Shown here: positions 1 through 60,679 of the stretch, one piece after another | How positions within the stretch are numbered: position 1 is the first letter of the stretch | Layout: every line of letters begins with the position of its first letter | Program-made: the position numbers and the translations under genes | Assembly (NCBI GenBank): GCA_020247055.1 | Contig: JADCJL010000015.1 | Location: 1 to 60,679, forward strand | DNA length: 60,679 bases | Source: Acidobacteriaceae bacterium | Lineage (GTDB): Bacteria; Acidobacteriota; Terriglobia; Bryobacterales; Bryobacteraceae | Reading direction: 5' to 3' | Notes under the pieces: generated by a model | The model's input: the letters and a program-made list of their open reading frames with translations, nothing else | Databases searched by the model: none | Told to the model about the DNA's origin: nothing

Positions 1-81
1 ACGGTCATGTGGCGCGGTATGTCTCGACTCAATGACATCGAACTTGGCGTCCTCATCGGTGCTGGACTTGTGGGTAACTGA
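1..81 (+). pseudogene. C-terminal end of a possible transposase (partial at window edge)
   Basis: Frame 1 is open from the first base to a TGA at 79-81 and gives about 26 residues ending in GAGLVGN, preceded by a WRG..RL.DIELG pattern. This resembles the C-terminal tail of DDE-type transposases, an impression from memory and not a database match. It lies next to several other mobile-element relics, which fits. Too little of the protein is present to assign a family, and an unrelated gene end is possible. Confidence 0.35.
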
Positions 82-404
82 AAGTGAGACCGGACGCTTA
101 CGCACCAAGTTCGGATACAAAAAGAAGTCTTCCAAGCGGGCAAAGCACTAGAGTCATTCCGGATTGGATTCAGAGAAAGTGTGGATGCCGCTGAGTTCCA
201 CCCCTGTCGTGAAAAGTGTGATGTTGCGAGCAGAACGTTTCCCACAAGACGCACGGTGCAGCGGTTTCGGTATACGTGCCTGCCCGTACGGCGGTTGTCC
301 GCCGTGCGGGCGCAAGAAAGGCCGAAAAAGCACGAAAAGGCGACAGGGCTAGTGCGTATCCTTGTCGGGTACTATCATTAAATCACTGTCAGAGGAGTCA
401 ATAG
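82..404. other. Stretch without a supported gene upstream of the TPR lipoprotein
   Basis: No reading frame here looks like a protein family. Two overlapping short frames (164-352 and 181-381) are arginine- and cysteine-rich and look spurious. The last bases hold the ribosome binding site AGAGGAG (391-397) for the gene starting at 405. The promoter of that gene is presumably here, but no convincing -35/-10 pair was found. Confidence 0.5.
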
Positions 405-2624
405 ATGCAACCCAGTGAATTTCGATCTGACCTACCGGACGCGGCAATACGATACGGAAAAGGAATGCTGAAGGTGCGGCTGGTATTAGTTGCTAGCATC
501 GTGCTTATGTCAGTTCTGGGTACGGGTTGCAAGAAGTCGTACGCCGATCATATGGATAAGGGTAAGGAGTGTTTCGCGAGTCAGAGATACCAGGATGCCA
601 TAATCGAGTATCGAAACGCGATCGCCCTTGCTCCGAATGCGCCGGAAGCCCGCTACGAACTGGGCCTGACATATCTTGCGCTCGGAAACAGCGCCTCCGC
701 GGTCGCTGAATTCAATGGGGTGTTGGAACTTGTTCCGGATCACGTCGACGCGCAACTGAAGTTAGCGACGGTGTTTCTGCGCGGGAACGAAGTGGCTCGG
801 GCTGAGGCTCTAATTGCCCGGGTATTAAAGTCGCACCCATCGAATCCCAGCGCGCATTCGCTCCACGGGCAATACCTTATTCGAAAGGGCAACGTTGTGG
901 AGGGCCTAGCGGAGTTGCGGGAGTCGATCCGTATTGCACCGAACCAAGTGGAACTATATGAGCCTCTGGTAACGTTTCACAGCGGATCGGGGGAGCGTGA
1001 GCTGGCGCTGGAAGTGTCCCGGAAGGCTGCCGCAGTCAATCCAACTTCGGTTACAGCGTTGCTAAATCTTGGTCAGCTTTTGTTCCAGCAAAATAAAGTC
1101 CAGGAAGCGGAGGCCATCACACGAAAGGCGATTGGGCTCGATAAGAGGCAGCTAAAGCCGCAGCTTTTCCTTGCTCAGATATTGACTGTTACCTCACGGA
1201 GCGACGAGGCCGAAAAGCTGCTGGCTTCGCTAAAAGGGTTGGCGCCGGACGATCCAACTGCGTACCGCGCCTTGAGCGTGTTCTACGAAATGACCGGCCA
1301 AAGGGACAAAGCCATTACAGAGTTGAAGGTCCTCGAATCGAAGCAATTTCGAGACCTCGTGGTCAAGCAACGACTCGTCGAGAATCTGCTGAGTGCAGGG
1401 CGCATCGATGAGGCCGAAAAGGTGAATCGGGTTCTCAAGAAGGCATCTGGAAAGTCGGCTGCTCCGTACTATACGGAGGGTAGGATTCAGCTTGCCAGGC
1501 AGCAGTATCAAGCTGCAATTGCCTCTTTCAACGAGGCTATCGCGATCGAAGCGAGTCCCGACTTTTATTACTCCCTCGGTATGGCGCAGTCGTCCTTGGG
1601 GCTGTGGAAACAAGCCCGGGACTCGTTTCAAGAGGCAGTGAAGAGAAATCCCCAGAAGGTAGACGCCATTCTCGCGTTGGCGGGTTTAGCGATTGGAATT
1701 GGAGACCGCTCGTTTGCGCTACAAACGACAGAGGTCGTGCTGCGCCGCTATCCCCAGTCGACCGAGGCCCAGTTGGTCCGTGCGCAGGCTCTGCTGGCAT
1801 CGGGCCAGACTGAGCAGGGAGAGGCGCTTCTTCGGGATATACTGAATCGAAACCCATTCGAATTGCCTGCCCTGGGGTTGCTGGTAGACCTTAAGGTAAC
1901 TCAAGGGAAGGCGGCGGAGATGGACGAACGCCTTTCCGGGTTGGTAAAGGAGCGCTCAAGTACGGCAGAAGTGCACTTCCTGATGGGGATTACCCGCTAT
2001 GCTTTACGCGATCTAGCGCGGAGTGAAACTAGCTTGAGAGAGGCCATCCGGCTCAAGCCGAATGTGAAGGGCGCGCATCAAGTACTTGCCGAACTGCTTC
2101 TGGAAAAGCGGGATCGCGCTGCAGCCAGAAAAGCAATGCAGGTAGCCATCGAGGCGGATCCTGCCAACATTGGGAACTACCTTCGGTTGGTCGAGGAGTA
2201 CGAGAGGGACAATGACATTAACGCCGCGCTGGCTATGCTCGCGGCCGCCAGAAAGGTTGACCCCTCGTCCCCAATCGTGGCTAATCATTATGCATATTTG
2301 TTGGTGGAAAGCGGCGGAGACTTGAATCTAGCTCTTGCGCTCGCCCAAGAGGCGAAAGAGAAGATGCCTGCATCGCCGGAGGTTGCCGATACCTTAGGTT
2401 GGGTTTACCACAAGCGGGGAATGCACGATCAGGCGCTTCGCCAGTTCCGGTATGCGATTCAAGTTAAACCTGAGGAACTTGCCTACTACTATCATCTCGG
2501 GGAAGTGTACGCAGCCTTGGGTCAGGAGTCTGCCGCAAAGGCAGCCCTTGAGAAATGTGTGGCGGACAAAGGGTTCCCGATTCGAGCGAAAGCCGAGGCA
2601 GCGCTCAATAGGTTGAGGCGCTAG
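405..2624 (+). CDS. TPR-repeat lipoprotein (PEP-CTERM/XrtA-type TPR lipoprotein family-like)
   Basis: A 739-residue protein made almost entirely of tetratricopeptide repeats, with recurring A..LG..YL..G....A...F..A....P units from about residue 45 to the end. A basic N-region and a hydrophobic segment (about residues 24-40) end in a Cys (GTGC, about residue 42), suggesting a lipoprotein signal, although the position -3 residue is not typical. The ATG at 405 has a good SD (AGAGGAG, 7 nt spacing). A second ATG at 465 would give a shorter signal peptide but lacks a well-spaced SD. The architecture resembles the TPR lipoproteins found with exosortase/PEP-CTERM polysaccharide loci, but no exosortase is visible here. 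It probably acts as a periplasmic or outer-membrane scaffold. Codon use looks more relaxed than in the rest of the window. Confidence 0.8.
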   Translation: MQPSEFRSDLPDAAIRYGKGMLKVRLVLVASIVLMSVLGTGCKKSYADHMDKGKECFASQRYQDAIIEYRNAIALAPNAPEARYELGLTYLALGNSASAVAEFNGVLELVPDHVDAQLKLATVFLRGNEVARAEALIARVLKSHPSNPSAHSLHGQYLIRKGNVVEGLAELRESIRIAPNQVELYEPLVTFHSGSGERELALEVSRKAAAVNPTSVTALLNLGQLLFQQNKVQEAEAITRKAIGLDKRQLKPQLFLAQILTVTSRSDEAEKLLASLKGLAPDDPTAYRALSVFYEMTGQRDKAITELKVLESKQFRDLVVKQRLVENLLSAGRIDEAEKVNRVLKKASGKSAAPYYTEGRIQLARQQYQAAIASFNEAIAIEASPDFYYSLGMAQSSLGLWKQARDSFQEAVKRNPQKVDAILALAGLAIGIGDRSFALQTTEVVLRRYPQSTEAQLVRAQALLASGQTEQGEALLRDILNRNPFELPALGLLVDLKVTQGKAAEMDERLSGLVKERSSTAEVHFLMGITRYALRDLARSETSLREAIRLKPNVKGAHQVLAELLLEKRDRAAARKAMQVAIEADPANIGNYLRLVEEYERDNDINAALAMLAAARKVDPSSPIVANHYAYLLVESGGDLNLALALAQEAKEKMPASPEVADTLGWVYHKRGMHDQALRQFRYAIQVKPEELAYYYHLGEVYAALGQESAAKAALEKCVADKGFPIRAKAEAALNRLRR

Positions 2625-2647
2625 AACTGGACCTCTCCCTAACTCAT

Positions 2648-2860
2648 GTGTATGCAGTCGCCAAAGCCAAGCCTTATCGGCTGGGCCGCCAAGACCTTGA
2701 GGCAAGACGGCACTGGAGTGTGGACGACAAGATCAGGTTGCTGCGGCTTCATCTGATTGAGAAGCAGGCGATTTTCAAGCTTCCAGTACCACGCAGTCCC
2801 AACGAACCTATTGCGATTGAATGGCTTTCGTGCCGAAGTCTGTCGCGCTTGACGGCATGC
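2648..2860 (+). pseudogene. Degenerate transposase OrfA-like (helix-turn-helix) fragment
   Basis: About 40 residues from 2690 onward (EARRHWSVDDKIRLLRLHL, then IEKQ) match the opening of IS3-type OrfA proteins, where a W(T/S)..DK(I/V)..L..HL.E(K/R) pattern precedes the helix-turn-helix. The next segment continues better in another frame (QYHAVPTN), so a frameshift has occurred. No full-length product is possible, and no orfB is visible next to it. It is read as a decayed insertion-sequence remnant. Confidence 0.55.
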
Positions 2861-2994
2861 TCTGTTGCGCAGAAGCCAACGGAGCCGGCTCAACTGGCCT
2901 CATTTCAATCGACTCACCCGTAAGTACGTACGGCGCTGCCGGGTTCTTCATCCGTATTCTTAGGAGCGCGTCTTCGCGTCACGATCTTAGGCAG

Positions 2995-3066
2995 TAGCCG
3001 TATGCGGTAACTCTGCACGTACGGATCTGTGCGGGGGCGGTCAGTGATGGCCGTCCCTACCGCGAC
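2995..3066 (+). mobile_element. Group II intron 3' end: domains V and VI (remnant)
   Basis: Bases 2995-3027 form a hairpin with the hallmarks of group II intron domain V: the AGC catalytic triad near the 5' end, a CCGTATGC strand, a short loop, and GCACGTACGG with the usual two-nucleotide bulge. It is followed by a domain VI-like helix: 10 paired bases (3034-3043 with 3048-3057, including two G-U pairs) capped by a GTGA tetraloop (GNRA type). The sequence then continues CTACCGCGAC, as at bacterial intron 3' ends, so the 3' splice site is probably near 3066. No reverse transcriptase reading frame is visible upstream, so this is a truncated copy that cannot supply its own maturase. Confidence 0.7.
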
Positions 3067-3217
3067 CTCATTTTCGCGCTAAGCCAAGACACGGGGATAC
3101 GACGGCCGCTCACCCGTCGATCCCCTACATTCTCCAGGCCGAATCTCCACCGGCCCTCACTGGAAACCTGTGCCGGAATATGCTCGTTCCTGTCTTTGCA
3201 GTAAATCTTCCGGATGT

Positions 3218-3275
3218 TGTTACCGGTTAACGGTTAATTCTGGTGACGCTTAGAAGTTTTGCGTATAGTAACATC
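3218..3275 (+). promoter_or_regulatory. Candidate promoter/operator of the unknown gene pair
   Basis: The heptamer CGGTTAA occurs twice in tandem (3224-3230 and 3231-3237) inside a sequence with partial dyad symmetry (GTTACCGGTTAAC). A TATAGT hexamer at 3264-3269 could be a -10 element, which would place transcription start close to the ATG at 3276. No good -35 hexamer was found. The role is inferred only from position and repeat structure. Confidence 0.3.
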
Positions 3276-3722
3276 ATGGATGAACGCTGGCCAGCCAGTG
3301 CTATCTTGCTAATGGATGGTGCCGGTTACGGAACGCTACCGGAACAAGGCAACCGGGAGCGTTTGACTGGGACTGTTGCTGACAACTCCCCAGCACGCGA
3401 ATACGAGACTGTTTCGGGTCTGGCTCGAGTCTTGGCCGTCAAGGGCAGGTTTCTGGAGGAAAAGTACGGAGTTCTCTATCAAGCCCGTCTTCACGAAGCA
3501 ATGTTCTTTCTGCGCTTGTTCATGCAGCGGGAGCGGATTGACTCGCCCATCATCGCTGCCGTTGTCTTAGGTGTGCGGGGTGACCTGGTGCTCGACGTGG
3601 GTGGGGAAACGGTGGATGCGGGAGAGGGCACGTTCCAGTTCCTCGTCCAGGGCGCCCTTTCGATTCTGTTGATTGAGGCCGCTACGGAAAGCCACTCCGC
3701 CAAAGGAGTTACGGTCTGTTGA
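3276..3722 (+). CDS. Hypothetical protein, first gene of a TTGA-coupled pair
   Basis: A product of about 148 residues that I do not recognise. The middle is probably helical (residues 50-95, rich in L, F and R), followed by a short beta-rich stretch (VLGVRGDLVLDVGGE) and a final hydrophobic segment. There is no signal peptide. An in-frame GTG at 3243 would add 11 residues. The ATG at 3276 is preferred because the extra residues overlap a promoter-like region. Its stop codon overlaps the TTG start of the next gene, so the two are probably translated together. Confidence 0.5.
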   Translation: MDERWPASAILLMDGAGYGTLPEQGNRERLTGTVADNSPAREYETVSGLARVLAVKGRFLEEKYGVLYQARLHEAMFFLRLFMQRERIDSPIIAAVVLGVRGDLVLDVGGETVDAGEGTFQFLVQGALSILLIEAATESHSAKGVTVC

Positions 3723-4678
3723 TCGACGCCAGTTCCAGAGACCGGATTTCGGCAAACATCGCTCGAAAGCTGCTCACCCACGCCGCTGCCGGCTCTCCCT
3801 ATCAGGTCCACCTGCTGACCCGCGGTCTGCGTCGCTTCCCGGTCGGCGTGGCTGCACAACCCTCTCTGCTCGACCACCTCTTCTTTCTCAAGGTTTGCCA
3901 GTCGATCTTCGTTTGTAGTTCCCCGAAGATTACTCTCGGGCGGTTGCAGGCATGCCGTGAGTCCGTCCGGGATCTCGACAAAAGTGTTTTCGGCCTCTGT
4001 GGTGTTGCCATTATGCACGCCGTATACGCCCGCGATTGGCCGGTTGCCCAGGAGTCGTTTCAGGCCGCCGCGGAGTTGGCCCTCCGCTCCGCCATCCCCT
4101 TTCTGCTTGAGGCCGTGGCCGGCCTCAGGGAACGATTCCTCCTTCTGCCGCGGGATGGCTGCGGCGTCCGTGCGACCGGAAGTGCCAAGGACCTTCTCTG
4201 GCAGGTGAATCTCGCCGAAGAACACTTCTGCGCCGGCAGGCTCCGCGACTCTCTGAAGCTGGCCGACCACCTAGAAGCGAACTTTCCCAGTTGCGGCTGG
4301 GCAAGTACCCTCCGCGTGCGGAATCTGCTCCTTGCTGGTCGAATCAAAGAGGCTCATCGATACCTGCGTGAGGTCGAACCCGGTGTTATCCCCGCCGGCG
4401 AAGCCCTCGCTTGGGAGACCTTGCTGCATGGTTTGGCAACCCAGTGGCGCGGCCGGAATCCCTTCTATCCATTCCCAGGGAACACAAACCATTATCTTCG
4501 CTTACCTTTCTTCTTCCAGGGCCTGATCTCACTGTTCCGTGGCGATGATGACGCCGCTAGACGACAATTCGAGCAAGCCGTCATGCTCAGCGAACCAGCG
4601 GCGCTCATGCATAACTTCGACCCCCTCCTGCGCGCAGGCTATCATCTACAAGCGCGCGAAGCTGGAGGCAGCCCATAG
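3719..4678 (+). CDS. Hypothetical TPR-like helical protein
   Basis: A 319-residue protein with degenerate tetratricopeptide-like helices in its C-terminal half (for example LAEEHFCAGRLRDSLKLADH at about 160-180, then FQGLISLFRGDDDAARRQFE at about 260-280). The TTG start overlaps the upstream stop as TTGA and is preceded by AAAGGAG (3702-3708) at 10 nt, which decides this start. No catalytic motif or signal peptide is seen. A scaffold or regulatory partner of the upstream protein is the simplest guess. Function unknown. Confidence 0.6.
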   Translation: MIDASSRDRISANIARKLLTHAAAGSPYQVHLLTRGLRRFPVGVAAQPSLLDHLFFLKVCQSIFVCSSPKITLGRLQACRESVRDLDKSVFGLCGVAIMHAVYARDWPVAQESFQAAAELALRSAIPFLLEAVAGLRERFLLLPRDGCGVRATGSAKDLLWQVNLAEEHFCAGRLRDSLKLADHLEANFPSCGWASTLRVRNLLLAGRIKEAHRYLREVEPGVIPAGEALAWETLLHGLATQWRGRNPFYPFPGNTNHYLRLPFFFQGLISLFRGDDDAARRQFEQAVMLSEPAALMHNFDPLLRAGYHLQAREAGGSP

Positions 4679-4833
4679 GCTGCGGTCGCATCCCTCGATC
4701 CCGGAAGCCTTATCCCAACCGCGGCCTCCCCGGACTCGGCCTGCTTGTGCAAGTCTTGATCTCCAAGGGGGTACCCACCCATAAACGTTAACCTACGGAT
4801 TGCATCTGGGGTCGGTTTCGGCTACCGGAGACC

Positions 4834-5815
4834 ATGGGCATGGACACAACGGTGGGCGGTGGGGAGTGGGTGGTACTGAGGCGATGCCATCCCGAAGGAT
4901 GGGAAGAAGAAGCCCGCCGAAGCGGTGCGTTGCGCCGGGGGCGCGGCGTGGACGGAGTCGAATCGCTTTTGTGTGTCCTTCTGATGCACCTGTTGATCGA
5001 CCGGTTGCTCGCTGGCCGGAACAACAGCGCGTGCGCGGACGGCGGGCCTGGCTCGGTCGAGCGCCGTGGCCACATTCAGTCGGCTGCAGGCCTCCGAGGA
5101 ATGGCTGCGCTGGCTGGCCGCCGAGCAGCGGAAGTTGTGTGGGCGGTTCATTTAATGACTCTGCAGTGTGATTTCTTCACAATTACCGACTACAGCGGTC
5201 GAGAGTCGGAGCAACGCTTACCGATCGAGAACGGTGATATCGTTCTGGCAGACCGCGCCTACCCAAACGCCGCCCGTATCGTGCATGGCCTGGGGGCCGG
5301 CGGTGACGTCCTGTTCCGGCACAATTGGTAAACGCTGCCTTTGCTTACAGAAGACGGACGCAAGGTGAATGTCTTGGCCGCGTTCCGCTGTTTGAACGTA
5401 GGCTAGACCCAGGACCTGCCCTGCTGGGCGCTACCTGCCAAGCGAGAGGCCATCCCGGGACGGCTGATTGCAGTCCGACGGGGCGCTACGGCCACCCAGG
5501 CGAGTGATCCGGAAGATAAAGAATGGAACTCCAAGCCAACAAAAAGCAGAGAGACGTTCCCAAACAGCGTCGCCAGGGCGCGCAGATCTTCACGATTTGG
5601 ACCAGTTTGCCAGAGGAGACGCCGGCCTCGAGGGTCTTGAGCTTGCTGGCAAATCGAATTAAGCTTCAAGCGGATGAAGTTGCTCCTCAGGCTTGGCCAT
5701 CTGCCGAACAAGGACCCCGCCAGCGCCCGAATCTGGTCACACGGGAGACTGCTGGCCAGCCTTCTGGTCGAACGAATGATCCTGGCCGCCGAGGCTACTT
5801 CCCCCTGGGGATAAT
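4834..5815 (+). pseudogene. IS4-type DDE transposase, frameshifted and interrupted
   Basis: Pieces of one transposase appear in order in different frames. N-terminal: EGWEEEARRSGALRRGRGVD followed by LLCVLLMHL. Next frame (about 5070-5145): SRLQASEEWLRWLAAEQ. Then, around 5200-5325, GDIVLADRAYP and GGDVLFRHNW, the region holding the second catalytic Asp. After an in-frame TAA (5329-5331) it continues as TLPLLTEDGRKVNVLAAFR. The C-terminus at about 5640-5815 (WQIELSFKRMKLLLRLGHL, NKDPASARIW, LVERMILAAEATSPWG) is the YREK-type E region of IS4 transposases. At least three frameshifts and several stops make it dead. Terminal inverted repeats were not identified. Confidence 0.8.
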
Positions 5816-5961
5816 GAATCTCGAGGCCCCCCAAACCTTCGCGCCGAACTAAACACCAAATTCAGATCCGGATATTGCAACTGTATACGTGGAGCGTCAT
5901 ACAATGGGATGCGTAGTACATACTATTTTGGCGACGTGCGCTTGGTGCACAATCGCCTACC

Positions 5962-6702
5962 ATGGTGCAGATGGATATCCTAATCGCCGACGACGACGAA
6001 CCTTCCCGCCTGTACCTCGAATTAGTACTGCGCTCTCTTGGGCACTCACCAACGGCCGTTGCAGACGGTACCGAAGCTCTCTCCGTCTTGGAATCCTTCT
6101 CATTTGACGTGATTCTCCTCGATATCGAGATGGCAAATCTCGGTGGACTCGCAACAGTCCGCCTCATCCGAAACCATCCCGCCATGCAGGACCTCCCCGT
6201 CTATGCCATCACCGCCAATACGGCCGAAAGTCGCTTGGCCGAAATAGCGTCGGCCGGCTTCCACGCAGTTCTTTCCAAACCGTGCAGACCGGAGCAACTC
6301 CAACTGCTCCTCTCCGGACAACTCGGCGCCTTGCCGGCCGCGTCACCGCGCAGCATAACCGACCAAACACAATCCAACCGCTTCCGCGAACTCCTTGCCG
6401 CCTCCGGCGTTTGCGCCGAACCAATCATCCGCCGGACCCTTGACGCCGTCGACCTCTGGATCGAAAGCGGCCCCTTGTGTCAGCCGGATAGCCAAACGGC
6501 GGCCCACTCGCTCGCGGGCTCCTGTGCCGTCATCGCGGCCGCCGCGCTCAGTGCCGCTCTCCGGCACCTCGAAGATCTCGCGGTCAACGGCCAATCCCAG
6601 GAATGGGGTGCCGCGCTCTCTGCCACCGCGAACCTTCTGCGCGAAACCAGACGGGAGTTAATCTCGTCGCGATGCACCCAACTTCCCCGGCAGCAACACT
6701 GA
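5962..6702 (+). CDS. Response regulator with C-terminal HPt domain
   Basis: A 246-residue phosphorelay protein. The REC domain (about 4-120) has the acidic pocket DDD at 10-12, phospho-acceptor Asp54 (ILLDIEM), Thr84 and Lys106 (LSKPC). A C-terminal HPt domain (about 138-235) carries the acceptor His182 in AAHSLAGS. The REC-HPt arrangement suits an intermediate in a multistep relay, passing phosphate between a hybrid kinase and a final regulator. It faces the hybrid kinase gene tail to tail with a 45-bp overlap, so the two are probably partners. ATG codons at 5962 and 5971 are both possible starts. The HPt segment resembles that of the 11347-12903 protein, suggesting duplication. Confidence 0.85.
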   Translation: MVQMDILIADDDEPSRLYLELVLRSLGHSPTAVADGTEALSVLESFSFDVILLDIEMANLGGLATVRLIRNHPAMQDLPVYAITANTAESRLAEIASAGFHAVLSKPCRPEQLQLLLSGQLGALPAASPRSITDQTQSNRFRELLAASGVCAEPIIRRTLDAVDLWIESGPLCQPDSQTAAHSLAGSCAVIAAAALSAALRHLEDLAVNGQSQEWGAALSATANLLRETRRELISSRCTQLPRQQH

Positions 6703-9231
6703 AACATCATCCTTCAGGCGGCTGAGTAAACTCATCGCTCGCTGGGTGTCTGACGCCAGGCCGGCCTCCTCTAGCTCGTCCGCCAAGCGGCGCCATTCAG
6801 GAAACTCGAAGATGCTGCCCGAACCCTTCAACTGGTGAGCAAACTCGAGAACCTCCCCGAAACTGCCGCGCCCCAACGCCGCCGCGGCACGCCCTACCCC
6901 CCTTAAAATCCCTTCCAAGTACGCCGGTCGCAGGCTCGCCATCTGCTCGCTCAGCGCCTGCGTCGATATCGGCGCTCGCGCCCGGTCGCTCGCCGGCAAA
7001 ACCCGCTCCACCAACAACGCCAAGCTCGCAGCAGACTCCGGCATCGGCGCTGCCACCGTACCCCTCACCCTAGGCAACTGCTCGTTCATCCACCCCAAGC
7101 CCAACAAGAGTAGTCCAGATCCCGGCCACGCCGCCTGCAACTGCAAAGCGAACTGGATGAATTCCGCCGAAGGGTGCTCCGCCGCGCAAATCACCACGTC
7201 ACCGCCTACCCACCCAGTCGGCTGGACAAAACCTTCGCCCGGCGAAAAAACTTCGCCTCGGGCCGCGGGAAGAAAACGGGCAAGACGCGCCAGCGTCAGC
7301 GGAGCATCCGCGATAATCACCAACTGCATTTCCACCCGCAACTGCTGCCGCACCACCGCCAGCAGATTACTTGGACGCACGGGCTTGACCAGGTATAGGT
7401 CCGCCCCGGCCGCCAACGCTTCCATCTCGTAAACTCGATGGCTGTGGGCACTCAGCACGAGCACGGGCGTTCGACCGAGCCTTTTCTTCTCTTCCATCTC
7501 TCGAAGCCGCCTCACCACTTCGACACCGCTGCCATCCGCCAGTTGAATATCCATCAGAACCAGGTCAAAGCGCGTCTGCTCAACTAACCGTGCCACCTCT
7601 CCCACCGTCGCCGCCGCAGCCACTCTGTAACCGGCGCTCTCCAACAAACGGACCATATGAAGTTGCGCCGCCGAATGATCCTCCGCCACCAGAATCTCCC
7701 GCGCTCGGGCCGGGGCCAAGCCTACCGGTCCACCTGCCGGTGCCCGGTCAGCACCCTCCTCCGCCGTCACTCCATCCAACCGCCGCCGCGCCGCGCGCAA
7801 TCGGGACGGCGTGAATGGCGAGACCAGAACAGCGGTCTCCTTCCCCCGCAACGACTGCGTATCTTGCCGTAGCCACAGTACTTTGGTCTCCGCGTCGGGC
7901 TGCCAGCCGTGCAAAGCGGCCCACTCCTCATCCACCACAACCAAGGAAAACCGGGACACATCCCGCGGCCACTCCTCCAGCCTCGTGCAACCCAGCACCC
8001 GCAACCCAACCGACCGCAGCAACCCCATCTGGGGCCTAAGACGCTCCGGCAAGCTTGCCAGCAGCGCCTCACCTGCGTCCTCGGTAGCCGGCGGACCGGT
8101 CACCGCCGGCATAGCCGGAAGGTTCAGAGTGAATACAGCCCCCTCACCCATTTGGGAATTCACCGAAATAGTGCCGCCTAGCCAGTGGCTGATTTCGCGC
8201 GAAATCGTCAACCCTAATCCGGCTCCTCCCTCCCTTCTTCCTCCGGGCCCCTCCACCCGGTAGTCCCTTTCCCGGTAGCCCGCCTCAAAGACCCGCCTCT
8301 GCGCGGACTCCGAAATCCCCGGTCCCGTATCAACCACCGAAAACCGGAATGCCGCCCCCCCATCTTCCCAACGCCACTCCAACCGCAACGTCACGGTACC
8401 GCGATCAGTGAACTTCACCGCGTTCGCCAACAAGTTGACCAAGATCTGACGAATCCGATGCGGATAGCCGCGTACCGGAGGAGGCAGTCCTGGCTCGATC
8501 GCGCAATACAACCCCAAGGATTTCTTCGCCGCCATCGCCAGCACACTATCCATCGCGGCTTCACACAGCCTCGCCGCATCAAACTCCTCCAGACCTCCCT
8601 TTCGCTCCTCTCCTTCCACGCCAAATTCATCCAAGAAATGGTGTGAAAGCTCGAGGAGCCACAGCGCGTTGCTCGAAATTGAATCCGCCGCCTCGCGCAA
8701 CTCCGCGGCCAGCGGCGCCTCGCCAATCTGTTCCGCTAGCGCCTGGATCTCCAGCAGCGGTGTTCGAATCTCGTGCCCGACCTCGGCCCCCCACTCCGCC
8801 CTCGCCCGGTTCGCCGCCCCGATCGGCCCCGCCAACTGCCGGCTGAGCGGACTGCCACCTCGGCCCATCCGGATTTCCCGCCCTACCGCAATAAACCACG
8901 AGCTCCCGCCTGCCTCCCACCGGTCAATACGAACCTCGATGGCAAATAACTCTCCCCCGAAACCTTCCAGCCAAAGCGCAAAACTCCTCGGCGTCGCCTC
9001 CCCGCTCGAAGCCAGTAGAACTCCCAGCAATAATCCATAGGAACGCTGCTTAAAGGCCGGAAAGAATCTGCTAACCGGCTGCCCGATCATCCCGACCTGC
9101 GGAGCGGCCAGCCGCTCCCGCGCAGTCTGGTTGGCGTACCGGATAAGCCCAGCCATATCGAACACCGCTACGAGCTCTTGGGCCACATCGGCCACCGACC
9201 CCACTCCGCTCTTCTTCTCCGGCGCCGCCAT
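6658..9231 (-). CDS. Hybrid sensor histidine kinase (PAS-HisKA-HATPase-REC-HPt)
   Basis: An 857-residue soluble kinase with no membrane segment. The order is a PAS-like sensor (about 10-125), HisKA with His153 (VGHEIRTP), and HATPase_c with N box around Asn270, G1 DTGPGI (301-306) and G2 GAGLGLTIS (337-344). A degenerate REC-like region (about 385-490) lacks the phospho-acceptor context. A canonical REC follows, with Asp561 (VLMDIQL) and Lys616. A second degenerate REC-like region (about 635-745) precedes the HPt with His799 (FAHQLKGSGS). Intramolecular relay from His153 through Asp561 to His799 is expected. Outputs could be the neighbouring REC-HPt protein or the NarL-type regulator. The cytosolic PAS suggests an internal signal. 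Confidence 0.9.
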   Translation of the reverse strand: MAAPEKKSGVGSVADVAQELVAVFDMAGLIRYANQTARERLAAPQVGMIGQPVSRFFPAFKQRSYGLLLGVLLASSGEATPRSFALWLEGFGGELFAIEVRIDRWEAGGSSWFIAVGREIRMGRGGSPLSRQLAGPIGAANRARAEWGAEVGHEIRTPLLEIQALAEQIGEAPLAAELREAADSISSNALWLLELSHHFLDEFGVEGEERKGGLEEFDAARLCEAAMDSVLAMAAKKSLGLYCAIEPGLPPPVRGYPHRIRQILVNLLANAVKFTDRGTVTLRLEWRWEDGGAAFRFSVVDTGPGISESAQRRVFEAGYRERDYRVEGPGGRREGGAGLGLTISREISHWLGGTISVNSQMGEGAVFTLNLPAMPAVTGPPATEDAGEALLASLPERLRPQMGLLRSVGLRVLGCTRLEEWPRDVSRFSLVVVDEEWAALHGWQPDAETKVLWLRQDTQSLRGKETAVLVSPFTPSRLRAARRRLDGVTAEEGADRAPAGGPVGLAPARAREILVAEDHSAAQLHMVRLLESAGYRVAAAATVGEVARLVEQTRFDLVLMDIQLADGSGVEVVRRLREMEEKKRLGRTPVLVLSAHSHRVYEMEALAAGADLYLVKPVRPSNLLAVVRQQLRVEMQLVIIADAPLTLARLARFLPAARGEVFSPGEGFVQPTGWVGGDVVICAAEHPSAEFIQFALQLQAAWPGSGLLLLGLGWMNEQLPRVRGTVAAPMPESAASLALLVERVLPASDRARAPISTQALSEQMASLRPAYLEGILRGVGRAAAALGRGSFGEVLEFAHQLKGSGSIFEFPEWRRLADELEEAGLASDTQRAMSLLSRLKDDVSVLLPGKLGASRRD

Positions 9232-9864
9232 GCTCTACTACCTCAAACTCCTGCCATCTATAGGGCAAAGTTGGACCGCTGCCTCCGAAGACTCCGGCTT
9301 CTGCCCCAACAGTCCGTGAAAGGCAGCCGCGCCAGCCGGTTGCAACCCTCCTCCGAAGCCTTGCTGAAACCTCCTCTCGGGCCCACCTCCGCAATCGTAT
9401 CGACTTATCCATGTTTTCCCGTGCGAGCAGTCACTACATGCGCCCAGGAAAAAGCCGAAAACAACACCCATACACCCCGCTCCACAGAGATCCCCCTCCC
9501 CATAGAGATCGCCCGTCCAACGCAAGATGGATTTCCAACAATCGTGGAATCGTTTTCCGAATAAACTAGCTGCGATCGAGGCAGCAAAACGGAGGATTAG
9601 GACGGGAGGCGGCGGATCTCCCAAATGACCGGAGCGCACCCTCGCTCGCCCGCACCGACCAACCCGAGGAACTAAAGAAGAACTAATACTGAAAAACACA
9701 ACTGTCCTGGATATCTTGCTACAACCTGAACTGGCCAATTACGCAAAGCCGTCAAAGGCTGATGCTATCAGCCGGCGCTTACGTAAAATCAGCCCAAAAG
9801 CACTGCGATCTACACGCAATCGCCAAGAATGGTTACTCATACTATCGGCTTGCGAGAGGTCCGG
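9232..9864. other. Intergenic region between hybrid kinase and NarL-type regulator
   Basis: No supported gene. Reading frames on both strands (for example the minus-strand frame 9238-9738) are low-complexity and show no family features. The region should contain the promoter of the minus-strand kinase and the end of the regulator transcript. A small stem-loop at 9757-9773 is listed separately. Confidence 0.5.
9757..9773 (-). terminator. Candidate weak terminator of the NarL-type regulator
   Basis: A perfect 6-bp stem (GGCTGA with TCAGCC) around a 5-nt loop lies about 90 nt past the regulator's stop. On the minus strand it is followed by TTTGAC, a very short T tract. The hairpin is weak and termination is only suggested. 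Confidence 0.3.
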
Positions 9865-10503
9865 CTAGTTTTCGGAAAGAATGCCGCGTTGCAGCGCATA
9901 GCGCACCAGTCCCGCAATCTCATGCACCCCCAGCTTCGCCATCAGACGCGCTCGGTGACTATCTGCCGTCTTCGGCGAAATCGCAAGAAGACCCGCGATC
10001 TGCTTTGTACTGTGACCTTCTGCAATCAACTTCAAGACCTGGCTCTCCCGGAGCGAAAGGATCTCTCGCTCTTCGGGATTCTGGCGGTTCTGCATCCATT
10101 GCACAATCAAATTGGTCATAAAGCCGGCACTAACGTACAACTCCCCAGCACTTACCTTCCGCATCGCTATTTCAATATCAGCAAGCGATTCCGACTTCAG
10201 AATGTAGCCCTTCGCGCCAGCCTGCAAGGCCTCTCGCAGGCATCCCTCGTCAGTCCGGCACGTCAAAAACACCAGCCGCGTCGAGGGCAAAACGTTCTGC
10301 AACTCCCGTGCAACATCCAACCCATGCATCTTGGGCATGTTCACGTCCAGAAGAATCATCTGGGGTCTTCGCTCCACGGCCAGCTTCACAGCCTCCACCC
10401 CATCCAGCGCAACCCCCACGACCTCGTAGTTGTGCTTATTAAGCACCATCTGAAGACACTCGTTAAACATCAAATGATCGTCTGCAATTAAAACTTTACT
10501 CAT
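9865..10503 (-). CDS. NarL/FixJ-type response regulator (REC-LuxR HTH)
   Basis: A 212-residue two-component regulator. The REC domain (1-120) has Asp8-Asp9, phospho-acceptor Asp53 (LLDVNMPKMHG) and Lys103 (YILKS). The C-terminal LuxR-type helix-turn-helix (about 145-205) has the usual LSLRESQVLKLIAEGHSTKQ and ISPKTADSHRARLMAKLGV blocks. Length and layout are standard for DNA-binding NarL-family regulators. No kinase is adjacent on the same strand in an operon. The hybrid kinase about 600 bp away and the two REC-HPt proteins are the obvious upstream candidates. A 5' inverted repeat at 10550-10578 may be regulatory. Confidence 0.92.
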   Translation of the reverse strand: MSKVLIADDHLMFNECLQMVLNKHNYEVVGVALDGVEAVKLAVERRPQMILLDVNMPKMHGLDVARELQNVLPSTRLVFLTCRTDEGCLREALQAGAKGYILKSESLADIEIAMRKVSAGELYVSAGFMTNLIVQWMQNRQNPEEREILSLRESQVLKLIAEGHSTKQIAGLLAISPKTADSHRARLMAKLGVHEIAGLVRYALQRGILSEN

Positions 10504-10549
10504 AACACTACCTTTTACTGGAGTGACCTGGCGTAATCTTCGAAAATAC

Positions 10550-10578
10550 CTTACTCCCTACAACCTGGGAGGAGTAAG
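10550..10578 (-). promoter_or_regulatory. Inverted repeat in the leader of the NarL-type regulator
   Basis: CTTACTCC (10550-10557) and GGAGTAAG (10571-10578) are perfect 8-bp arms around a 13-nt spacer, 47-75 nt upstream of the start codon. It could be an operator for the regulator itself or an RNA hairpin in its leader. Inferred from symmetry and position only. Confidence 0.35.
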
Positions 10579-11346
10579 AATCCCTACGAAAACACCCCTC
10601 ACCTCCTTATCCCCTCAGCGTCTTCCAACTCCAGGAGTTTGAAATCGTTAATTAATAATCATAAAGATACCCCGATCCTGCTAGATGAATCAATACTATC
10701 GACGGGATAAAATCCTGAATGCACTGCATCGTATTTCGCAACCAACACCGGATAGCTTTCTTAGGGATCCGCGGGCCGATTAGTGAATCGCCATTTCTTA
10801 AAGACTTCAGCGGGCGGCCAGATTCCCGGTCGGCCGCGCCCGGCCGAAATGACCCCGCTCCGGGCGACAACCCGCCCATTCACCTCGGGATCATTCAACA
10901 AAACTACCGGCCGGTAGCTCCCTCCCACCACGGACGCAATGGTGGAGACTTGCCCAACAAAGCGTCCAAACAGCCCCGCATTGTTCGCTTGCAAGATCAT
11001 TACTCCTAAATCCTACCACTTTTATGGATATAAAAGTCCGGAAATCGCACCTTGGTTTCTTCTCCAACAATCCTCCTCTCCTTGCGCCCCAACCGCCGGA
11101 CCAGCACCTCCAAACGATTCCGCCGAACCGGTGCCGTCGAAACGACTCGTGCCTCGCCTATTCCCGACCTCCCGCCTATGCCCTGCGAAGCGGCGCACCC
11201 GGCGCTCAGCCAAATCCTCTCCCATGCTAAGCAATCCGCAAACCCTTTCCCGCTGGGCGCCAGATCCTCTCCCGGCCAACCCCTCCTCCCTTACCCGACT
11301 TCGCTAACCTGAAGGGAACAGCGCCCAACTACCTTACGCCCACATC
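10579..11346. other. Intergenic region between divergent regulator genes
   Basis: No confident gene. An AT-rich patch at about 10645-10670 may contain the promoter of the minus-strand NarL-type regulator. A small minus-strand frame at 10761-11000 is listed separately. The last 300 bases before 11347 hold only short frames without family features and presumably the promoter of the plus-strand REC-HPt gene. Confidence 0.4.
10761..11000 (-). CDS. Possible small hypothetical protein
   Basis: A 79-residue frame starting with ATG, with AGGAG only two bases upstream (tight spacing). The composition (MILQANNAGLFGRFVG, then a valine-rich stretch) is more protein-like than other frames here, but no family is recognised. 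It may be chance or the remains of a longer gene. Confidence 0.25.
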   Translation of the reverse strand: MILQANNAGLFGRFVGQVSTIASVVGGSYRPVVLLNDPEVNGRVVARSGVISAGRGRPGIWPPAEVFKKWRFTNRPADP

Positions 11347-12903
11347 ATGCCACCCCCGAAATCCCCTCTGCGTGCGCCAATCGGGCATCCATCCAGCCTC
11401 CTGCGGAATGAGGAGTTCGATCTCCTTCTCGCCGTCACCGAAGCACTGACCAGCTTGACTGACTCCACTGGCGCCAATCGCGCCAGCATCGACTGGCTTC
11501 TCGACCCCGCCCTGCCCGCTGTAGTCCGCGGCGATCTCAATGCCTTTCAGCGCAACCTGAATCAACTCGGAGTCACGGCCCTCGCATCCACCAAACGGCG
11601 TCCGGTAGCGATTGATCTTCAATGGATCCCCTCCCAGCCTCCCGGCTCCCACGGCTCTATCTCTTGCCGCCTCACCGGCCCGGCCCCAGACCCTTTGCGC
11701 CCTGCGAGCCCCACTCCCCTGGCCTCCGCACCCGGGATGACCCTCACCCCGGTCACCGTTATCCGTCAAACTCCAGCGCCTAATGGACTTCATGTCATCC
11801 TGGTTGGCTCACCCTCCCGAACCCGCGACTGTCTGGCGTCATTCCTGCACCTGCGCGGCTACTCCGCAACGCTCTGCGAAACTCTTCCCGCCAACGCCCG
11901 GGAACCTGCCTGGCTCCTTATCGAAGGCCGTTCCGCCTGTGGCCCCGGCGCCGCGACTTCTGCCCGCCTCTGGGAGAGAATTCGGGCCGGGTGGCAAGTC
12001 GCTATCTATGGCGGCGTACCCACCCATCGCGCCACTTGCCTGCAGCATTTACTGCTGGACGTAGTCCGGCTACCCGATCCGCCCGCCCCCCAACAACTGC
12101 TCGATCTGTTTCCAGCAAAGTCTACCGTCCCTGGGTCGCCGCGCATCCTCATCGCCGAAGACAGCCCGGAAAATCGCCTCGTCCTCCGGCTGCAGCTGCG
12201 GCGCCTCGGCTGTTCCTTCCGTATCGTTCCGGATGGTGCCGCCGCCTGGGCCGCCCTTCAGGAAGATCGGTTCTCTGTCGCCATCCTCGACCTTGGTCTC
12301 CCCGAAGTTGACGGCTTCACCCTCGCCCGTCGCATTCTTGCGGAAATGGCTTCGCCGCCCGCCTTGGTTGCCCTCACCGCCAACCTCACCCCCGCCCAGC
12401 AAACGCGCTGCGCCAAAGTCGGCTTTGCCGAAGCGTTAGCGAAGCCGCTCAAGGATGTCGATCTGGCCCGAATTATCGGCCTTACGGCGGCGCCTCCAAC
12501 CGGCTGGGACGACAACGGCGTCTGGTCTGTCCGAAACTTCACGGCGCTGGTTGATATTTGTGGTCCCCGGGCCGACGACATCGTCAGCCTCGCCCTCGCG
12601 GAAATCGACGCCTGGCTGGCTTCCTCGCCCCAACTCCGGAACGCTTCCGAGATCGCCCGCATCACCCATGGGCTGCTCGGAAAAGCTCTCCTGATTGGCG
12701 CCGCCGAGTTGGCCGCCCACTTGAAGCAGATCGAAGAGTTGGCCCTCGCCGGCTCCGCCAACCTTGCTTCCGCCCTCACCCTCGCGGAGGAATCGCTCCA
12801 ACGCAGCCGCCACGAACTCATCGCTCTGCGCCGCCACGTCCTATCTCGCCCTGCTTTAGCCGGTAGCGCGCTCGAACCCGGATCTGGCAAACTGAGCGCC
12901 TGA
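11347..12903 (+). CDS. REC-HPt phosphorelay protein with a decayed kinase N-terminus
   Basis: A 518-residue protein. Residues about 20-115 align in order with an HATPase_c domain (LPAVVRGDLNAFQRNLNQLG resembles the N-box strand LPPPVRGYPHRIRQILVNLL of the neighbouring kinase), but the ATP-binding Asn and the glycine-rich G1/G2 boxes are missing and no HisKA precedes it. A degenerate REC-like region follows (about 145-250). A canonical REC has Glu271-Asp272, Asp315 (AILDLGL) and Lys366. The HPt domain at about 395-500 has His441 (ITHGLLGKA). The order mirrors the C-terminal part of the hybrid kinase, so it looks like a paralogue that lost catalysis and kept relay functions. Confidence 0.8.
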   Translation: MPPPKSPLRAPIGHPSSLLRNEEFDLLLAVTEALTSLTDSTGANRASIDWLLDPALPAVVRGDLNAFQRNLNQLGVTALASTKRRPVAIDLQWIPSQPPGSHGSISCRLTGPAPDPLRPASPTPLASAPGMTLTPVTVIRQTPAPNGLHVILVGSPSRTRDCLASFLHLRGYSATLCETLPANAREPAWLLIEGRSACGPGAATSARLWERIRAGWQVAIYGGVPTHRATCLQHLLLDVVRLPDPPAPQQLLDLFPAKSTVPGSPRILIAEDSPENRLVLRLQLRRLGCSFRIVPDGAAAWAALQEDRFSVAILDLGLPEVDGFTLARRILAEMASPPALVALTANLTPAQQTRCAKVGFAEALAKPLKDVDLARIIGLTAAPPTGWDDNGVWSVRNFTALVDICGPRADDIVSLALAEIDAWLASSPQLRNASEIARITHGLLGKALLIGAAELAAHLKQIEELALAGSANLASALTLAEESLQRSRHELIALRRHVLSRPALAGSALEPGSGKLSA

Positions 12904-12905
12904 AC

Positions 12906-12933
12906 TTCGGGCTCGCCAACAACCAAGCCCGAA
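12906..12933 (+). terminator. Stem-loop after the REC-HPt gene
   Basis: TTCGGGCT (12906-12913) pairs perfectly with AGCCCGAA (12926-12933) across a 12-nt loop, starting two bases after the stop codon. The downstream sequence has only scattered T residues, so this may be a weak intrinsic terminator or a 3' stabilising hairpin. Confidence 0.45.
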
Positions 12934-12949
12934 TGCTTTACACTTTGGG

Positions 12950-13456
12950 ATGCCCGATTATGCCGGCTTGCTCACGGCAATACGGATAAGCTGCGTCAGC
13001 GCTTACTACAGCATCAGCGGCCTCACCGCGTTTTTTGCCGCCGCCCAGATTCCGATCATCGCCATGGGAACCGCTCTCGAAGTCGGCAAAGACTTGAACA
13101 TCGTCCGGTTGCGGCTTAACGTCGTGGGCTCCTTCATGAAGCACTATCTGACGGGCAGCTTCATCATCTCGCCATTGATCACAAGCCGGGGTGTTGTTGG
13201 TTTTCTGGGCAAAGCTCATCTGGACCAGGCGGCACCCTCCGCGCAACTCCAGGCCGAAGTGATCCTCCTCGACGAACAGATCCAAACCGAGCGGGGCAAC
13301 ATCGTGGCCAACAAACTGGTCCTGTCGCCAATGGACAGCAGTGTAACCGAGATCCTCACGCGAAGCCAGGATGAGCGCGGCGCCGAGCGGGCCGTCCAGT
13401 TGCGGCGTGGTCAGCGGGAGGAACGGGCAACTGTCGTTGTCGGAAACCTCATCTGA
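12950..13456 (+). pseudogene. Phage-type membrane protein fragment
   Basis: A 168-residue frame whose pattern resembles a phage protein I recall from environmental phages. An N-terminal membrane segment (SAYYSISGLTAFFAAAQIP) leads to a LEVGK motif. A second segment ends in GFLGKAHLDQA, then a charged helix with LLDEQIQTERGNI, a Met-Asp pair, and DERGAERAVQLRR..REERA. The usual long coiled-coil C-terminus is missing and the middle is divergent, so this is likely a truncated or decaying prophage gene. It has no RBS and lies between a hairpin and an integrase relic. Family assignment is from memory and needs a search. Confidence 0.5.
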
Positions 13457-13616
13457 AGGTTTGATCGGCCGGGATTCACAGCCTTTGGGGGGCTTTGAGG
13501 GAGAGCCTTTGGACTTCACTCGCCCGGCGTCTTCGGCTGACAATACCCTTCGCGCGATGCAATCGGGCCGCGCAAGGGCAGGGGCCGATGCGAATGGAAT
13601 CGCGCCGAAGTTGCCT

Positions 13617-13872
13617 TTATGCGGTGCGACGCTCGTACCGATGATGGAGTCCGCCGACCTCCGGCATCGCAACCACGCGCCCCGTGTCCGCCGATCGCAC
13701 GGGGCGAGCCTCCGGAGAGTCCTTCTCCAATCCCAGGTGCGTCCGGCTCTGATGATAGTAGTCCCCGAAACATTGCAAGTGATGGGACAGGCTTCGTTCG
13801 CCGAGCACAATTACGTGGTCCAGGCATTCGCGGCGGATGGTACGATGACCCGTTCCAGATAAGCTCGGCGCC
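13617..13872 (-). pseudogene. Integrase-core transposase C-terminal relic (IS3/IS481-like)
   Basis: The minus strand encodes TIRRECLDHVIVLGE, then FGDYYHQSRTHLGLEKDSPE and ends VGGLHHRYERRTA followed by TAA (13619-13617). This is the distinctive C-terminal third of rve-type transposases, including the region of the catalytic Glu (RREC context). Just upstream the frame shifts (YLERVI continues in another frame at about 13860), and the N-terminal two thirds of the enzyme are absent. It cannot be active. Confidence 0.8.
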
Positions 13873-13954
13873 AAGGAGAACGCGGTGCCGACGGCAGTTT
13901 CCGTCGATTGGCCAGAACTCCTCGTTTGCCTCGGAATGAGTCCGTAACGCAAAA

Positions 13955-13980
13955 CCGGCGGCTGAGTGTTCAGCCGCCGG
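13955..13980 (-). terminator. Rho-independent terminator of the Oar-like receptor gene
   Basis: A perfect 11-bp stem (CCGGCGGCTGA with TCAGCCGCCGG) with a 4-nt loop lies about 33 nt beyond the receptor's stop codon. It is followed on the minus strand by TTTT. Strength and position make it a convincing terminator for the long minus-strand run. Confidence 0.85.
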
Positions 13981-14012
13981 GATGGTTGCTTTCGGTTTCC
14001 GCGCTGTACCCG

Positions 14013-17000
14013 CTACCACTGGAAGCGGCCGACAACAACGTGGTGCATGCGGGCCGTGCCGATGTCGGAGAAGCTGCCGCGGCCAATGCCGCCGAACCGT
14101 CCGAAGGCGGCGATGGCCTGCAGGTTATACGTGCCGCCCGGATCAGCCAACTGCGGCTCTTTGGTCGGGTTATTGCAATCCCAACGGATGATAAAGCGGA
14201 CGCGTTCGGTGATGACGAAGTCCTTTGAGATCGACAGCTGGGTCCAGCGCAGCCCGGGCGACTCGACCACATTGCGGCCAAGGGTACCAGGGGTGAACGC
14301 CGCCGGATAGGCGAAGGCGTTCACGTTGAAGTAGGAGTTCTGGGCGGCAAGCGGGAAGCGCTGGCCAACCGAGTAATCCTTCACGACCATCTGCTCGGCA
14401 GGAAGAACCGCGTTGGGCCGGACCATGCCGGGCAGGTACCGGTTCGGGCTGCCGGCGGCGGTGATCATCATGGGCGGACCGCTCTGGAAGGTCTGCGTCC
14501 AGGCGAAGTCCCAGTTGCCGAAGGCGTGGTTGAGGAAGCCGCCGCGGTTCATAAATTTCCTCCCTTTTCCAAACGGCAGTTCGTAGGTCATGACGCTGAC
14601 GAGGCGATGGCGGATGTCGTAGTTCGCGCGCCCTTTCTCTAGCGAGCGGTTGTACCAGGTGATACCGGAACGGCCGCCGTCGTCGTCGCCGTCATTGAGC
14701 GTTTTGCCGAACTGATAGAACGTGTTGAGCGCCATCCCCTGAGCAAATCGGCGTTCGACGCGGAAGGTGGCTGAGTGGTGCGAGTTGTGTCCGTAGTTGG
14801 CGTAGTGCTGAATCGACCCAAAGTTCGGGAACGGCTTGTAGTTCTGCACGGCGTTGAAGACCTGGTTGAGAACAACCGGATCGCGGGAGATATCGAGCGG
14901 GACGACGTTGGTATCCCAGTTGTTCAGCAGGCCAACGCCGGATGAGCCCTGATAGGTGGTTTCGATGAGCCACTTCTGGGTCAGCTGATGCTGGAAGCCG
15001 CCGGACCACATGAGAACGTAGGGCAGGCGCATGTTGGGGTCGTACCAAGAGGCGTTGCGGCCGCTGTAGTTGGTGCCCTGGAAGGGCACGCTACCATCGG
15101 AGGCGATGGGGAAGCGGATGGCGCCGGGGCCCTGCGAGAGGAGGAAGGCGTGCCGGGGGTCGCCGGGCGCCGCCTGGACGTTGGCCGTGGCGATGTACTC
15201 CTCAAAGTTCTGGCCGAGGCCGTTGGTGAACAGGTCGACGTGATACATGCCGAAGCTGCCGCGGAAAACGGTTTTGGGCGAGAAGTTCCAGGCGATGCCG
15301 AGGCGGGGCTGGAAGTTATTCAGGTCGCGCTTCGAGAGCAGGCCGGCGCCGTGCAGGATGGCGCCTTTGCGACCGGTGAGGGGGTCGGTGGCGTTGGGAT
15401 CGAACTGCGACTGCTGGCCGTACTTGGTCGAGAAGGGGGACTCATAGCTCCAGCGCAGGCCGGCTTCGACCGTGAGATTACGGATGGGCCGCCAGGTGGT
15501 TTGGGCATACCAGCCGTGGGACCACCATTGGGGGAGCCAAGTGGCGGCGTTCTGTTGGAAGATGCCCTGGCCGACGGTGCCGAGCAGGAAGCTGGCGAAG
15601 GGGTTGCCCGTGTTCGGGGTAAACGGCAGCTCGGTGCCGGCCATGCGGTACTGCCCGGAGGGCAGGGTGGCCGAGAGGGAGTTGTAGCGGGTTTTGATCA
15701 TCTCATACCCGAACTTGAGGGTGTGCTTGCCGGTGACCTTGGTGAAGTTGTTCTGGAAGGTGAAGTCCTCAGCGACGTCCACGGACCGGCCGCCGGGGCC
15801 GAAGCCGTAGAAGCGGCCGCCGCCGGAGTTCTGGAAGTCCGGGAACGTTTCGTCGGAGACACCGGGGATGCCGAGTTGTTTCGCCCATCCCTGGCCGAAG
15901 CTTTCCGGCACGCCGCGATTCAGACGGCGGTTGAAGCCAAGCCGCATTTCGTTGATCATCGTGGGGCCGAAGGTGTAGGTATCAGAAATGGCGATGTTGC
16001 GTTGATCGAGGGGGCGAACGAAGACGTTGCCGTAGAGGACTTCGGTGAGTTCGCGGACCGGGCGTTCTTCGCTGCGGTGGCGGACGTGAGAGTAGCGGCC
16101 GAAGATGCGATGGTTGGTGGAGAACTGGTGGTCGATCTTGGCGTCGAACCGCATGAAGTTGTAGCCGCCGCCGGCGTTGTAGGTGAGATTGTTGACCGGG
16201 CCGGTGGGCTGAATGGTGCCGGGGTCGGACTGCTCCTTCCAGGGTTTCAGGCTGAGGACCTTGCGCGCGACCGGGTCATACAGCGACTGGGGAATCTGGT
16301 TGCCGGGGAAGGGGTCGCGCACCCAGTTGCCGTTCACCTGGCGGGTGGTGAAGGGGTTGTAGACGGGCAGGCCGCGGCCGTTGAAGTTGAAGTTGCCAGC
16401 GTACATTTCCGGGCTGGGGACACTGACGATGACGGTTTCGCTCAGCTTTTCATAGTGCTGCTGGAAGCCGCCGAAGAAGAAGGTTTTGTCCTTGATGATC
16501 TTGCCCGAGGTGGTGGCGCCCCATTCGTGGTAGTCGAACTGGCCGGTGCGGGGGAGTTGTTCGAGGAAGGCGCGGTGAATCAGTTTACCGTTGGTGTAGC
16601 GGTCTTCAATGTTGCCGTGGAACTGGTTGGCGCCGCTTTTGAAAACGACGCTCAACTGGCCGCCGGCGGAGTGGCCGAACTCGGCGGGGGTACCGGTGGT
16701 CCACATTTTGAACTCCTGAATGGCGTCGAGTGAGGCGATCATGGTGCGCTGGAAGTCGCCCACCTGGCCGACGGCGGGCTCTTTGCCGCTAATGCCGTCC
16801 ATCGAGTAGCCAATGGCGCGCTGGCGCTGCCCGACGGCGTGCTGGCCGTTGATGTTGGTCATGTTGGGCATGTAAAGAAGGACGCGGTGGACGAACTTCT
16901 GCATGACGGGCAGCTTTTGCACGACGGCGCCATCGAGCACCTGGCCGGAGCCGGCGGTTTCGGTTTCGAGCAGTGGCGGAGTGGCGTCGACGCGGACGGA

Positions 17001-17336
17001 ATCGGTGACGCTACCCACTTCAAGGGTCACGTCGATGCGCGGCGATTCGTTGATGCGGAGCACGAGTCCGGACCGCACGAAGCGTTTGAAGCCGGCGGCT
17101 TCGACGGTGACGTCATAGTTGCCCGATGGCAGATTCGGCACGTAGTAGGCCCCGGCGGCGTTGGTCAACCCTTCGTAAATGAATTGCGTTCCGAGGTTGC
17201 GCACCGCGACCTTAGCGCTGGCGACCATGGCGCCGGACGAGTCGCTGACGTTGCCGACGACGGTGGCGGTGCCGGTGGATTGGGGAAGAGCCGAGTGGGC
17301 GGCGAGAAAAAGGATGAGAGGGATGCGAATGTTCAT
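14013..17336 (-). CDS. Oar-like TonB-dependent receptor with carboxypeptidase-regulatory domain
   Basis: A 1107-residue outer-membrane protein with signal peptide (MNIRIPLILFLAAHSALPQ). An N-terminal CarboxypepD_reg-like beta-sandwich follows (about 22-105: VVGNVSDSSGAMVASAKVAV and GAYYVPNLPSGNYDVTVEAA). Then come a plug-like region and a long 22-strand-type barrel, ending in Trp after an aromatic-rich strand. This architecture is the Oar-like family greatly expanded in acidobacteria, thought to import glycans or other large substrates, though the ligand cannot be deduced here. The ATG at 17336 has AGGAGG just upstream and gives a proper signal peptide. An ATG ten codons earlier (17366) lacks an SD. 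It ends the minus-strand run and is followed by a strong terminator. Confidence 0.9.
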   Translation of the reverse strand: MNIRIPLILFLAAHSALPQSTGTATVVGNVSDSSGAMVASAKVAVRNLGTQFIYEGLTNAAGAYYVPNLPSGNYDVTVEAAGFKRFVRSGLVLRINESPRIDVTLEVGSVTDSVRVDATPPLLETETAGSGQVLDGAVVQKLPVMQKFVHRVLLYMPNMTNINGQHAVGQRQRAIGYSMDGISGKEPAVGQVGDFQRTMIASLDAIQEFKMWTTGTPAEFGHSAGGQLSVVFKSGANQFHGNIEDRYTNGKLIHRAFLEQLPRTGQFDYHEWGATTSGKIIKDKTFFFGGFQQHYEKLSETVIVSVPSPEMYAGNFNFNGRGLPVYNPFTTRQVNGNWVRDPFPGNQIPQSLYDPVARKVLSLKPWKEQSDPGTIQPTGPVNNLTYNAGGGYNFMRFDAKIDHQFSTNHRIFGRYSHVRHRSEERPVRELTEVLYGNVFVRPLDQRNIAISDTYTFGPTMINEMRLGFNRRLNRGVPESFGQGWAKQLGIPGVSDETFPDFQNSGGGRFYGFGPGGRSVDVAEDFTFQNNFTKVTGKHTLKFGYEMIKTRYNSLSATLPSGQYRMAGTELPFTPNTGNPFASFLLGTVGQGIFQQNAATWLPQWWSHGWYAQTTWRPIRNLTVEAGLRWSYESPFSTKYGQQSQFDPNATDPLTGRKGAILHGAGLLSKRDLNNFQPRLGIAWNFSPKTVFRGSFGMYHVDLFTNGLGQNFEEYIATANVQAAPGDPRHAFLLSQGPGAIRFPIASDGSVPFQGTNYSGRNASWYDPNMRLPYVLMWSGGFQHQLTQKWLIETTYQGSSGVGLLNNWDTNVVPLDISRDPVVLNQVFNAVQNYKPFPNFGSIQHYANYGHNSHHSATFRVERRFAQGMALNTFYQFGKTLNDGDDDGGRSGITWYNRSLEKGRANYDIRHRLVSVMTYELPFGKGRKFMNRGGFLNHAFGNWDFAWTQTFQSGPPMMITAAGSPNRYLPGMVRPNAVLPAEQMVVKDYSVGQRFPLAAQNSYFNVNAFAYPAAFTPGTLGRNVVESPGLRWTQLSISKDFVITERVRFIIRWDCNNPTKEPQLADPGGTYNLQAIAAFGRFGGIGRGSFSDIGTARMHHVVVGRFQW

Positions 17337-17414
17337 GAGCCTCCTGGCTGCACGGCTGACCATCATACAGCAGGAGGGCGAGGTTGTGCCCGGGGTGGGC
17401 GCTCCGGCGGAAGT

Positions 17415-18332
17415 TTAGCGCACGCAGCCGCGCACGGGGGCGCCGTCGAAGCGGGTGGCCGTGAGGCAGCCTTGCGCGGCGCCCGGGAATGCCATCTCCC
17501 GGTTTCCGTTGCGTAGCGCGAAGCCGCGGGGAGCCTGCCCGTCGACGCGGACGGTGGAGGGATCGATCTGGCTCGCCAGCGCTCCGCGGACGGTCAATTG
17601 CCCGTCGACAACGGCCACATCGGCTTCGAGATGGGCGAAGACCTGCACGTTCAAATCGGCGCTCTTATTCCAGGTTTCGCCTCCGGCGACAAACTCGCTG
17701 GCGAATTTACCACTTTTGTCATAGAGGAAGAGCTTGCCGTCGGCGCCATCCTGGCGACCGGCGCTTTTAGCGGCGTTGGCGCCGTGGGTAAACCACGGTT
17801 GCCCGTCCCGTCCGGCGCCAAGACTGCCGAAACGGTAGGTCCGACCGCCTTCCGCGGCGAACTGCAGGTTTTCGAAATCCAACTGCCAGATGCGGTAGTG
17901 CGCTCCGAAGTCGTCATAGAGCGGAGCGCCCTCCATGACCCCGTCGAGAATACGAAGGTTGGCCGAGCCGGCGTTGCTGCCCGGGGCGAGATCGGCCGTG
18001 GCGATTGCCGTTAAATCGCCTTCGGCGGGGCCGGCAAAGAGTTGCACCTTCGAGTAGAAGTCGCCGAGCGTCGCCGGGTCGATGCCCTTGGCGCCGGGGA
18101 CCGCCCAAAGGCGAATCCGGTCAACGACCCACTTTTCGCCGGGTTCACCCAAACGGAATTCATCGGCTACGAAGCCCTGTTCGTAAAGGGTCCAGCGAAC
18201 GTTACTGCGCTCGGCGATGCCGGCCGCGTTGTTCCAGTTGGCTTGCGGGAGGCCGCGATCAACGACGAGGGCCGTGGGATCGGCCCCGACGGCGGCCAGG
18301 GCTGCAGCGGCAAACAGGGTAACCAGCTTCAT
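17415..18332 (-). CDS. Hypothetical secreted protein
   Basis: A 305-residue protein with a clear signal peptide (MKLVTLFAAAALAAVGA) and a beta-rich mature part with no motif I can assign. Phrases such as VVDRIRLWAVPGA, FYSKVQLFAGPAE and WFTHGANAAKS suggest a domain of the kind seen in acidobacterial exported proteins. The C-terminus has two Cys (QGCLTATRFDGAPVRGCV) that could form a disulfide. There is no PEP-CTERM or LPXTG tail. AGGA lies about 7 nt before the ATG. It sits 78 nt upstream of the Oar-like receptor and may be co-transcribed with it. Confidence 0.7.
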   Translation of the reverse strand: MKLVTLFAAAALAAVGADPTALVVDRGLPQANWNNAAGIAERSNVRWTLYEQGFVADEFRLGEPGEKWVVDRIRLWAVPGAKGIDPATLGDFYSKVQLFAGPAEGDLTAIATADLAPGSNAGSANLRILDGVMEGAPLYDDFGAHYRIWQLDFENLQFAAEGGRTYRFGSLGAGRDGQPWFTHGANAAKSAGRQDGADGKLFLYDKSGKFASEFVAGGETWNKSADLNVQVFAHLEADVAVVDGQLTVRGALASQIDPSTVRVDGQAPRGFALRNGNREMAFPGAAQGCLTATRFDGAPVRGCVR

Positions 18333-18344
18333 GTCTTTATCCTA

Positions 18345-18923
18345 TCAATTCAGTCCGCTAACTTTTCCCTGGCTGGTGCTGATGGTGCGTAGGCCGAAGG
18401 GGAGAGGCACCGGCTTGGTCGTATCGTACTTTTCTTTTTGCCGGGCGGCGACGACGGCGATCATCTGTTCCACAACAAAAGCGGGAATGCGCACGCTTTC
18501 AAACGCAGCCTTTTCGACCGAAAAGGTGGCCGCGCCATTGGCGGGTTGGAGGCGGACATCTACCTGCACATCCCGTTTGCCGCTCAGGATGGGTCGCAGC
18601 AGAGCGGGGACCGTGCCAGGACGAAGCTTTTCGACGGCGTCGAAGTCGATGGTGACCAGGGTGGCTATGTAGTTACCCGGGTAGAACTGGACGCGCATGT
18701 TATCGAGGCCGGGCCGGGGATTGACTACGCGGGCGTGGCGCAGATACTCATTGACCTCGGCGTCGGTGAGCGAGAAGCCGACTTTGGGAACCGGTTGGCC
18801 GGCGGCTTTCGCACCCTGAGCCTGATTGAGGCTGTTAAAGAGATCGAGCACCTTGGTTACGGCCGGTGATTGGGCCTGGGTGGCACGGGGCAGCAGCAGA
18901 AGGAGGAAAAGGAGGAACCGCAT
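18345..18923 (-). CDS. Hypothetical exported protein
   Basis: A 192-residue protein with a leucine-rich signal peptide (MRFLLFLLLLLPRATQAQ). The mature part has a helix (VTKVLDLFNSLNQ), a phrase FSLTDAEVNEYLRHA, and a beta-rich middle (MRVQFYPGNYIATLVTIDFDA). This kind of mixed domain recalls DUF2993/LmeA-like periplasmic lipid-binding proteins, but that is only an impression. The SD-like GTAGGAG directly abuts the ATG. The neighbouring gene starts 13 nt downstream of its stop, so the two are probably one transcript. Confidence 0.65.
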   Translation of the reverse strand: MRFLLFLLLLLPRATQAQSPAVTKVLDLFNSLNQAQGAKAAGQPVPKVGFSLTDAEVNEYLRHARVVNPRPGLDNMRVQFYPGNYIATLVTIDFDAVEKLRPGTVPALLRPILSGKRDVQVDVRLQPANGAATFSVEKAAFESVRIPAFVVEQMIAVVAARQKEKYDTTKPVPLPFGLRTISTSQGKVSGLN

Positions 18924-18966
18924 CTCCTACTATCTTGTGCCAAGTCTGCCCCGGACGGCGAGTGGG

Positions 18967-19377
18967 TTAGCGAACTTTGGCCAGACGAATCTCATCCTCG
19001 ATCTCGTAGATCTTATCTTCGAGGTTCTTGGTGGGGGCGCCGGCGGCCCGGGCTGCCTCGAGTTTCTTCTGGGCAGTCGCCAGGCGTTTTTCAAGAGGTC
19101 CCGGTTTGGTGGCCGGGGCGTTGGCTTCCGGGGCGGCGGCTGCCGGACTGGGGGCGGCAGCCTTGGTCTTCCGGCCGCTGCCGGCTTTGTAATCGAAGCT
19201 GGTGACCCCGGCCGGCAGCCTAAGGGCAACGCCGAAATCGGCGCGGTACTCTTCGGCGATTTGAATGGCTTCGGTCAACAGGTCGCGGTAGCGGGCTTCC
19301 ATCGCTCGCATGGCTTCGGCGCGCAAGCCCTCTCCCTGCTGCTTCCAGCGTTGGTACTCGGCAATGACGTCTTTCAT
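18967..19377 (-). CDS. Hypothetical coiled-coil protein
   Basis: A 136-residue cytosolic protein. An N-terminal amphipathic helix (about 1-45: EYQRWKQQGEGLRAEAMRAM) leads to a short beta segment. An Ala/Pro-rich linker (about 70-92) follows, and then a C-terminal coiled coil (LEKRLATAQKKLEAARAAG, then IYEIEDEIRLAK). No enzymatic motif. It starts 19 nt after ferrochelatase ends, suggesting co-transcription, but a role in haem synthesis is not implied by the sequence. Confidence 0.6.
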   Translation of the reverse strand: MKDVIAEYQRWKQQGEGLRAEAMRAMEARYRDLLTEAIQIAEEYRADFGVALRLPAGVTSFDYKAGSGRKTKAAAPSPAAAAPEANAPATKPGPLEKRLATAQKKLEAARAAGAPTKNLEDKIYEIEDEIRLAKVR

Positions 19378-19396
19378 TGTTGATTATGGTACCCCG

Positions 19397-20401
19397 TCAG
19401 CGGGCGCCCGGGCGTCCGGCCGGGCGCGGACAGCAATCGATGGGGCAGACGCTGGGCCGGGGCGGGAGCAGGCCGATCGATAGCGGCGGTGCGTCGTGGA
19501 GATACTCGTTAACCAGCTCGCGGACCATGGTGACGAAGCGGGGGTGGGTCCCGGCCGTGGCCGCGCGGAGGAAGGGCAGTTCCAACTCTTCGGCCAGGTG
19601 CCTGGCTTCGTAGTCGAGGTCGAACATCACCTCCATGTGGTCGCTGATGAATCCAATCGGCTGGACGATGACGGCCGGGGTGCCGGCGGCCTTTTCGGCC
19701 CGCAGGGCATCGAGAATGTCGGGCTCGAGCCACGGCTGGGTGGGCGGGCCGCTACGGCTCTGGTAGACGAGATCCCACGAGGCAACGCCGGCGCCCTCGG
19801 CCACCAGACGGCAGGCTTCTCTCAACTGGCCGGCGTAGGCGCAGGTGTCGGCCATGGCGTTCGGGATACTGTGGGCGGTGAACAGCAATTTGGCGGCGGG
19901 CAGGGAAGCGGCGGCGGCGCGGGCGCTTTCGATCATCACCTCGATGAAGCCGGGATGATTGAAGAAGCGGCGGATGGTAGTGATCTCGATGTCCCCGACG
20001 GCGGCCACGGCATCGGCGATGTTTTCGCGATACTGGCGGCAGCCGCTGTAGGAGCTAAAGGCGGAGGTAGGGAAGGCAAGGGCGCGCCGGACGCCGGCGG
20101 CTTTCATCGCGGCGACGGTGTCCGTCAGGTACGGGTCCCAGTTGCGGTTGCCCCAGTAGAGCGGTAGGGTGAGGCCGTGGGCGGCGAAATCGGCCTGCAC
20201 CGCGGCGAGCAGTTCGCGGCAGTGGCCGTTGATGGGGCTGACGCCGTCGAAGTGATAGTAGTGCTCGGCGACTTCGAGCATGCGTTCGTGCGGGACGTTA
20301 CGGCCGCGCAGAACGTTTTCAAGGAAGGGAATCACGTCCTCGCGCTTCTCGGGTCCGCCGAAGCCGACGAGCAGGAACGCGTCAAATTTTTGATCTGTCA
20401 T
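19397..20401 (-). CDS. hemH: Ferrochelatase (coproporphyrin/protoporphyrin type)
   Basis: A 334-residue ferrochelatase that inserts Fe2+ into a porphyrin at the end of haem synthesis. It begins FDAFLLVGFGGPE. It has the metal-site His177 in LLFTAHSIP, the partner Glu257 in FISDHMEVMFDLD, and the family block SRSGPPTQPWLEP (216-226). Cys121 in SSYSGCRQYREN lies where actinobacterial ferrochelatases carry a [2Fe-2S] ligand. The C-terminal tail adds Cys319, Cys323 and Cys324, so an iron-sulfur cluster is plausible. Its start overlaps the upstream epimerase-like gene by 20 nt. Haem supply fits the many c-type and a-type haem proteins at 45569-58024. No cytosolic partner enzymes are adjacent. Confidence 0.93.
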   Translation of the reverse strand: MTDQKFDAFLLVGFGGPEKREDVIPFLENVLRGRNVPHERMLEVAEHYYHFDGVSPINGHCRELLAAVQADFAAHGLTLPLYWGNRNWDPYLTDTVAAMKAAGVRRALAFPTSAFSSYSGCRQYRENIADAVAAVGDIEITTIRRFFNHPGFIEVMIESARAAAASLPAAKLLFTAHSIPNAMADTCAYAGQLREACRLVAEGAGVASWDLVYQSRSGPPTQPWLEPDILDALRAEKAAGTPAVIVQPIGFISDHMEVMFDLDYEARHLAEELELPFLRAATAGTHPRFVTMVRELVNEYLHDAPPLSIGLLPPRPSVCPIDCCPRPAGRPGAR

Positions 20402-21182
20402 TTTCTTCTTCTTTGAAGGATGCCGGGATGCCGGTCCGGTAGCTAGGATATTCGAGGGTGATGCGGAGGCGGGCCCGAACGGCGGCGCCGTTGACGCGGC
20501 GGTCGGCCCGGCGGGTTTCGTCCAGGGATTGGGCGGGGACGGCCGGCGGGAGGGGCAGGCCGAGGATCGTACAGCAGAATTCGGTGATGGCCAGTGTCGT
20601 GCAGGGCTCTTCGTCGGCGACCGGCCAGGCGCCGGTCAACTCTCCGGTCAGCGCGGCGATGGCATGGGTGGCGAGGTCATCGACGTGGATGCGGGAGACG
20701 AAGTTCGATCCGTCGCCGCCAATCTTCCACTTGCCTTCGCGGATGGAGACGTGGGCGCCGCGCCCGGGGCCGTAGATGGCGGCCGGACGGAGGATGCAGC
20801 TTGACCACGGGCCGGCGGCGACGGCGCGTTCGGCGTCGACGCGGAGCGTTTCGCGGGGGGTGCGGGCGTTGACGGGGGTGGTTTCGTCGACGTCGCGAGC
20901 CTCGCCGTAGACGCCGGTGGTGGAGAGGTAGACCATGCGGCGCACCTTGCCGGCGAGGGCGTCGACCAGCAGCGGCGTGGCCTCCCACGGGCCCTCCGCG
21001 GTCCGAATCACGGGGATGGAGTGCAGCACGGTCCAATCGTCGCCCGGCAGGTTGCCGAGCAGCGAGACATCGGGCAGCGGGAGATTGTGGGAGTTGGTGC
21101 GCAACACAGCATGGCCGGCGGCTTCGAGGCGGCGGGCCACTCGTTCGCCGGTGAAGCCGGCGCCAAGGATGAGGAAGGGCAA
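20382..21182 (-). CDS. NAD(P)-binding epimerase/dehydratase-like protein (SDR, YeeZ-like)
   Basis: About 266 residues with an N-terminal Rossmann motif (FLILGAGFTGERVARRL). The block VYLSTTGVYGE supplies the usual Ser-Thr-Tyr region, but the following YxxxK Lys is not evident. Next come RPAAIYGPGR and IHVDDLA, typical of extended SDR sugar-nucleotide epimerases and the shorter YeeZ-like proteins. The frame is open further upstream, but that part overlaps the RraA-family gene. The TTG at 21182, two bases after that gene's stop, is the best start and requires a non-ATG codon. Substrate unknown. It probably belongs to the same transcript as ferrochelatase, which starts inside its 3' end. Confidence 0.8.
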   Translation of the reverse strand: MPFLILGAGFTGERVARRLEAAGHAVLRTNSHNLPLPDVSLLGNLPGDDWTVLHSIPVIRTAEGPWEATPLLVDALAGKVRRMVYLSTTGVYGEARDVDETTPVNARTPRETLRVDAERAVAAGPWSSCILRPAAIYGPGRGAHVSIREGKWKIGGDGSNFVSRIHVDDLATHAIAALTGELTGAWPVADEEPCTTLAITEFCCTILGLPLPPAVPAQSLDETRRADRRVNGAAVRARLRITLEYPSYRTGIPASFKEEENDRSKI

Positions 21183-21184
21183 CG

Positions 21185-21850
21185 CTACATGACCCCGTAC
21201 TTGGCGAAGGCGTCGACGGTGCTCATACCGTTTTCGATGGCGACGCGGACCAGGTTTTCGCCTTCCAGCTTTTCGAGGGCGCGCCGGATGCACTCCTCTT
21301 CGGCCGCTTTGGGGATCACGAGGACGCCATCGCGATCCCCAAAGATCAGGTCGCCCGGATGGACCGTGACGCGGCCGAAGTGGACGGGCACGCGGAAATC
21401 GGCGACCTCGCCGCGGGGGCCCTGGTCCTGGGCGTAGGCGCCGGTGGAGAAGACGGGGAGGCCGACGGCAAGAACGCCGGCCGTATCGCGGGAGTAGCCG
21501 TCCATGACAGCGCCGGCAGCACCGAGGTGGCGGGCGCGGGTGGACATGAGCTCGCCCCAGAGCGCGTAGGGCGGATGGCCGGCGGCAGCGATGTAGACTT
21601 CGTGGGGCTTGAGGTCGTCGAGGGCTTCGAGCATCAGCCCGAAGGGTTTGCGGCCGGGCGCGACATCGTCGGGCAGGGTGATTTCGAGGACCGGCATGGC
21701 GCGGCCGGCGAGGATCATGTCGTCGCGCAGGGGGCGGACACCGGGCGGAAGAAATTGATGCAGATGGCCCATTTTGTCGAGCACGTCGCCGAGCAGGGCG
21801 CTGAAGACGCGCTGCTTGAGCATGGGCAGGAGTTCAGAATCAGGCAGCAT
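21185..21850 (-). CDS. RraA-family protein (HMG/CHA aldolase-like)
   Basis: A 221-residue member of the RraA/4-hydroxy-4-methyl-2-oxoglutarate aldolase fold. Recognisable blocks are SALLGDVLDKMG, LAGRAMPV, GAVMDGYSRDT (containing the Arg-Asp pair used for catalysis and metal binding in aldolases) and PGDLIFGDRDGVLVIPK. Such proteins cleave pyruvate-derived oxo-acids or decarboxylate oxaloacetate. In some bacteria relatives inhibit RNase E, so the exact activity is open. Alternative upstream starts lie inside the ankyrin gene. The ATG at 21850, 19 nt past that gene's stop, is chosen. Confidence 0.85.
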   Translation of the reverse strand: MLPDSELLPMLKQRVFSALLGDVLDKMGHLHQFLPPGVRPLRDDMILAGRAMPVLEITLPDDVAPGRKPFGLMLEALDDLKPHEVYIAAAGHPPYALWGELMSTRARHLGAAGAVMDGYSRDTAGVLAVGLPVFSTGAYAQDQGPRGEVADFRVPVHFGRVTVHPGDLIFGDRDGVLVIPKAAEEECIRRALEKLEGENLVRVAIENGMSTVDAFAKYGVM

Positions 21851-21869
21851 AGGGGGATTCCTTGACGGG

Positions 21870-23135
21870 TTAGAGTAGGGCCGCGAGTTCGGGGTAACCG
21901 TTTTCCGTGGCGATTTCGCGAGGTGTTTTGCCGGCTTTGTTCCGCAGCAGGCGATTGGCGCCCCGTTCGAGCAGCAGTTCGACCACCGGGAGGCGCCCCC
22001 AGGAAGCGGCCAGGAACAGGGGCGTGGCGCCGGACTCCTGGTCCTGGAGGTTGAGGGCGGCGCCGCGGTCGAGCAGCAGGGCGGCCGCGTCCCGGCGGCC
22101 GGCAAGGGCGGCGTCGTGCAGGGCGCTGGCGCCGGCGGCGTTGAGCGTGGAGACGGGCGCGCCGGAGGCGAGAAGAAGCTCGAGGACGTCGACGTGGCCT
22201 TTGAGGGCGGCATCGTGGAGGGGGGTGGAGCCCTGGGCGGTGGGGGCTTTGGCGCTGCCGCCGTGGGCGAGGAGCCATTGCACCAGATCGGCATGGCCCG
22301 CGACAACGGCAGCTTCGAGGCGACCCTGCACCTTGTTGAGCGGGACGCCGTGGGCGAGCAGGGCGTCGGCGGCGGCGAGCTTGCGGGCGCCGAGAGCGAG
22401 GTCGAGGGGGCGGGCACCTTCGCCGTTCGGAAGGTCGGCGGGCGCGCCGGCGGCGAGCAGAAGCCGGACGACTTCAGCGTGACCTTTCTGGGCGGCGACG
22501 TGGAGGGGGGCGGCGTGGGAGGTGGCGTTTTGGCGCTGGGGGCTGGCGCCGTGCTTGAGCAGGAGGGCGACGATGGTGGACTGGCCCTTCCAGGCCGCCT
22601 CTTCGAGCGGGGTGACGCCGCTTTCATCGACAACGTCGATTTTGGCGCCGCGAGCGATCAGGAGCTCGACGAGGTCGTCGTAGCCGCGGTTGGCGGCCAG
22701 GTGAAGGACGGTGGAGCCGGCGCGGTCGCGGGCGGCGATGTCGGCGCCACGGTCGAGCAGGAGAGCGACAACGGGGCCGCGGTTGGTGATGATGGCGTAG
22801 TGGAGAGGCGTCGAGCCGCCTTCAACATGGCGGGCGTTGACGTCGGCGCCCGCGGCCAGCAGGGTTTCAATCACTTCGCGGTGGCCGCTCCAGGCGGCGT
22901 CGTGCAGCGCCGTGCCGCCGAGCATGTCCGGTGACGAGACCGGGATGCCCGATCGCAACAGCTCCCGGACCCGCTGTGCATCTCCGGCGCGAGCCGCCGT
23001 GTGCAGCTCGCTCGCCAGAGCCGGCAGCAGGGCCAAGAAGAATGCGCTAGCTGCGGCTTGTGAGAGGTACGTAGTCGCGCCTCGCTTCGCCGAGGTAGAG
23101 CTGCCGCGGGCGGCCAATCTTCTGATCGTCATCAC
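21870..23135 (-). CDS. Exported ankyrin-repeat protein
   Basis: A 421-residue protein built of about ten ankyrin repeats (G.TALHDAA..GH...V..LL..GAD.N) running from about residue 45 to the end. A hydrophobic stretch (AAASAFFLALLPALAS, about 27-42) preceded by basic residues looks like a signal peptide, so the repeats are probably periplasmic. The start is uncertain. ATG-ATG at 23135/23132 overlaps the citrate synthase 3' end by 89 nt, and a TTG inside the hydrophobic stretch would remove the signal. The overlap version is given because it preserves the signal. It likely mediates protein-protein contacts. Confidence 0.8.
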   Translation of the reverse strand: MMTIRRLAARGSSTSAKRGATTYLSQAAASAFFLALLPALASELHTAARAGDAQRVRELLRSGIPVSSPDMLGGTALHDAAWSGHREVIETLLAAGADVNARHVEGGSTPLHYAIITNRGPVVALLLDRGADIAARDRAGSTVLHLAANRGYDDLVELLIARGAKIDVVDESGVTPLEEAAWKGQSTIVALLLKHGASPQRQNATSHAAPLHVAAQKGHAEVVRLLLAAGAPADLPNGEGARPLDLALGARKLAAADALLAHGVPLNKVQGRLEAAVVAGHADLVQWLLAHGGSAKAPTAQGSTPLHDAALKGHVDVLELLLASGAPVSTLNAAGASALHDAALAGRRDAAALLLDRGAALNLQDQESGATPLFLAASWGRLPVVELLLERGANRLLRNKAGKTPREIATENGYPELAALL

Positions 23136-24318
23136 AGATTAACTCCTCCCACTGGGAGAGCCATCCGGAGGTGCGGGCGACTCCGAACAGCACGGTGAAC
23201 ATCTCCACCGGGAAGCCCATGGCCTCGTAAATCAGGCCGGAATAGAAGTCGACGTTGGGGTACAGGCGCCGTTTAATGAAGTATTCGTCGCTGAGAGCGA
23301 TCCGTTCGAGTTCGACGGCGACATCGAGCAGCGGGTTCTTGCCGGTGACGGCGAAGACGGCATCTGCGGTCTGCTTGACAATGCGGGCGCGAGGATCGTA
23401 GTTCTTATAAACGCGGTGGCCGAAGCCCATCAGCCGGCCCTCGCCCTTCTTGACGCCTTCGATAAACGCCGGAATGTTCTCGACGCTTTCGATGTGGCGG
23501 AGCATCTTGAGAACCGCTTCGTTGGCGCCGCCGTGCAAGGGGCCGAACAGAGCGCCGGAGGCAGCGGCGAGGGCGGTAAAAGGGTCGACCTGCGAGCTAC
23601 CGACAAGGCGCATGGTGGAGGTGGAACAGTTCTGTTCGTGGTCGGCGTGGAGGATAAACAGCACGTCAAGCGCCTTGACGAGTACCGGGTGCGGCTCCCG
23701 GTCAAACAACATGTGCAGGAAGTTTTCAACGAGGCTCAGGCCGGCCTTGGGCTTGACGATCGGCAGACCCTGGCTGCGACGGTGGGCGTAGGCGGCCAGC
23801 GTCAGTACCTGCGCGATCCCGCGCAGGGTGTACTCGTGGCGGGAGGCCGGGTCGAGCACCTTGCGGGCGCCGGGGCTTGCTGCCGACAGGGCGGCAAGGC
23901 TGGCCATCCACATGGACATGGTGTGAGCCGATTGTTCGAAGGCCTGGAAAAAGTTGTCGAAGAAGGCGGGAACTTCAACGCGGGCGAGCAGGGCGGCGTT
24001 GAACTCGGCCAGCTGCGCGGCGTTGGGCAGTTCGCCGTGGAGGAGAAGATAGGCGGTTTCGACGTAGGAGCCTTCCCCCAACTGGTCGATGGGATAGCCT
24101 CGATAGTTCAGGATCCCCTTGTCGCCGTCGATGAAGGTGATCCGGCTCTTGCAGGCCGCGGTATTCATGAAGGCGGGATCGTAGGTCATCAGGCCGAAGT
24201 CATCGGCGTCGACCTTGATCTGCCGCAGATCGGTGGCTTTGATGGCGCCGTCTTTGATCGCGACTTCGTAGGTCTTCGCGGTGCGGTTGTCGGTAAGGGT
24301 GAGTGTGTCTGCAGGCAT
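23047..24318 (-). CDS. gltA: Citrate synthase (type II, hexameric type)
   Basis: A 423-residue citrate synthase that condenses oxaloacetate with acetyl-CoA to start the TCA cycle. Signature blocks are present: FIDGDKGILNYRGYPID, HADHEQN, GPLHGGANEAV (first catalytic His), MGFGHRVYKNYDPRA (second His) and NVDFYSG (catalytic Asp). Length and the N-terminal beta domain (TYEVAIKDGAI...) match GltA-type enzymes. An in-frame start 25 codons upstream would run back into the region after the thioredoxin-like gene. The ATG at 24318 matches the family N-terminus (MPADTLTLTDN). No SD is obvious. Its 3' end overlaps the ankyrin gene. Confidence 0.95.
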   Translation of the reverse strand: MPADTLTLTDNRTAKTYEVAIKDGAIKATDLRQIKVDADDFGLMTYDPAFMNTAACKSRITFIDGDKGILNYRGYPIDQLGEGSYVETAYLLLHGELPNAAQLAEFNAALLARVEVPAFFDNFFQAFEQSAHTMSMWMASLAALSAASPGARKVLDPASRHEYTLRGIAQVLTLAAYAHRRSQGLPIVKPKAGLSLVENFLHMLFDREPHPVLVKALDVLFILHADHEQNCSTSTMRLVGSSQVDPFTALAAASGALFGPLHGGANEAVLKMLRHIESVENIPAFIEGVKKGEGRLMGFGHRVYKNYDPRARIVKQTADAVFAVTGKNPLLDVAVELERIALSDEYFIKRRLYPNVDFYSGLIYEAMGFPVEMFTVLFGVARTSGWLSQWEELICDDDQKIGRPRQLYLGEARRDYVPLTSRS

Positions 24319-24358
24319 GCCGGTGAGAGTCTCTGACAGCTTATCGAATTTTAACGAG

Positions 24359-24916
24359 CTACTTTTTGGGGGGAGCGGAAGATTTCGGCACAAGGGGCGC
24401 AGCGTTCAGCAATTTCGTGATTTCCACATCGAGGCCACTCCCTTCAAGGATGCTTTTGGTGGCCTCAGAATGGGCGAAATCATTGCGGATATAGCCGTTC
24501 CGGTCGATCAGGAACAGGTGGGGGACGCTGACGGTGGGCCGTTGCGGGGTGACCATCAGATACGACGCAGTCACCTGGCCGCAGTCGAAGACGACTGGCG
24601 AGGTGATGCCGTTCTGCGCGATGTAGTTCTTTACGGTTCCCTGGTTGTCGGGCGGGTTGACCAGGTAGATGACGGCGATCCGGTCACCAAACTTGCGCTT
24701 GGCCCTTTCGATGTTGGCCGACAGCGTCTTGCAGTGGGGACAGGTGGTCTGCATGATTTCAAGCAGCACAACGCGGCCCTGCAAATCGGCGAGGTCGTGG
24801 TAATTCAGATTCAGGTCAGGAAGAGCAAACCCCGGAGCGCGCCGTCCGGAGAGTTCTCCCGCCGCCAACACCGTTAAGGCAGACAGGTAAAGTCCGGCCC
24901 AAAGTCGAGAAAGCAT
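24359..24916 (-). CDS. Exported thioredoxin-fold (TlpA/AhpC-TSA-like) protein
   Basis: A 185-residue protein with a signal peptide (about 1-19) and a TlpA/ResA-type fold. It has GRRAPGFALPDLN, a redox motif TTCPHC with Cys59 and Cys62, a hydrophobic strand VVLLEIMQ, and a cis-Pro region SVPHLFLIDRNGYI. Proteins of this type act as periplasmic thiol-disulfide reductants, often for cytochrome c maturation or copper-site assembly, which would suit the respiratory operon elsewhere in the window. The CPHC motif resembles DsbA-type oxidants, so direction is uncertain. A strong SD (GGAGGGGA) precedes the ATG. Confidence 0.85.
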   Translation of the reverse strand: MLSRLWAGLYLSALTVLAAGELSGRRAPGFALPDLNLNYHDLADLQGRVVLLEIMQTTCPHCKTLSANIERAKRKFGDRIAVIYLVNPPDNQGTVKNYIAQNGITSPVVFDCGQVTASYLMVTPQRPTVSVPHLFLIDRNGYIRNDFAHSEATKSILEGSGLDVEITKLLNAAPLVPKSSAPPKK

Positions 24917-24996
24917 GATTCCCCTCCAGTGTACATCCCCCCGCGCTCACTTTTGGGGTGAAATACATCTCTCGAGACAGAAGAGGTAAGAAAACA

Positions 24997-25025
24997 GAAA
25001 GACCATCCAAACTGGATGGTCTTTC
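24997..25025 (-). terminator. Terminator downstream of tRNA-Leu
   Basis: A perfect 13-bp stem (GAAAGACCATCCA with TGGATGGTCTTTC) around a 3-nt loop, 9 nt beyond the tRNA 3' end. On the minus strand it continues TGTTTTC. It separates the secG/tRNA transcript from the thioredoxin-like gene. Confidence 0.8.
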
Positions 25026-25033
25026 GAAGAAAA

Positions 25034-25120
25034 TGGTGCGGAGGAGGGGACTTGAACCCCTACGAGATTGCTCCCGCTAGCACCTCAAGCTAGTGCGTCT
25101 GCCAATTCCGCCACCTCCGC
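25034..25120 (-). tRNA. tRNA-Leu (anticodon GAG)
   Basis: The minus strand from 25120 reads GCGGAGGTGG and ends CCTCCGC-A-CCA, forming a 7-bp acceptor stem with encoded CCA (25036-25034). The anticodon loop is TTGAGGT, flanked by the stem CTAGC/GCTAG, giving anticodon GAG. The T arm contains GGTTCAAGTCC. A long variable arm (GGGAGCAATCTCGTAGG region) confirms a class II tRNA. It lies 17 nt after secG ends and is followed by a strong hairpin. Confidence 0.97.
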
Positions 25121-25137
25121 AGTGGGGAAACTCTATT

Positions 25138-25578
25138 CTACTTCTTCTTCTGCTCCACCGGGGCGTTCGGCTTCGACAGATCCAACTTTTGCTCACCAAC
25201 CTTCTGGCCCTGTTCGTTGAAGAGTTCAACCTTCGGCTCCGCGCCCGGAACCACCTGCGTCGCACCCGGCTGCCCGGTTTGCGTTGCCGCCCCTGGATCC
25301 TTCGTCGTTTCGAGGACCGACTTTGCCCCGCCCCCTCCACTCCGTGTCGCAACAACGGAGAGGGAAAGCGAAGTGAACAGGAAAACTCCAGCCGAGATCG
25401 TAGTGGCCTTCGTGAGCACAGTAGCCGCTCCGCGCGGACCGAAGACGGTCTGCGAACCCATACCCCCGAACGCACCCGCCAAATCCGCCGCCTTGCCGCT
25501 CTGCAGAAGAACGACGACGATCAGAAAGAGGCAGACGATAACGTGAATCACCGTCAGGAAGTAAAAGAGTATCGGCAT
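25138..25578 (-). CDS. secG: Preprotein translocase subunit SecG
   Basis: A 146-residue SecG, a small partner of the SecYE channel that assists export. The first membrane segment is LTVIHVIVCLFLIVVVLLQ, followed by the conserved loop SGKAADLAGAFGGMGSQTVFG with FGPRGAATVLTKAT. A second membrane segment (about 60-78) follows. A C-terminal charged/Pro-rich tail ends in poly-Lys and is longer than the E. coli protein, as is common in acidobacteria. The family N-terminus sets the ATG at 25578. An in-frame extension to 25707 overlaps the upstream dehydrogenase and is rejected. Confidence 0.95.
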   Translation of the reverse strand: MPILFYFLTVIHVIVCLFLIVVVLLQSGKAADLAGAFGGMGSQTVFGPRGAATVLTKATTISAGVFLFTSLSLSVVATRSGGGGAKSVLETTKDPGAATQTGQPGATQVVPGAEPKVELFNEQGQKVGEQKLDLSKPNAPVEQKKK

Positions 25579-25610
25579 GGAGCGAACTACCTCATAACAG
25601 TATAGGGCAC

Positions 25611-26777
25611 CTATCGGTAAGCTGCAACACCGGTCACTCGTTCTCCGATCACCAGTGCATGGATATGATCGGTGCCCTCGTAGGTCTTCACGGTTTCGAG
25701 GTTGCAAAGGTGCCGCATGATGGGGTAGTCCTCCATGATGCCATTGGCGCCGAGCAGGTCCCGAGCCGTCCGGGCACAGTCGAGGGCGATGGCCACATTG
25801 TTCCGCTTGAGCATGGAGACGTGGGCCGGGTCTAATTTGCCCTGATCTTTGAGCCGTCCGGCGTGCAGGGCCAGCAGTTGGCCTTTCGTGATCTCGGTGA
25901 TCATATTGGCCAGTTTCTCCTGGACCAGTTGATGGGAAGCCAACGGGCGGTCATCGAACTGTTTGCGGACGATGACGTACTGCCGGGCAACCTCGTAGCA
26001 CTCCATCGCGGCGCCGAGGACGCCCCAGCCGATGCCAAAGCGGGCCTGGGTAAGGCAGGATAAGGCGCTCTTGAGCCCTCTGGCCTCGGGCAGGAGCGCC
26101 GTTGCCGGAACGCGGCAGTTCGTCAAATGCAAAGAAGAGGTTACCGACGCCCGCATGGAGAGCTTGCCGTGGAGGTCGGCGGCGGTGAATCCCGGGGTGC
26201 CCTTTTCGACCAGGAAGCCCCGGATTCCTTCGGGCGTGCGTGCCCAGACGAGGGCGACATCGGCGAGGGAGCCGTTGGTGATCCAGGTCTTTTCGCCGTC
26301 GAGAATCCAGTCGCCGCCTTCCGGGCGGGCGCGGGTCTTCATGCCGCTGGGGTTCGAGCCAAAATCGGGCTCGGTAAGCCCGAAGCAGCCGATGGCTTCG
26401 CCAGTGGCCAGCCGCGGCAGCCAGCGCTGCTTCTGCTCCTCGGAACCGTAAGCGTGAAGGGGATACATCACCAGCGCGCCCTGTACGCTCACAAACGAGC
26501 GAAGCCCGGAGTCGGCCCGTTCGAGCTCCTGCATCACGAGGCCATACTCCACATTGCTCATGCCGGCGCAACCGTAGCCGGAAAGATTGGCGCCGAAAAA
26601 TCCCATCCGGCCCAGCTCCGGAACCAGATCGAGAGGAAAACGGCCCTGGCGGTAGGCATCCTTGATGCCGGGCGTCACCCGCGCTTCCACAAACTCCCGG
26701 GTCGAGCGGCGAACCAACAGTTCGTCGTCGCTTAGCGCGGAATCCACCAGAAAGTAATCGACGCCCGGAAAACTCAT
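25611..26777 (-). CDS. Acyl-CoA dehydrogenase, glutaryl-CoA dehydrogenase type
   Basis: A 388-residue flavoprotein of the acyl-CoA dehydrogenase family. The block GLRSFVSVQGALVMYPLHAYGSEEQK contains the Arg and Ser that bind the distal carboxylate in glutaryl-CoA dehydrogenases. The FAD block CFGLTEPDFGSNPSGM, WITNG and the catalytic Glu in KTYEGTDHIHALVIG follow. The enzyme would oxidatively decarboxylate glutaryl-CoA to crotonyl-CoA (lysine/tryptophan or aromatic catabolism) and pass electrons to ETF. It is the most upstream gene of the minus run and is divergent from the TPR/barrel gene 56 bp away. A pimeloyl-CoA or other dicarboxyl substrate cannot be excluded. Confidence 0.9.
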   Translation of the reverse strand: MSFPGVDYFLVDSALSDDELLVRRSTREFVEARVTPGIKDAYRQGRFPLDLVPELGRMGFFGANLSGYGCAGMSNVEYGLVMQELERADSGLRSFVSVQGALVMYPLHAYGSEEQKQRWLPRLATGEAIGCFGLTEPDFGSNPSGMKTRARPEGGDWILDGEKTWITNGSLADVALVWARTPEGIRGFLVEKGTPGFTAADLHGKLSMRASVTSSLHLTNCRVPATALLPEARGLKSALSCLTQARFGIGWGVLGAAMECYEVARQYVIVRKQFDDRPLASHQLVQEKLANMITEITKGQLLALHAGRLKDQGKLDPAHVSMLKRNNVAIALDCARTARDLLGANGIMEDYPIMRHLCNLETVKTYEGTDHIHALVIGERVTGVAAYR

Positions 26778-26833
26778 ACTCCATTATTGACTGAGAGAAT
26801 TGTGGCAGCGGCAGCACTACCGGACAGGAAGCC

Positions 26834-28867
26834 GTGCAAACAAGAGTAATCATTCTTTGGCTGGCCGCCCTGTCCGGCGCCTGGGCAGCTGATTCGTCTT
26901 ACCCCGTCCTTGAAAAAGCCTACGCGGCGCTCCGGGACCGCCAGTTCGACGAGGCCATTCGCCAGTTTCAGGAAGCCGTCCGCCTGGCCCCCGACCGTCC
27001 CGCCATTCGCAAGGATCTCGCTTATACCCTGCTCAAAGTGGGCGAGACCATCGCCGCCCGGGATCACTTCCGCCGCGCTATGGAGCTCGACCCGGCCGAC
27101 TCCCATGTCGCCCTCGAATACGCCTTTCTCGCGCACGAGACCAAAGAGACCATCGCCGCCCGGCGCGTCTTCGACCGCATCCGCCACTCCGGCGACCCCG
27201 CCAGCCGCCAAACCGCCGCCCAGGCTTTTGAAAACATCGATCTCCCGCTCCGCACCGGCATCGCCCGCTGGAAGCAGGCCGTCGCCGAACTGCCGAACAG
27301 CTACTCCGGCCATGAGGAGTTAGCCAAGCTGGCCGAGCAGCGGGATGAACTCGTCCTGGCCGCCGAGCACTTTGAACGCGCCTGGCGCCTGAAACCCACC
27401 ATCCGCGCCTTTCTACTCGATCTCGGCCGGGTGTGGAAGTCGCTGGGACGCGCCGAAGATGCTTTTGCCGCGCTGCTCGCCGCCAGCCGGGGTGCCGAAC
27501 CTCGCGTCGCCGAGGCGGCCCGCGAACTGCTGCCGGCCCGCTATCCTTACGTCTATGAGTTCCGCAAGGCGCTCGCACTCGATGAGAGCAACACCGAACT
27601 GCGCCGCGAACTGGCCTATCTGCTGCTCGAGATGGGCAACAAGACCGAGGCGGAAGACGAGTTCCGACGCATTGTCACGTCTGCGCCCCAGGACCTGCTT
27701 TCCACCGCTCAACTGGGTTTCCTCCGCATCAACCGCAACGATCTGACCGGCGCCATGCCGCTGCTCGACCGCGTGCTCAAAGGCGACGAAGGCGAACTCG
27801 CCGACCGCGTGCGGGAGGTGCTGAAACTGCCGCGGAGCCTGCGCAAACGCCCGGAGACCCCGCAGGCGGCCCGCCGGGTGGAAGCCAAAGAACTGGCCCA
27901 ACGGTCGCTCGAAAAAGGTTACCTGCGGGATGCCCTGAAATACCTGGCCATCGCCCACGAGACGGACCCGCTCGACTTTGAGGTAATGTTGAAGCTCGGC
28001 TGGGCCCACAACATCACCCGGCAGGACCAGGTGGCGGTCCGCTGGTTTGACCTCGCCCGGCGCAGCCCCGATCCCAAAGTGGCGCTCGAAGCCAACAAAG
28101 CCTTCGAAAACCTCCAGTCGGCCCGGGCTCGACTGCAAACTACTTTTTGGATGTTTCCTCTGTTCAGCTCCCGCTGGCAGGATGTCTTCGCCTATGGCCA
28201 GTTGAAGACCGAATGGAAGGTGAAAGGGCCTCTCCGGCCCTACTTCTCCGCCCGTTTTGTCGGCGACGCCCGCAGCGGCCGCCTCGACCGCGCGCAGATG
28301 ACCGCGGCGAGCCCCATGTACTTCTCGGAAAGCGCCCTGATTGTCGGTCTCGGCGTCGCCACGCCGGTCTACCGCGGCTTGTTCGGCTGGGCCGAGGCCG
28401 GTACGGCCCTGAGTTACATCCGGCGCTCCGACGTCCCCCGCGCCATGCCGGACTACCGGGCGGGCCTGAGCCTGACCCGCTTCCACGGCCCGACCATTCT
28501 CAACAGCAAGCCGGGCTGGTTTGCCGAATCCGGCAACGACGCGGTGTACATGAGCCGCTTTGACAACAACACGATCTTTCAATCGCAGAACAAGCTCGGC
28601 CGCAACTTTGGCGGCAGCGAGGACCGGAATACCTTCCGGACGCAGCTGTTCTGGTCGATGAACCTCAATGCGGATCTGAAGCGGCAGTATTGGGCCAACA
28701 CCGCCGAAACCGGCCCGGGTGTCCGGTTCCGCTGGGCCGCCATGCCGCCTTCGATGCTCTTCACCGTGCAGGCGCTGCGCGGTGTGCACCTTGTGAACAC
28801 CGGCAATCCGCGGCGTCCCAACTATCTCGATATCCGGGCAGGTTTCTGGTATGCGGTTACTCGTTAG
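26834..28867 (+). CDS. TPR protein with C-terminal outer-membrane barrel (PgaA/NfrA-like)
   Basis: A 677-residue exported protein (signal peptide about 1-18, ending GAWAAD). TPR repeats fill about 20-440, for example YAALRDRQFDEAIRQFQEAV. From about 460 the sequence is aromatic and alternating (TTFWMFPLFSSRWQDVFAYG, SALIVGLGVATPVYRG), ending FWYAVTR, as in a beta-barrel. TPR plus barrel is the layout of PgaA and PelB, which move exopolysaccharide through the outer membrane, and of the NfrA C-terminus. The start is GTG with ACAGGAAG upstream. The next gene begins 17 nt inside its end, so the two form an operon. No synthase gene is present nearby. Confidence 0.8.
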   Translation: MQTRVIILWLAALSGAWAADSSYPVLEKAYAALRDRQFDEAIRQFQEAVRLAPDRPAIRKDLAYTLLKVGETIAARDHFRRAMELDPADSHVALEYAFLAHETKETIAARRVFDRIRHSGDPASRQTAAQAFENIDLPLRTGIARWKQAVAELPNSYSGHEELAKLAEQRDELVLAAEHFERAWRLKPTIRAFLLDLGRVWKSLGRAEDAFAALLAASRGAEPRVAEAARELLPARYPYVYEFRKALALDESNTELRRELAYLLLEMGNKTEAEDEFRRIVTSAPQDLLSTAQLGFLRINRNDLTGAMPLLDRVLKGDEGELADRVREVLKLPRSLRKRPETPQAARRVEAKELAQRSLEKGYLRDALKYLAIAHETDPLDFEVMLKLGWAHNITRQDQVAVRWFDLARRSPDPKVALEANKAFENLQSARARLQTTFWMFPLFSSRWQDVFAYGQLKTEWKVKGPLRPYFSARFVGDARSGRLDRAQMTAASPMYFSESALIVGLGVATPVYRGLFGWAEAGTALSYIRRSDVPRAMPDYRAGLSLTRFHGPTILNSKPGWFAESGNDAVYMSRFDNNTIFQSQNKLGRNFGGSEDRNTFRTQLFWSMNLNADLKRQYWANTAETGPGVRFRWAAMPPSMLFTVQALRGVHLVNTGNPRRPNYLDIRAGFWYAVTR

Positions 28868-30932
28868 TCTTCTTTTCGCGGCGGGGCTCCTGGGGGCCGG
28901 ACGGCCCGAGTTCCGCTACGCCTACCATGTCGTGGGCGATGAACCCACCTCCTGGCCGGCGGTGCTAAGTTCGATCGGCCTAACCCCGGCGGCCGATGGC
29001 CCGTCCCGCCTGCTCGTGCTGCCGGGCGGCACAACGGCCGATCCCACCGTCTGGCTGCCGCGGATCGCCGCGGGCGCGCTGGTGATCCTCGAAGGCGACA
29101 GCCCGCTGGCCGAGGCGCTCGGCATCGTGGCGAGCCGGCAGCGGGTGACCACGCGCAGCCTGGTGGACGTCGCCGATCCAAAGCTGCCGATCATCTGGCA
29201 GGAGTCGCTCGACCTCCCCCGCTTCACGCTGCCGGTCGCGGCCAAAGTCTACGCGCACGAGCGCTGGAGCAGAATGCCGCTGATGGCCGGGCTTCGCCAC
29301 GGTGCGGGCGCGGTTTTGTGGCTCGCCGTCAGCCCGGGTAAGCAGGGTCATGAGCGCTTTCCGTACGCTCTACAGGCGCTGGTGGATCTCGGCTTGCAGC
29401 CGCCGTACCGCAGCGGCCGGCTCTGGGCCTTTTTTGATTCGAGCTACCGTCTGCGCGTCGATCCGGACTACTTCGCCGAGCGGTGGCGGCGGGCCGGCAT
29501 CGGCGCCCTGCACGTGGCCGCCTGGCACTATCACGAGCCCGATCCCGGTCGCGACGAGTATCTCCGCAAGCTCATCGAGGCGTGCCACCGGCGGGCGATC
29601 CTCGTCTACGCCTGGGTGGAACTGCCCCACGTCAGCGAGCAGTTCTGGCAGCAGCATCCCCAATGGCGGGAAAAGACCGCCCTGCTGCAGGATGCCCATC
29701 TCGATTGGCGCAAGCTGATGAACCTGCAGCATCCCGACTGCGCGCGCGCCGTCGCGGCGGGCCTGTCAGCCCTCGTGCGCCGCTTCGACTGGGACGGCGT
29801 CAACCTGGCCGAACTGTACTTTGAATCGCTCGAGGGGATCGACAACCCGGCCCGCTTCACCCCCTTCAACGACAACGCCCGGGCCGCCTTCGCTCAGGCG
29901 CACGGCGTCGATCCGCTAATCATTGTCAAGGATCGCAAGCACGAACTGCGGGCGGTCTGGCTCGATTTCCGGGCCCATCTGGCCAAGCAGATGCAAGAGG
30001 AGTGGCTGGCGCGCCTCGAGGCCGAACGGCGGCAGAAACCCCATCTCGACATCGTGCTGACCCACGTCGATGACCGCTTCGACACCCGCATGCGGGAGTT
30101 AATCGGCGCCGACGCCGGCCGCCTGCTGCCCCTGCTCGATACGCACGACTTCACCTTTCTGATCGAAGACCCGGCCACGATCTGGCATCTGGGTCCGCAG
30201 CGCTATCCGCAGATTGCCGACAAGTACAAGCCGCTCACCACGCACCGGGAAAAGCTGGCGATTGACATCAATATCGTCGAACGCTACCAGGACGTCTATC
30301 CGACCAAACAGCAGACCGGAACGGAGCTGTTCCAACTGGTCAACCTTTCGGCCAAGGCTTTTGCCCGCGTGGCGCTCTACTTTGAGAATTCGATTCTGGC
30401 CCAGGACCTGCCTCTGTTGCCATCAGCGGCTGCGGCGGTAGACCGGGTGGAGTACGTGGCCAACCGGCTCGTGATTGAATCGCCGCGGGGGGTAGGGATT
30501 CCATGGCAGGGCGCGGCGATGGTGAACGGCCGGTTGTGGCCGGTGGCCGATGAGCGGACCTTATGGCTTCCCCCGGGGCCGGTGGCGATTGAGCCGGCGA
30601 TGGCTGCGCTACCCTTGCGGGTGCTGGATTTTAATGGGGAATTGCAGATGGCGGCGGTGCGCGGTGGCGCGGTGGACCTCGCGTATGCGAGTGCCGGGCG
30701 GGCGATCGCGGTGCTCGATGTGCGTCCGGCGACGGTGGAGATTGACGGCGTAGAGGTTACCTTACCGATTCTCGACAGCGGCCCGGGACGATACGCGATG
30801 CTGCTGCCGCGGGGCCAGCACCTGGTTACCTTCAGCGTCCCTGGCTCAAGCAGGGCTCCATCTCCGGAGTCGGCATTGCCGGTCGGGGCGCTACGCCCCA
30901 CTCCTCCGCCCGGTCAACCCCGCGGACGGTGA
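28851..30932 (+). CDS. Exported TIM-barrel hydrolase-like protein (PgaB/GH153-like)
   Basis: A 693-residue protein with a signal peptide (MRLLVSLLFAAGLLGAG). Residues about 185-470 have blocks typical of PgaB-type hydrolase barrels: RLWAFFDSSYRLRVDPDYF, GALHVAAWHYHEP, LIEACHRRAILVYAWVELPHVS, and FDWDGVNLAEL with acidic residues, then HDFTFLIEDP. The preceding domain (about 20-170) and the C-terminal beta domain are unassigned. A role in cleaving or binding the polymer exported by the upstream barrel protein is inferred. The last 35 residues (SSRAPSPES...) are low-complexity and antisense to the PilZ-J gene end, so the functional part may end near residue 658. Confidence 0.7.
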   Translation: MRLLVSLLFAAGLLGAGRPEFRYAYHVVGDEPTSWPAVLSSIGLTPAADGPSRLLVLPGGTTADPTVWLPRIAAGALVILEGDSPLAEALGIVASRQRVTTRSLVDVADPKLPIIWQESLDLPRFTLPVAAKVYAHERWSRMPLMAGLRHGAGAVLWLAVSPGKQGHERFPYALQALVDLGLQPPYRSGRLWAFFDSSYRLRVDPDYFAERWRRAGIGALHVAAWHYHEPDPGRDEYLRKLIEACHRRAILVYAWVELPHVSEQFWQQHPQWREKTALLQDAHLDWRKLMNLQHPDCARAVAAGLSALVRRFDWDGVNLAELYFESLEGIDNPARFTPFNDNARAAFAQAHGVDPLIIVKDRKHELRAVWLDFRAHLAKQMQEEWLARLEAERRQKPHLDIVLTHVDDRFDTRMRELIGADAGRLLPLLDTHDFTFLIEDPATIWHLGPQRYPQIADKYKPLTTHREKLAIDINIVERYQDVYPTKQQTGTELFQLVNLSAKAFARVALYFENSILAQDLPLLPSAAAAVDRVEYVANRLVIESPRGVGIPWQGAAMVNGRLWPVADERTLWLPPGPVAIEPAMAALPLRVLDFNGELQMAAVRGGAVDLAYASAGRAIAVLDVRPATVEIDGVEVTLPILDSGPGRYAMLLPRGQHLVTFSVPGSSRAPSPESALPVGALRPTPPPGQPRGR

Positions 30933-31716
30933 TGGCGAAGCGGCCATAGTCGGTGCGGGCGACAAACCCGTGCTTGCGGAGATACCAGAGCGTAAACTCC
31001 AGGTGCTCACGCGGGATGCCGAGCAACTCCTCAAACTCCTGCACGGCGACGCCGGGATTGTGCGTCTCGCGCATCCGTTTGACGTAGAGCAGCGCCAGCA
31101 CCGCCCGGCGCTGATCGCGTTCGGCCGTCACGCCTCCGCCGGCCGACTCCTGGCTGAAAACCCGCCATTGCCGTTTCTGCGCGCGGGACCGTTCGACATC
31201 ATAGGCGGCTCGCCGGACCGGGTCCCCCAGGACGCGGTACGCCATCACCAGCGCCTTGAAGAGCAGTTCGTTGCCCGTCTCCTGGTTTTCGGGATGGTAC
31301 CGTTTGGCCAGAATCCGGTAGAGCCGGTGGATCGTGTCCGGTTCGGCCTTCGGGTGAATCTGCAGGAATTCGTAGTAGTCCAGTTCCTCGTCAGCGGGAT
31401 TGGCCGCGGAGCTGCCCTCGAACGAAATACCGGCGCGGTAGGCCTTGCCCGACTGGCTCACCCAACTGACCACTCCCTGCGGCCGGCCCGGACCCTGCGC
31501 CACGCTGGCCGGGGCGCCGTCCATTAACAGCGGCTGGCCCGGCTCCAACTCCCAGTGCACCAACACCCCTACCCCGGACTGGGAAAAGTTTTCGATGGCG
31601 GCCGGAATCCTCTGCCATTTGCCGTTGGGCAGCTGCAGCCAGAGCTGCACCTCCATCGACGCGGGCGCAGGCAGGCGGGGCCGGCGGCGTCTTTCCTTCT
31701 GGCGAAGACCATCCAT
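30832..31716 (-). CDS. PilZ - J-domain - winged-helix fusion protein
   Basis: A 294-residue cytosolic protein with three modules. The PilZ domain (about 8-102) has a basic run at 9-14 and NFSQSG (Asn43 to Gly48), matching the RxxxR and D/NxSxxG c-di-GMP-binding patterns. A J domain (about 112-178: DYYEFLQIHPKAE, LYRILAKRYHPE, AYRVLGDPVRRAAYD) has HPE (141-143) instead of HPD, the motif that stimulates Hsp70 ATPase. A C-terminal region (about 200-265: AVLALLYVKRM, FEELLGIPREHLEFTLWYLR, DYGRFAITVRG) looks like a winged helix. It may link c-di-GMP to a chaperone or transcription target. The ATG at 31716 excludes a long overlap with the GntR gene. Confidence 0.8.
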   Translation of the reverse strand: MDGLRQKERRRRPRLPAPASMEVQLWLQLPNGKWQRIPAAIENFSQSGVGVLVHWELEPGQPLLMDGAPASVAQGPGRPQGVVSWVSQSGKAYRAGISFEGSSAANPADEELDYYEFLQIHPKAEPDTIHRLYRILAKRYHPENQETGNELLFKALVMAYRVLGDPVRRAAYDVERSRAQKRQWRVFSQESAGGGVTAERDQRRAVLALLYVKRMRETHNPGVAVQEFEELLGIPREHLEFTLWYLRKHGFVARTDYGRFAITVRGVDRAEEWGVAPRPAMPTPEMEPCLSQGR

Positions 31717-31759
31717 AGGAAGCGTATCGGCGCCAGACGGCAAAGTCTGAACGGCAGCT

Positions 31760-32392
31760 TTAGCGCTGAATGATCCGCTGGATGCGAACCCGGTCAGCGA
31801 GGCAGAGCGCCACGCGGTGGGCGACCGCCCGTTGGCTGCCTTCGTAGAGCGTCTGGGTGATGCGAAGCATGGCCGAGCCCTGAAGGACCACCGCCTCGAT
31901 GGTCTCTTTGGCGAACAGATCGTGCGCCGCCAGCCACGTGAGCAGGGGAGTGCCGCCCACTTTGCGCAGCTCCCGTTCATTCCGGGCCGGCAGCCAAATC
32001 TGCTCTTCGATGACGCGGGCGGCTCCGGCGGTCCACACCCGGCTGAGCATGCCGCAGGTTTGCCCGGCCAGCGGCGGCGGCAGCACGGCGCCTTCGGCCA
32101 GCATCTGCGCCGCGGCCAGCCGTACCACTAGCTTGCTGCCGCACAGTTCATGCGGATCCTGCAAACGCTGGCCCCCGGAGGTCGCCGGGGCGACGAACGT
32201 ACCGGAGCCCACCCGCCGGATGACGCTGCCTTCCTGCTGCAGTTGCGCCACGGCGTGGCGCGCCGTCATGTTGCTCACCCCGAACCGGGCCGCGAGATCG
32301 CGCTCGGAAGGCAGTTTATCGCCCGGTTGGAGTTTGCCGGAGCGAATCTGCTCGGAGATCGCCTGATGAATGCGAAGATATGCGGCCGCCAT
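31760..32392 (-). CDS. GntR-family regulator (HutC/UTRA type)
   Basis: A 210-residue repressor-type protein. The N-terminal winged helix (about 5-70) has the GntR signature GDKLPSERDLAARFGVSNMT followed by AVAQLQQEGSVIRRVGSGTFV. The C-terminal UTRA-like ligand domain (about 85-205) has the LxR...EEQIWLPA pattern and ends in ADRVRIQRII. HutC-type regulators respond to sugars, histidine derivatives or phosphonates. Here it is divergent from a sugar isomerase-like gene across 36 bp that contains a perfect palindrome, so it probably controls that operon and itself. Confidence 0.9.
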   Translation of the reverse strand: MAAAYLRIHQAISEQIRSGKLQPGDKLPSERDLAARFGVSNMTARHAVAQLQQEGSVIRRVGSGTFVAPATSGGQRLQDPHELCGSKLVVRLAAAQMLAEGAVLPPPLAGQTCGMLSRVWTAGAARVIEEQIWLPARNERELRKVGGTPLLTWLAAHDLFAKETIEAVVLQGSAMLRITQTLYEGSQRAVAHRVALCLADRVRIQRIIQR

Positions 32393-32401
32393 GAGGAAAG
32401 T

Positions 32402-32416
32402 GCTATAGAGTATAGC
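32402..32416. promoter_or_regulatory. Candidate GntR operator
   Basis: GCTATA-GAG-TATAGC is a perfect 6+3+6 palindrome in the middle of the 36-bp region between the divergent GntR and TIM-barrel genes, 10 bp from the GntR start codon and 12 bp from the other. Size, spacing and the shared TATA core suit a GntR dimer site. Assignment is by position and symmetry. Confidence 0.6.
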
Positions 32417-32428
32417 TAATTACGCGCC

Positions 32429-33319
32429 ATGCACACCCTGCCTCTTCTCCTTCATTCGGTCAGTTATTCGGGCTCCTGGGGGCAGACGGCCCTTACCGTC
32501 GAGCAGGTCGCCAACAAGGCCGCTGCTTTTTGTTTTGACGGCGTGATGCTGATGGCCAAGCGGCCCCACCTCAGTCCGCTCGACTGGGACGCGGCGCGCC
32601 GGCGGCAGCTGCGCGACCATCTGGCCGCCGCCGGCCTGCGTCATAACGTGCTGGCCGGTTACACGAACTTCACCGCCGACCTCGAACACGCCGAGATCCC
32701 CCAGCGCGAGATGCAGATTTATTACGTCGAGGCGCTGGCGCAACTCGGCGCCGATCTCGGCGCTCCCGCCGTTCGCATCTTTACGGGCTACGAACATCCC
32801 GCCGCCTCCTTTTCCGCCCAATGGCGGATGATTGCCGATGCCCTCGGCGAATGCGCCCACCGCGCCGGCCGCCTCGGCGTTACGCTCCTGCTGCAGAACC
32901 ACCACGATGTCGCCGCCGGCTGGGAGAGCTTTCGCGATCTGCTGGCCGAGGTCAACCACCCGAGCTTGAAGGCCGGCTTCGACGCCTGGGCTCCCGCGCT
33001 GCACGGCGATGACCTCGCCGCCGCGGCCACGGCCCTCGCCCCCTGGATGGCCCACACCACCGTTGCCGACTACGTCCGCCGCCCCCGCCATCGCTATGAG
33101 CCGGCCCTAGTCAACTATGTCCCGGCCACCCCCTATGTGCAGGCCGTGCCGTTTGGCGAAGGCTTCATCGACTACCGCGCCTTCTTCAGCGCCGCCGTCG
33201 AGGGCGGGTACAATGGAGGGGTGGCTTACGAGATGTGTTCACCGCTGCTCGGCGGCGGCGCGGAAGACAATCTGGACCGCTACGCCCGTGCCTTTGTCGC
33301 CTGGATGCGCGCTCGATGA
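32429..33319 (+). CDS. Sugar phosphate isomerase/epimerase-like TIM barrel
   Basis: A 296-residue xylose-isomerase-like barrel (AP_endonuc_2 family). It has a first strand with LLLHSVSYSG, LLLQNHHDVAAG in place of the more common E-N-H metal strand, KAGFDAWAPAL with Asp, MAHTTVADY with His, and VAYEMCSPL with Glu. These give most of a divalent-metal site, with Gln replacing the first Glu. A related subset of the family carries the same QNHHD phrase, so the change is probably native to that subset. Substrate unknown, likely a keto-sugar or polyol. The stop overlaps the antiporter start as ATGA. Confidence 0.85.
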   Translation: MHTLPLLLHSVSYSGSWGQTALTVEQVANKAAAFCFDGVMLMAKRPHLSPLDWDAARRRQLRDHLAAAGLRHNVLAGYTNFTADLEHAEIPQREMQIYYVEALAQLGADLGAPAVRIFTGYEHPAASFSAQWRMIADALGECAHRAGRLGVTLLLQNHHDVAAGWESFRDLLAEVNHPSLKAGFDAWAPALHGDDLAAAATALAPWMAHTTVADYVRRPRHRYEPALVNYVPATPYVQAVPFGEGFIDYRAFFSAAVEGGYNGGVAYEMCSPLLGGGAEDNLDRYARAFVAWMRAR

Positions 33320-34512
33320 GTGAGCACGCCGGCTCCCAACTGCCGCTGGCGATGCTCCTCGTCTTCGGCACGGCGAAAATCCTCGGCGAGATCTCCGAAC
33401 GCCTCGGCTTGCCCAGCATCGTCGGCGAGATTCTGGCCGGGGTGCTGCTCGGCGCCAGCGTTCTGAATTGGGTAGAGCCGGGCCAGATCACGCAGTTCTC
33501 TGACCTCGGCGTCATGTTTCTGCTCTTCCGCGTGGGCCTTGAGGTGAAGGCTTCGGACCTGTTTCAAGTGGGCCGCGTGGCCTCGCTGGTGGCGTTGCTG
33601 GGGGTGTTGCTGCCCTTTGCTATGGGCTATGCGATTTATATCTACACGGGTTCCAATCAGATCGAGGCGCTCTTTGTCGGCGCCGCGATGGTAGCGACCT
33701 CCGTCGGCATTACCGCCCAGGTACTCGCCGCCAAGGGTCTGCTCAACGTGCGGGCCAGCCGCATCATTCTGGCCGCCGCCGTGATCGACGACATCCTCGG
33801 CCTGATCGTTCTGGCGATCGTTTCGAGCATGGCGCGGGGCACTTTCGACGTCCTGCAATTGACCACCACCGCCGGCCTCTCCATCGGCTTTACTCTCTTT
33901 GTGCTGAGCTTCGGCAGCCGGACCATGGGCCGTGTGCTGCCCGGTATCGACCGGCGCCTGCGCGGCGGCGAGTCGCAGTTTTCGCTCGCGATGATTCTTC
34001 TGTTCGCACTCGCCGTCTTTGCCAGCTATGCCGGTGTGGCGGCCATCATCGGAGCCTTCCTGGCCGGCGTGGCGCTCGCGGAATCGGTCTCGCATCGCGT
34101 GCAGGATCTGGCGCAGGGCGTTACCGAACTCCTCGTGCCCTTCTTCCTCGCCGGCATTGGCCTCGCGCTGGACGTCAACGTTCTGCGGGATCCCCGTACG
34201 CTGACCCTGGCCGCGGTCATCACCGTGGCGGCGATTGTCTCAAAGCTCCTCGGCTGCGGCCTCGGCGCCCTGTCGCTCGGCTGGCCGGATGCGCGCCGCA
34301 TCGGCGCCGGCATGGTGCCGCGCGGGGAAGTCGGTATGGTCGTGGCGCAGTTGGGCGCCGCGATGGGGATTGTGAGCAAGGCGACATATGGCGTTGTCGT
34401 GGTGATGGCCGTGATGACCACCGTCGTCGCCCCGGTCCTGCTCGCCGTGACGTTCCGGTCGCTGGCGCAAATGCCGGCCGATCCGGATGAATCGCCCATC
34501 CGGATCGAGTAG
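33316..34512 (+). CDS. CPA2-family cation/proton antiporter
   Basis: A 398-residue membrane protein with about 12-13 hydrophobic helices. It has early ISERLGLPSIVGEILAGVLLG, the unwound-helix motif ATSVGITAQVL, and the paired acidic residues AAVIDDILGLIVL that bind Na+/H+ in NapA-type antiporters. Later come FLAGVALAES and GMVPRGEVGMVVAQLG. There are no RCK/TrkA domains. It probably exchanges Na+ or K+ for H+. Its start lies inside the preceding stop codon (ATGA), so it is translated with the sugar isomerase-like gene, an unusual pairing. It could move a charged sugar product, but that is a guess. Confidence 0.92.
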   Translation: MSEHAGSQLPLAMLLVFGTAKILGEISERLGLPSIVGEILAGVLLGASVLNWVEPGQITQFSDLGVMFLLFRVGLEVKASDLFQVGRVASLVALLGVLLPFAMGYAIYIYTGSNQIEALFVGAAMVATSVGITAQVLAAKGLLNVRASRIILAAAVIDDILGLIVLAIVSSMARGTFDVLQLTTTAGLSIGFTLFVLSFGSRTMGRVLPGIDRRLRGGESQFSLAMILLFALAVFASYAGVAAIIGAFLAGVALAESVSHRVQDLAQGVTELLVPFFLAGIGLALDVNVLRDPRTLTLAAVITVAAIVSKLLGCGLGALSLGWPDARRIGAGMVPRGEVGMVVAQLGAAMGIVSKATYGVVVVMAVMTTVVAPVLLAVTFRSLAQMPADPDESPIRIE

Positions 34513-34959
34513 GGGCGATTGGGCCCGCAGGAGATCCCGGCGATTGCTCCGGTACCGGTCATTCACCATGTGCAGCATCATGCCTCCGCGCACCGCCTCA
34601 AACCCGATGAGGTAGTTGGTGGCCTCCTGGCCCGGCGGCTCCCGGGTCAGCCGGCTGCCGTGCAACCGGTACTTACCGGCCTCGGCGTCCGAGGTCTGCC
34701 GCGCGACTCATACCGTCCCTTGGCGAACGAGATATCGACAGAGGCCGCCGCTCCGGCGTGCCGGCCAGCCGCGGAAAGACGGCCTGATTGCGCGAAAAGG
34801 CCACCACCACCTGTCACGAGCCATTCTGCGCCCCGGGGCCCCAGCATATTCGAGACCTTTACCCGCATCTCTCCCTGGCTGCGCATGGCAAGGGGGATCC
34901 GGATCGAGTGGTAAAGGCGCACCGCCATGGGGCCCGTGCCAAACTCTTAGAATTAGTCT
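34513..34959. other. Intergenic region with a broken minus-strand frame
   Basis: No intact gene. On the minus strand, 34928-34647 (beginning MAVRLYHSIRIPLAM) is open, and a protein-like stretch in another frame (AEAGKYRLHGSRLT, NYLIGFEAVRGG) follows at about 34700-34570. Joining them would need a frameshift. They may be the remains of a small lipocalin-like protein. No promoter or terminator is convincing. Confidence 0.35.
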
Positions 34960-35664
34960 GTGCTTGCCGAACTCGCATCGCTCACCCTGCTTGGCGTAAC
35001 CCACCTCGCCGGCCCCACCCACCACGTGCAGGGCATCGACGTCGAAGGCGACTTTCTCTGGGTCTCGGCCGTCGAAAAGGCGACCCACAAAGGCTACCTC
35101 TCCCGGTTCAATTGGAAGACCGGTCAGCGTCTCGCCACGGTCGAAGTGCAGGACGGCGATCGCTACCACCCCGGCGGCCTCCAACTGGCCGGCGATTCGC
35201 TCTGGGTGCCCGTCGCCGAGTATCGCCGAGAGTCGAGCGCCTGGGTGCAGAAACGCAACAAAATTTCCCTCGCGCTCGAAGCCCAGTTCGCCGTACCGGA
35301 TCACATCGGCTGCGTGGCCATCGCCAACGGCGTGCTCTGGGGCGGCAACTGGGACTCGCGCCTGCTCTACCGCTGGCGCCCCGACGGAACCCTGCTCGAC
35401 CGGCGGCCCAACCCCACCGGCACCGGCTTCCAGGATCTCAAAGCCACCGGCGGCCGCCTCGTCGGCAACGGCGTCAAGAGCCGCACGGCCGGGGTCATCG
35501 AGTGGCTCGACCCGGAAACTCTCGCCGTCGAAAAGTCCATCACCACGGGCCTTACCGACCGCGGCGTCCGCTTCTCGAACGAGGGCATGGCCATCCGCGA
35601 TGGCGTTCTCTATCTCCTCCCCGAGGACGATCCCAGCCGTCTGTTCCGCTACCGCCTGCCTTGA
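34960..35664 (+). CDS. DUF6454-family beta-propeller-like protein
   Basis: A 234-residue protein resembling DUF6454. The order THHVQGID, FLWVSAVEK, YHPGGLQLAGDSLWVPVAEYR, DHIGCVA, LWGGNWDSRLLYRW and ITTGLTDRGVRFSNEGMA suggests four or five propeller-like blades with repeated LW.. strands. No enzymatic residues are known for the family. The start codon is GTG without a good SD, and the N-terminus (LAELASLTLLGVTHLAG) is only weakly hydrophobic, so export is uncertain. It precedes the sulfatase by 15 nt and is probably in the same operon. Confidence 0.75.
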   Translation: MLAELASLTLLGVTHLAGPTHHVQGIDVEGDFLWVSAVEKATHKGYLSRFNWKTGQRLATVEVQDGDRYHPGGLQLAGDSLWVPVAEYRRESSAWVQKRNKISLALEAQFAVPDHIGCVAIANGVLWGGNWDSRLLYRWRPDGTLLDRRPNPTGTGFQDLKATGGRLVGNGVKSRTAGVIEWLDPETLAVEKSITTGLTDRGVRFSNEGMAIRDGVLYLLPEDDPSRLFRYRLP

Positions 35665-35679
35665 TATGCTGGCGAGGCA

Positions 35680-37323
35680 ATGCTGAATCGCCGCCAATTC
35701 CTCGCCGCCGCCTCTGTTGGTGCAGCGGCCGCCCCCCGCTCCCGGCCCAACATCATCGTCATCATTACCGACGACCAGGGCTACGGCGATCTTTCCCTGC
35801 ATGGCAACCGCGACCTCGCCACGCCCCACATGGACGCCATCGCCAACCGGGGCGCGCAGTTCACCCAGTTTCAGGTCTGCCCCGTCTGCGCCCCCACCCG
35901 CGCCGGACTGCTCACCGGCCGCTACAACTATCGCACCGGCGTCGTCGACACCTACCTCGGCCGCGCCCTCATGGACACGAAAGAGGTCACCATCGCCGAA
36001 GCGCTCCAGTCCGCCGGCTACCGCACGGCAATCTTCGGCAAATGGCACCTCGGCGACAACTACCCCCTCCGCCCCGGCGACCAGGGATTCGCGGAGGCCC
36101 TCGTCATCAACGGCGGCGGCCTCGCCCAGCCCGGCGACCCGCCGCCCGGCCAGTCTTACTTCAACCCTGTCCTCCGCCGCAACGGCAAATACGAAAAGTC
36201 CGCCGGCTACTGCACCGATATCTTCTTCCGCGAAACGATCGAGTTCATCGAAAAGAACAAAACGAAGCCATTCTTCATCTACCTCCCGACCAACGCCCCG
36301 CACACCCCGCTGCAGATCGACGAGAAGTACAGCCAGCCCTACAAAGCCAAGGGCCTCGATGACGTCACGGCCAAGATCTACGGCATGCTCCAGAACGTCG
36401 ACGAGAACATCGGAAAGCTGCAGGAACAGCTGACGCGGCTCCAACTGCGCGACAACACCATCGTCGTCTTCCTCAGCGACAACGGCCCCCAGCAGCCCCG
36501 CTTCAACGGCGGCATGCGCGGCCTGAAGACCACCGTCTATCAGGGCGGCATCCGCGTACCCTGCTTCCTGCAGCGGCCCGCCCGCGTCAAGCCCGGCCTC
36601 AAGATCGATCGCATCGCCTCCCACCTCGACCTGCTGCCCACCCTGCTCGCCGCCGCCGGCGTCCCGCTGCCCAAAGTACCGCTCGATGGCCGCAGCCTGC
36701 TGCCCCTGCTCGAAAGCAAGTCCGCCGGCTGGAAGGACCGCAGCATTCATACGCAGTGGCACCGCGGCGACGCGCCGGAGCTGTTCCGCTCCCATGCCGT
36801 CCGCACGCAGCGCTGGAAACTCGTCAACGGCGTCGAACTCTACGATATGGACGCCGACCCGGCTGAAGCCAACAACGTCGCCGCCCGGCATCCCGACGTC
36901 GTGGCCCGTCTGCGGGGCGAGACCGAAGCGTGGTTCCGCAGCGTAGCGGCCTCGCGCGGCGGCTACGCCCCGCCCCGTCTCGCCATTGGCTATCCCGGCG
37001 AGAACCCGACGCTGCTGACGAGGCAGGATTGGCGCGGGCCCCGCGCCAGCTGGGAAGCCAAGGGCATCGGCTATTGGGAGGTGGAAGTGCTTCGCGCGGC
37101 CTCCTACGATGTCGACCTGCTCTTTGCCCCCGCCGCCGCCGCCGGCACGGCGGTCTTCAAGCTCGGCAACCTCGAGCAGTCCGCCCCGTTCGCCGCCGGC
37201 GCTCGTACGGTCCGCTTCTCCGGCCTGCGCCTGCCTGTCGGCCCGGGGCGCCTCGAACCCGTGCTGCGGATCAACGGCGAAGAGCTCGGCGTGCAGTACG
37301 TCGAGATCAAGCAGGTAACCTAG
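35680..37323 (+). CDS. Tat-exported sulfatase (FGly type)
   Basis: A 547-residue arylsulfatase-family enzyme that hydrolyses sulfate esters. It has a twin-arginine signal (NRRQFLAAASVGAAAA), then PNIIVIITDDQGYGD with metal ligands Asp31-Asp32, and the formylglycine motif CAPTRAGLLTGR with Cys70 as the residue to be converted. Further landmarks are FGKWHLGD, PFFIYLPTNAPHTP, FLSDNGPQ and WKLVNG. A C-terminal beta domain of about 120 residues (from about 425) is extra and may bind carbohydrate. Likely acts on sulfated polysaccharide or another sulfate ester in the periplasm. A formylglycine-generating enzyme is not seen in the window. Confidence 0.93.
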   Translation: MLNRRQFLAAASVGAAAAPRSRPNIIVIITDDQGYGDLSLHGNRDLATPHMDAIANRGAQFTQFQVCPVCAPTRAGLLTGRYNYRTGVVDTYLGRALMDTKEVTIAEALQSAGYRTAIFGKWHLGDNYPLRPGDQGFAEALVINGGGLAQPGDPPPGQSYFNPVLRRNGKYEKSAGYCTDIFFRETIEFIEKNKTKPFFIYLPTNAPHTPLQIDEKYSQPYKAKGLDDVTAKIYGMLQNVDENIGKLQEQLTRLQLRDNTIVVFLSDNGPQQPRFNGGMRGLKTTVYQGGIRVPCFLQRPARVKPGLKIDRIASHLDLLPTLLAAAGVPLPKVPLDGRSLLPLLESKSAGWKDRSIHTQWHRGDAPELFRSHAVRTQRWKLVNGVELYDMDADPAEANNVAARHPDVVARLRGETEAWFRSVAASRGGYAPPRLAIGYPGENPTLLTRQDWRGPRASWEAKGIGYWEVEVLRAASYDVDLLFAPAAAAGTAVFKLGNLEQSAPFAAGARTVRFSGLRLPVGPGRLEPVLRINGEELGVQYVEIKQVT

Positions 37324-37336
37324 GAGTTCAAACCCT

Positions 37337-38038
37337 ATGCTCTCTCTTAACCTCGACGGTAAGGTCGTCATTATCACCGGCGCGAGCGGCGGCCTCGGCA
37401 TCCCGGTGACGAAAGCATTTCTTGAAGCCGGCGCCCGCGTCGTGGGGGTCGATCGTGTGCCGCGCTCAAAGAGCCCGGAGCACCCGGCCCTAACCCACGT
37501 CGCCGTCGCCCTCGAAGACTTCGCCGCCGTCGAAGAGCTCGTCAAAGATACGATGCTCCTGCACGGCCGCATCGACGCCGTCGTGCATCTGGTCGGGGGC
37601 TTTGCCGGCGGGCTGCGCCTCGAACAGACAAGCGACGAGACCTGGGACAAGATGTTCGCCGTCAATCTCCGCCCGGCCATCCATCTGGCCCGCGCCGTGC
37701 TGCCCGTCATGCGCGCCGCCAAACGGGGCGCGTTCCTGGCCATCGGCAGCCCAGCCGCCCTCGAAGCGGTGCCGACCCTCGGCGCCTATGCCGCCGCCAA
37801 AGCCGCGCTGATCTCGCTCATCAAAACCATCGCCGTCGAAAACCGCGACGCCCGCATTCGCGCCAACATCGTCGCCCCCGGCACCATGGACACCCACGCC
37901 AACCGCACCGCCATGCCCGACTACGACTCCACCCGCTGGGTGCAGCCTGCCAACGTCGCCAGCCTCCTCGTCTGGCTGGCCAGCGACGCCGGCGCCGAAA
38001 TCACCGGCGCCGTACTCCCGCTCCCCGGAAGAGAATAG
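37337..38038 (+). CDS. Short-chain dehydrogenase/reductase
   Basis: A 233-residue classical SDR. It has the TGASGGLG cofactor motif (14-21), Asn110 in FAVNLRP, Ser138 in IGSPAAL, and the catalytic Tyr151 and Lys155 in YAAAK. The acidic Asp39 after the second strand (VVGVD) favours NAD+ over NADP+. It would oxidise or reduce a hydroxyl or keto group, substrate unknown. TAGGAG, spanning the sulfatase stop, serves as SD 10 nt before the ATG. It is co-oriented and 12 nt from the next gene, so it belongs to a cluster with sulfatase and the hydrolase fusion. Confidence 0.9.
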   Translation: MLSLNLDGKVVIITGASGGLGIPVTKAFLEAGARVVGVDRVPRSKSPEHPALTHVAVALEDFAAVEELVKDTMLLHGRIDAVVHLVGGFAGGLRLEQTSDETWDKMFAVNLRPAIHLARAVLPVMRAAKRGAFLAIGSPAALEAVPTLGAYAAAKAALISLIKTIAVENRDARIRANIVAPGTMDTHANRTAMPDYDSTRWVQPANVASLLVWLASDAGAEITGAVLPLPGRE

Positions 38039-38050
38039 TTCTTCATCCCT

Positions 38051-40726
38051 ATGCGTTTCCTGCTTCTGTTCGCCGCCCTGCCGCTACTTGCCGCCGAGCT
38101 GCGCGTGATGACCTTCAACGTGCGCTACCCCAATCCCGGCGATGGCCCGGATATCTGGGAGAACCGGCGCGACCTCCTCGTCGACACCATCCGCGATGCC
38201 GCCCCCGACGTCATGGGCACGCAGGAGCTCTTCTACACCCAGGGTCAGTACATCGCCGAAAAGCTCCCGGGCTACGCCTGGTTCGGCCTCAGCCGCCGCG
38301 GCAATAAAGAGGACGAGCACATGGGCGTCTTCTACAAAACCTCGCGCCTGCGCCTCGAGGACTCCGGCAACTTCTGGCTCTCGGAGACGCCCGACGTCCC
38401 CGGCTCAAGCTCCTGGAACATGTCGCTGCCGCGGATGGTCACCTGGGCCATCTTCACCGACCTCGCCACTCGCCAAAAGTTCACTTACTTCAATACCCAC
38501 TTTGCCCACCGCGGCCAGCTCGATGAAGCGGCCCGCGTCGCCTCGGCCAAGCTCATCGCCTCGCGGCTCGGCCTGGCCTCCCCCTTCGTCCTCACCGGCG
38601 ATTTCAACACCGCCCCCGGCAGCGAGGCCTACCGCATTCTCACCGCCACCCTCACCGATGCCAAGTCCGTCGCCGCCGCCACCAGCGGCCCCGAAGGCAC
38701 CTTCCACGGTTTCAAAGGAACCGTCGGCCCCAACCGCATCGACTGGATTCTCTTCCGCGCCCCCCAGTGGAAGGTCAAGCGCGTCGACGCCATCACCCGC
38801 CACCACGCCGGTCGCTACCCCAGCGACCATCTCCCCGTGCTGGCCGTCTTCGACACCGGCGCCGAACCCGCTTTCGACCTCCTGCTCAAAGGCGGCACCG
38901 TCATCGATCCCAAAAACCAGCTCAACGCCGTCCGCGATGTCGCCATCCACAACGGCAAAATCGCCGCCGTCGCCGCCGATATCCCCCGCGCCCAAGCCAA
39001 ACGCGTCGTCGAAGCCCGCGGCCTCTACGTCGTCCCCGGCCTCATCGACCTGCACGCCCACGTCTACACCGGCCCCAACGGGCAGGTGCTCGCCGGCGGC
39101 GATCAATCCGTCCCGGCCGACATGCACAGCTTCCGCGCCGGCGTGACCACCCTGGTCGACGCCGGCAGCTCCGGCTGGCGCAATTTTCCCGACTTCCGCG
39201 ACCGGCTCATCCGCCCCGCCTCCACCCGTGTGCTGGCCTTTCTCAACATCGTCGCCGGCGGCATGGGCGGCCCCAACGAGCAGGACCCGGCCGACTTCGA
39301 TCCGGAAGAAGCCGCCCGCATGGCCGCCGCGAACAAAGATCTGATCGTGGGCATCAAAACCGCCCACTGGATGGCTCCGGACTGGTTTGCCGTCGACCGC
39401 GCCGTGCAGGCCGCCGCCCTCGCCAAGCTGCCTGTGATGGTCGACTTCGGCGTCATCCACATCGAACGGCCGCACCGCGATCTGTTTCTCGATAAGCTCC
39501 GCCCCGGCGATATCTACACGCATATGTACCGGCCCTTTGATCCCGTGCTCGATCAAGACGGCAAGCTGCGGCCGCACTACCGCGCGGCGCGCGAACGCGG
39601 CATTCTCTTTGACGTGGGCCACGGCTCGGGCTCGCTGCTGTTTCAATGGGCCGTCCCCGCCATGCGCCAGGGCTTCGCGCCCGACACGATCTCTACCGAC
39701 CTCCATACGAGCAGCGCCAACGGCGGCATGAAGAACATGCTCGCCACCATGTCGAAATTTCTCAACATGAACATGCCGCTCGTGGACGTGATCCGCGCCT
39801 CCACCTGGGCGCCCGCGCAGGCCATCCGCCGCCCCGCGCTGGGCCATCTCACGGCCGGCGCCGAAGCCGATGTCGCCCTGCTCCGGCTCGACAAAGGCCA
39901 GTACGGCTTCCTCGATGTCGGCGGGTCGAAGATCAGCGGCACGCAGCTGCTCCAATGCGAACTCACCCTCCGCGCCGGGCGTGTCGTCTGGGATCAAAAC
40001 GGCATCGCGGCCGACCCCTGGGAGATGCAGAGGGCGCAGGCGTTCGAGTACAAGCCCGGTCTGAAGCTGACGATGGTGGGTCGCCGCGGCGCGGCCCCGA
40101 AGCCCGCCGTGCTCTGGATTCACGGCGGCGGCTGGACCGGCGGTCGCCCGGAGATGTTCCTGCCCGCCGCCGAGTACAGCGCCGCGCAGGGGGCGATCGG
40201 CTTCACCGTCCAGTACCGCCTTGGCGCGGTGGCGCCGGCCGTGGAAGACGTGGAAGCTGCCCTTGTCTGGATCCGCCAGAACGCGGCCGAGTTGGGTGTG
40301 GACCCGCAGCGCGTTGTCGCGGCCGGAGACAGCGCTGGAGGCCACCTGGCACTGGCGCTGGGAACCGTTACCCGCGAGCGCGCCAACGCCATCCTGGCCT
40401 TCAACCCCATCCCCGATCTCACCGGCAAGTGGGTGGACCGCACGGCCTCGCCCGCCGAGGCCCGCCGCCTGTCGCCGCTGTTTGCCATCGACGCCCGCAC
40501 GCCGCCCGCCCTACTCCTGCACGGGCGCAACGATACCGTCGTACCCTTCACCGAGTCCGAGCGTTTCGCGCGGGCCCACGGGAAAGCGAGGGTGATTCTT
40601 TATCCCGGCTCCCAGCACGCCTTCGTCGTTCCCGGCTACACGGCCACGCCCGCCGAGATCGACCGCGCTCTCACGGACAGCTTCGGCTGGCTGCGCGAGA
40701 TCGGCCTGTTACCACTGCAGCCCTAA
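38051..40726 (+). CDS. Exported three-domain hydrolase fusion (EEP phosphatase - amidohydrolase - alpha/beta hydrolase)
   Basis: A single 891-residue reading frame. After a signal peptide (1-15) comes an endonuclease/exonuclease/phosphatase domain (about 16-275: VMTFNVRY, GTQELF, LTGDFNT, RIDWILF, YPSDHLPV), all catalytic blocks present. Residues about 278-660 are a dihydroorotase/hydantoinase-like amidohydrolase with His335-x-His337 (GLIDLHAHV), a Lys in VGIKTAHW, His in IYTHMYRPF and Asp in STDLHT. Residues about 670-891 are a BD-FAE-like alpha/beta hydrolase with the HGGGW oxyanion motif, nucleophile in GDSAGG (about 761), Asp in GRNDTVVP and His in GSQHAFV. No stop or frameshift separates the parts. 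Its 3' end overlaps the convergent barrel gene by 18 bp. The substrate is unknown, and all three active sites look intact. Confidence 0.88.
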   Translation: MRFLLLFAALPLLAAELRVMTFNVRYPNPGDGPDIWENRRDLLVDTIRDAAPDVMGTQELFYTQGQYIAEKLPGYAWFGLSRRGNKEDEHMGVFYKTSRLRLEDSGNFWLSETPDVPGSSSWNMSLPRMVTWAIFTDLATRQKFTYFNTHFAHRGQLDEAARVASAKLIASRLGLASPFVLTGDFNTAPGSEAYRILTATLTDAKSVAAATSGPEGTFHGFKGTVGPNRIDWILFRAPQWKVKRVDAITRHHAGRYPSDHLPVLAVFDTGAEPAFDLLLKGGTVIDPKNQLNAVRDVAIHNGKIAAVAADIPRAQAKRVVEARGLYVVPGLIDLHAHVYTGPNGQVLAGGDQSVPADMHSFRAGVTTLVDAGSSGWRNFPDFRDRLIRPASTRVLAFLNIVAGGMGGPNEQDPADFDPEEAARMAAANKDLIVGIKTAHWMAPDWFAVDRAVQAAALAKLPVMVDFGVIHIERPHRDLFLDKLRPGDIYTHMYRPFDPVLDQDGKLRPHYRAARERGILFDVGHGSGSLLFQWAVPAMRQGFAPDTISTDLHTSSANGGMKNMLATMSKFLNMNMPLVDVIRASTWAPAQAIRRPALGHLTAGAEADVALLRLDKGQYGFLDVGGSKISGTQLLQCELTLRAGRVVWDQNGIAADPWEMQRAQAFEYKPGLKLTMVGRRGAAPKPAVLWIHGGGWTGGRPEMFLPAAEYSAAQGAIGFTVQYRLGAVAPAVEDVEAALVWIRQNAAELGVDPQRVVAAGDSAGGHLALALGTVTRERANAILAFNPIPDLTGKWVDRTASPAEARRLSPLFAIDARTPPALLLHGRNDTVVPFTESERFARAHGKARVILYPGSQHAFVVPGYTATPAEIDRALTDSFGWLREIGLLPLQP

Positions 40727-43207
40727 GTTGAACCGGAACGTCCGGCCATCGTTCAGCGTATTCGTGATGAACCCAAACTCGGGCGCGCCCAGAATGCTGC
40801 CGGGCTCCGCAAACTGCGGCGTATTGAGCAGATTGATCGACTCGGCCCGCACGAGCAGTTTCATCTCGCGGGGCAGCTGCCAGCTCTTGGCCAGGGCCGC
40901 GTTCACGTTGCGAATCGCCCCTTTGCGGAACACGTTGGCCCCCAGGTTGCCCGTCTCGGCGCCCGCGTCGATGTAGCGGAAGGCGCTCCGTGGCAGGCGC
41001 GCCACCGACGTATCCGGGTTGCCGTAGCTGCGCCCCAGAATCGCGGGGTCGAGCAGGTTGGGGCGGTCCCCGCCGTTGCCGTCGACGTTGCCGAAGCCCG
41101 GTCCGTCGAGGGTGGTCAGGTTGAACGGCGTCCCCTGCTTGAGCAGCGCCACGGTGCTGAGGCTCCAGCCCTTGGGCAGGTCGTAGCTCACCCGGGCCAG
41201 GAAGGCGTGGGGCTGGTCGAACTGGCTGCGGCCTTTGCGGTCGCTGTGCGTTTCGTACTCGCTCTGGCTGCGCGACAGGCGCGAGTCGGCGTCGTAAGCC
41301 GTGTTGGTGTAGTCGGCGCCGAGGTCGAGCGCCTTGCTGAACCAGTAAGCGGCATCGATGGTGAATCGCTTGACGCGCGGGGCGACCACGGTGAGCCGCC
41401 CGGCGTCGAAGTAGCCGCGCGAACCGTTCAGCACCAGGCGGACATCGGCCAGCTCGGCAATCGGGCGCCGTTCGTTGATCGTCGCCGTCGTGAGCGGAAT
41501 GCCGGGCGTGGGGTGGGCGCGGTTGGTGTACCACATGATCGGCAGCTTATGCGCGCGGCTGCCAGCGTAGCCGGCCTGCACCCGCCATCCCGCGCCGAGC
41601 GCCCGCTCCCAACTGAAGTTGTACTGGTAGTGGTAAGGCGTCGCCAGCTCGCGGTCGATCAGATACAGATTGCCTTTGGGCGCAACGCCACTGCCGGCCA
41701 GCGGATTGAGCAGACTGGGAGCCAGGATCACCAGCTTGACGCTCAGGGGCGGGGAAAAGCGAATCTGCGAGTAGGAGACGGGCAGAATCTCGCCGAAGTG
41801 CACCCCGGCGGCCCCGCGCAGCACGCCGGCGCCTTTCGGCAGCCGCCAGGCAAAGCCCGCGCGTGGTGCCACGTTGTTCCAGTCCGCGTCGTAGGGAATT
41901 TCGTTGCGCCGGTTCACCTCCGTGGGCCGGCCCACCATCTCCCAGCGCAAACCCAACTGGAGCGTGAGATTGGTGTTTACCTTCCAGGAGTCCTGCGCGT
42001 ACAGCACGCCCAGCGTCTGCCGGAACCCGCGGTGGATATCGCCCACCGCTACCAGGTACTGCGACGGCGTGCCGAGCCGCATGTTCTCAATCCCCGTCCG
42101 GCCGAAGTCGTTCGAGAAGGATAGGTAGCCGCGGTGCGAGTCCGTCTCCTGGCCGTTGAACTGCCGGCGCGTAAGCCCGCCGCCGACGTTGATCGTGTGC
42201 CGCCCGAAGGTCGCGGCGTATTGCGCCTCCTGCCGGTAGGTATTCTGCGCCCGGTCGATCGGGATGGCGCCGAGCGGCCCCAGCGTGGTCAGCCCGGCCG
42301 TCGAGATCATCGGGCCCACGGCGTTCGGCTCCGGTACGAGCAGCGAGCCGATGCGGTCGAAGCTCGAGGTCACGAGCAGCTTGCCGCCGCGATTCCAGGT
42401 GAGGCGGGCGCGGTGGGAGCGCGTGGTCGTATCCGGGTTCTGGCCGGCGATCAACTGAAAGGCGTCGACGGTCTGGCTCGTGTACTGGTAGTGGGCGAAG
42501 AGCCGATCTTTCGCCGTCAGGTCCTGTTCGAGGCGGATGGCGCCGTCGTTGCTGTCGATGCGCTGCGGGGCGTTGGTGTTCAACTGGCGGGTGCCATTGG
42601 CGCGGTTCGGCAGCTCCGGGCCGAAGGCGTCGAGGTAGCGCTGCACCAGCGCCCGCACGGCCGGGTCCGTCGCCAGCGCGGTGCGCTCGTCGGCGTAGGG
42701 CACCAGCACGTTGCCGTTCACCTGCCCGCGCAGCTTCTCCTGCGAGCCCTGCAGCGAAACGAACCCACCGCGCCAGAGGCTGCCGCCGGTCTGGAAACCG
42801 TAGCGGTTCTCCCGCGCCGGCTTCACATCGCCCACCTGGAAAAAGGCGCGCGCCGAAAAGACGCTGTTCTGGTGGTTGGCAAAGAGGTTGCCGTGCCAGC
42901 CGGCCCGGCGCTGCGCCGCCAGCGCAATCGGCCCCGGGGCCGGGGTACCGAACTCGGCGCCGAAGTAGCCGCGATCGGCCCGGAACTCCTCGACGAGCGT
43001 CGCTGTCGCCCCCAGCCGGACGTTCAGCTCTTTCAGAGCGTTGTTATCCACCAGGTTGAACTGGATGTTCTCATTGCGGCGGCTTTCGCCTTTGGCCGCG
43101 TCCTCTTTACCGAGCAGATTGAGTTCGACGCGCTTCTGCGCATCGCCGGCCTCGGGCTTCTGCGCCCAAAGAGCGCCAGGGAGAAAAAGCAAAAAAAGGT
43201 ATCTCAA
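40709..43207 (-). CDS. TonB-dependent-receptor-like outer-membrane barrel with reduced plug
   Basis: An 832-residue outer-membrane protein with signal peptide (MRYLFLLFLPGALWAQ) and a long barrel of alternating aromatic strands, including SFDRIGSLLVPEP, QDSWKVNTNLTLQLGLRWEM and a final FRFNLGLQW. The C-terminal strands resemble Oar-like receptors (KSWQLPREMKLLVRAESINLLN, then FAEPGSILGAPEFG). It lacks the N-terminal carboxypeptidase-regulatory domain, and the plug appears shortened (NENIQFNLVDNNALKELNVR, then ATLVEEFRADRGYFGAEFG). The start is a TTG overlapping the regulator's stop as TTGA, so it is translationally coupled to the kinase/regulator pair upstream. Confidence 0.75.
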   Translation of the reverse strand: MRYLFLLFLPGALWAQKPEAGDAQKRVELNLLGKEDAAKGESRRNENIQFNLVDNNALKELNVRLGATATLVEEFRADRGYFGAEFGTPAPGPIALAAQRRAGWHGNLFANHQNSVFSARAFFQVGDVKPARENRYGFQTGGSLWRGGFVSLQGSQEKLRGQVNGNVLVPYADERTALATDPAVRALVQRYLDAFGPELPNRANGTRQLNTNAPQRIDSNDGAIRLEQDLTAKDRLFAHYQYTSQTVDAFQLIAGQNPDTTTRSHRARLTWNRGGKLLVTSSFDRIGSLLVPEPNAVGPMISTAGLTTLGPLGAIPIDRAQNTYRQEAQYAATFGRHTINVGGGLTRRQFNGQETDSHRGYLSFSNDFGRTGIENMRLGTPSQYLVAVGDIHRGFRQTLGVLYAQDSWKVNTNLTLQLGLRWEMVGRPTEVNRRNEIPYDADWNNVAPRAGFAWRLPKGAGVLRGAAGVHFGEILPVSYSQIRFSPPLSVKLVILAPSLLNPLAGSGVAPKGNLYLIDRELATPYHYQYNFSWERALGAGWRVQAGYAGSRAHKLPIMWYTNRAHPTPGIPLTTATINERRPIAELADVRLVLNGSRGYFDAGRLTVVAPRVKRFTIDAAYWFSKALDLGADYTNTAYDADSRLSRSQSEYETHSDRKGRSQFDQPHAFLARVSYDLPKGWSLSTVALLKQGTPFNLTTLDGPGFGNVDGNGGDRPNLLDPAILGRSYGNPDTSVARLPRSAFRYIDAGAETGNLGANVFRKGAIRNVNAALAKSWQLPREMKLLVRAESINLLNTPQFAEPGSILGAPEFGFITNTLNDGRTFRFNLGLQW

Positions 43208-43833
43208 AAGTCGATCGCTTCCAAAATTTCGGAGGGTTTCTTCTCAAAGGCCCGGGAGATGGCCAGCAGGCTCTCCATGCTCGGCAGATGCGTGCCGCGC
43301 TCAATGGCGCTGATCTGCGACACGCTCAGCTTGGTGGAGGCGGCCAGGTCTTTGAGGGACCAGTCGCGCTCGACCCGGAGGACTTTGATGCGGTGCCCGA
43401 GCCGCTCGCGCAGGCGGTCCTGCGGCGTCTTGCCGAGGCCGAAGGTTTCAATCGCGTTCCTGAGCGTCTGCCGCAGCTGCGCCAGCGAGAACGGTTTCGA
43501 CAGGTAGTCGAACACGTTCATCTTGAAGGTCAGCCGCATGTCTTCGAGCGAAGGGTAGCCGGTCACCACGATCACGCAGAGCCCGGGCCAGCGCGTATGC
43601 AGGTGTTCAAGCACCTGGTCACCCTGAAAGTCGCCCATCTTCATGTCGAGCAGGACGATGTCGGCCAGTTGCTGCTCGTTCGCGGCGTACAGCTCCTCCG
43701 GATGGGAGAACAGGCGGACGTTGTAGATCCCCTCGTCGGCCAGGAAATCCTCCATGTAATTGCGAAAGTCGAGATCGTCGTCCAGGATGGCGATCTCAAT
43801 CTTGAGGTCGGGGCCCGGAGCCTCAACGGGCAT
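43204..43833 (-). CDS. Response regulator with XRE-type (HTH_3) output domain
   Basis: A 209-residue two-component regulator. The REC domain (about 12-130) has Asp18-Asp20, phospho-acceptor Asp63 (VLLDMKMGD), Thr91 and Lys113 (YLSKPF). The output is a Cro/C1-type helix-turn-helix (about 148-205: LRVERDWSLKDLAAS, TKLSVSQISAIERG, THLPSMESLLAIS), much less common than NarL or OmpR outputs. AGGAGG lies 9 nt before the ATG at 43833. It starts 11 nt inside the kinase gene and ends inside the barrel gene start. This order supports a dedicated kinase-regulator-receptor operon. Confidence 0.92.
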   Translation of the reverse strand: MPVEAPGPDLKIEIAILDDDLDFRNYMEDFLADEGIYNVRLFSHPEELYAANEQQLADIVLLDMKMGDFQGDQVLEHLHTRWPGLCVIVVTGYPSLEDMRLTFKMNVFDYLSKPFSLAQLRQTLRNAIETFGLGKTPQDRLRERLGHRIKVLRVERDWSLKDLAASTKLSVSQISAIERGTHLPSMESLLAISRAFEKKPSEILEAIDF

Positions 43834-45325
43834 AGACGCTGCCTCCTTCCATGGTTTCGGCCGGCACGGTAACAGGCGCCTCCGGCAGGCGCATCTCAAG
43901 GCGGGCACCCCCGCCCGGCCGGTTGGCAGCGCTGATGCTGCCGCCATGCTGCTGGATAATGCCCTCCGAGACGGTCAGGCCCAGGCCCGTTCCCTTGGAA
44001 TCGAGCTTGGTGGAGATGAACGCCTCGAAGATATCCGGCAGCACATCGGGCGGAATTCCCGGGCCGTTATCCTCCACCGCGATCCGCCACCACCGTTCCG
44101 CGTTGTCGATCTCCAGTGCGGTGTGCACCGCAATCCGGCCCGTACCCGCGGGTACCGCCTGCAAGGCGTTGCGCAGGAGATTGACGAAGACCTGCATCAG
44201 CCGGTCGGCGTTGCCGTAGACGCGGCACTCGGGCGCCGTCCGGTTTTCAAACGCGGTCAGGGCGGCCTTCTCGTCGAGCGAGACCAACTCCCAGGCCTCC
44301 TCGACCAGTTCGTGCAGCGGGACAATCTGTTTCTGCGCGCGGCGGACGCGGGAGAAGTCGAGCAGCCCTTCGCTGATCGTCTTCAGCCGCGCGGCAACCC
44401 GCTGCATCCGGCCGAGGCGCTCCCGGGTGGGCGGGTCCGGCACCGTTTCGAGCAGCTTTTCAATGGAGCCCTGCAGCACGGCGAGCGGAGTATTCAGTTC
44501 GTGGGCCACACCCGCGCTGAGCATGCCAAGGCTCACCAGACGGTCCTGGTCGGCCATCTTCCGTTTGGCGCTTTCGAGGCGGTCGAGCGCATGCTCCAAC
44601 TCATCCTCCTGCCGCCGCAGTTCGGCCACGGTGCGGTTCCGGGAGCGCATGATCTGCCCGATCTCATCACCCGGAATATAGTCGGCAGGGATGATCTCGT
44701 TGGCCCGGTCGCCGGTCTGCGACGCCAGGTCTGCGTTCAGCATGGCGTGCAGCGGGCGGTAGACGTAGAGGGGCATGATCACCGACTCGAGCAGGACAAT
44801 GGCGAGGATGTAAATGATTCCAAGAACCGAGAACAAGGCGAGGCGGACCCGGTCGAGCGAACGTTCGTAGTAGGCATACGGCATCCGAATTTTCCGGTAT
44901 ATCTCTCGAGAGGGGGATCGCCGATAAACCATTGTGCCGTCGGGAGCGCCCGGTTCGGCCGAGCCGGTGATGCTGACTCCCGGTTGCCGGTCCAGCCGCC
45001 GGCGCAATTCGGAGGAGATTTCCAGTTCCTGCGCGCTGCCCTCCCGGAAGGCGTAGCGTGGCAGGAGGGCAATCGCCGTCGGCCCCGTCCACGGGGTCTC
45101 GGCCTCAAACAACACCATGCAAAGGGCGACCTCGCGGGCCAGATCGTCCTGCACCCGTTGCTCCAGTAAGGGGAAGACGGTAAAATAGACTGCGCCCGAA
45201 AGTACCAGAAAAAAGAGATTGTGCAGGAGAATGAGCTTCAGGCGCAGTTGCAGATTGCCGAACCGCCGCCCCAGATAGCCGGGGGAGCGAACCTCGGGAA
45301 AACGAATTTTCCAGCCCGAACTCAT
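43823..45325 (-). CDS. Membrane sensor histidine kinase
   Basis: A 500-residue kinase with two membrane segments (about 28-50 and 162-188) enclosing a periplasmic sensor of about 110 residues. A HAMP-like region (PLYVYRPLHAMLNADL, then IPGDEIGQIMRSRNRTVAEL) and coiled coil follow, then HisKA with AGVAHELNTPLAVLQGSIE and HATPase_c (NLLRNALQAV, EDNGPGIPPDV, GTGLGLTVSEGII). It is a complete NtrB-like, single-kinase layout without receiver. The ATG at 45325 has TTGAGG upstream. A TTG two codons earlier is less likely. It is the first gene of the operon and an inverted repeat lies upstream of it. Confidence 0.92.
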   Translation of the reverse strand: MSSGWKIRFPEVRSPGYLGRRFGNLQLRLKLILLHNLFFLVLSGAVYFTVFPLLEQRVQDDLAREVALCMVLFEAETPWTGPTAIALLPRYAFREGSAQELEISSELRRRLDRQPGVSITGSAEPGAPDGTMVYRRSPSREIYRKIRMPYAYYERSLDRVRLALFSVLGIIYILAIVLLESVIMPLYVYRPLHAMLNADLASQTGDRANEIIPADYIPGDEIGQIMRSRNRTVAELRRQEDELEHALDRLESAKRKMADQDRLVSLGMLSAGVAHELNTPLAVLQGSIEKLLETVPDPPTRERLGRMQRVAARLKTISEGLLDFSRVRRAQKQIVPLHELVEEAWELVSLDEKAALTAFENRTAPECRVYGNADRLMQVFVNLLRNALQAVPAGTGRIAVHTALEIDNAERWWRIAVEDNGPGIPPDVLPDIFEAFISTKLDSKGTGLGLTVSEGIIQQHGGSISAANRPGGGARLEMRLPEAPVTVPAETMEGGSVYAR

Positions 45326-45568
45326 CCTCAAACAAGTTTATGCGTTTTTCCAGTCTAGGGCGTCGTCGAGCGCGTTCGGAGGAAAAAATTCCTGTCAAAC
45401 TGGAATTTTTGCCGATATTGCAGAATAGGTGGCGCTATGGTAGACGTAGAGAGGGAGAGTTGTGACGCGTTTAAACCCCTTCCGCAATCCCGGCTGCGAC
45501 ACGTCCAGGAATTTGCCTCCGGTCGGTCGTAAAGACTACCCGGCCTTTCAGGAGTTGCTATAACGACC
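45326..45568. promoter_or_regulatory. Divergent control region of the kinase and respiratory operons, with inverted repeat
   Basis: No gene. AAAAATTCC (45384-45392) and GGAATTTTT (45402-45410) are perfect 9-bp arms with a 9-nt spacer, about 60-85 nt upstream of the kinase start. Because genes on both sides point away, an operator is more likely than a terminator. A weak SD (CAGGAG) for the first respiratory gene lies 14 nt before its ATG. No clear sigma-70 hexamers were identified. Confidence 0.4.
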
Positions 45569-46216
45569 ATGGGACTCAAGTTTTCCAAACAATCAGATCG
45601 CATTCTGCGAACTGTTCTGGTGGTAGCTGGTCTCGGGGTGATTGGAGGCGCCAGTACTCTGTACTATGCGACGCTGCCGACTACTCTCGAGCCCGGGTAC
45701 CAGCCGCAACAGCCCGTTCCCTACAGCCATAAGCTGCATGCCGGCAACATGGGTATGGATTGTACCTACTGCCACACCTCGGTCTTGAAGGCCGCCTATG
45801 CGTCGATTCCTCCCACGCAGACCTGTATGAATTGCCATTCGAAGGTCAAGGAGAAGAGCCTGGTGCTCGAACCGGTACGGGCGAGTTGGGCGAGCGGCGA
45901 ATCGGTGCCCTGGGTTAAGGTGCATCGGCTGCCGGATTACGTTTACTTCAATCATAGTGCGCACACGAACGCCGGGGTAAGCTGCGTGAGCTGTCATGGC
46001 CGCATCGACCAGATGGTCGAGGTAAAGCAGGTGCAGACGCTGGCCATGAGCTGGTGTTTGGAATGCCACCGCAACCCCGCGCCGAATCTACGGCCGACGC
46101 AATTCGTTACCAAACTCGATTGGAAAGCTGAGGGTGACCCCGTCGCCCTCGGGCGCGAAATCATAGCGAAAAAGGGCATTAATCCGCCCGTCAACTGCTC
46201 AGGGTGTCATCGATGA
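45569..46216 (+). CDS. actA: Alternative complex III subunit ActA, pentahaem cytochrome c
   Basis: A 215-residue membrane-anchored cytochrome (one N-terminal helix at about 12-33) with five CxxCH motifs at Cys65, Cys86, Cys139, Cys163 and Cys210 (CTYCH, CMNCH, CVSCH, CLECH, CSGCH). ActA carries electrons through ACIII, a quinol:cytochrome c oxidoreductase that replaces the bc1 complex. The pentahaem count matches that of the Rhodothermus enzyme. The SD is distant (CAGGAG at 14 nt). The stop overlaps the actB start as ATGA. It opens the respiratory operon 45569-58024. Confidence 0.95.
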   Translation: MGLKFSKQSDRILRTVLVVAGLGVIGGASTLYYATLPTTLEPGYQPQQPVPYSHKLHAGNMGMDCTYCHTSVLKAAYASIPPTQTCMNCHSKVKEKSLVLEPVRASWASGESVPWVKVHRLPDYVYFNHSAHTNAGVSCVSCHGRIDQMVEVKQVQTLAMSWCLECHRNPAPNLRPTQFVTKLDWKAEGDPVALGREIIAKKGINPPVNCSGCHR

Positions 46217-49200
46217 TTCAAATCGAAGGGATTGGAAATCAGACCGGAAAGAAGTTCTGGCGCAGTTTGAACGAACTCGCGGCGACGCCGAAGTTCAAAG
46301 AGTGGCTGGTTCAGGAGTTCCCCGAGGGAGCTACCGACCTGCTCGATTCCCGGTCGCGGCGCCGCTTTATGCAGCTCATGGCGGCGTCGATGGGTCTCGC
46401 TGGGTTGACGGCCTGTCGGCGGCCTGTTGAAAAGATTCTGCCCTACGCCAAAGGCGTTGAGGGTTTGGTGCACGGCGCGCCGCAGCATTACGCCACGGTA
46501 ATGAACGTGGCCGGACAGGCGCAGGCGCTGGTCGTCGAAGCCATCGATGGCCGCCCGGTGAAGATTGAGGGAAACCGGAAGCACCCACTCTCGAACGGTG
46601 CCGCCAATGCGTGGGCTCAGGCCTCCATACTAAGCCTTTATGACCCGGATCGGTCCCAACAGGTTCTCGAAAAGGGCAAGGGTAGTAACTGGGAATCGTT
46701 CGCGGCCGCCGTCAAAGCCACTTTTGTTGGTGACGGTGAGGGCGTTCGGGTACTCTCGGGTGCGGTGTTGTCGCCGACATTGGGCGCGCTGCGCACGGCC
46801 CTGCTGGCCAAACATCCTAAAGCGAAGTGGTTTGAGTTTGAAGCAGTAAATGAAGACGCCGTTTTGGCCGGCTCCGAGGTCGCCTTTGGCGACCGGTTGC
46901 GTCCACAGTACAACCTGTTGAAGGCCGATGTCGTCTTGTCGCTTGACTGCGATTTCCTGCAACTGGACAATCCCGGTCTTCACGTCATTCGAGACTTTGC
47001 TAAGCGCCGGAAGGCCGTCGATGTCGGTGTATCGGCCGGTCACGGCGCCGGACACGCCGCCTCCGGCCATAAGGCCGACGAGCATAAGGCCGCCGAGCAC
47101 AAAACCGAAGAGCACAAAACCGAAGAGCACAAAGTCTCGGCCCCGGAGACCTCTGCGGCAGCTCATACCCCGGCTGCACCAGCCGCCCCTACCGAAGCCG
47201 CAACCGTCAACCGCCTTTACGTCATTGAAAACAACTTCACTCTCACCGGCGCGCAGGCCGACCATCGCTTGCGTCTTCGCGCTGCCGATGTGCAGGCGTT
47301 TGCGGCCGACCTTGCTCGCGAAGTCGGTGCGCTGCCCCAGGGTCTCAAGATTCTGGGCCAGTCCGACAAGCTGATCGCCGCGTTAGCGAAGGACTTACTG
47401 GCGCACAAAGGCCGATCGGTCGTCTTGGCCGGTCCCCGGCAACCGGCCGTGGTTCATGCCCTGGCGGCTGCCCTCAACCAAGTGCTGGGCAATATCGGCG
47501 AGACGGTCTCCTATACCCGCGCGGGACGCGATTCCTCCGCGGTCGCCATCACAGAACTGGCGAAAGAAATCGGTGCGGGCCAGGTGAAAACGCTGGTCGT
47601 ACTCGGCGGTAATCCGGTGTACAACGCCCCGGCCGATCTGGACTTCGCCGCCAAATACAAGACGGTATCGACTACCATCCACCTCGGCAGTGAAGTCGAC
47701 GAGACGGCGGTAGCTTCTACCTGGCATCTCCCTGAATCCCATGCCCTTGAAAGCTGGGGCGATGCCGGATCCTCCGATGGCACCGTATCGCTGCAGCAGC
47801 CGCTGATCGAACCGATCTTTAAGACCAAGTCGGCCATCGAGGTACTCTCGCTAGCGCTTGGGATGACCGCGAGCGCCTACGAACAGGTTAAGGCCCAGTC
47901 CAAACTGGCGGACGCGGCTTGGCGCCAGGCCTTGCACGATGGTCTGATTGCGGGTTCGCAGGCGGCGGCGGTCAAGCCGGCCCTCAATGCAAAAGCGGTT
48001 GAGGCGGCCTTGGCCGCTGCTCCGAAGCCGGCAGCAGGGATTGAGGTGGTCTTCGCTCCCTCGGCCAGCACCTTTGATGGCCGTTACGCCAACAACGCCT
48101 GGCTTCAGGAAGCACCCGAGCCGATGACCAAGATCGTCTGGGACAACCCGGCTCTGGTGAGTCCCAAGACGGCCAAGGAACTGAAGCTCGAAGAGGGCTC
48201 GGTGATCGTGGTCGAACGCGGCGGTCGGAAGGTTGAGGCTCCTGTTCTGGTTCAGCCTGGCCACGCCGACAACTCCGTTACTCTGACCCTCGGCTACGGC
48301 CGCACGGCGGTCGGGCGCGTCGGCACCGGAGTCGGCTACAACGCTTACCTGCTCCGCACCGCGGATGCGATGGGCTTCGGCACGGGGGTGAACATCACCA
48401 AGTCTCCCCGTACTTACTCCCTGGTGACCACGCAGGAGCATCACGACCAGGCCGGACGCCCGGTCGTACGTGAGGCGACCCTAGCCAAGTATAAAGAGGA
48501 AGCGCAATTTGCGTCGCACGAGGACGCCCACATCGAACTGTTCCAACTGTTTGACTCCTACGACTACTCGAAGGGGAACCAGTGGGGCATGGTGGTCGAT
48601 CTGCAGTCGTGCATCGGCTGCAATGCCTGCCTGGTGGCCTGCCAGTCGGAAAACAACATTCCGGTCGTGGGTCGCGATCAAGTGTCTAAAGGCCGCGAAA
48701 TGCACTGGATTCGCCTCGACCGGTACTTTACCGGAACCGAGGAAGATCCGGAGGTTGTGCACCAGCCGATGGCCTGCCAGCAATGTGAGAACGCACCGTG
48801 CGAATCGGTCTGCCCGGTAGCGGCGACGGTTCACAGTCCCGAAGGTCTCAATGACATGGCCTATAACCGTTGCGTCGGCACCCGGTATTGCGCCAACAAC
48901 TGTCCGTACAAGGTTCGCCGCTTCAATTACTTCAACTGGCACAAAGACCTCGAAGAGGTTGGCAAGATGGTCTTCAACCCCGACGTTACCGTTCGCATGC
49001 GGGGTGTGATGGAGAAGTGCAATTACTGTGTCCAGCGAATTCAGGAAGTCAAGATCGCGCACAAAGTGAATGGTCGTAAGCCCATTCAGGATGGTGACGT
49101 TCTGACGGCGTGTCAGCAGACCTGTCCGGCCGAAGCGATCTCTTTCGGGAATCTCAACGACCCGGAAAGCGCCGTCTCCAAATTGAAGAAGAATAATCGG

Positions 49201-49287
49201 AACTACACCCTTCTTCATGAACTCAATGTCAAGCCGCGCACGACGTACCTGGCGAAGGTGCGCAATCCCAATCCGGAGCTTGCCTAA
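46213..49287 (+). CDS. actB: Alternative complex III subunit ActB, iron-sulfur protein
   Basis: A 1024-residue fused B1-B2 subunit. The N-terminus has a Tat signal with lipobox ([11 protein letters not shown]..., LTAC with Cys68). Residues about 70-740 are a molybdopterin-oxidoreductase-like domain without the cofactor-binding Cys cluster. Residues about 790-1000 are ferredoxin-like with four Cys clusters: [35 protein letters not shown], and CNYCVQ with CQQTC. These give three [4Fe-4S] and one [3Fe-4S] or similar centres. Residues about 276-330 form a His/Lys/Glu-rich insert from a 15-bp tandem repeat. It starts inside actA's stop (ATGA) and ends one base before actC (TAATG). Confidence 0.95.
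47065..47139 (+). repeat. 15-bp tandem repeat inside actB
   Basis: Five adjacent 15-bp units, the last ones nearly identical (GAGCACAAAACCGAA at 47095-47109 and 47110-47124, a diverged copy at 47125-47139, and earlier copies from 47065 and 47080). They encode repeats of the type HKxxE, giving a polar, His-rich loop in ActB. Confidence 0.85.
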
Positions 49288-50717
49288 TGGCTGATCTCGC
49301 ATTCGATCCCAAGGCTGTTGAACAGTTAAGTCCACCGCTCGTAACGGGCCAGCCCTCGTTGCATGAAGTCACCGAAGCGGTCAGTATTCACACGGAACTG
49401 GAAACGCACCGGAACTGGTACATCGCCCTCGCCATCAGCGGTAGCATAACCCTGTTGCTCGGTTCCATGTTGGCGTATCTCATCTCCACCGGTATCGGTG
49501 TTTGGGGGAACAATAACCCGGTCGGCTGGGGTTGGGATATTACCAACTTCGTGTTTTGGATCGGTATCGGCCACGCCGGTACGCTGATCTCGGCCATTCT
49601 GTTTCTGTTCCGGCAGAAGTGGCGCACCTCGATCAACCGCTTCGCCGAAGCGATGACGCTCTTCGCCGTAGCGTGTGCCGGCATCTATCCGCTCGTCCAC
49701 GTGGGACGTCCGTGGCGTGCCTACTGGCTGTTTCCAATCCCGAATGCTGATCTGGCGATGTGGCAGAACTTCCGCAGTCCTTTGCTCTGGGACGTGTTCG
49801 CAGTATCGACCTACGCCACGGTCTCCGCCCTATTCTGGTACGTGGGTCTGATCCCTGACCTCGCTATCATCCGCGATCGCGCCACGACCAAACTGCGCCA
49901 CACCATCTACGGAATCGCCTCTCTCGGCTGGCGGGGTTCTGCAACCCACTGGAAAAACTACGAGAAGGCCTACATGATTCTGGCCGGCCTCTCAACGCCC
50001 CTGGTGCTTTCCGTCCATACGATCGTTTCTTTCGACTTCGCGGTCTCGATCATCCCGGGATGGCACACCACGATCTTCCCGCCCTACTTCGTCGCCGGCG
50101 CGATCTTCTCCGGCTTTGCGATGGTGATCACGCTGATGGTCATTGCCCGCTGGGTGTTCAAGGTCGAGCACTTGGTCACGATGACACACCTCGAGAACAT
50201 GAACAAGGTCATCCTGGCTACCGGTACCATCGTCGGCTATGCCTATGCCACCGAGTTTTTCATCGCTTGGTATTCGGGCAACGAATATGAACGGTTTACC
50301 TTCATCAACCGCGCGATGGGTCCTTACGCATGGGCCTACTGGTCGATGGTCTCCTGTAACGTGATCTCGCCCCAGTTCTTCTGGTTCAAGAAGCTGAGGA
50401 CGAATATCCCATTCATGTTTGTCCTGTCGATCTTCGTAAACATTGGCATGTGGTTCGAGCGGTTCGTGATCATCGCGACGAGCCTGCACCGCGACTTCCT
50501 GCCCTCCTCCTGGGGCTACTTCCGCCCGACGATCGTCGATATCTTAACCTTTTTCGGCACCTTCGGCCTCTTCATCACGCTGTTTGTCTTCTTTACCCGG
50601 TTCCTGCCGATCATCGCTGTAAGCGAGGTAAAGGGCATGATGATTCAGACCGAACACGAAAAGCATTATCTACCCGCCACGACGGCCGGCTCCCCCGAGT
50701 CCGTCAAGGCCCACTGA
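49287..50717 (+). CDS. actC: Alternative complex III subunit ActC (NrfD-like membrane protein)
   Basis: A 476-residue NrfD/PsrC-family protein with about ten membrane helices, forming the quinol-binding site of ACIII. Typical features include [71 protein letters not shown] and [22 protein letters not shown]. ActC is paired with ActB and is thought to contribute to proton transfer. The start overlaps the end of actB by one base (TAATG). Confidence 0.95.
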
Positions 50718-50725
50718 GGAACGCC

Positions 50726-51265
50726 ATGGCTGATCACTCCTCCATACACGGCGTCGTTGCCGACTTCGCTTCCCCGGATACGCTTCTCGATGCGGTGAAA
50801 GCCGCCCGGGCACAGGGCTACACCAGGATGGAAGCCTATACCCCCTTCCCGATCCATGGTATCGACGAGGCGATGGGTGCGAAACCCTCCATCCTCGGGT
50901 ATATCGTTCTCTGTGGAAGCGCTACCGGCTTTACCACCGCCGTTTTGTTGCAGTGGTGGACCGGTACGATCGCCTACCCGCTGGTCATCAGCGGCAAACC
51001 GCTGTTTGCCTTTGAATTCGGCTTTCCGGTCATGTTCGAATTGACCGTTCTTCTCTCGGCCTTCGCGGCGGTCTTCGGCATGCTCGGATTGAATGGCCTG
51101 CCGCGCCTCAGCCATCCGATTTTCAACTACTCGGGTGTAGCCGGTTCCTCGGATGATCGTTTTCTGCTGGTAATCGAAGCTTCCGATAAGAAATTCGACG
51201 CCAACGCCACAAAAGATTTCCTCGCCTCCCTCGGAGCCGAGAAGTTGGAGGTCGTCGAGGCATGA
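50726..51265 (+). CDS. actD: Alternative complex III subunit ActD (DUF3341)
   Basis: A 179-residue subunit of the DUF3341 family. A soluble N-terminus (HGVVADFASPDTLLDAVKAAR, YTPFPIHGIDEAMG) is followed by two membrane helices (about 55-80 and 95-118) and a charged tail (LVIEASDKKFDANATKDFL). It is a structural part of ACIII linking the iron-sulfur and membrane modules. The GAGGA upstream of the ATG supports this start. A longer frame reaching into actC is rejected. The stop overlaps actE by 4 nt (ATGA). Confidence 0.93.
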   Translation: MADHSSIHGVVADFASPDTLLDAVKAARAQGYTRMEAYTPFPIHGIDEAMGAKPSILGYIVLCGSATGFTTAVLLQWWTGTIAYPLVISGKPLFAFEFGFPVMFELTVLLSAFAAVFGMLGLNGLPRLSHPIFNYSGVAGSSDDRFLLVIEASDKKFDANATKDFLASLGAEKLEVVEA

Positions 51266-51873
51266 TGCCTTCCCGTTTGCCGTTTCTCCTGGCGCTAGCC
51301 AGCAGCCTGGTTTTGACCGGGTGCCTCAGTCCGAGTCGGGATACTACTCCGCTGCAGATCTGGGATGACATGAAAGCTCAGCCCAAGTACAAGTCGCAGC
51401 AGCAGAGCTCTTTGTTCGCCGACCAGCGGTCCAGCCGTCGTCCACCGGAGGGAACCGTGGCCATTGGTCAGCTCGGTGGTGATGATGCCTACCGCTGGGG
51501 CGTTGTTTCTTCGCAATACGTGGGCAAGATTCAGGAACCGGTCACGGCGGAACTTCTCGCCCACGGACAGCTGAAATTCAACACTTACTGTGCCCCGTGC
51601 CACTCCCGTGTGGGAGACGGCAAAGGAATCGTTGGCATTCGCGCCGGGGCGGCCTTCCAGCCGGCCAATCTTCTTGAGCCGCGGGTGCAGCAGATGAACG
51701 ATGGGGAACTCTACTCGGTCGCCAGCGAGGGCCGGCGGACCATGATGGGTTACCGGACCCAGACCAGTGATCACGATCGCTGGGCGATCGTAGCCTACCT
51801 CCGTGCGCTGCACCGGGCCAACTCCGGGACCAAAGAAGACGTGCCGGAGAACCTCCGGGCTCAACTGAATTAA
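51262..51873 (+). CDS. actE: Alternative complex III subunit ActE, monohaem cytochrome c lipoprotein
   Basis: A 203-residue lipoprotein (VLTGC, Cys21) with one haem motif CAPCH (Cys110-His114) and a likely axial Met in RRTMMGYRT. In ACIII, ActE receives electrons from the ActA haems and passes them to the oxidase, whose subunit II also has a cytochrome c domain. The start lies inside actD's stop. Confidence 0.94.
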   Translation: MMPSRLPFLLALASSLVLTGCLSPSRDTTPLQIWDDMKAQPKYKSQQQSSLFADQRSSRRPPEGTVAIGQLGGDDAYRWGVVSSQYVGKIQEPVTAELLAHGQLKFNTYCAPCHSRVGDGKGIVGIRAGAAFQPANLLEPRVQQMNDGELYSVASEGRRTMMGYRTQTSDHDRWAIVAYLRALHRANSGTKEDVPENLRAQLN

Positions 51874-51894
51874 TCGAGGACTACGAGTCGCAAC

Positions 51895-53103
51895 ATGAGC
51901 AAACATCACCATCACGCCGCTCCGCAAGACAGTTATGAGCTCCCGGCCGCTACCTGGGAGAAGGGTCGGAATATCCTTCTTGGCGTCGTTGTCCTCGGTT
52001 GGGTAGCAGCGCTGGCAGGCTATAGTATCGACCACAAACAGTTTTTCCCTTCCTACCTCGTGGCCTTCTTTTTCGGGACGGGTATTGCGATCGGGGCGGC
52101 CCTATTCACGATGATTCAACATCTGACCGGTGCTGCCTGGAGCGTTCCGCTCCGCCGGTTGATGGAAAACATCATGATGTCGATGCCGGTGCTTGCGCTG
52201 CTGTTCCTGCCCGTGGCCTTCGGCTTACATGAACTGTATGAGTGGTCGCATCCGGGCATCATGGAAACGGATGCTCTGCTCAAGAAGAAAGAGGCTTATC
52301 TGAATCCGACAGCCTTCTACATCCGTGCCGCCATCTACTTTCTGATCTGGAGCTTCTGGGCGTGGCGGTTATCGAGCTGGTCTCGGGCGCAGGATCAGTC
52401 GAAGGACCTCAATTTAACCTTCAAGAGCGAGCGGATCTCCGCCCCTGGTATGCTGTTGTTTTTCCTCTCGGCTTCCCTCGCCAGCGTCGATTGGGTGATG
52501 TCGTTGCAGCCCCACTGGTACTCGACGATTTTTGGTGTGTACTGTCTCGCGGGTGGGATGTGGGCGTTTTTCGCAATCCTCACCTTTACGCTGCTCCGTT
52601 TCCGCGCCAATGGTATCCTGGCCAACTCCGTGACCGTGGAACATTACCATGACATGGGGAAATGGATGTTCGCTCTCACCGTCTTCTGGGCCTATGTGGC
52701 CTTTTCGCAGTACATGCTGATCTGGTACGCCAATCTTCCGGAAGAGACCATCTTCTTTAAGGTACGGCGCACAGGATCCTGGGAAACGGTCAGCGGAGTT
52801 CTACTACTCGGCCATTTTGCGGCCACCTTCCTGGTTCTCCTGGCTCGCGCGAGCAAGCGTAGCTTGAACGTCCTACGTTTTGTGACGGTCTGGATTCTTT
52901 GTATGCACTATGTGGACGTCTACTGGCTGGTCATGCCCAACTTTGCCAAGGCGGGCGTCGCACCGCATTGGATGGATGCGGCCTGTTTTGTCGCCGTCAT
53001 GAGCACTCTGGCTCTAGGTTTCTGGTGGCGGCTGAAGTCTGCCCCGATTGTCGCGGTCGGCGATCCCCGACTGCAAAAAGGATTGGAGTTCCAGAATGTC
53101 TAA
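51895..53103 (+). CDS. actF: Alternative complex III subunit ActF
   Basis: A 402-residue NrfD-like membrane protein of about ten helices, smaller than ActC. Landmarks are IDHKQFFPSYLVAFFF, RRLMENIMMSMPVLALLFLPV, SVDWVMSLQPHWYSTIFGVY, FRANGILANSVTVEHYHDMGKWMF and CMHYVDVYWLVMP. The short N-terminal KHHHHAA run is a natural His cluster. It is a structural membrane subunit of ACIII. It overlaps the small following gene by 8 nt. Confidence 0.94.
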   Translation: MSKHHHHAAPQDSYELPAATWEKGRNILLGVVVLGWVAALAGYSIDHKQFFPSYLVAFFFGTGIAIGAALFTMIQHLTGAAWSVPLRRLMENIMMSMPVLALLFLPVAFGLHELYEWSHPGIMETDALLKKKEAYLNPTAFYIRAAIYFLIWSFWAWRLSSWSRAQDQSKDLNLTFKSERISAPGMLLFFLSASLASVDWVMSLQPHWYSTIFGVYCLAGGMWAFFAILTFTLLRFRANGILANSVTVEHYHDMGKWMFALTVFWAYVAFSQYMLIWYANLPEETIFFKVRRTGSWETVSGVLLLGHFAATFLVLLARASKRSLNVLRFVTVWILCMHYVDVYWLVMPNFAKAGVAPHWMDAACFVAVMSTLALGFWWRLKSAPIVAVGDPRLQKGLEFQNV

Positions 53104-53530
53104 CGCTCCCAAAAATCTCACCCCGGAAGAGATCGCTGAACTTGGTTTCGATCGCACGGAGGTTCAAACTGTCCCCGTTTTGGTGGTGACCGTGTTGACC
53201 GTCGGATTTATTGTAGCGGTCTGCGTTGGTTGCGCCATCTACTACAATAGCTTCCGCGATGCTGCCGTTGAGCGCCTCCAGCTCGAGCCGGTTTCGAAGG
53301 ATTACCTGGACCTTCAGGCGCGTGAAGCGCAGCAACTCGGTACATACGGCACGATTAACAAAGCGGCTGGGACCGTTCGTCTGCCGATTGAGAAAGCGAT
53401 GGAGTTAGTAGTCTCGGAATCCGCTCCAGGTGGTAAATGGAAGTTTCCCGTGAATCCATATCCGGTCAAGAAACCAGAGGATGCTTCCGCCGCCGCTCCC
53501 GCGGCAGCGGCTCCCCCACCTGCCAAGTGA
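53096..53530 (+). CDS. Small membrane protein between complex III and oxidase genes
   Basis: A 144-residue protein with a short cytosolic N-terminus (LTPEEIAELGFDRTEVQ) and one membrane helix (VPVLVVTVLTVGFIVAVCVGC, about 26-46). The periplasmic part contains LGTYGTINKAAGTVRLPIEKAMELVV and a Pro/Ala-rich tail. The mid part looks like a conserved motif (KAAG.VRIPI..AM) found in small proteins near ACIII/oxidase operons. Function unknown. It may be an accessory subunit or assembly factor. It overlaps actF by 8 nt, so it is surely co-translated. Confidence 0.75.
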   Translation: MSNAPKNLTPEEIAELGFDRTEVQTVPVLVVTVLTVGFIVAVCVGCAIYYNSFRDAAVERLQLEPVSKDYLDLQAREAQQLGTYGTINKAAGTVRLPIEKAMELVVSESAPGGKWKFPVNPYPVKKPEDASAAAPAAAAPPPAK

Positions 53531-53549
53531 ATCAGTCTCTTTGAATTCT

Positions 53550-54365
53550 ATGCTGGCTCGGCTTCTCATCTCCGCTCTGTTCTCCCTCGCTCTTGCTGAG
53601 GGGAATGCCTCTGTTCCACAGGAACTGAACGGGGTTGGGGTGGAAGAGAGATTGGGTACGGTACTGGACGGCAATCTCGAGTTCGTCGCCGAGAATGGAC
53701 GTCCGACGCGCCTGTCAACGTTTCTTCGGCAGGGCCGTCCGGTCATTTTGAATTTCGTTTATTACTCCTGCCCGATGTTGTGTAGTCTCGTGATGAACGG
53801 CCTGACGTCGAGCATTCGCGAGCTATCCTGGACTCCCGGCCAGGAGTACGAGATCGTCACCGTTTCGATCGATCCCCGGGAGATGTACACCCTGGCCGCC
53901 GCGAAGAAGCAGGCTCAGTTGATCAGCTTCGACCGGCCCGCCCCTGGTTGGCACTTTCTTTCCGACTATAACGACAACGCCCGCAAACTGGCCGACCAGG
54001 CGGGGTTTCGCTACCGGTGGGACAAGGATCGGCAACAATATGCCCACAGCGCGGCGTTGGTCCTGCTCACTCCCGAGGGAAAGATCGCCCGCTACCTCTA
54101 TGGCATCAAGTACAAGCCCTTTGATCTCCGCATGGGATTGACGGAGGCTCGGGACGGGAAAATGCGCTCTACGGGTGAGCATCTCCTCTTGTACTGCTTC
54201 CAGTACGACCCCGCAGCCAAAAGTTATGTCCTCTTCGCCCGCAACATCATGCGGGGCGGTGGGGCCCTCACAGTGTTCATTGTCGGCGCTTCCCTCCTGC
54301 GCTTCTGGCGCAGGGAGCGGGAGAATCTTAAGCAGTCGCCCCTCGCGGGGCCGGTTTCATCATAA
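53550..54365 (+). CDS. SCO1/SenC-type copper chaperone for cytochrome oxidase
   Basis: A 271-residue thioredoxin-fold protein with N-terminal signal/anchor (MLARLLISALFSLALAEG). It has the copper-binding CxxxC at Cys74 and Cys78 (YYSCPMLC), a partner His in YAHSAALVLL (about 168), and a C-terminal membrane helix (GGGALTVFIVGASLLRFW). SCO proteins deliver copper to the CuA site of subunit II, encoded directly downstream. The ATG at 53550 gives the signal peptide. A longer frame upstream overlaps the preceding gene. Confidence 0.93.
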   Translation: MLARLLISALFSLALAEGNASVPQELNGVGVEERLGTVLDGNLEFVAENGRPTRLSTFLRQGRPVILNFVYYSCPMLCSLVMNGLTSSIRELSWTPGQEYEIVTVSIDPREMYTLAAAKKQAQLISFDRPAPGWHFLSDYNDNARKLADQAGFRYRWDKDRQQYAHSAALVLLTPEGKIARYLYGIKYKPFDLRMGLTEARDGKMRSTGEHLLLYCFQYDPAAKSYVLFARNIMRGGGALTVFIVGASLLRFWRRERENLKQSPLAGPVSS

Positions 54366-54375
54366 GGAAGGCACT

Positions 54376-55317
54376 ATGGATTCCATCAGGCATTGGATGC
54401 TTGGCCCACAGGGGAGCGCGTACGCCAACGATGTTGACGTACTCTACATGTTCTTGGTGTGGCTCAGCGTATTTTTCTTCGCTCTTATTGTATTTTTGAC
54501 CGTATATTTCGCCTGGAAGTACCGTCGGCGGAAAGAAGGGGTTTTGACCCCGAACATTGGACACAATCTAGCCCTCGAACTCCTCTGGAGCATCGTGCCG
54601 CTGATCATTGTCATGGGGATCTTTTTCTGGGGATTCAATGACTATGTGCGCGCGAGCGTGGCGCCGAACGACGCCATCGAGATTCACGTCACGGGCAAAA
54701 AATGGCTCTGGGCGTTTGAGTACCCGGACGGGACGCGGACGATCGGAAACCTCCATGTCCCTGTCAACCGGCCGGTAAAGCTGATCCTCACAAGCGAGGA
54801 TGTCCTGCACGACTTCTACATCCCCTCGATGCGGCAGAAGACCGACGTTATACCAGGGCGTTTCGTCGACCTCACTTTCACTCCCACGGTACCCGGACGG
54901 CACCAGGTTTTCTGCGCGGAATATTGTGGCAAATCGCACTCGGACATGATGGCGAATCTGTTCGTCGACTCCCCGGAGGCCTACGAAAAATGGCTGGTGG
55001 AGGGTGATCCGGAATTGCAGACGATGCCGCCCGTTGAGGTAGGCAAGCTCGTCTACGAAAATAAGGGCTGCAACTCTTGCCACAGCATCGACGGAAGCAA
55101 GAATACAGGTCCCTCTTTCAAGGGCCTGTACGGGCGCCTGGAAAAGTTCACTGACGGCTCGACCGTTACGGTGGACGATAACTACATCGCCGAGTCGATC
55201 AATAACCCGCAGGCGCGCATTGTGGCCGGATATGAACCGGTAATGCCCACCTTCCAGGGTCTTTTGAGGATCCCGGAGATGCGCGGTATCATAGCGTACA
55301 TTAAAGAATTAAAGTAA
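54376..55317 (+). CDS. coxB: Cytochrome c oxidase subunit II with fused cytochrome c (caa3 type)
   Basis: A 313-residue CoxB. Two membrane helices (about 24-46 and 68-88) are followed by the CuA domain with His145, Cys180, Glu182, Cys184, His188 and Met191 ([12 protein letters not shown]). A C-terminal cytochrome c domain (about 215-313) has CNSCH (Cys232-His236) and a likely axial Met290 (PVMPTF). The covalent haem lets it take electrons directly from ActE. AAGGAAG lies just before the ATG. It follows the SCO gene by 10 nt. Confidence 0.96.
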
Positions 55318-55333
55318 AACAAGGGGGTTTCAC

Positions 55334-56980
55334 ATGGCTGACATCATCACAACACCACACATCAGCGGCCACGCCGATCACCATGATGTGGATTATTTAC
55401 ACGACGGCAAAGGCCTGAAATCCTGGCTGACCACGGTCGATCATAAACGCATCGGCATCATGTATCTGTGGTCCATTCTGTTTATGTTCTTTTTGGGCGG
55501 CGTCTTCGCCATGATGATTCGTCTGGAACTGCTGACGCCCAAACAGACGATCATGAGCGCGGAAACCTACAATAAAGTGTTCACGCTTCACGGCGCGATC
55601 ATGGTGTTCCTCTTCATTATCCCGTCCGTACCCGCTGCGCTCGCCAACTTCGTCCTCCCGCTGATGCTAGGTGCCAAGGATGTCGCCTTTCCCAAACTTA
55701 ACCTGTTCAGTTGGTACATCTACATGGCAGGTGCTTTGATTGCGATTGCCGCCATGGTCACCGGCGGAGTCGACACCGGTTGGACCTTCTACACGCCCTA
55801 CTCAACCACGACCGATGGTAGTGTCGCGTTGATGACGTTTGCGGCCTTTGTCCTTGGCTTCAGTTCCATTCTTACGGGTGTCAACTTCGTCGCAACCATT
55901 CACAAACTGCGCGCTCCCGGCATGGGCTGGTTCGATATGCCTCTGTTCTGCTGGGGTATCTACGCCACCGCGCTCATCCAAGTGCTCGCCACCCCCGTCC
56001 TCGCCATTACTCTTCTCCTCCTCATCATGGAGCGGACCTTCGGAATCGGCATCTTCGACCCGAAACTGGGTGGCGACCCGGTGCTCTTCCAGCATTTCTT
56101 CTGGTTTTACTCCCACCCGGCCGTTTACATCATGATCCTGCCCGGCATGGCGATTATCTCCGAGATTATCCCGACGTTCTCGCAGAAGACGATCTTCGGC
56201 TACCGGGCCATCGCTTTCTCCTCGGTCGCGATCGCGCTCGTATCGTTCATCGTGTGGGGCCACCATATGTTCACCTCTGGCCAGTCCCAGTTGGCCTCGG
56301 CGATCTTCTCCTTCATTACTTTCTTTGTGGCGGTTCCATCGGCGATCAAAACGTTCAACTGGATCGTCACGATGTACAAAGGCTCAGTTGCCTTCAATGC
56401 TCCGATGCTCTACGCCCTCAGCTTTCTGCTGTTGTTCGGCATCGGCGGTTTGACGGGCATCTTCCTCGGTGCGGTCTCTGTCGATATCCACCTCCACGAC
56501 ACCTACTTCGTCGTTGCACACTTCCACTACGTGATGATGGGTTCAACCGTCATCGCCTTCCTCGGCGGTCTCCACTATTGGTGGCCAAAGATGTTTGGCC
56601 GGATGTACAACGAATCGGCCGCCAAGGTGGCCTGCGCCCTCGTCTTCATCGGTTTCAACGCCACCTTCCTGCCGCAGTTTGTACTGGGTAGCCGTGGTAT
56701 GCCCCGTCGCTATTACAACTATCTGCCGGAGTTCCAGTTCCTGCACCAGGCTTCTACCGTTGGGTCGTGGATTCTGGGGCTCGGTTTCTTGATCATGGCC
56801 GGCTATCTGTTCGCCTCGCTGCGGAAGAAGATGGATGCCCCAGCCAACCCCTGGCATAGCCGGACGTTGGAGTGGCAGACCGCTTCGCCGCCTATTACCC
56901 ACAATTTCCACGAAGTCCCCTCCGTTGGCGGTGGTCCTTACGATTACTACCGGCCGGTGGGACAGGGGAGGAACGCTTGA
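55334..56980 (+). CDS. coxA: Cytochrome c oxidase subunit I (A2-type haem-copper oxidase)
   Basis: A 548-residue oxidase core with 12 helices, reducing O2 and pumping protons. Haem ligands are present: His86 (TLHGAIM) and the later FVVAHFHYV pair. CuB ligands are His261 and the WGHHMF pair. Tyr265 would form the His-Tyr crosslink. In helix VI the motif is FYSHPAVY (Tyr259-Ser260), so the Glu of A1-type enzymes (HPEVY) is replaced. This YS pattern defines A2-type oxidases such as that of Rhodothermus. AGGGGG gives a strong SD. The stop overlaps coxC as TTGA. Confidence 0.97.
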
Positions 56981-57636
56981 GTCATTCCACGCATGATGTG
57001 GCGGAACACCGGTTCCGCCAGCATCACTTCGCTACCGCCGAACAACAACTCGATACTTCGAAGATCGGCATGTGGCTTTTCCTGGCCACCGAAATTCTGA
57101 TGTTCGGCGGCCTCTTTGTGGGCTTTGGCCTGATGCAGGGTGTCTATCCGGAAGCCTGGGTGGCCGGTCATCATCATCTCGACCGGGTGCTCGGCGCAGT
57201 CAACACCGTTTTCCTGCTCTGCTCCTCTTTCACGATGGTGATGGCGGTTCATTACGCTTCGACCGACGAGAAGTCGAAGACGGTCCTCAACTTGGGCTTG
57301 ACCCTCGGCTTTGCCTTCGCCTTTCTGGTAGTCAAATATTTCGAGTACTCCCACAAGTTCCATGATGGGCTGCTGCCGGGTCGGTTTTTTAATCTGGCCG
57401 GAATCGGTGGCCCCCCCCAACAGGCGATGTTCTTCGGTTTTTACTTCGCCATGACCGGTATTCATGGCTTCCACGTGCTGATCGGTATCATTCTGATCAC
57501 CTGGATTATGATCCGGGCCAATCGCGGCGACTTCTCTAGCGCCTATTACACCCCGGTCGACCTGATCGGCTTGTACTGGCACTTGGTCGATTTGATCTGG
57601 ATCTACCTGTTCCCCCTTCTCTACCTCGTCAGCTAG
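56977..57636 (+). CDS. coxC: Cytochrome c oxidase subunit III
   Basis: A 219-residue subunit III with about five membrane helices: [73 protein letters not shown], and [19 protein letters not shown]. It stabilises the proton-uptake side of subunit I. The start is TTG, overlapping the coxA stop (TTGA), with GGGGAGG 5 nt upstream deciding it. A longer in-frame extension lies inside coxA and is rejected. Confidence 0.94.
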
Positions 57637-57643
57637 GACACTC

Positions 57644-58024
57644 ATGAGCGAACAAGCGCATCACACTCCTCACTCCCCTCTTCCGTACCTGCTTACGCTG
57701 ATCGCCCTGCTGATCCTGACCGGGATTACCGTCGGCGCGGCGTACGTCGATTTCGGCTCGTCGACTGTAAATATCATCATTGCCATGTTGATCGCGACCT
57801 TCAAGGCTTCTCTGGTCGCCCTCATCTTCATGCACCTCCGGCATGACAAAGCGCTCAATTCCATCATCTTCGTCAGCTCCCTGATTTTCTTGGGCATCCT
57901 GCTGGGCTTCTGCATGATCGACCTCGGTAGCCGCGAACGCGTCTATCCTACCGGTCTTCGCAAAGTAGATCCGCCCCCCGCGGCAGCCCCGGCGGCGGCT
58001 CCTCCTGCACCCGCGAAACACTAG
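57644..58024 (+). CDS. coxD: Cytochrome c oxidase subunit IV
   Basis: A 126-residue protein with three membrane helices (about 14-36, 42-63 and 72-93), the layout of bacterial subunit IV (COX4_pro type). The phrase LIATFKASLVALIFMHLRHDK is diagnostic. The C-terminal tail is Pro/Ala-rich. It assists oxidase assembly and CuB stability. AGGA upstream of the ATG, 7 nt after coxC. Confidence 0.93.
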   Translation: MSEQAHHTPHSPLPYLLTLIALLILTGITVGAAYVDFGSSTVNIIIAMLIATFKASLVALIFMHLRHDKALNSIIFVSSLIFLGILLGFCMIDLGSRERVYPTGLRKVDPPPAAAPAAAPPAPAKH

Positions 58025-58047
58025 TTCGTCAGTCACCAACCGAAACC

Positions 58048-58078
58048 AACGGCCTCTTCCCACCCGGAATGGGCCGTT
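58048..58078 (+). terminator. Candidate terminator of the respiratory operon
   Basis: AACGG...CCCA (from 58048) can pair with TGGG.CCGTT (to 58078), giving a bulged hairpin followed by TTCGCTTTCT, 24 nt after coxD. The bulge weakens it, so termination is only likely. Confidence 0.45.
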
Positions 58079-58104
58079 TCGCTTTCTCCCGAGGTAAATT
58101 CTCC

Positions 58105-59328
58105 ATGCAAAGAAGACTCTTCCTGGCCAGCGCCGCCGCCGCCTCCGTTCCTGCCCAGACGCCGCCCCGTCGCATCGCCGCCATCGTGACCGAGTACCGG
58201 CCGATGTCCCACGCCGATGTCATCGTCGGCAAGTACCTCGAAGGATTCAACCAGGACGAGCGCCCGCCCTATCCCAAATCCCGCATCGTCTCCCTGTTCA
58301 CCGAACAGGTCCCGGCCAAAGACATGAGCCGGGAGCGTGCCAAAAAGTTCAATGTCCCCATCTACCGCACCGTCGCCGAAGCGCTGACCCTCGGTGGCGC
58401 CCAACTCGCCGTCGACGGCGTCCTGCTCATCGGCGAACACGGCGACTACCCCTCCAACGACAAAGAGCAGAAACTCTACCCCCGTTTTGAGATGTTCCTG
58501 AAGATCACCGATGTCTTCCGGCAGTCCGGCCGCTCCGTCCCGGTCTTCAACGACAAGCATCTGTCCTGGAGCTTCCGCCAGGCCAAACGCATGGTCGACA
58601 TCTCCCGCGAACTTAAGTTCCCCATGCTCGCCGGCTCCTCCGCCCCGGTCGCCTTCCGGACGCCCGGTGTCGACGCCCCCTGGGGCGAAAAGCAGCGCTA
58701 CGCCGTCGCCATCTCCTACAGCGGGCTCGACATCTACGGCTTCCACGTCCTCGACGCCTTGCAGTCGATGACCGAACGCCGCGCCGGCGGCGAAACTGGC
58801 GTCAAGAGCGTCCAGTGCCTCGAAGGTGAGGCCTGCTGGAACTTTCTCGCCGCCAACGCCTGGGCGCAGAAGCTGTTTGACCGCGCTATCGCCCACAGTG
58901 AAACCCGCAAGCCCGGCGACCTCAAGAAAATCGTCCCCACCCCGGCCGTCTTTGTCGTCGAATACGCCGATGGCCTCCTCGGCGCCGCCTTCCTGCTCAC
59001 GGGTGCCGTCGAGGACTTCACGGTCGCCGTCGACGTCGCCGGACGAAACGAACCCATTTCCACCCTGATGAAGCTCCAGGACGGCCGCCCCTACCATCAC
59101 TTCGGATGCCTCGTCCAGAAGATCGAGGAGATGTTCCTCACCGGCCGGGCCCCCTACCCGGTCGAACGCACCCTGCTGTCGAGCGGCATTCTCGATTTCG
59201 CCCTCGAATCCCGCCTCCAGGGCCACCGCAAACTCGCCACTCCCGAACTCCAACAGGTCCGCTACCAAACCCCTCGCACCTCCAATTTCTGCGTCAGCGG
59301 CTGGGGACCGGACGGCAAGCGCCTGTAG
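58105..59328 (+). CDS. Tat-exported hypothetical protein
   Basis: A 407-residue protein with a Tat-like signal (MQRRLFLASAAAASVPAQ). The mature part begins with a Rossmann-like strand (RIAAIVTEYRPMSHADVI) and contains VDGVLLIGEHGDYPSNDKEQ, VFNDKHLSWSFRQAKRM, FPMLAGSSAPVAFR and a C-terminal region (PYHHFGCLVQKIEEMFLTGR). The His-rich phrases suggest a metal or anion site, but no enzyme family is recognised. Similar proteins seem common in acidobacteria and planctomycetes. The ATG at 58105 is chosen for the signal peptide. An earlier in-frame ATG at 58069 lies in the terminator region. Confidence 0.75.
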   Translation: MQRRLFLASAAAASVPAQTPPRRIAAIVTEYRPMSHADVIVGKYLEGFNQDERPPYPKSRIVSLFTEQVPAKDMSRERAKKFNVPIYRTVAEALTLGGAQLAVDGVLLIGEHGDYPSNDKEQKLYPRFEMFLKITDVFRQSGRSVPVFNDKHLSWSFRQAKRMVDISRELKFPMLAGSSAPVAFRTPGVDAPWGEKQRYAVAISYSGLDIYGFHVLDALQSMTERRAGGETGVKSVQCLEGEACWNFLAANAWAQKLFDRAIAHSETRKPGDLKKIVPTPAVFVVEYADGLLGAAFLLTGAVEDFTVAVDVAGRNEPISTLMKLQDGRPYHHFGCLVQKIEEMFLTGRAPYPVERTLLSSGILDFALESRLQGHRKLATPELQQVRYQTPRTSNFCVSGWGPDGKRL

Positions 59329-59350
59329 TTAGCCTGATATCCTGGTAACC

Positions 59351-60679
59351 GTGAACAAGGCATGTCTGCTGCCGGTGCTGTTCGCCGCCTCGCTCGCGGC
59401 CCAGACCGTCAGCTACCGGCGCGAGATCGCCCCCGTTTTGCAACAACGCTGCGTGGCCTGCCACCAATCCGGCAACCCCTCCGGCGGCTTCGTGGCCGAA
59501 ACGGCCGCCGGCGTCGCCCGCGCCGCCCGCTCCGGGCTCCTCCTCGATACCCTTACCGGCGAACGCCCCCGCATGCCGAAAGCGGGCCCTCCCTTGGCTT
59601 CCGCCCAGGTCGCGCTGCTGCGTCGCTGGGTCGAACAGGGCGCCCCCGACGACTCCACCGGCGAACCGGCCACCTGGTGGTCCCTCCGCCCCCTACCCCC
59701 GTCCAGACCCGCCTCTATCGACGAGTTCGTCCTCGCCAAACTCCAAGCCGCCGGCCTCACCCCCTCCCCCGAAGCCGACCGCCGCACCCTCATCCGTCGC
59801 CTCTCCTACGATCTCCACGGCCTCCCGCCCACCCCCCAAGAGTCGGACGCCTTCGCCGCCGACCCCGATCCCCGCGCCTACGAACGCCTCGTCGACCGTC
59901 TCCTCGCCTCCCCGCGCTACGGCGAACGCTGGGCCCGCCACTGGCTCGACGTCGTCCACTACGGCGACTCCCACGGCTACGACAAAGACAAGCCCCGGCC
60001 TCACGCCTGGCCCTACCGCGACGCCGTCATCCGCGCCTTCAACGAAGACCTCCCCTACCCCCGCTTCGTCCGCGCCCAACTCGCCGGCGATCTCCTCTAC
60101 CCCAACGACCCCCACGCCTTCGCCCTCACCGGCTTCCTCGCCGCCGGCCCCTGGGACTTCGTCGGCCACCAGGAACTCAAAGAAGGCACCGCCAACAAAA
60201 ACCTCACCCGCCTGCTCGACCGCGACGACATGGTCGCCACCACCATCTCCACCTTCGTCAGCCTCACCGCCCACTGCGCCCGCTGCCACGACCACAAGTT
60301 CGATCCCATTCCCCAGGCCGACTACTACAACCTCCAGGCCGTCTTCGCCGGCATCGATCGCGCCGACCGGCCCTACGACGCCGACCCCGCCGTCTCCGCC
60401 GCCCGCCGGGCGCTCCTCAACGAAAAACTCGCCCTCCAGCGCCGCCTGCAGCCCCACCTCGATCGCGTGGAGTTCGCCTCAAGCCCCGAACTCACCGCGC
60501 TCGATATCCGCATCCAGGACGCCGGCCTGCTCATCGCCCACCTCGGCACCCCCAAAACCCCCGCCGAAACCGCCGAAAAGCTCCGCCTCGAAACCCGCCG
60601 CACGGCCGACCGCGCCACCCGCCAGAAACTCGTCGACGCTCTGGCCGGCGCCGAAACTCTTGCCGCCATCGCCGCCGGC
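59351..60679 (+). CDS. Planctomycete-type cytochrome protein (PSCyt1/DUF1549), partial at window end
   Basis: A reading frame open from the GTG at 59351 to the last base (443 codons, no stop). It has a signal peptide (LLPVLFAASLAAQ), then a PSCyt1 domain with haem motif CVACH (Cys34-His38, RCVACH) and PRMPKAGPPL. The DUF1549/PSCyt2 domain follows: RRTLIRRLSYDLHGLPPT, SPRYGERWARHWLDVVHYGD, NEDLPYPRFVRAQLAGDLL, and a second Cys pair CARCHDHKFDPI. Usually a DUF1553 domain follows and would lie beyond the window. Such proteins are surface-associated and of unknown function. It starts 22 nt after the preceding gene. Confidence 0.88.
   Translation, partial: MNKACLLPVLFAASLAAQTVSYRREIAPVLQQRCVACHQSGNPSGGFVAETAAGVARAARSGLLLDTLTGERPRMPKAGPPLASAQVALLRRWVEQGAPDDSTGEPATWWSLRPLPPSRPASIDEFVLAKLQAAGLTPSPEADRRTLIRRLSYDLHGLPPTPQESDAFAADPDPRAYERLVDRLLASPRYGERWARHWLDVVHYGDSHGYDKDKPRPHAWPYRDAVIRAFNEDLPYPRFVRAQLAGDLLYPNDPHAFALTGFLAAGPWDFVGHQELKEGTANKNLTRLLDRDDMVATTISTFVSLTAHCARCHDHKFDPIPQADYYNLQAVFAGIDRADRPYDADPAVSAARRALLNEKLALQRRLQPHLDRVEFASSPELTALDIRIQDAGLLIAHLGTPKTPAETAEKLRLETRRTADRATRQKLVDALAGAETLAAIAAG

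What the first reader, a model, noticed from the sequence alone, without database searches (positions are those of the whole stretch)
38051..40726. Three complete hydrolase domains in one exported protein
An EEP phosphatase/nuclease, a metal-dependent amidohydrolase and an alpha/beta esterase are fused in a single frame, each with recognisable catalytic residues. I know of no standard family with this order. It suggests sequential processing of a substrate bearing phosphate ester, cyclic amide and acyl or carbohydrate ester bonds, next to a sulfatase and an SDR.
Basis: partly seen in the sequence, partly recalled or inferred. Interest (0 to 1): 0.72.

Follow-up and report, generated by a model that had tools for sequence, protein, structure and literature searches.

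The report
Genuine three-enzyme exported fusion protein
One lineage of uncultured acidobacteria has joined three complete hydrolases (a phosphate-ester cutter, a metal-dependent amidohydrolase and an esterase) into a single, apparently exported protein encoded beside a sulfatase, which is a clean but untested clue to an unknown decorated substrate.

Summary
The 891-residue frame at 38051-40726 is one protein with a signal-like N-terminus, an EEP domain (about 16-268), a PRK09237/cog3964-type amidohydrolase (275-652) and a BD-FAE/HSL-like esterase (about 660-888). It is not a joining artefact: seven genomes of one genus encode it full length (82-96% identity to ours), all three domains show low dN/dS, and the catalytic residues checked are invariant in 7 of 7. 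An eighth genome carries the scar of an internal deletion in the same gene. Seven sister species keep the EEP gene alone, with its stop at the fusion joint; most stand-alone amidohydrolases have their own signal-like N-termini. So separate enzymes were fused, apparently once, within one genus. The 'cyclic amide/hydantoin' reading is not supported: the middle domain scores far below hydantoinase, allantoinase and dihydroorotase cut-offs and sits with cog3964. It carries Asp where solved relatives have the strand-5 His. Most likely it strips phosphate and acyl groups from a sulfated, acylated sugar-like compound in the periplasm; the substrate is inferred. No full-length match was found elsewhere in the samples searched. 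New variant (architecture) of known enzyme kinds.

The parts
38051..40726 (+). fused gene, 891 aa, EEP - amidohydrolase - esterase
38051..38095 (+). signal-peptide-like N-terminus MRFLLLFAALPLLAA (residues 1-15), near-identical in 7 of 7 orthologues
   Evidence: alignment; judged by eye; stand-alone EEPs have a similar N-terminus
38096..38854 (+). EEP phosphatase/phosphodiesterase domain (residues 16-268); N23, E59, N148, H150, D184, N186, D231, D259, H260
38855..38872 (+). EEP-amidohydrolase joint (residues 269-274); the stop of stand-alone EEP genes aligns with residue 270 or 271
38873..40006 (+). amidohydrolase domain, PRK09237/cog3964-like (residues 275-652); H335, H337, K436, D465 (in place of the strand-5 His), H491, H524, D550
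40028..40714 (+). BD-FAE/HSL-like alpha/beta esterase domain (residues 660-888); HGGG 691-694, S761, D828, H856
37337..38038 (+). SDR oxidoreductase, ends 12 nt before the fused gene
35680..37323 (+). type I sulfatase with CAPTR motif and a Tat-like N-terminus (RRQFL, by eye), ends 13 nt before the SDR
34960..35664 (+). DUF6454 protein, ends 15 nt before the sulfatase
33319..34512 (+). Na+/H+ exchanger-family membrane protein (start not settled)
32429..33319 (+). xylose-isomerase-like TIM barrel, first gene of the presumed operon
31763..32392 (-). GntR-family DNA-binding part, divergent from the presumed operon
40709..43207 (-). outer-membrane beta-barrel / TonB-receptor-like protein, convergent; its end overlaps the fused gene by 18 bases

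Best explanation
A fixed fusion of three exported hydrolases. An EEP gene that in sister species lies near a sulfatase-SDR pair was joined, at the place of its stop codon, to the mature part of a secreted amidohydrolase and to an esterase, so that one signal peptide would export all three active sites as one chain. Mechanism (inferred): in the periplasm the EEP domain removes a phosphate ester, in the manner of the mannosyl-6-phosphatase it resembles. The amidohydrolase and the serine esterase remove acyl groups (acetyl or other carboxyl esters/amides). The Tat-like sulfatase encoded two genes upstream removes sulfate, and the SDR, the isomerase-like TIM barrel and the antiporter handle the freed sugar or hydroxy-acid, under the divergent GntR-type regulator. 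The fusion mainly fixes stoichiometry and co-localisation. Shown: single gene, orthology, low dN/dS, intact motifs, stand-alone relatives of the first two domains, gene context. Inferred: export, operon, regulation, substrate class, activity of each domain.
For: Full-length in 7 of 237 family genomes including our own, one genus, 82-96% identity to ours, no internal stops, same gene order in the six named relatives. Low dN/dS in every domain and, on 17 codons, across the first joint. The stop of stand-alone EEP genes aligns with fused residue 270 in 7 of 8 examined and 271 in the eighth. Stand-alone amidohydrolases begin with a signal-like sequence, by eye, in all but L007 and the truncated L008 of 39. 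The EEP tree makes the seven fused rows one group (100/99), next to seven stand-alone EEPs of the same genus. G011 keeps sulfatase and SDR, then the signal-peptide coding start runs directly into the amidohydrolase end and a stop-ridden esterase: the remains of the same fused gene. Nearest solved EEPs are 3g6s, 3mpr and 4c1r, the last named mannosyl-6-phosphatase. The nearest outside esterase match (G058, 46%) is fused to a GDSL esterase. One family amidohydrolase is fused to a CBM9-like carbohydrate-binding domain. The best stand-alone amidohydrolase match in the order (G202, 61-62%) is followed after 12 nt by a sulfatase, with an MBOAT O-acyltransferase two genes on.
Against: Neither substrate nor activity was tested. 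Only 1 of 40 amidohydrolase loci (flanks of at most 1.5 kb, searched with this window's sulfatase) has a sulfatase nearby, and it is the G202 one, so that link is not general. No glycoside hydrolase was identified directly beside the gene among the neighbours scanned; a GHL10-like protein lies 7 kb away. The strand-5 His replaced by Asp (D465) might alter or weaken metal binding. G011 lost the gene while keeping its neighbours, so the enzyme is dispensable at least there. EEP and the esterase family are broad in substrate. The fused gene is also absent as a whole from 12 of the 19 genus genomes, some of them incomplete.
Confidence: 0.45

Rival explanations
1. A fusion of convenience: three hydrolases with unrelated substrates were joined by chance rearrangement and kept because one signal peptide and one promoter serve all; there is no shared substrate.
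For: Joints are short with no long linker; G011 lost the gene while its neighbours stayed; amidohydrolase paralogues sit in varied contexts.
Against: All three active sites kept with low dN/dS in seven species; placed in a tight gene row with 12-15 nt gaps.
Confidence: 0.3
2. The EEP domain is a nuclease or phospholipid phosphodiesterase and the protein salvages phosphate and carbon from extracellular nucleic acid or lipid, the other two domains removing acyl groups.
For: EEP is a broad superfamily that includes DNase I-like and sphingomyelinase-like members (recalled); the protein has a signal-like start.
Against: The EEP part matches solved EEP proteins including a mannosyl-6-phosphatase over 230-250 residues; the only NCBIfam match of the domain, exodeoxyribonuclease III, scores 18.9 bits against a cut-off of 99.
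Confidence: 0.12
3. The amidohydrolase domain is catalytically altered (Asp465 in place of the metal-binding strand-5 His) and now does other chemistry or serves as a binding or scaffold domain between two active enzymes.
For: Position 465 is Asp in 44 of 46 aligned rows (7 fused, 37 stand-alone) and His only in L006 and L007, the two most distant; the four best solved relatives have His at the aligned place.
Against: The other ligand-type residues are invariant in the seven fused proteins, and the Asp is shared by stand-alone paralogues, so it looks like a working variant site.
Confidence: 0.12
4. Assembly or joining artefact.
For: The window is from a 358-contig assembly.
Against: Seven genome assemblies, from several projects by their titles, share the frame, with dS of 0.2-1.0 over the whole gene in the pairs measured, and G011 carries a scar of it.
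Confidence: 0.01

Closest known systems
EEP proteins 3g6s, 3mpr and 4c1r (the last named mannosyl-6-phosphatase)
   Same: Matches over residues 16-266 or 16-250 with the motifs aligned
   Different: Those chains are 267-298 residues long; here the domain heads a three-domain chain
cog3964/PRK09237 amidohydrolases (2ogj Atu3266, 8je0, 8wzy, 2ics; NF006689)
   Same: Full-domain match above the NF006689 cut-off; HxH, Lys, His, His, Asp present
   Different: Asp465 in place of the strand-5 His; signal-bearing chain; fused on both sides. A misannotated dihydroorotase from cog3964 is cited in PMC12524618 (passages read); that it is Atu3266/2ogj and its acyl-ester substrate are recalled
BD-FAE/HSL-type esterases (5ao9, 7bfn; PF20434)
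   Same: HGGG and Ser-Asp-His triad in our protein; aligned over most of the domain
   Different: No start of its own here; fused behind an amidohydrolase
Multi-esterase and GH-esterase fusions (e.g. 6mly, named bifunctional GH43-CE; G058 BD-FAE-GDSL)
   Same: More than one hydrolase in one chain
   Different: Different partners; neither has EEP plus amidohydrolase by name or Pfam match

Membership tests
EEP superfamily (PF03372) | Profile match above the curated cut-off | tested here: met
   65.6 bits against 24.5, residues 20-260
EEP superfamily (PF03372) | Conserved Asn, Glu, His, Asp-x-Asn and terminal Asp-His (motif set recalled) | tested here: met
   N23, E59, H150, D184, N186, D259, H260 in 7 of 7; stand-alone rows N23, D184, N186, D231, D259 in 23 of 23; E59, H150 and H260 were not counted in the stand-alone rows
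Amidohydrolase/deacetylase family NF006689 (cog3964-like) | Score above the curated cut-off | tested here: met
   412.9 against 371
Amidohydrolase/deacetylase family NF006689 (cog3964-like) | Strand-5 His metal ligand as in solved relatives | tested here: not met
   Asp465; His in the four aligned PDB sequences. Filed as a divergent branch, not as a typical member
Amidohydrolase/deacetylase family NF006689 (cog3964-like) | Hydrolysis of acyl esters or amides | not testable with these tools
   needs assay
Hydantoinase / allantoinase / dihydroorotase | Score above any of their NCBIfam cut-offs | tested here: not met
   48.9 of 393, 56.9 of 631, 56.6 of 442 bits; 25 of 65 matches shown
BD-FAE esterase (PF20434) | Profile match and Ser-Asp-His with HGG(G) | tested here: met
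   95.4 bits against 26.8; residues invariant in 7 of 7; in 22 other esterase rows Ser, Asp and His in 22 of 22, HGGG-region Gly in 12 with gaps in 10
A known three-domain family with this order | Same order outside this genus | tested here: inconclusive
   None beyond the seven in 237 family, 257 order or 396 phylum genomes, best 2-3 candidates scored in each, nor in the peptide-pattern scan of 84,980 species' genomes; other phyla were searched only by that scan, which finds close relatives only

The most novel reading that the evidence does not exclude
A trifunctional, single-chain decoration-stripping enzyme that, with its neighbour sulfatase, removes phosphate, acyl and sulfate groups from one natural compound. 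Its middle domain belongs to a secreted acidobacterial amidohydrolase branch with an unusual Asp-containing metal site and possibly a new activity.
Probability: 0.25. Interest if true: 0.6.

Novelty: new variant of a known kind. Interest (0 to 1): 0.42.

Why it matters
A fusion is a natural statement that functions may belong together. This one joins three widespread, broadly annotated hydrolase types in a compact gene row, so it narrows the search for the substrate of the acidobacterial cog3964-like paralogues (six other near-full-length matches to the domain in this genome, L002-L007, plus one split match). It also places the fusion within one genus, with an unfused sister state and a decaying copy, a clear case of how multi-enzyme secreted proteins arise and are lost.

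Tried and rejected
Apparent continuation of stand-alone amidohydrolases beyond their stop towards the esterase (for example G030 with one TAA) was checked for G030 and rejected as an alignment tail: the frames behind the stop look unrelated and no esterase match lies in 15 kb around it. Of five long open frames around amidohydrolases, four (L130-L133) proved to be ordinary genes whose signal-like start lies inside the frame; L134 is a real fusion with a CBM9-like domain. An amidohydrolase-esterase intermediate was looked for and not seen: among the 111 loci then held, only loci of the seven fused genes held more than one of the three domains, and 40 amidohydrolase and 30 EEP loci showed neither partner domain. 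Separate translation of the domains: no in-frame start is shared by all seven at the first joint; ATG675 is shared by 7 of 7 near the second joint but lies in the esterase's N-terminal segment, so internal initiation there is unlikely but not excluded. Two mixed alignments stacked unrelated domains and were discarded. Rows left out: loci covering under 60% of a domain; the amidohydrolase alignment and tree used 33 of 39 stand-alone rows and 4 of 7 fused ones, and were made before G202 and G260 were found; the EEP tree used 23 stand-alone rows. Structure prediction gave no model: the job was interrupted and the tool was then off, so no fold search was made. Paper searches on the architecture listed nothing; searches gave listings from which I opened only PMC12524618 (passages). 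That is no proof of absence in print.

Full report
What is there. The frame 38051-40726 (+) encodes 891 residues. Pfam and NCBIfam place an EEP domain at 20-260, an amidohydrolase at 274-652 and a BD-FAE/Abhydrolase_3 esterase from about 681. The N-terminus reads by eye as a signal peptide. The gene follows DUF6454, a sulfatase and an SDR with gaps of 15, 13 and 12 nt. Further upstream are a TIM-barrel protein, a Na+/H+ exchanger-family protein and a divergent GntR-type regulator. An outer-membrane beta-barrel / TonB-receptor-like protein faces it and overlaps its end by 18 bases. The promoter and terminator scan of 31900-41000 found no more than shuffled sequence gives, so the operon is inferred from spacing and synteny alone.

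Is the fusion real? Full-length matches occur in 7 of 237 genomes of the family, 7 of 19 of the genus, including our own. The same seven are the only full-length matches in 257 genomes of the order, and our own is the only one in 396 genomes drawn from the phylum. These searches scored only the best 2-3 candidates per genome. A peptide-pattern scan of 84,980 species' genomes returned 14 loci: 6 with the full fusion, 7 with EEP alone and 1 weak match. I matched the six named loci L038-L043 to G016, G001, G009, G017, G006 and G015 by their identical match values. The seven proteins align with a single one-residue gap, in G006. dN/dS from six pairs is 0.065-0.152 (EEP), 0.076-0.180 (amidohydrolase), 0.077-0.122 (esterase) and 0.07-0.21 on the 17 codons of the first joint. 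All catalytic residues checked are invariant in 7 of 7. Gene order is conserved in the six named relatives, from the TIM barrel to the two genes behind the outer-membrane protein (a response regulator and a histidine kinase by eye); in L042 about 750 bp separate the fused gene from the outer-membrane protein gene.

How it arose. Other species of the genus have a stand-alone EEP at 66-69% identity (7 genomes: G003, G004, G005, G007, G013, G014, G018). In 4 of these 7 the held flank also shows the sulfatase-SDR pair upstream (L046, L048, L049, L050, taken as G003, G007, G013, G004 by match values); the other three do not show it within the held flanks, one of them on a 4.3-kb contig. The stop of stand-alone EEP genes aligns with fused residue 270 in 7 of 8 examined and 271 in the eighth. 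The EEP tree joins the seven fused rows (100/99) and places them beside the seven stand-alone rows of the genus. Stand-alone amidohydrolases carry signal-like N-termini, by eye, in all but L007 and the truncated L008 of 39, and most end in a short tail that the fused copy lacks. In the amidohydrolase tree the four fused rows used group with a stand-alone one from another genus, G030 (100/97, bootstrap marked as rough). In G011 the sulfatase and SDR frames are open. The coding start of the signal peptide then runs directly into the amidohydrolase end, about 1.9 kb of the fused gene is missing, and the esterase remnant has stops and frame shifts. So the fused gene existed in an ancestor and was lost there.

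What each part does. EEP: nearest solved relatives are 3g6s, 3mpr and 4c1r, the last named mannosyl-6-phosphatase; a sugar phosphatase is the best guess. Amidohydrolase: of the 25 of 65 NCBIfam matches shown, only the amidohydrolase/deacetylase family passes its cut-off; hydantoinase, allantoinase and dihydroorotase models do not. The closest solved chains are 8je0, 2ogj, 8wzy and 2ics. 2ogj may not be a true dihydroorotase according to PMC12524618, which also cites a paper by Ornelas and others on a misannotated dihydroorotase of cog3964 (passages read); that paper is not held, and its acyl-ester substrate is recalled. Position 465 is Asp in 44 of 46 rows and His in L006 and L007, while the aligned solved relatives have His. 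Esterase: nearest solved chains 5ao9 and 7bfn, with an intact triad and HGGG in our protein.

Context clues to the substrate. The neighbour sulfatase has the CAPTR motif. The best stand-alone amidohydrolase match in the order (G202) is followed after 12 nt by a sulfatase and, two genes on, by an MBOAT O-acyltransferase, but this is 1 of 40 loci. One family amidohydrolase is fused to a CBM9-like domain. The best outside esterase match is fused to a GDSL esterase. Together these favour a decorated sugar-like substrate; none proves it.

Verdict. Its hydantoin reading should be replaced by acyl-ester/amide hydrolysis. I rate the fusion as established, the shared-substrate mechanism at 0.45, and the whole as a new domain architecture of known enzyme kinds, with an unusual metal-site variant worth a test.

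Noticed in passing
window 34513-34946: About 434 bases between the Na+/H+ exchanger gene and DUF6454 that have no match in L038, L040, L042 and L043 at that place; a search with 34513-34957 found it only once in the own genome.
   Followed up: partly
window 39443-39445 (D465) and stand-alone loci L002-L005, L008, L015-L037, L112-L120: An acidobacterial branch of cog3964-like amidohydrolases with Asp in place of the strand-5 metal His (44 of 46 rows).
   Followed up: partly
L134:871-2802 (+): Amidohydrolase of the same family fused behind a CBM9-like carbohydrate-binding domain.
   Followed up: partly
L089:796-2490 (-): BD-FAE esterase fused to a GDSL esterase; nearest outside match of the fused esterase.
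   Followed up: partly
L125:5305-11777 (-): Five amidohydrolase paralogues in tandem in G072.
   Followed up: no
L049:4399-5568 (+): A Schlafen/AlbA_2-HATPase_c_4 gene between the SDR and the stand-alone EEP.
   Followed up: no
L124:4846-8698 (-): Two amidohydrolase genes beside a SelA-like PLP enzyme.
   Followed up: no
window 30835-32392 (-): The GntR-type DNA-binding part and a long overlapping frame behind it lie in different frames; G011 shows the same layout, so the gene structure is unclear.
   Followed up: no
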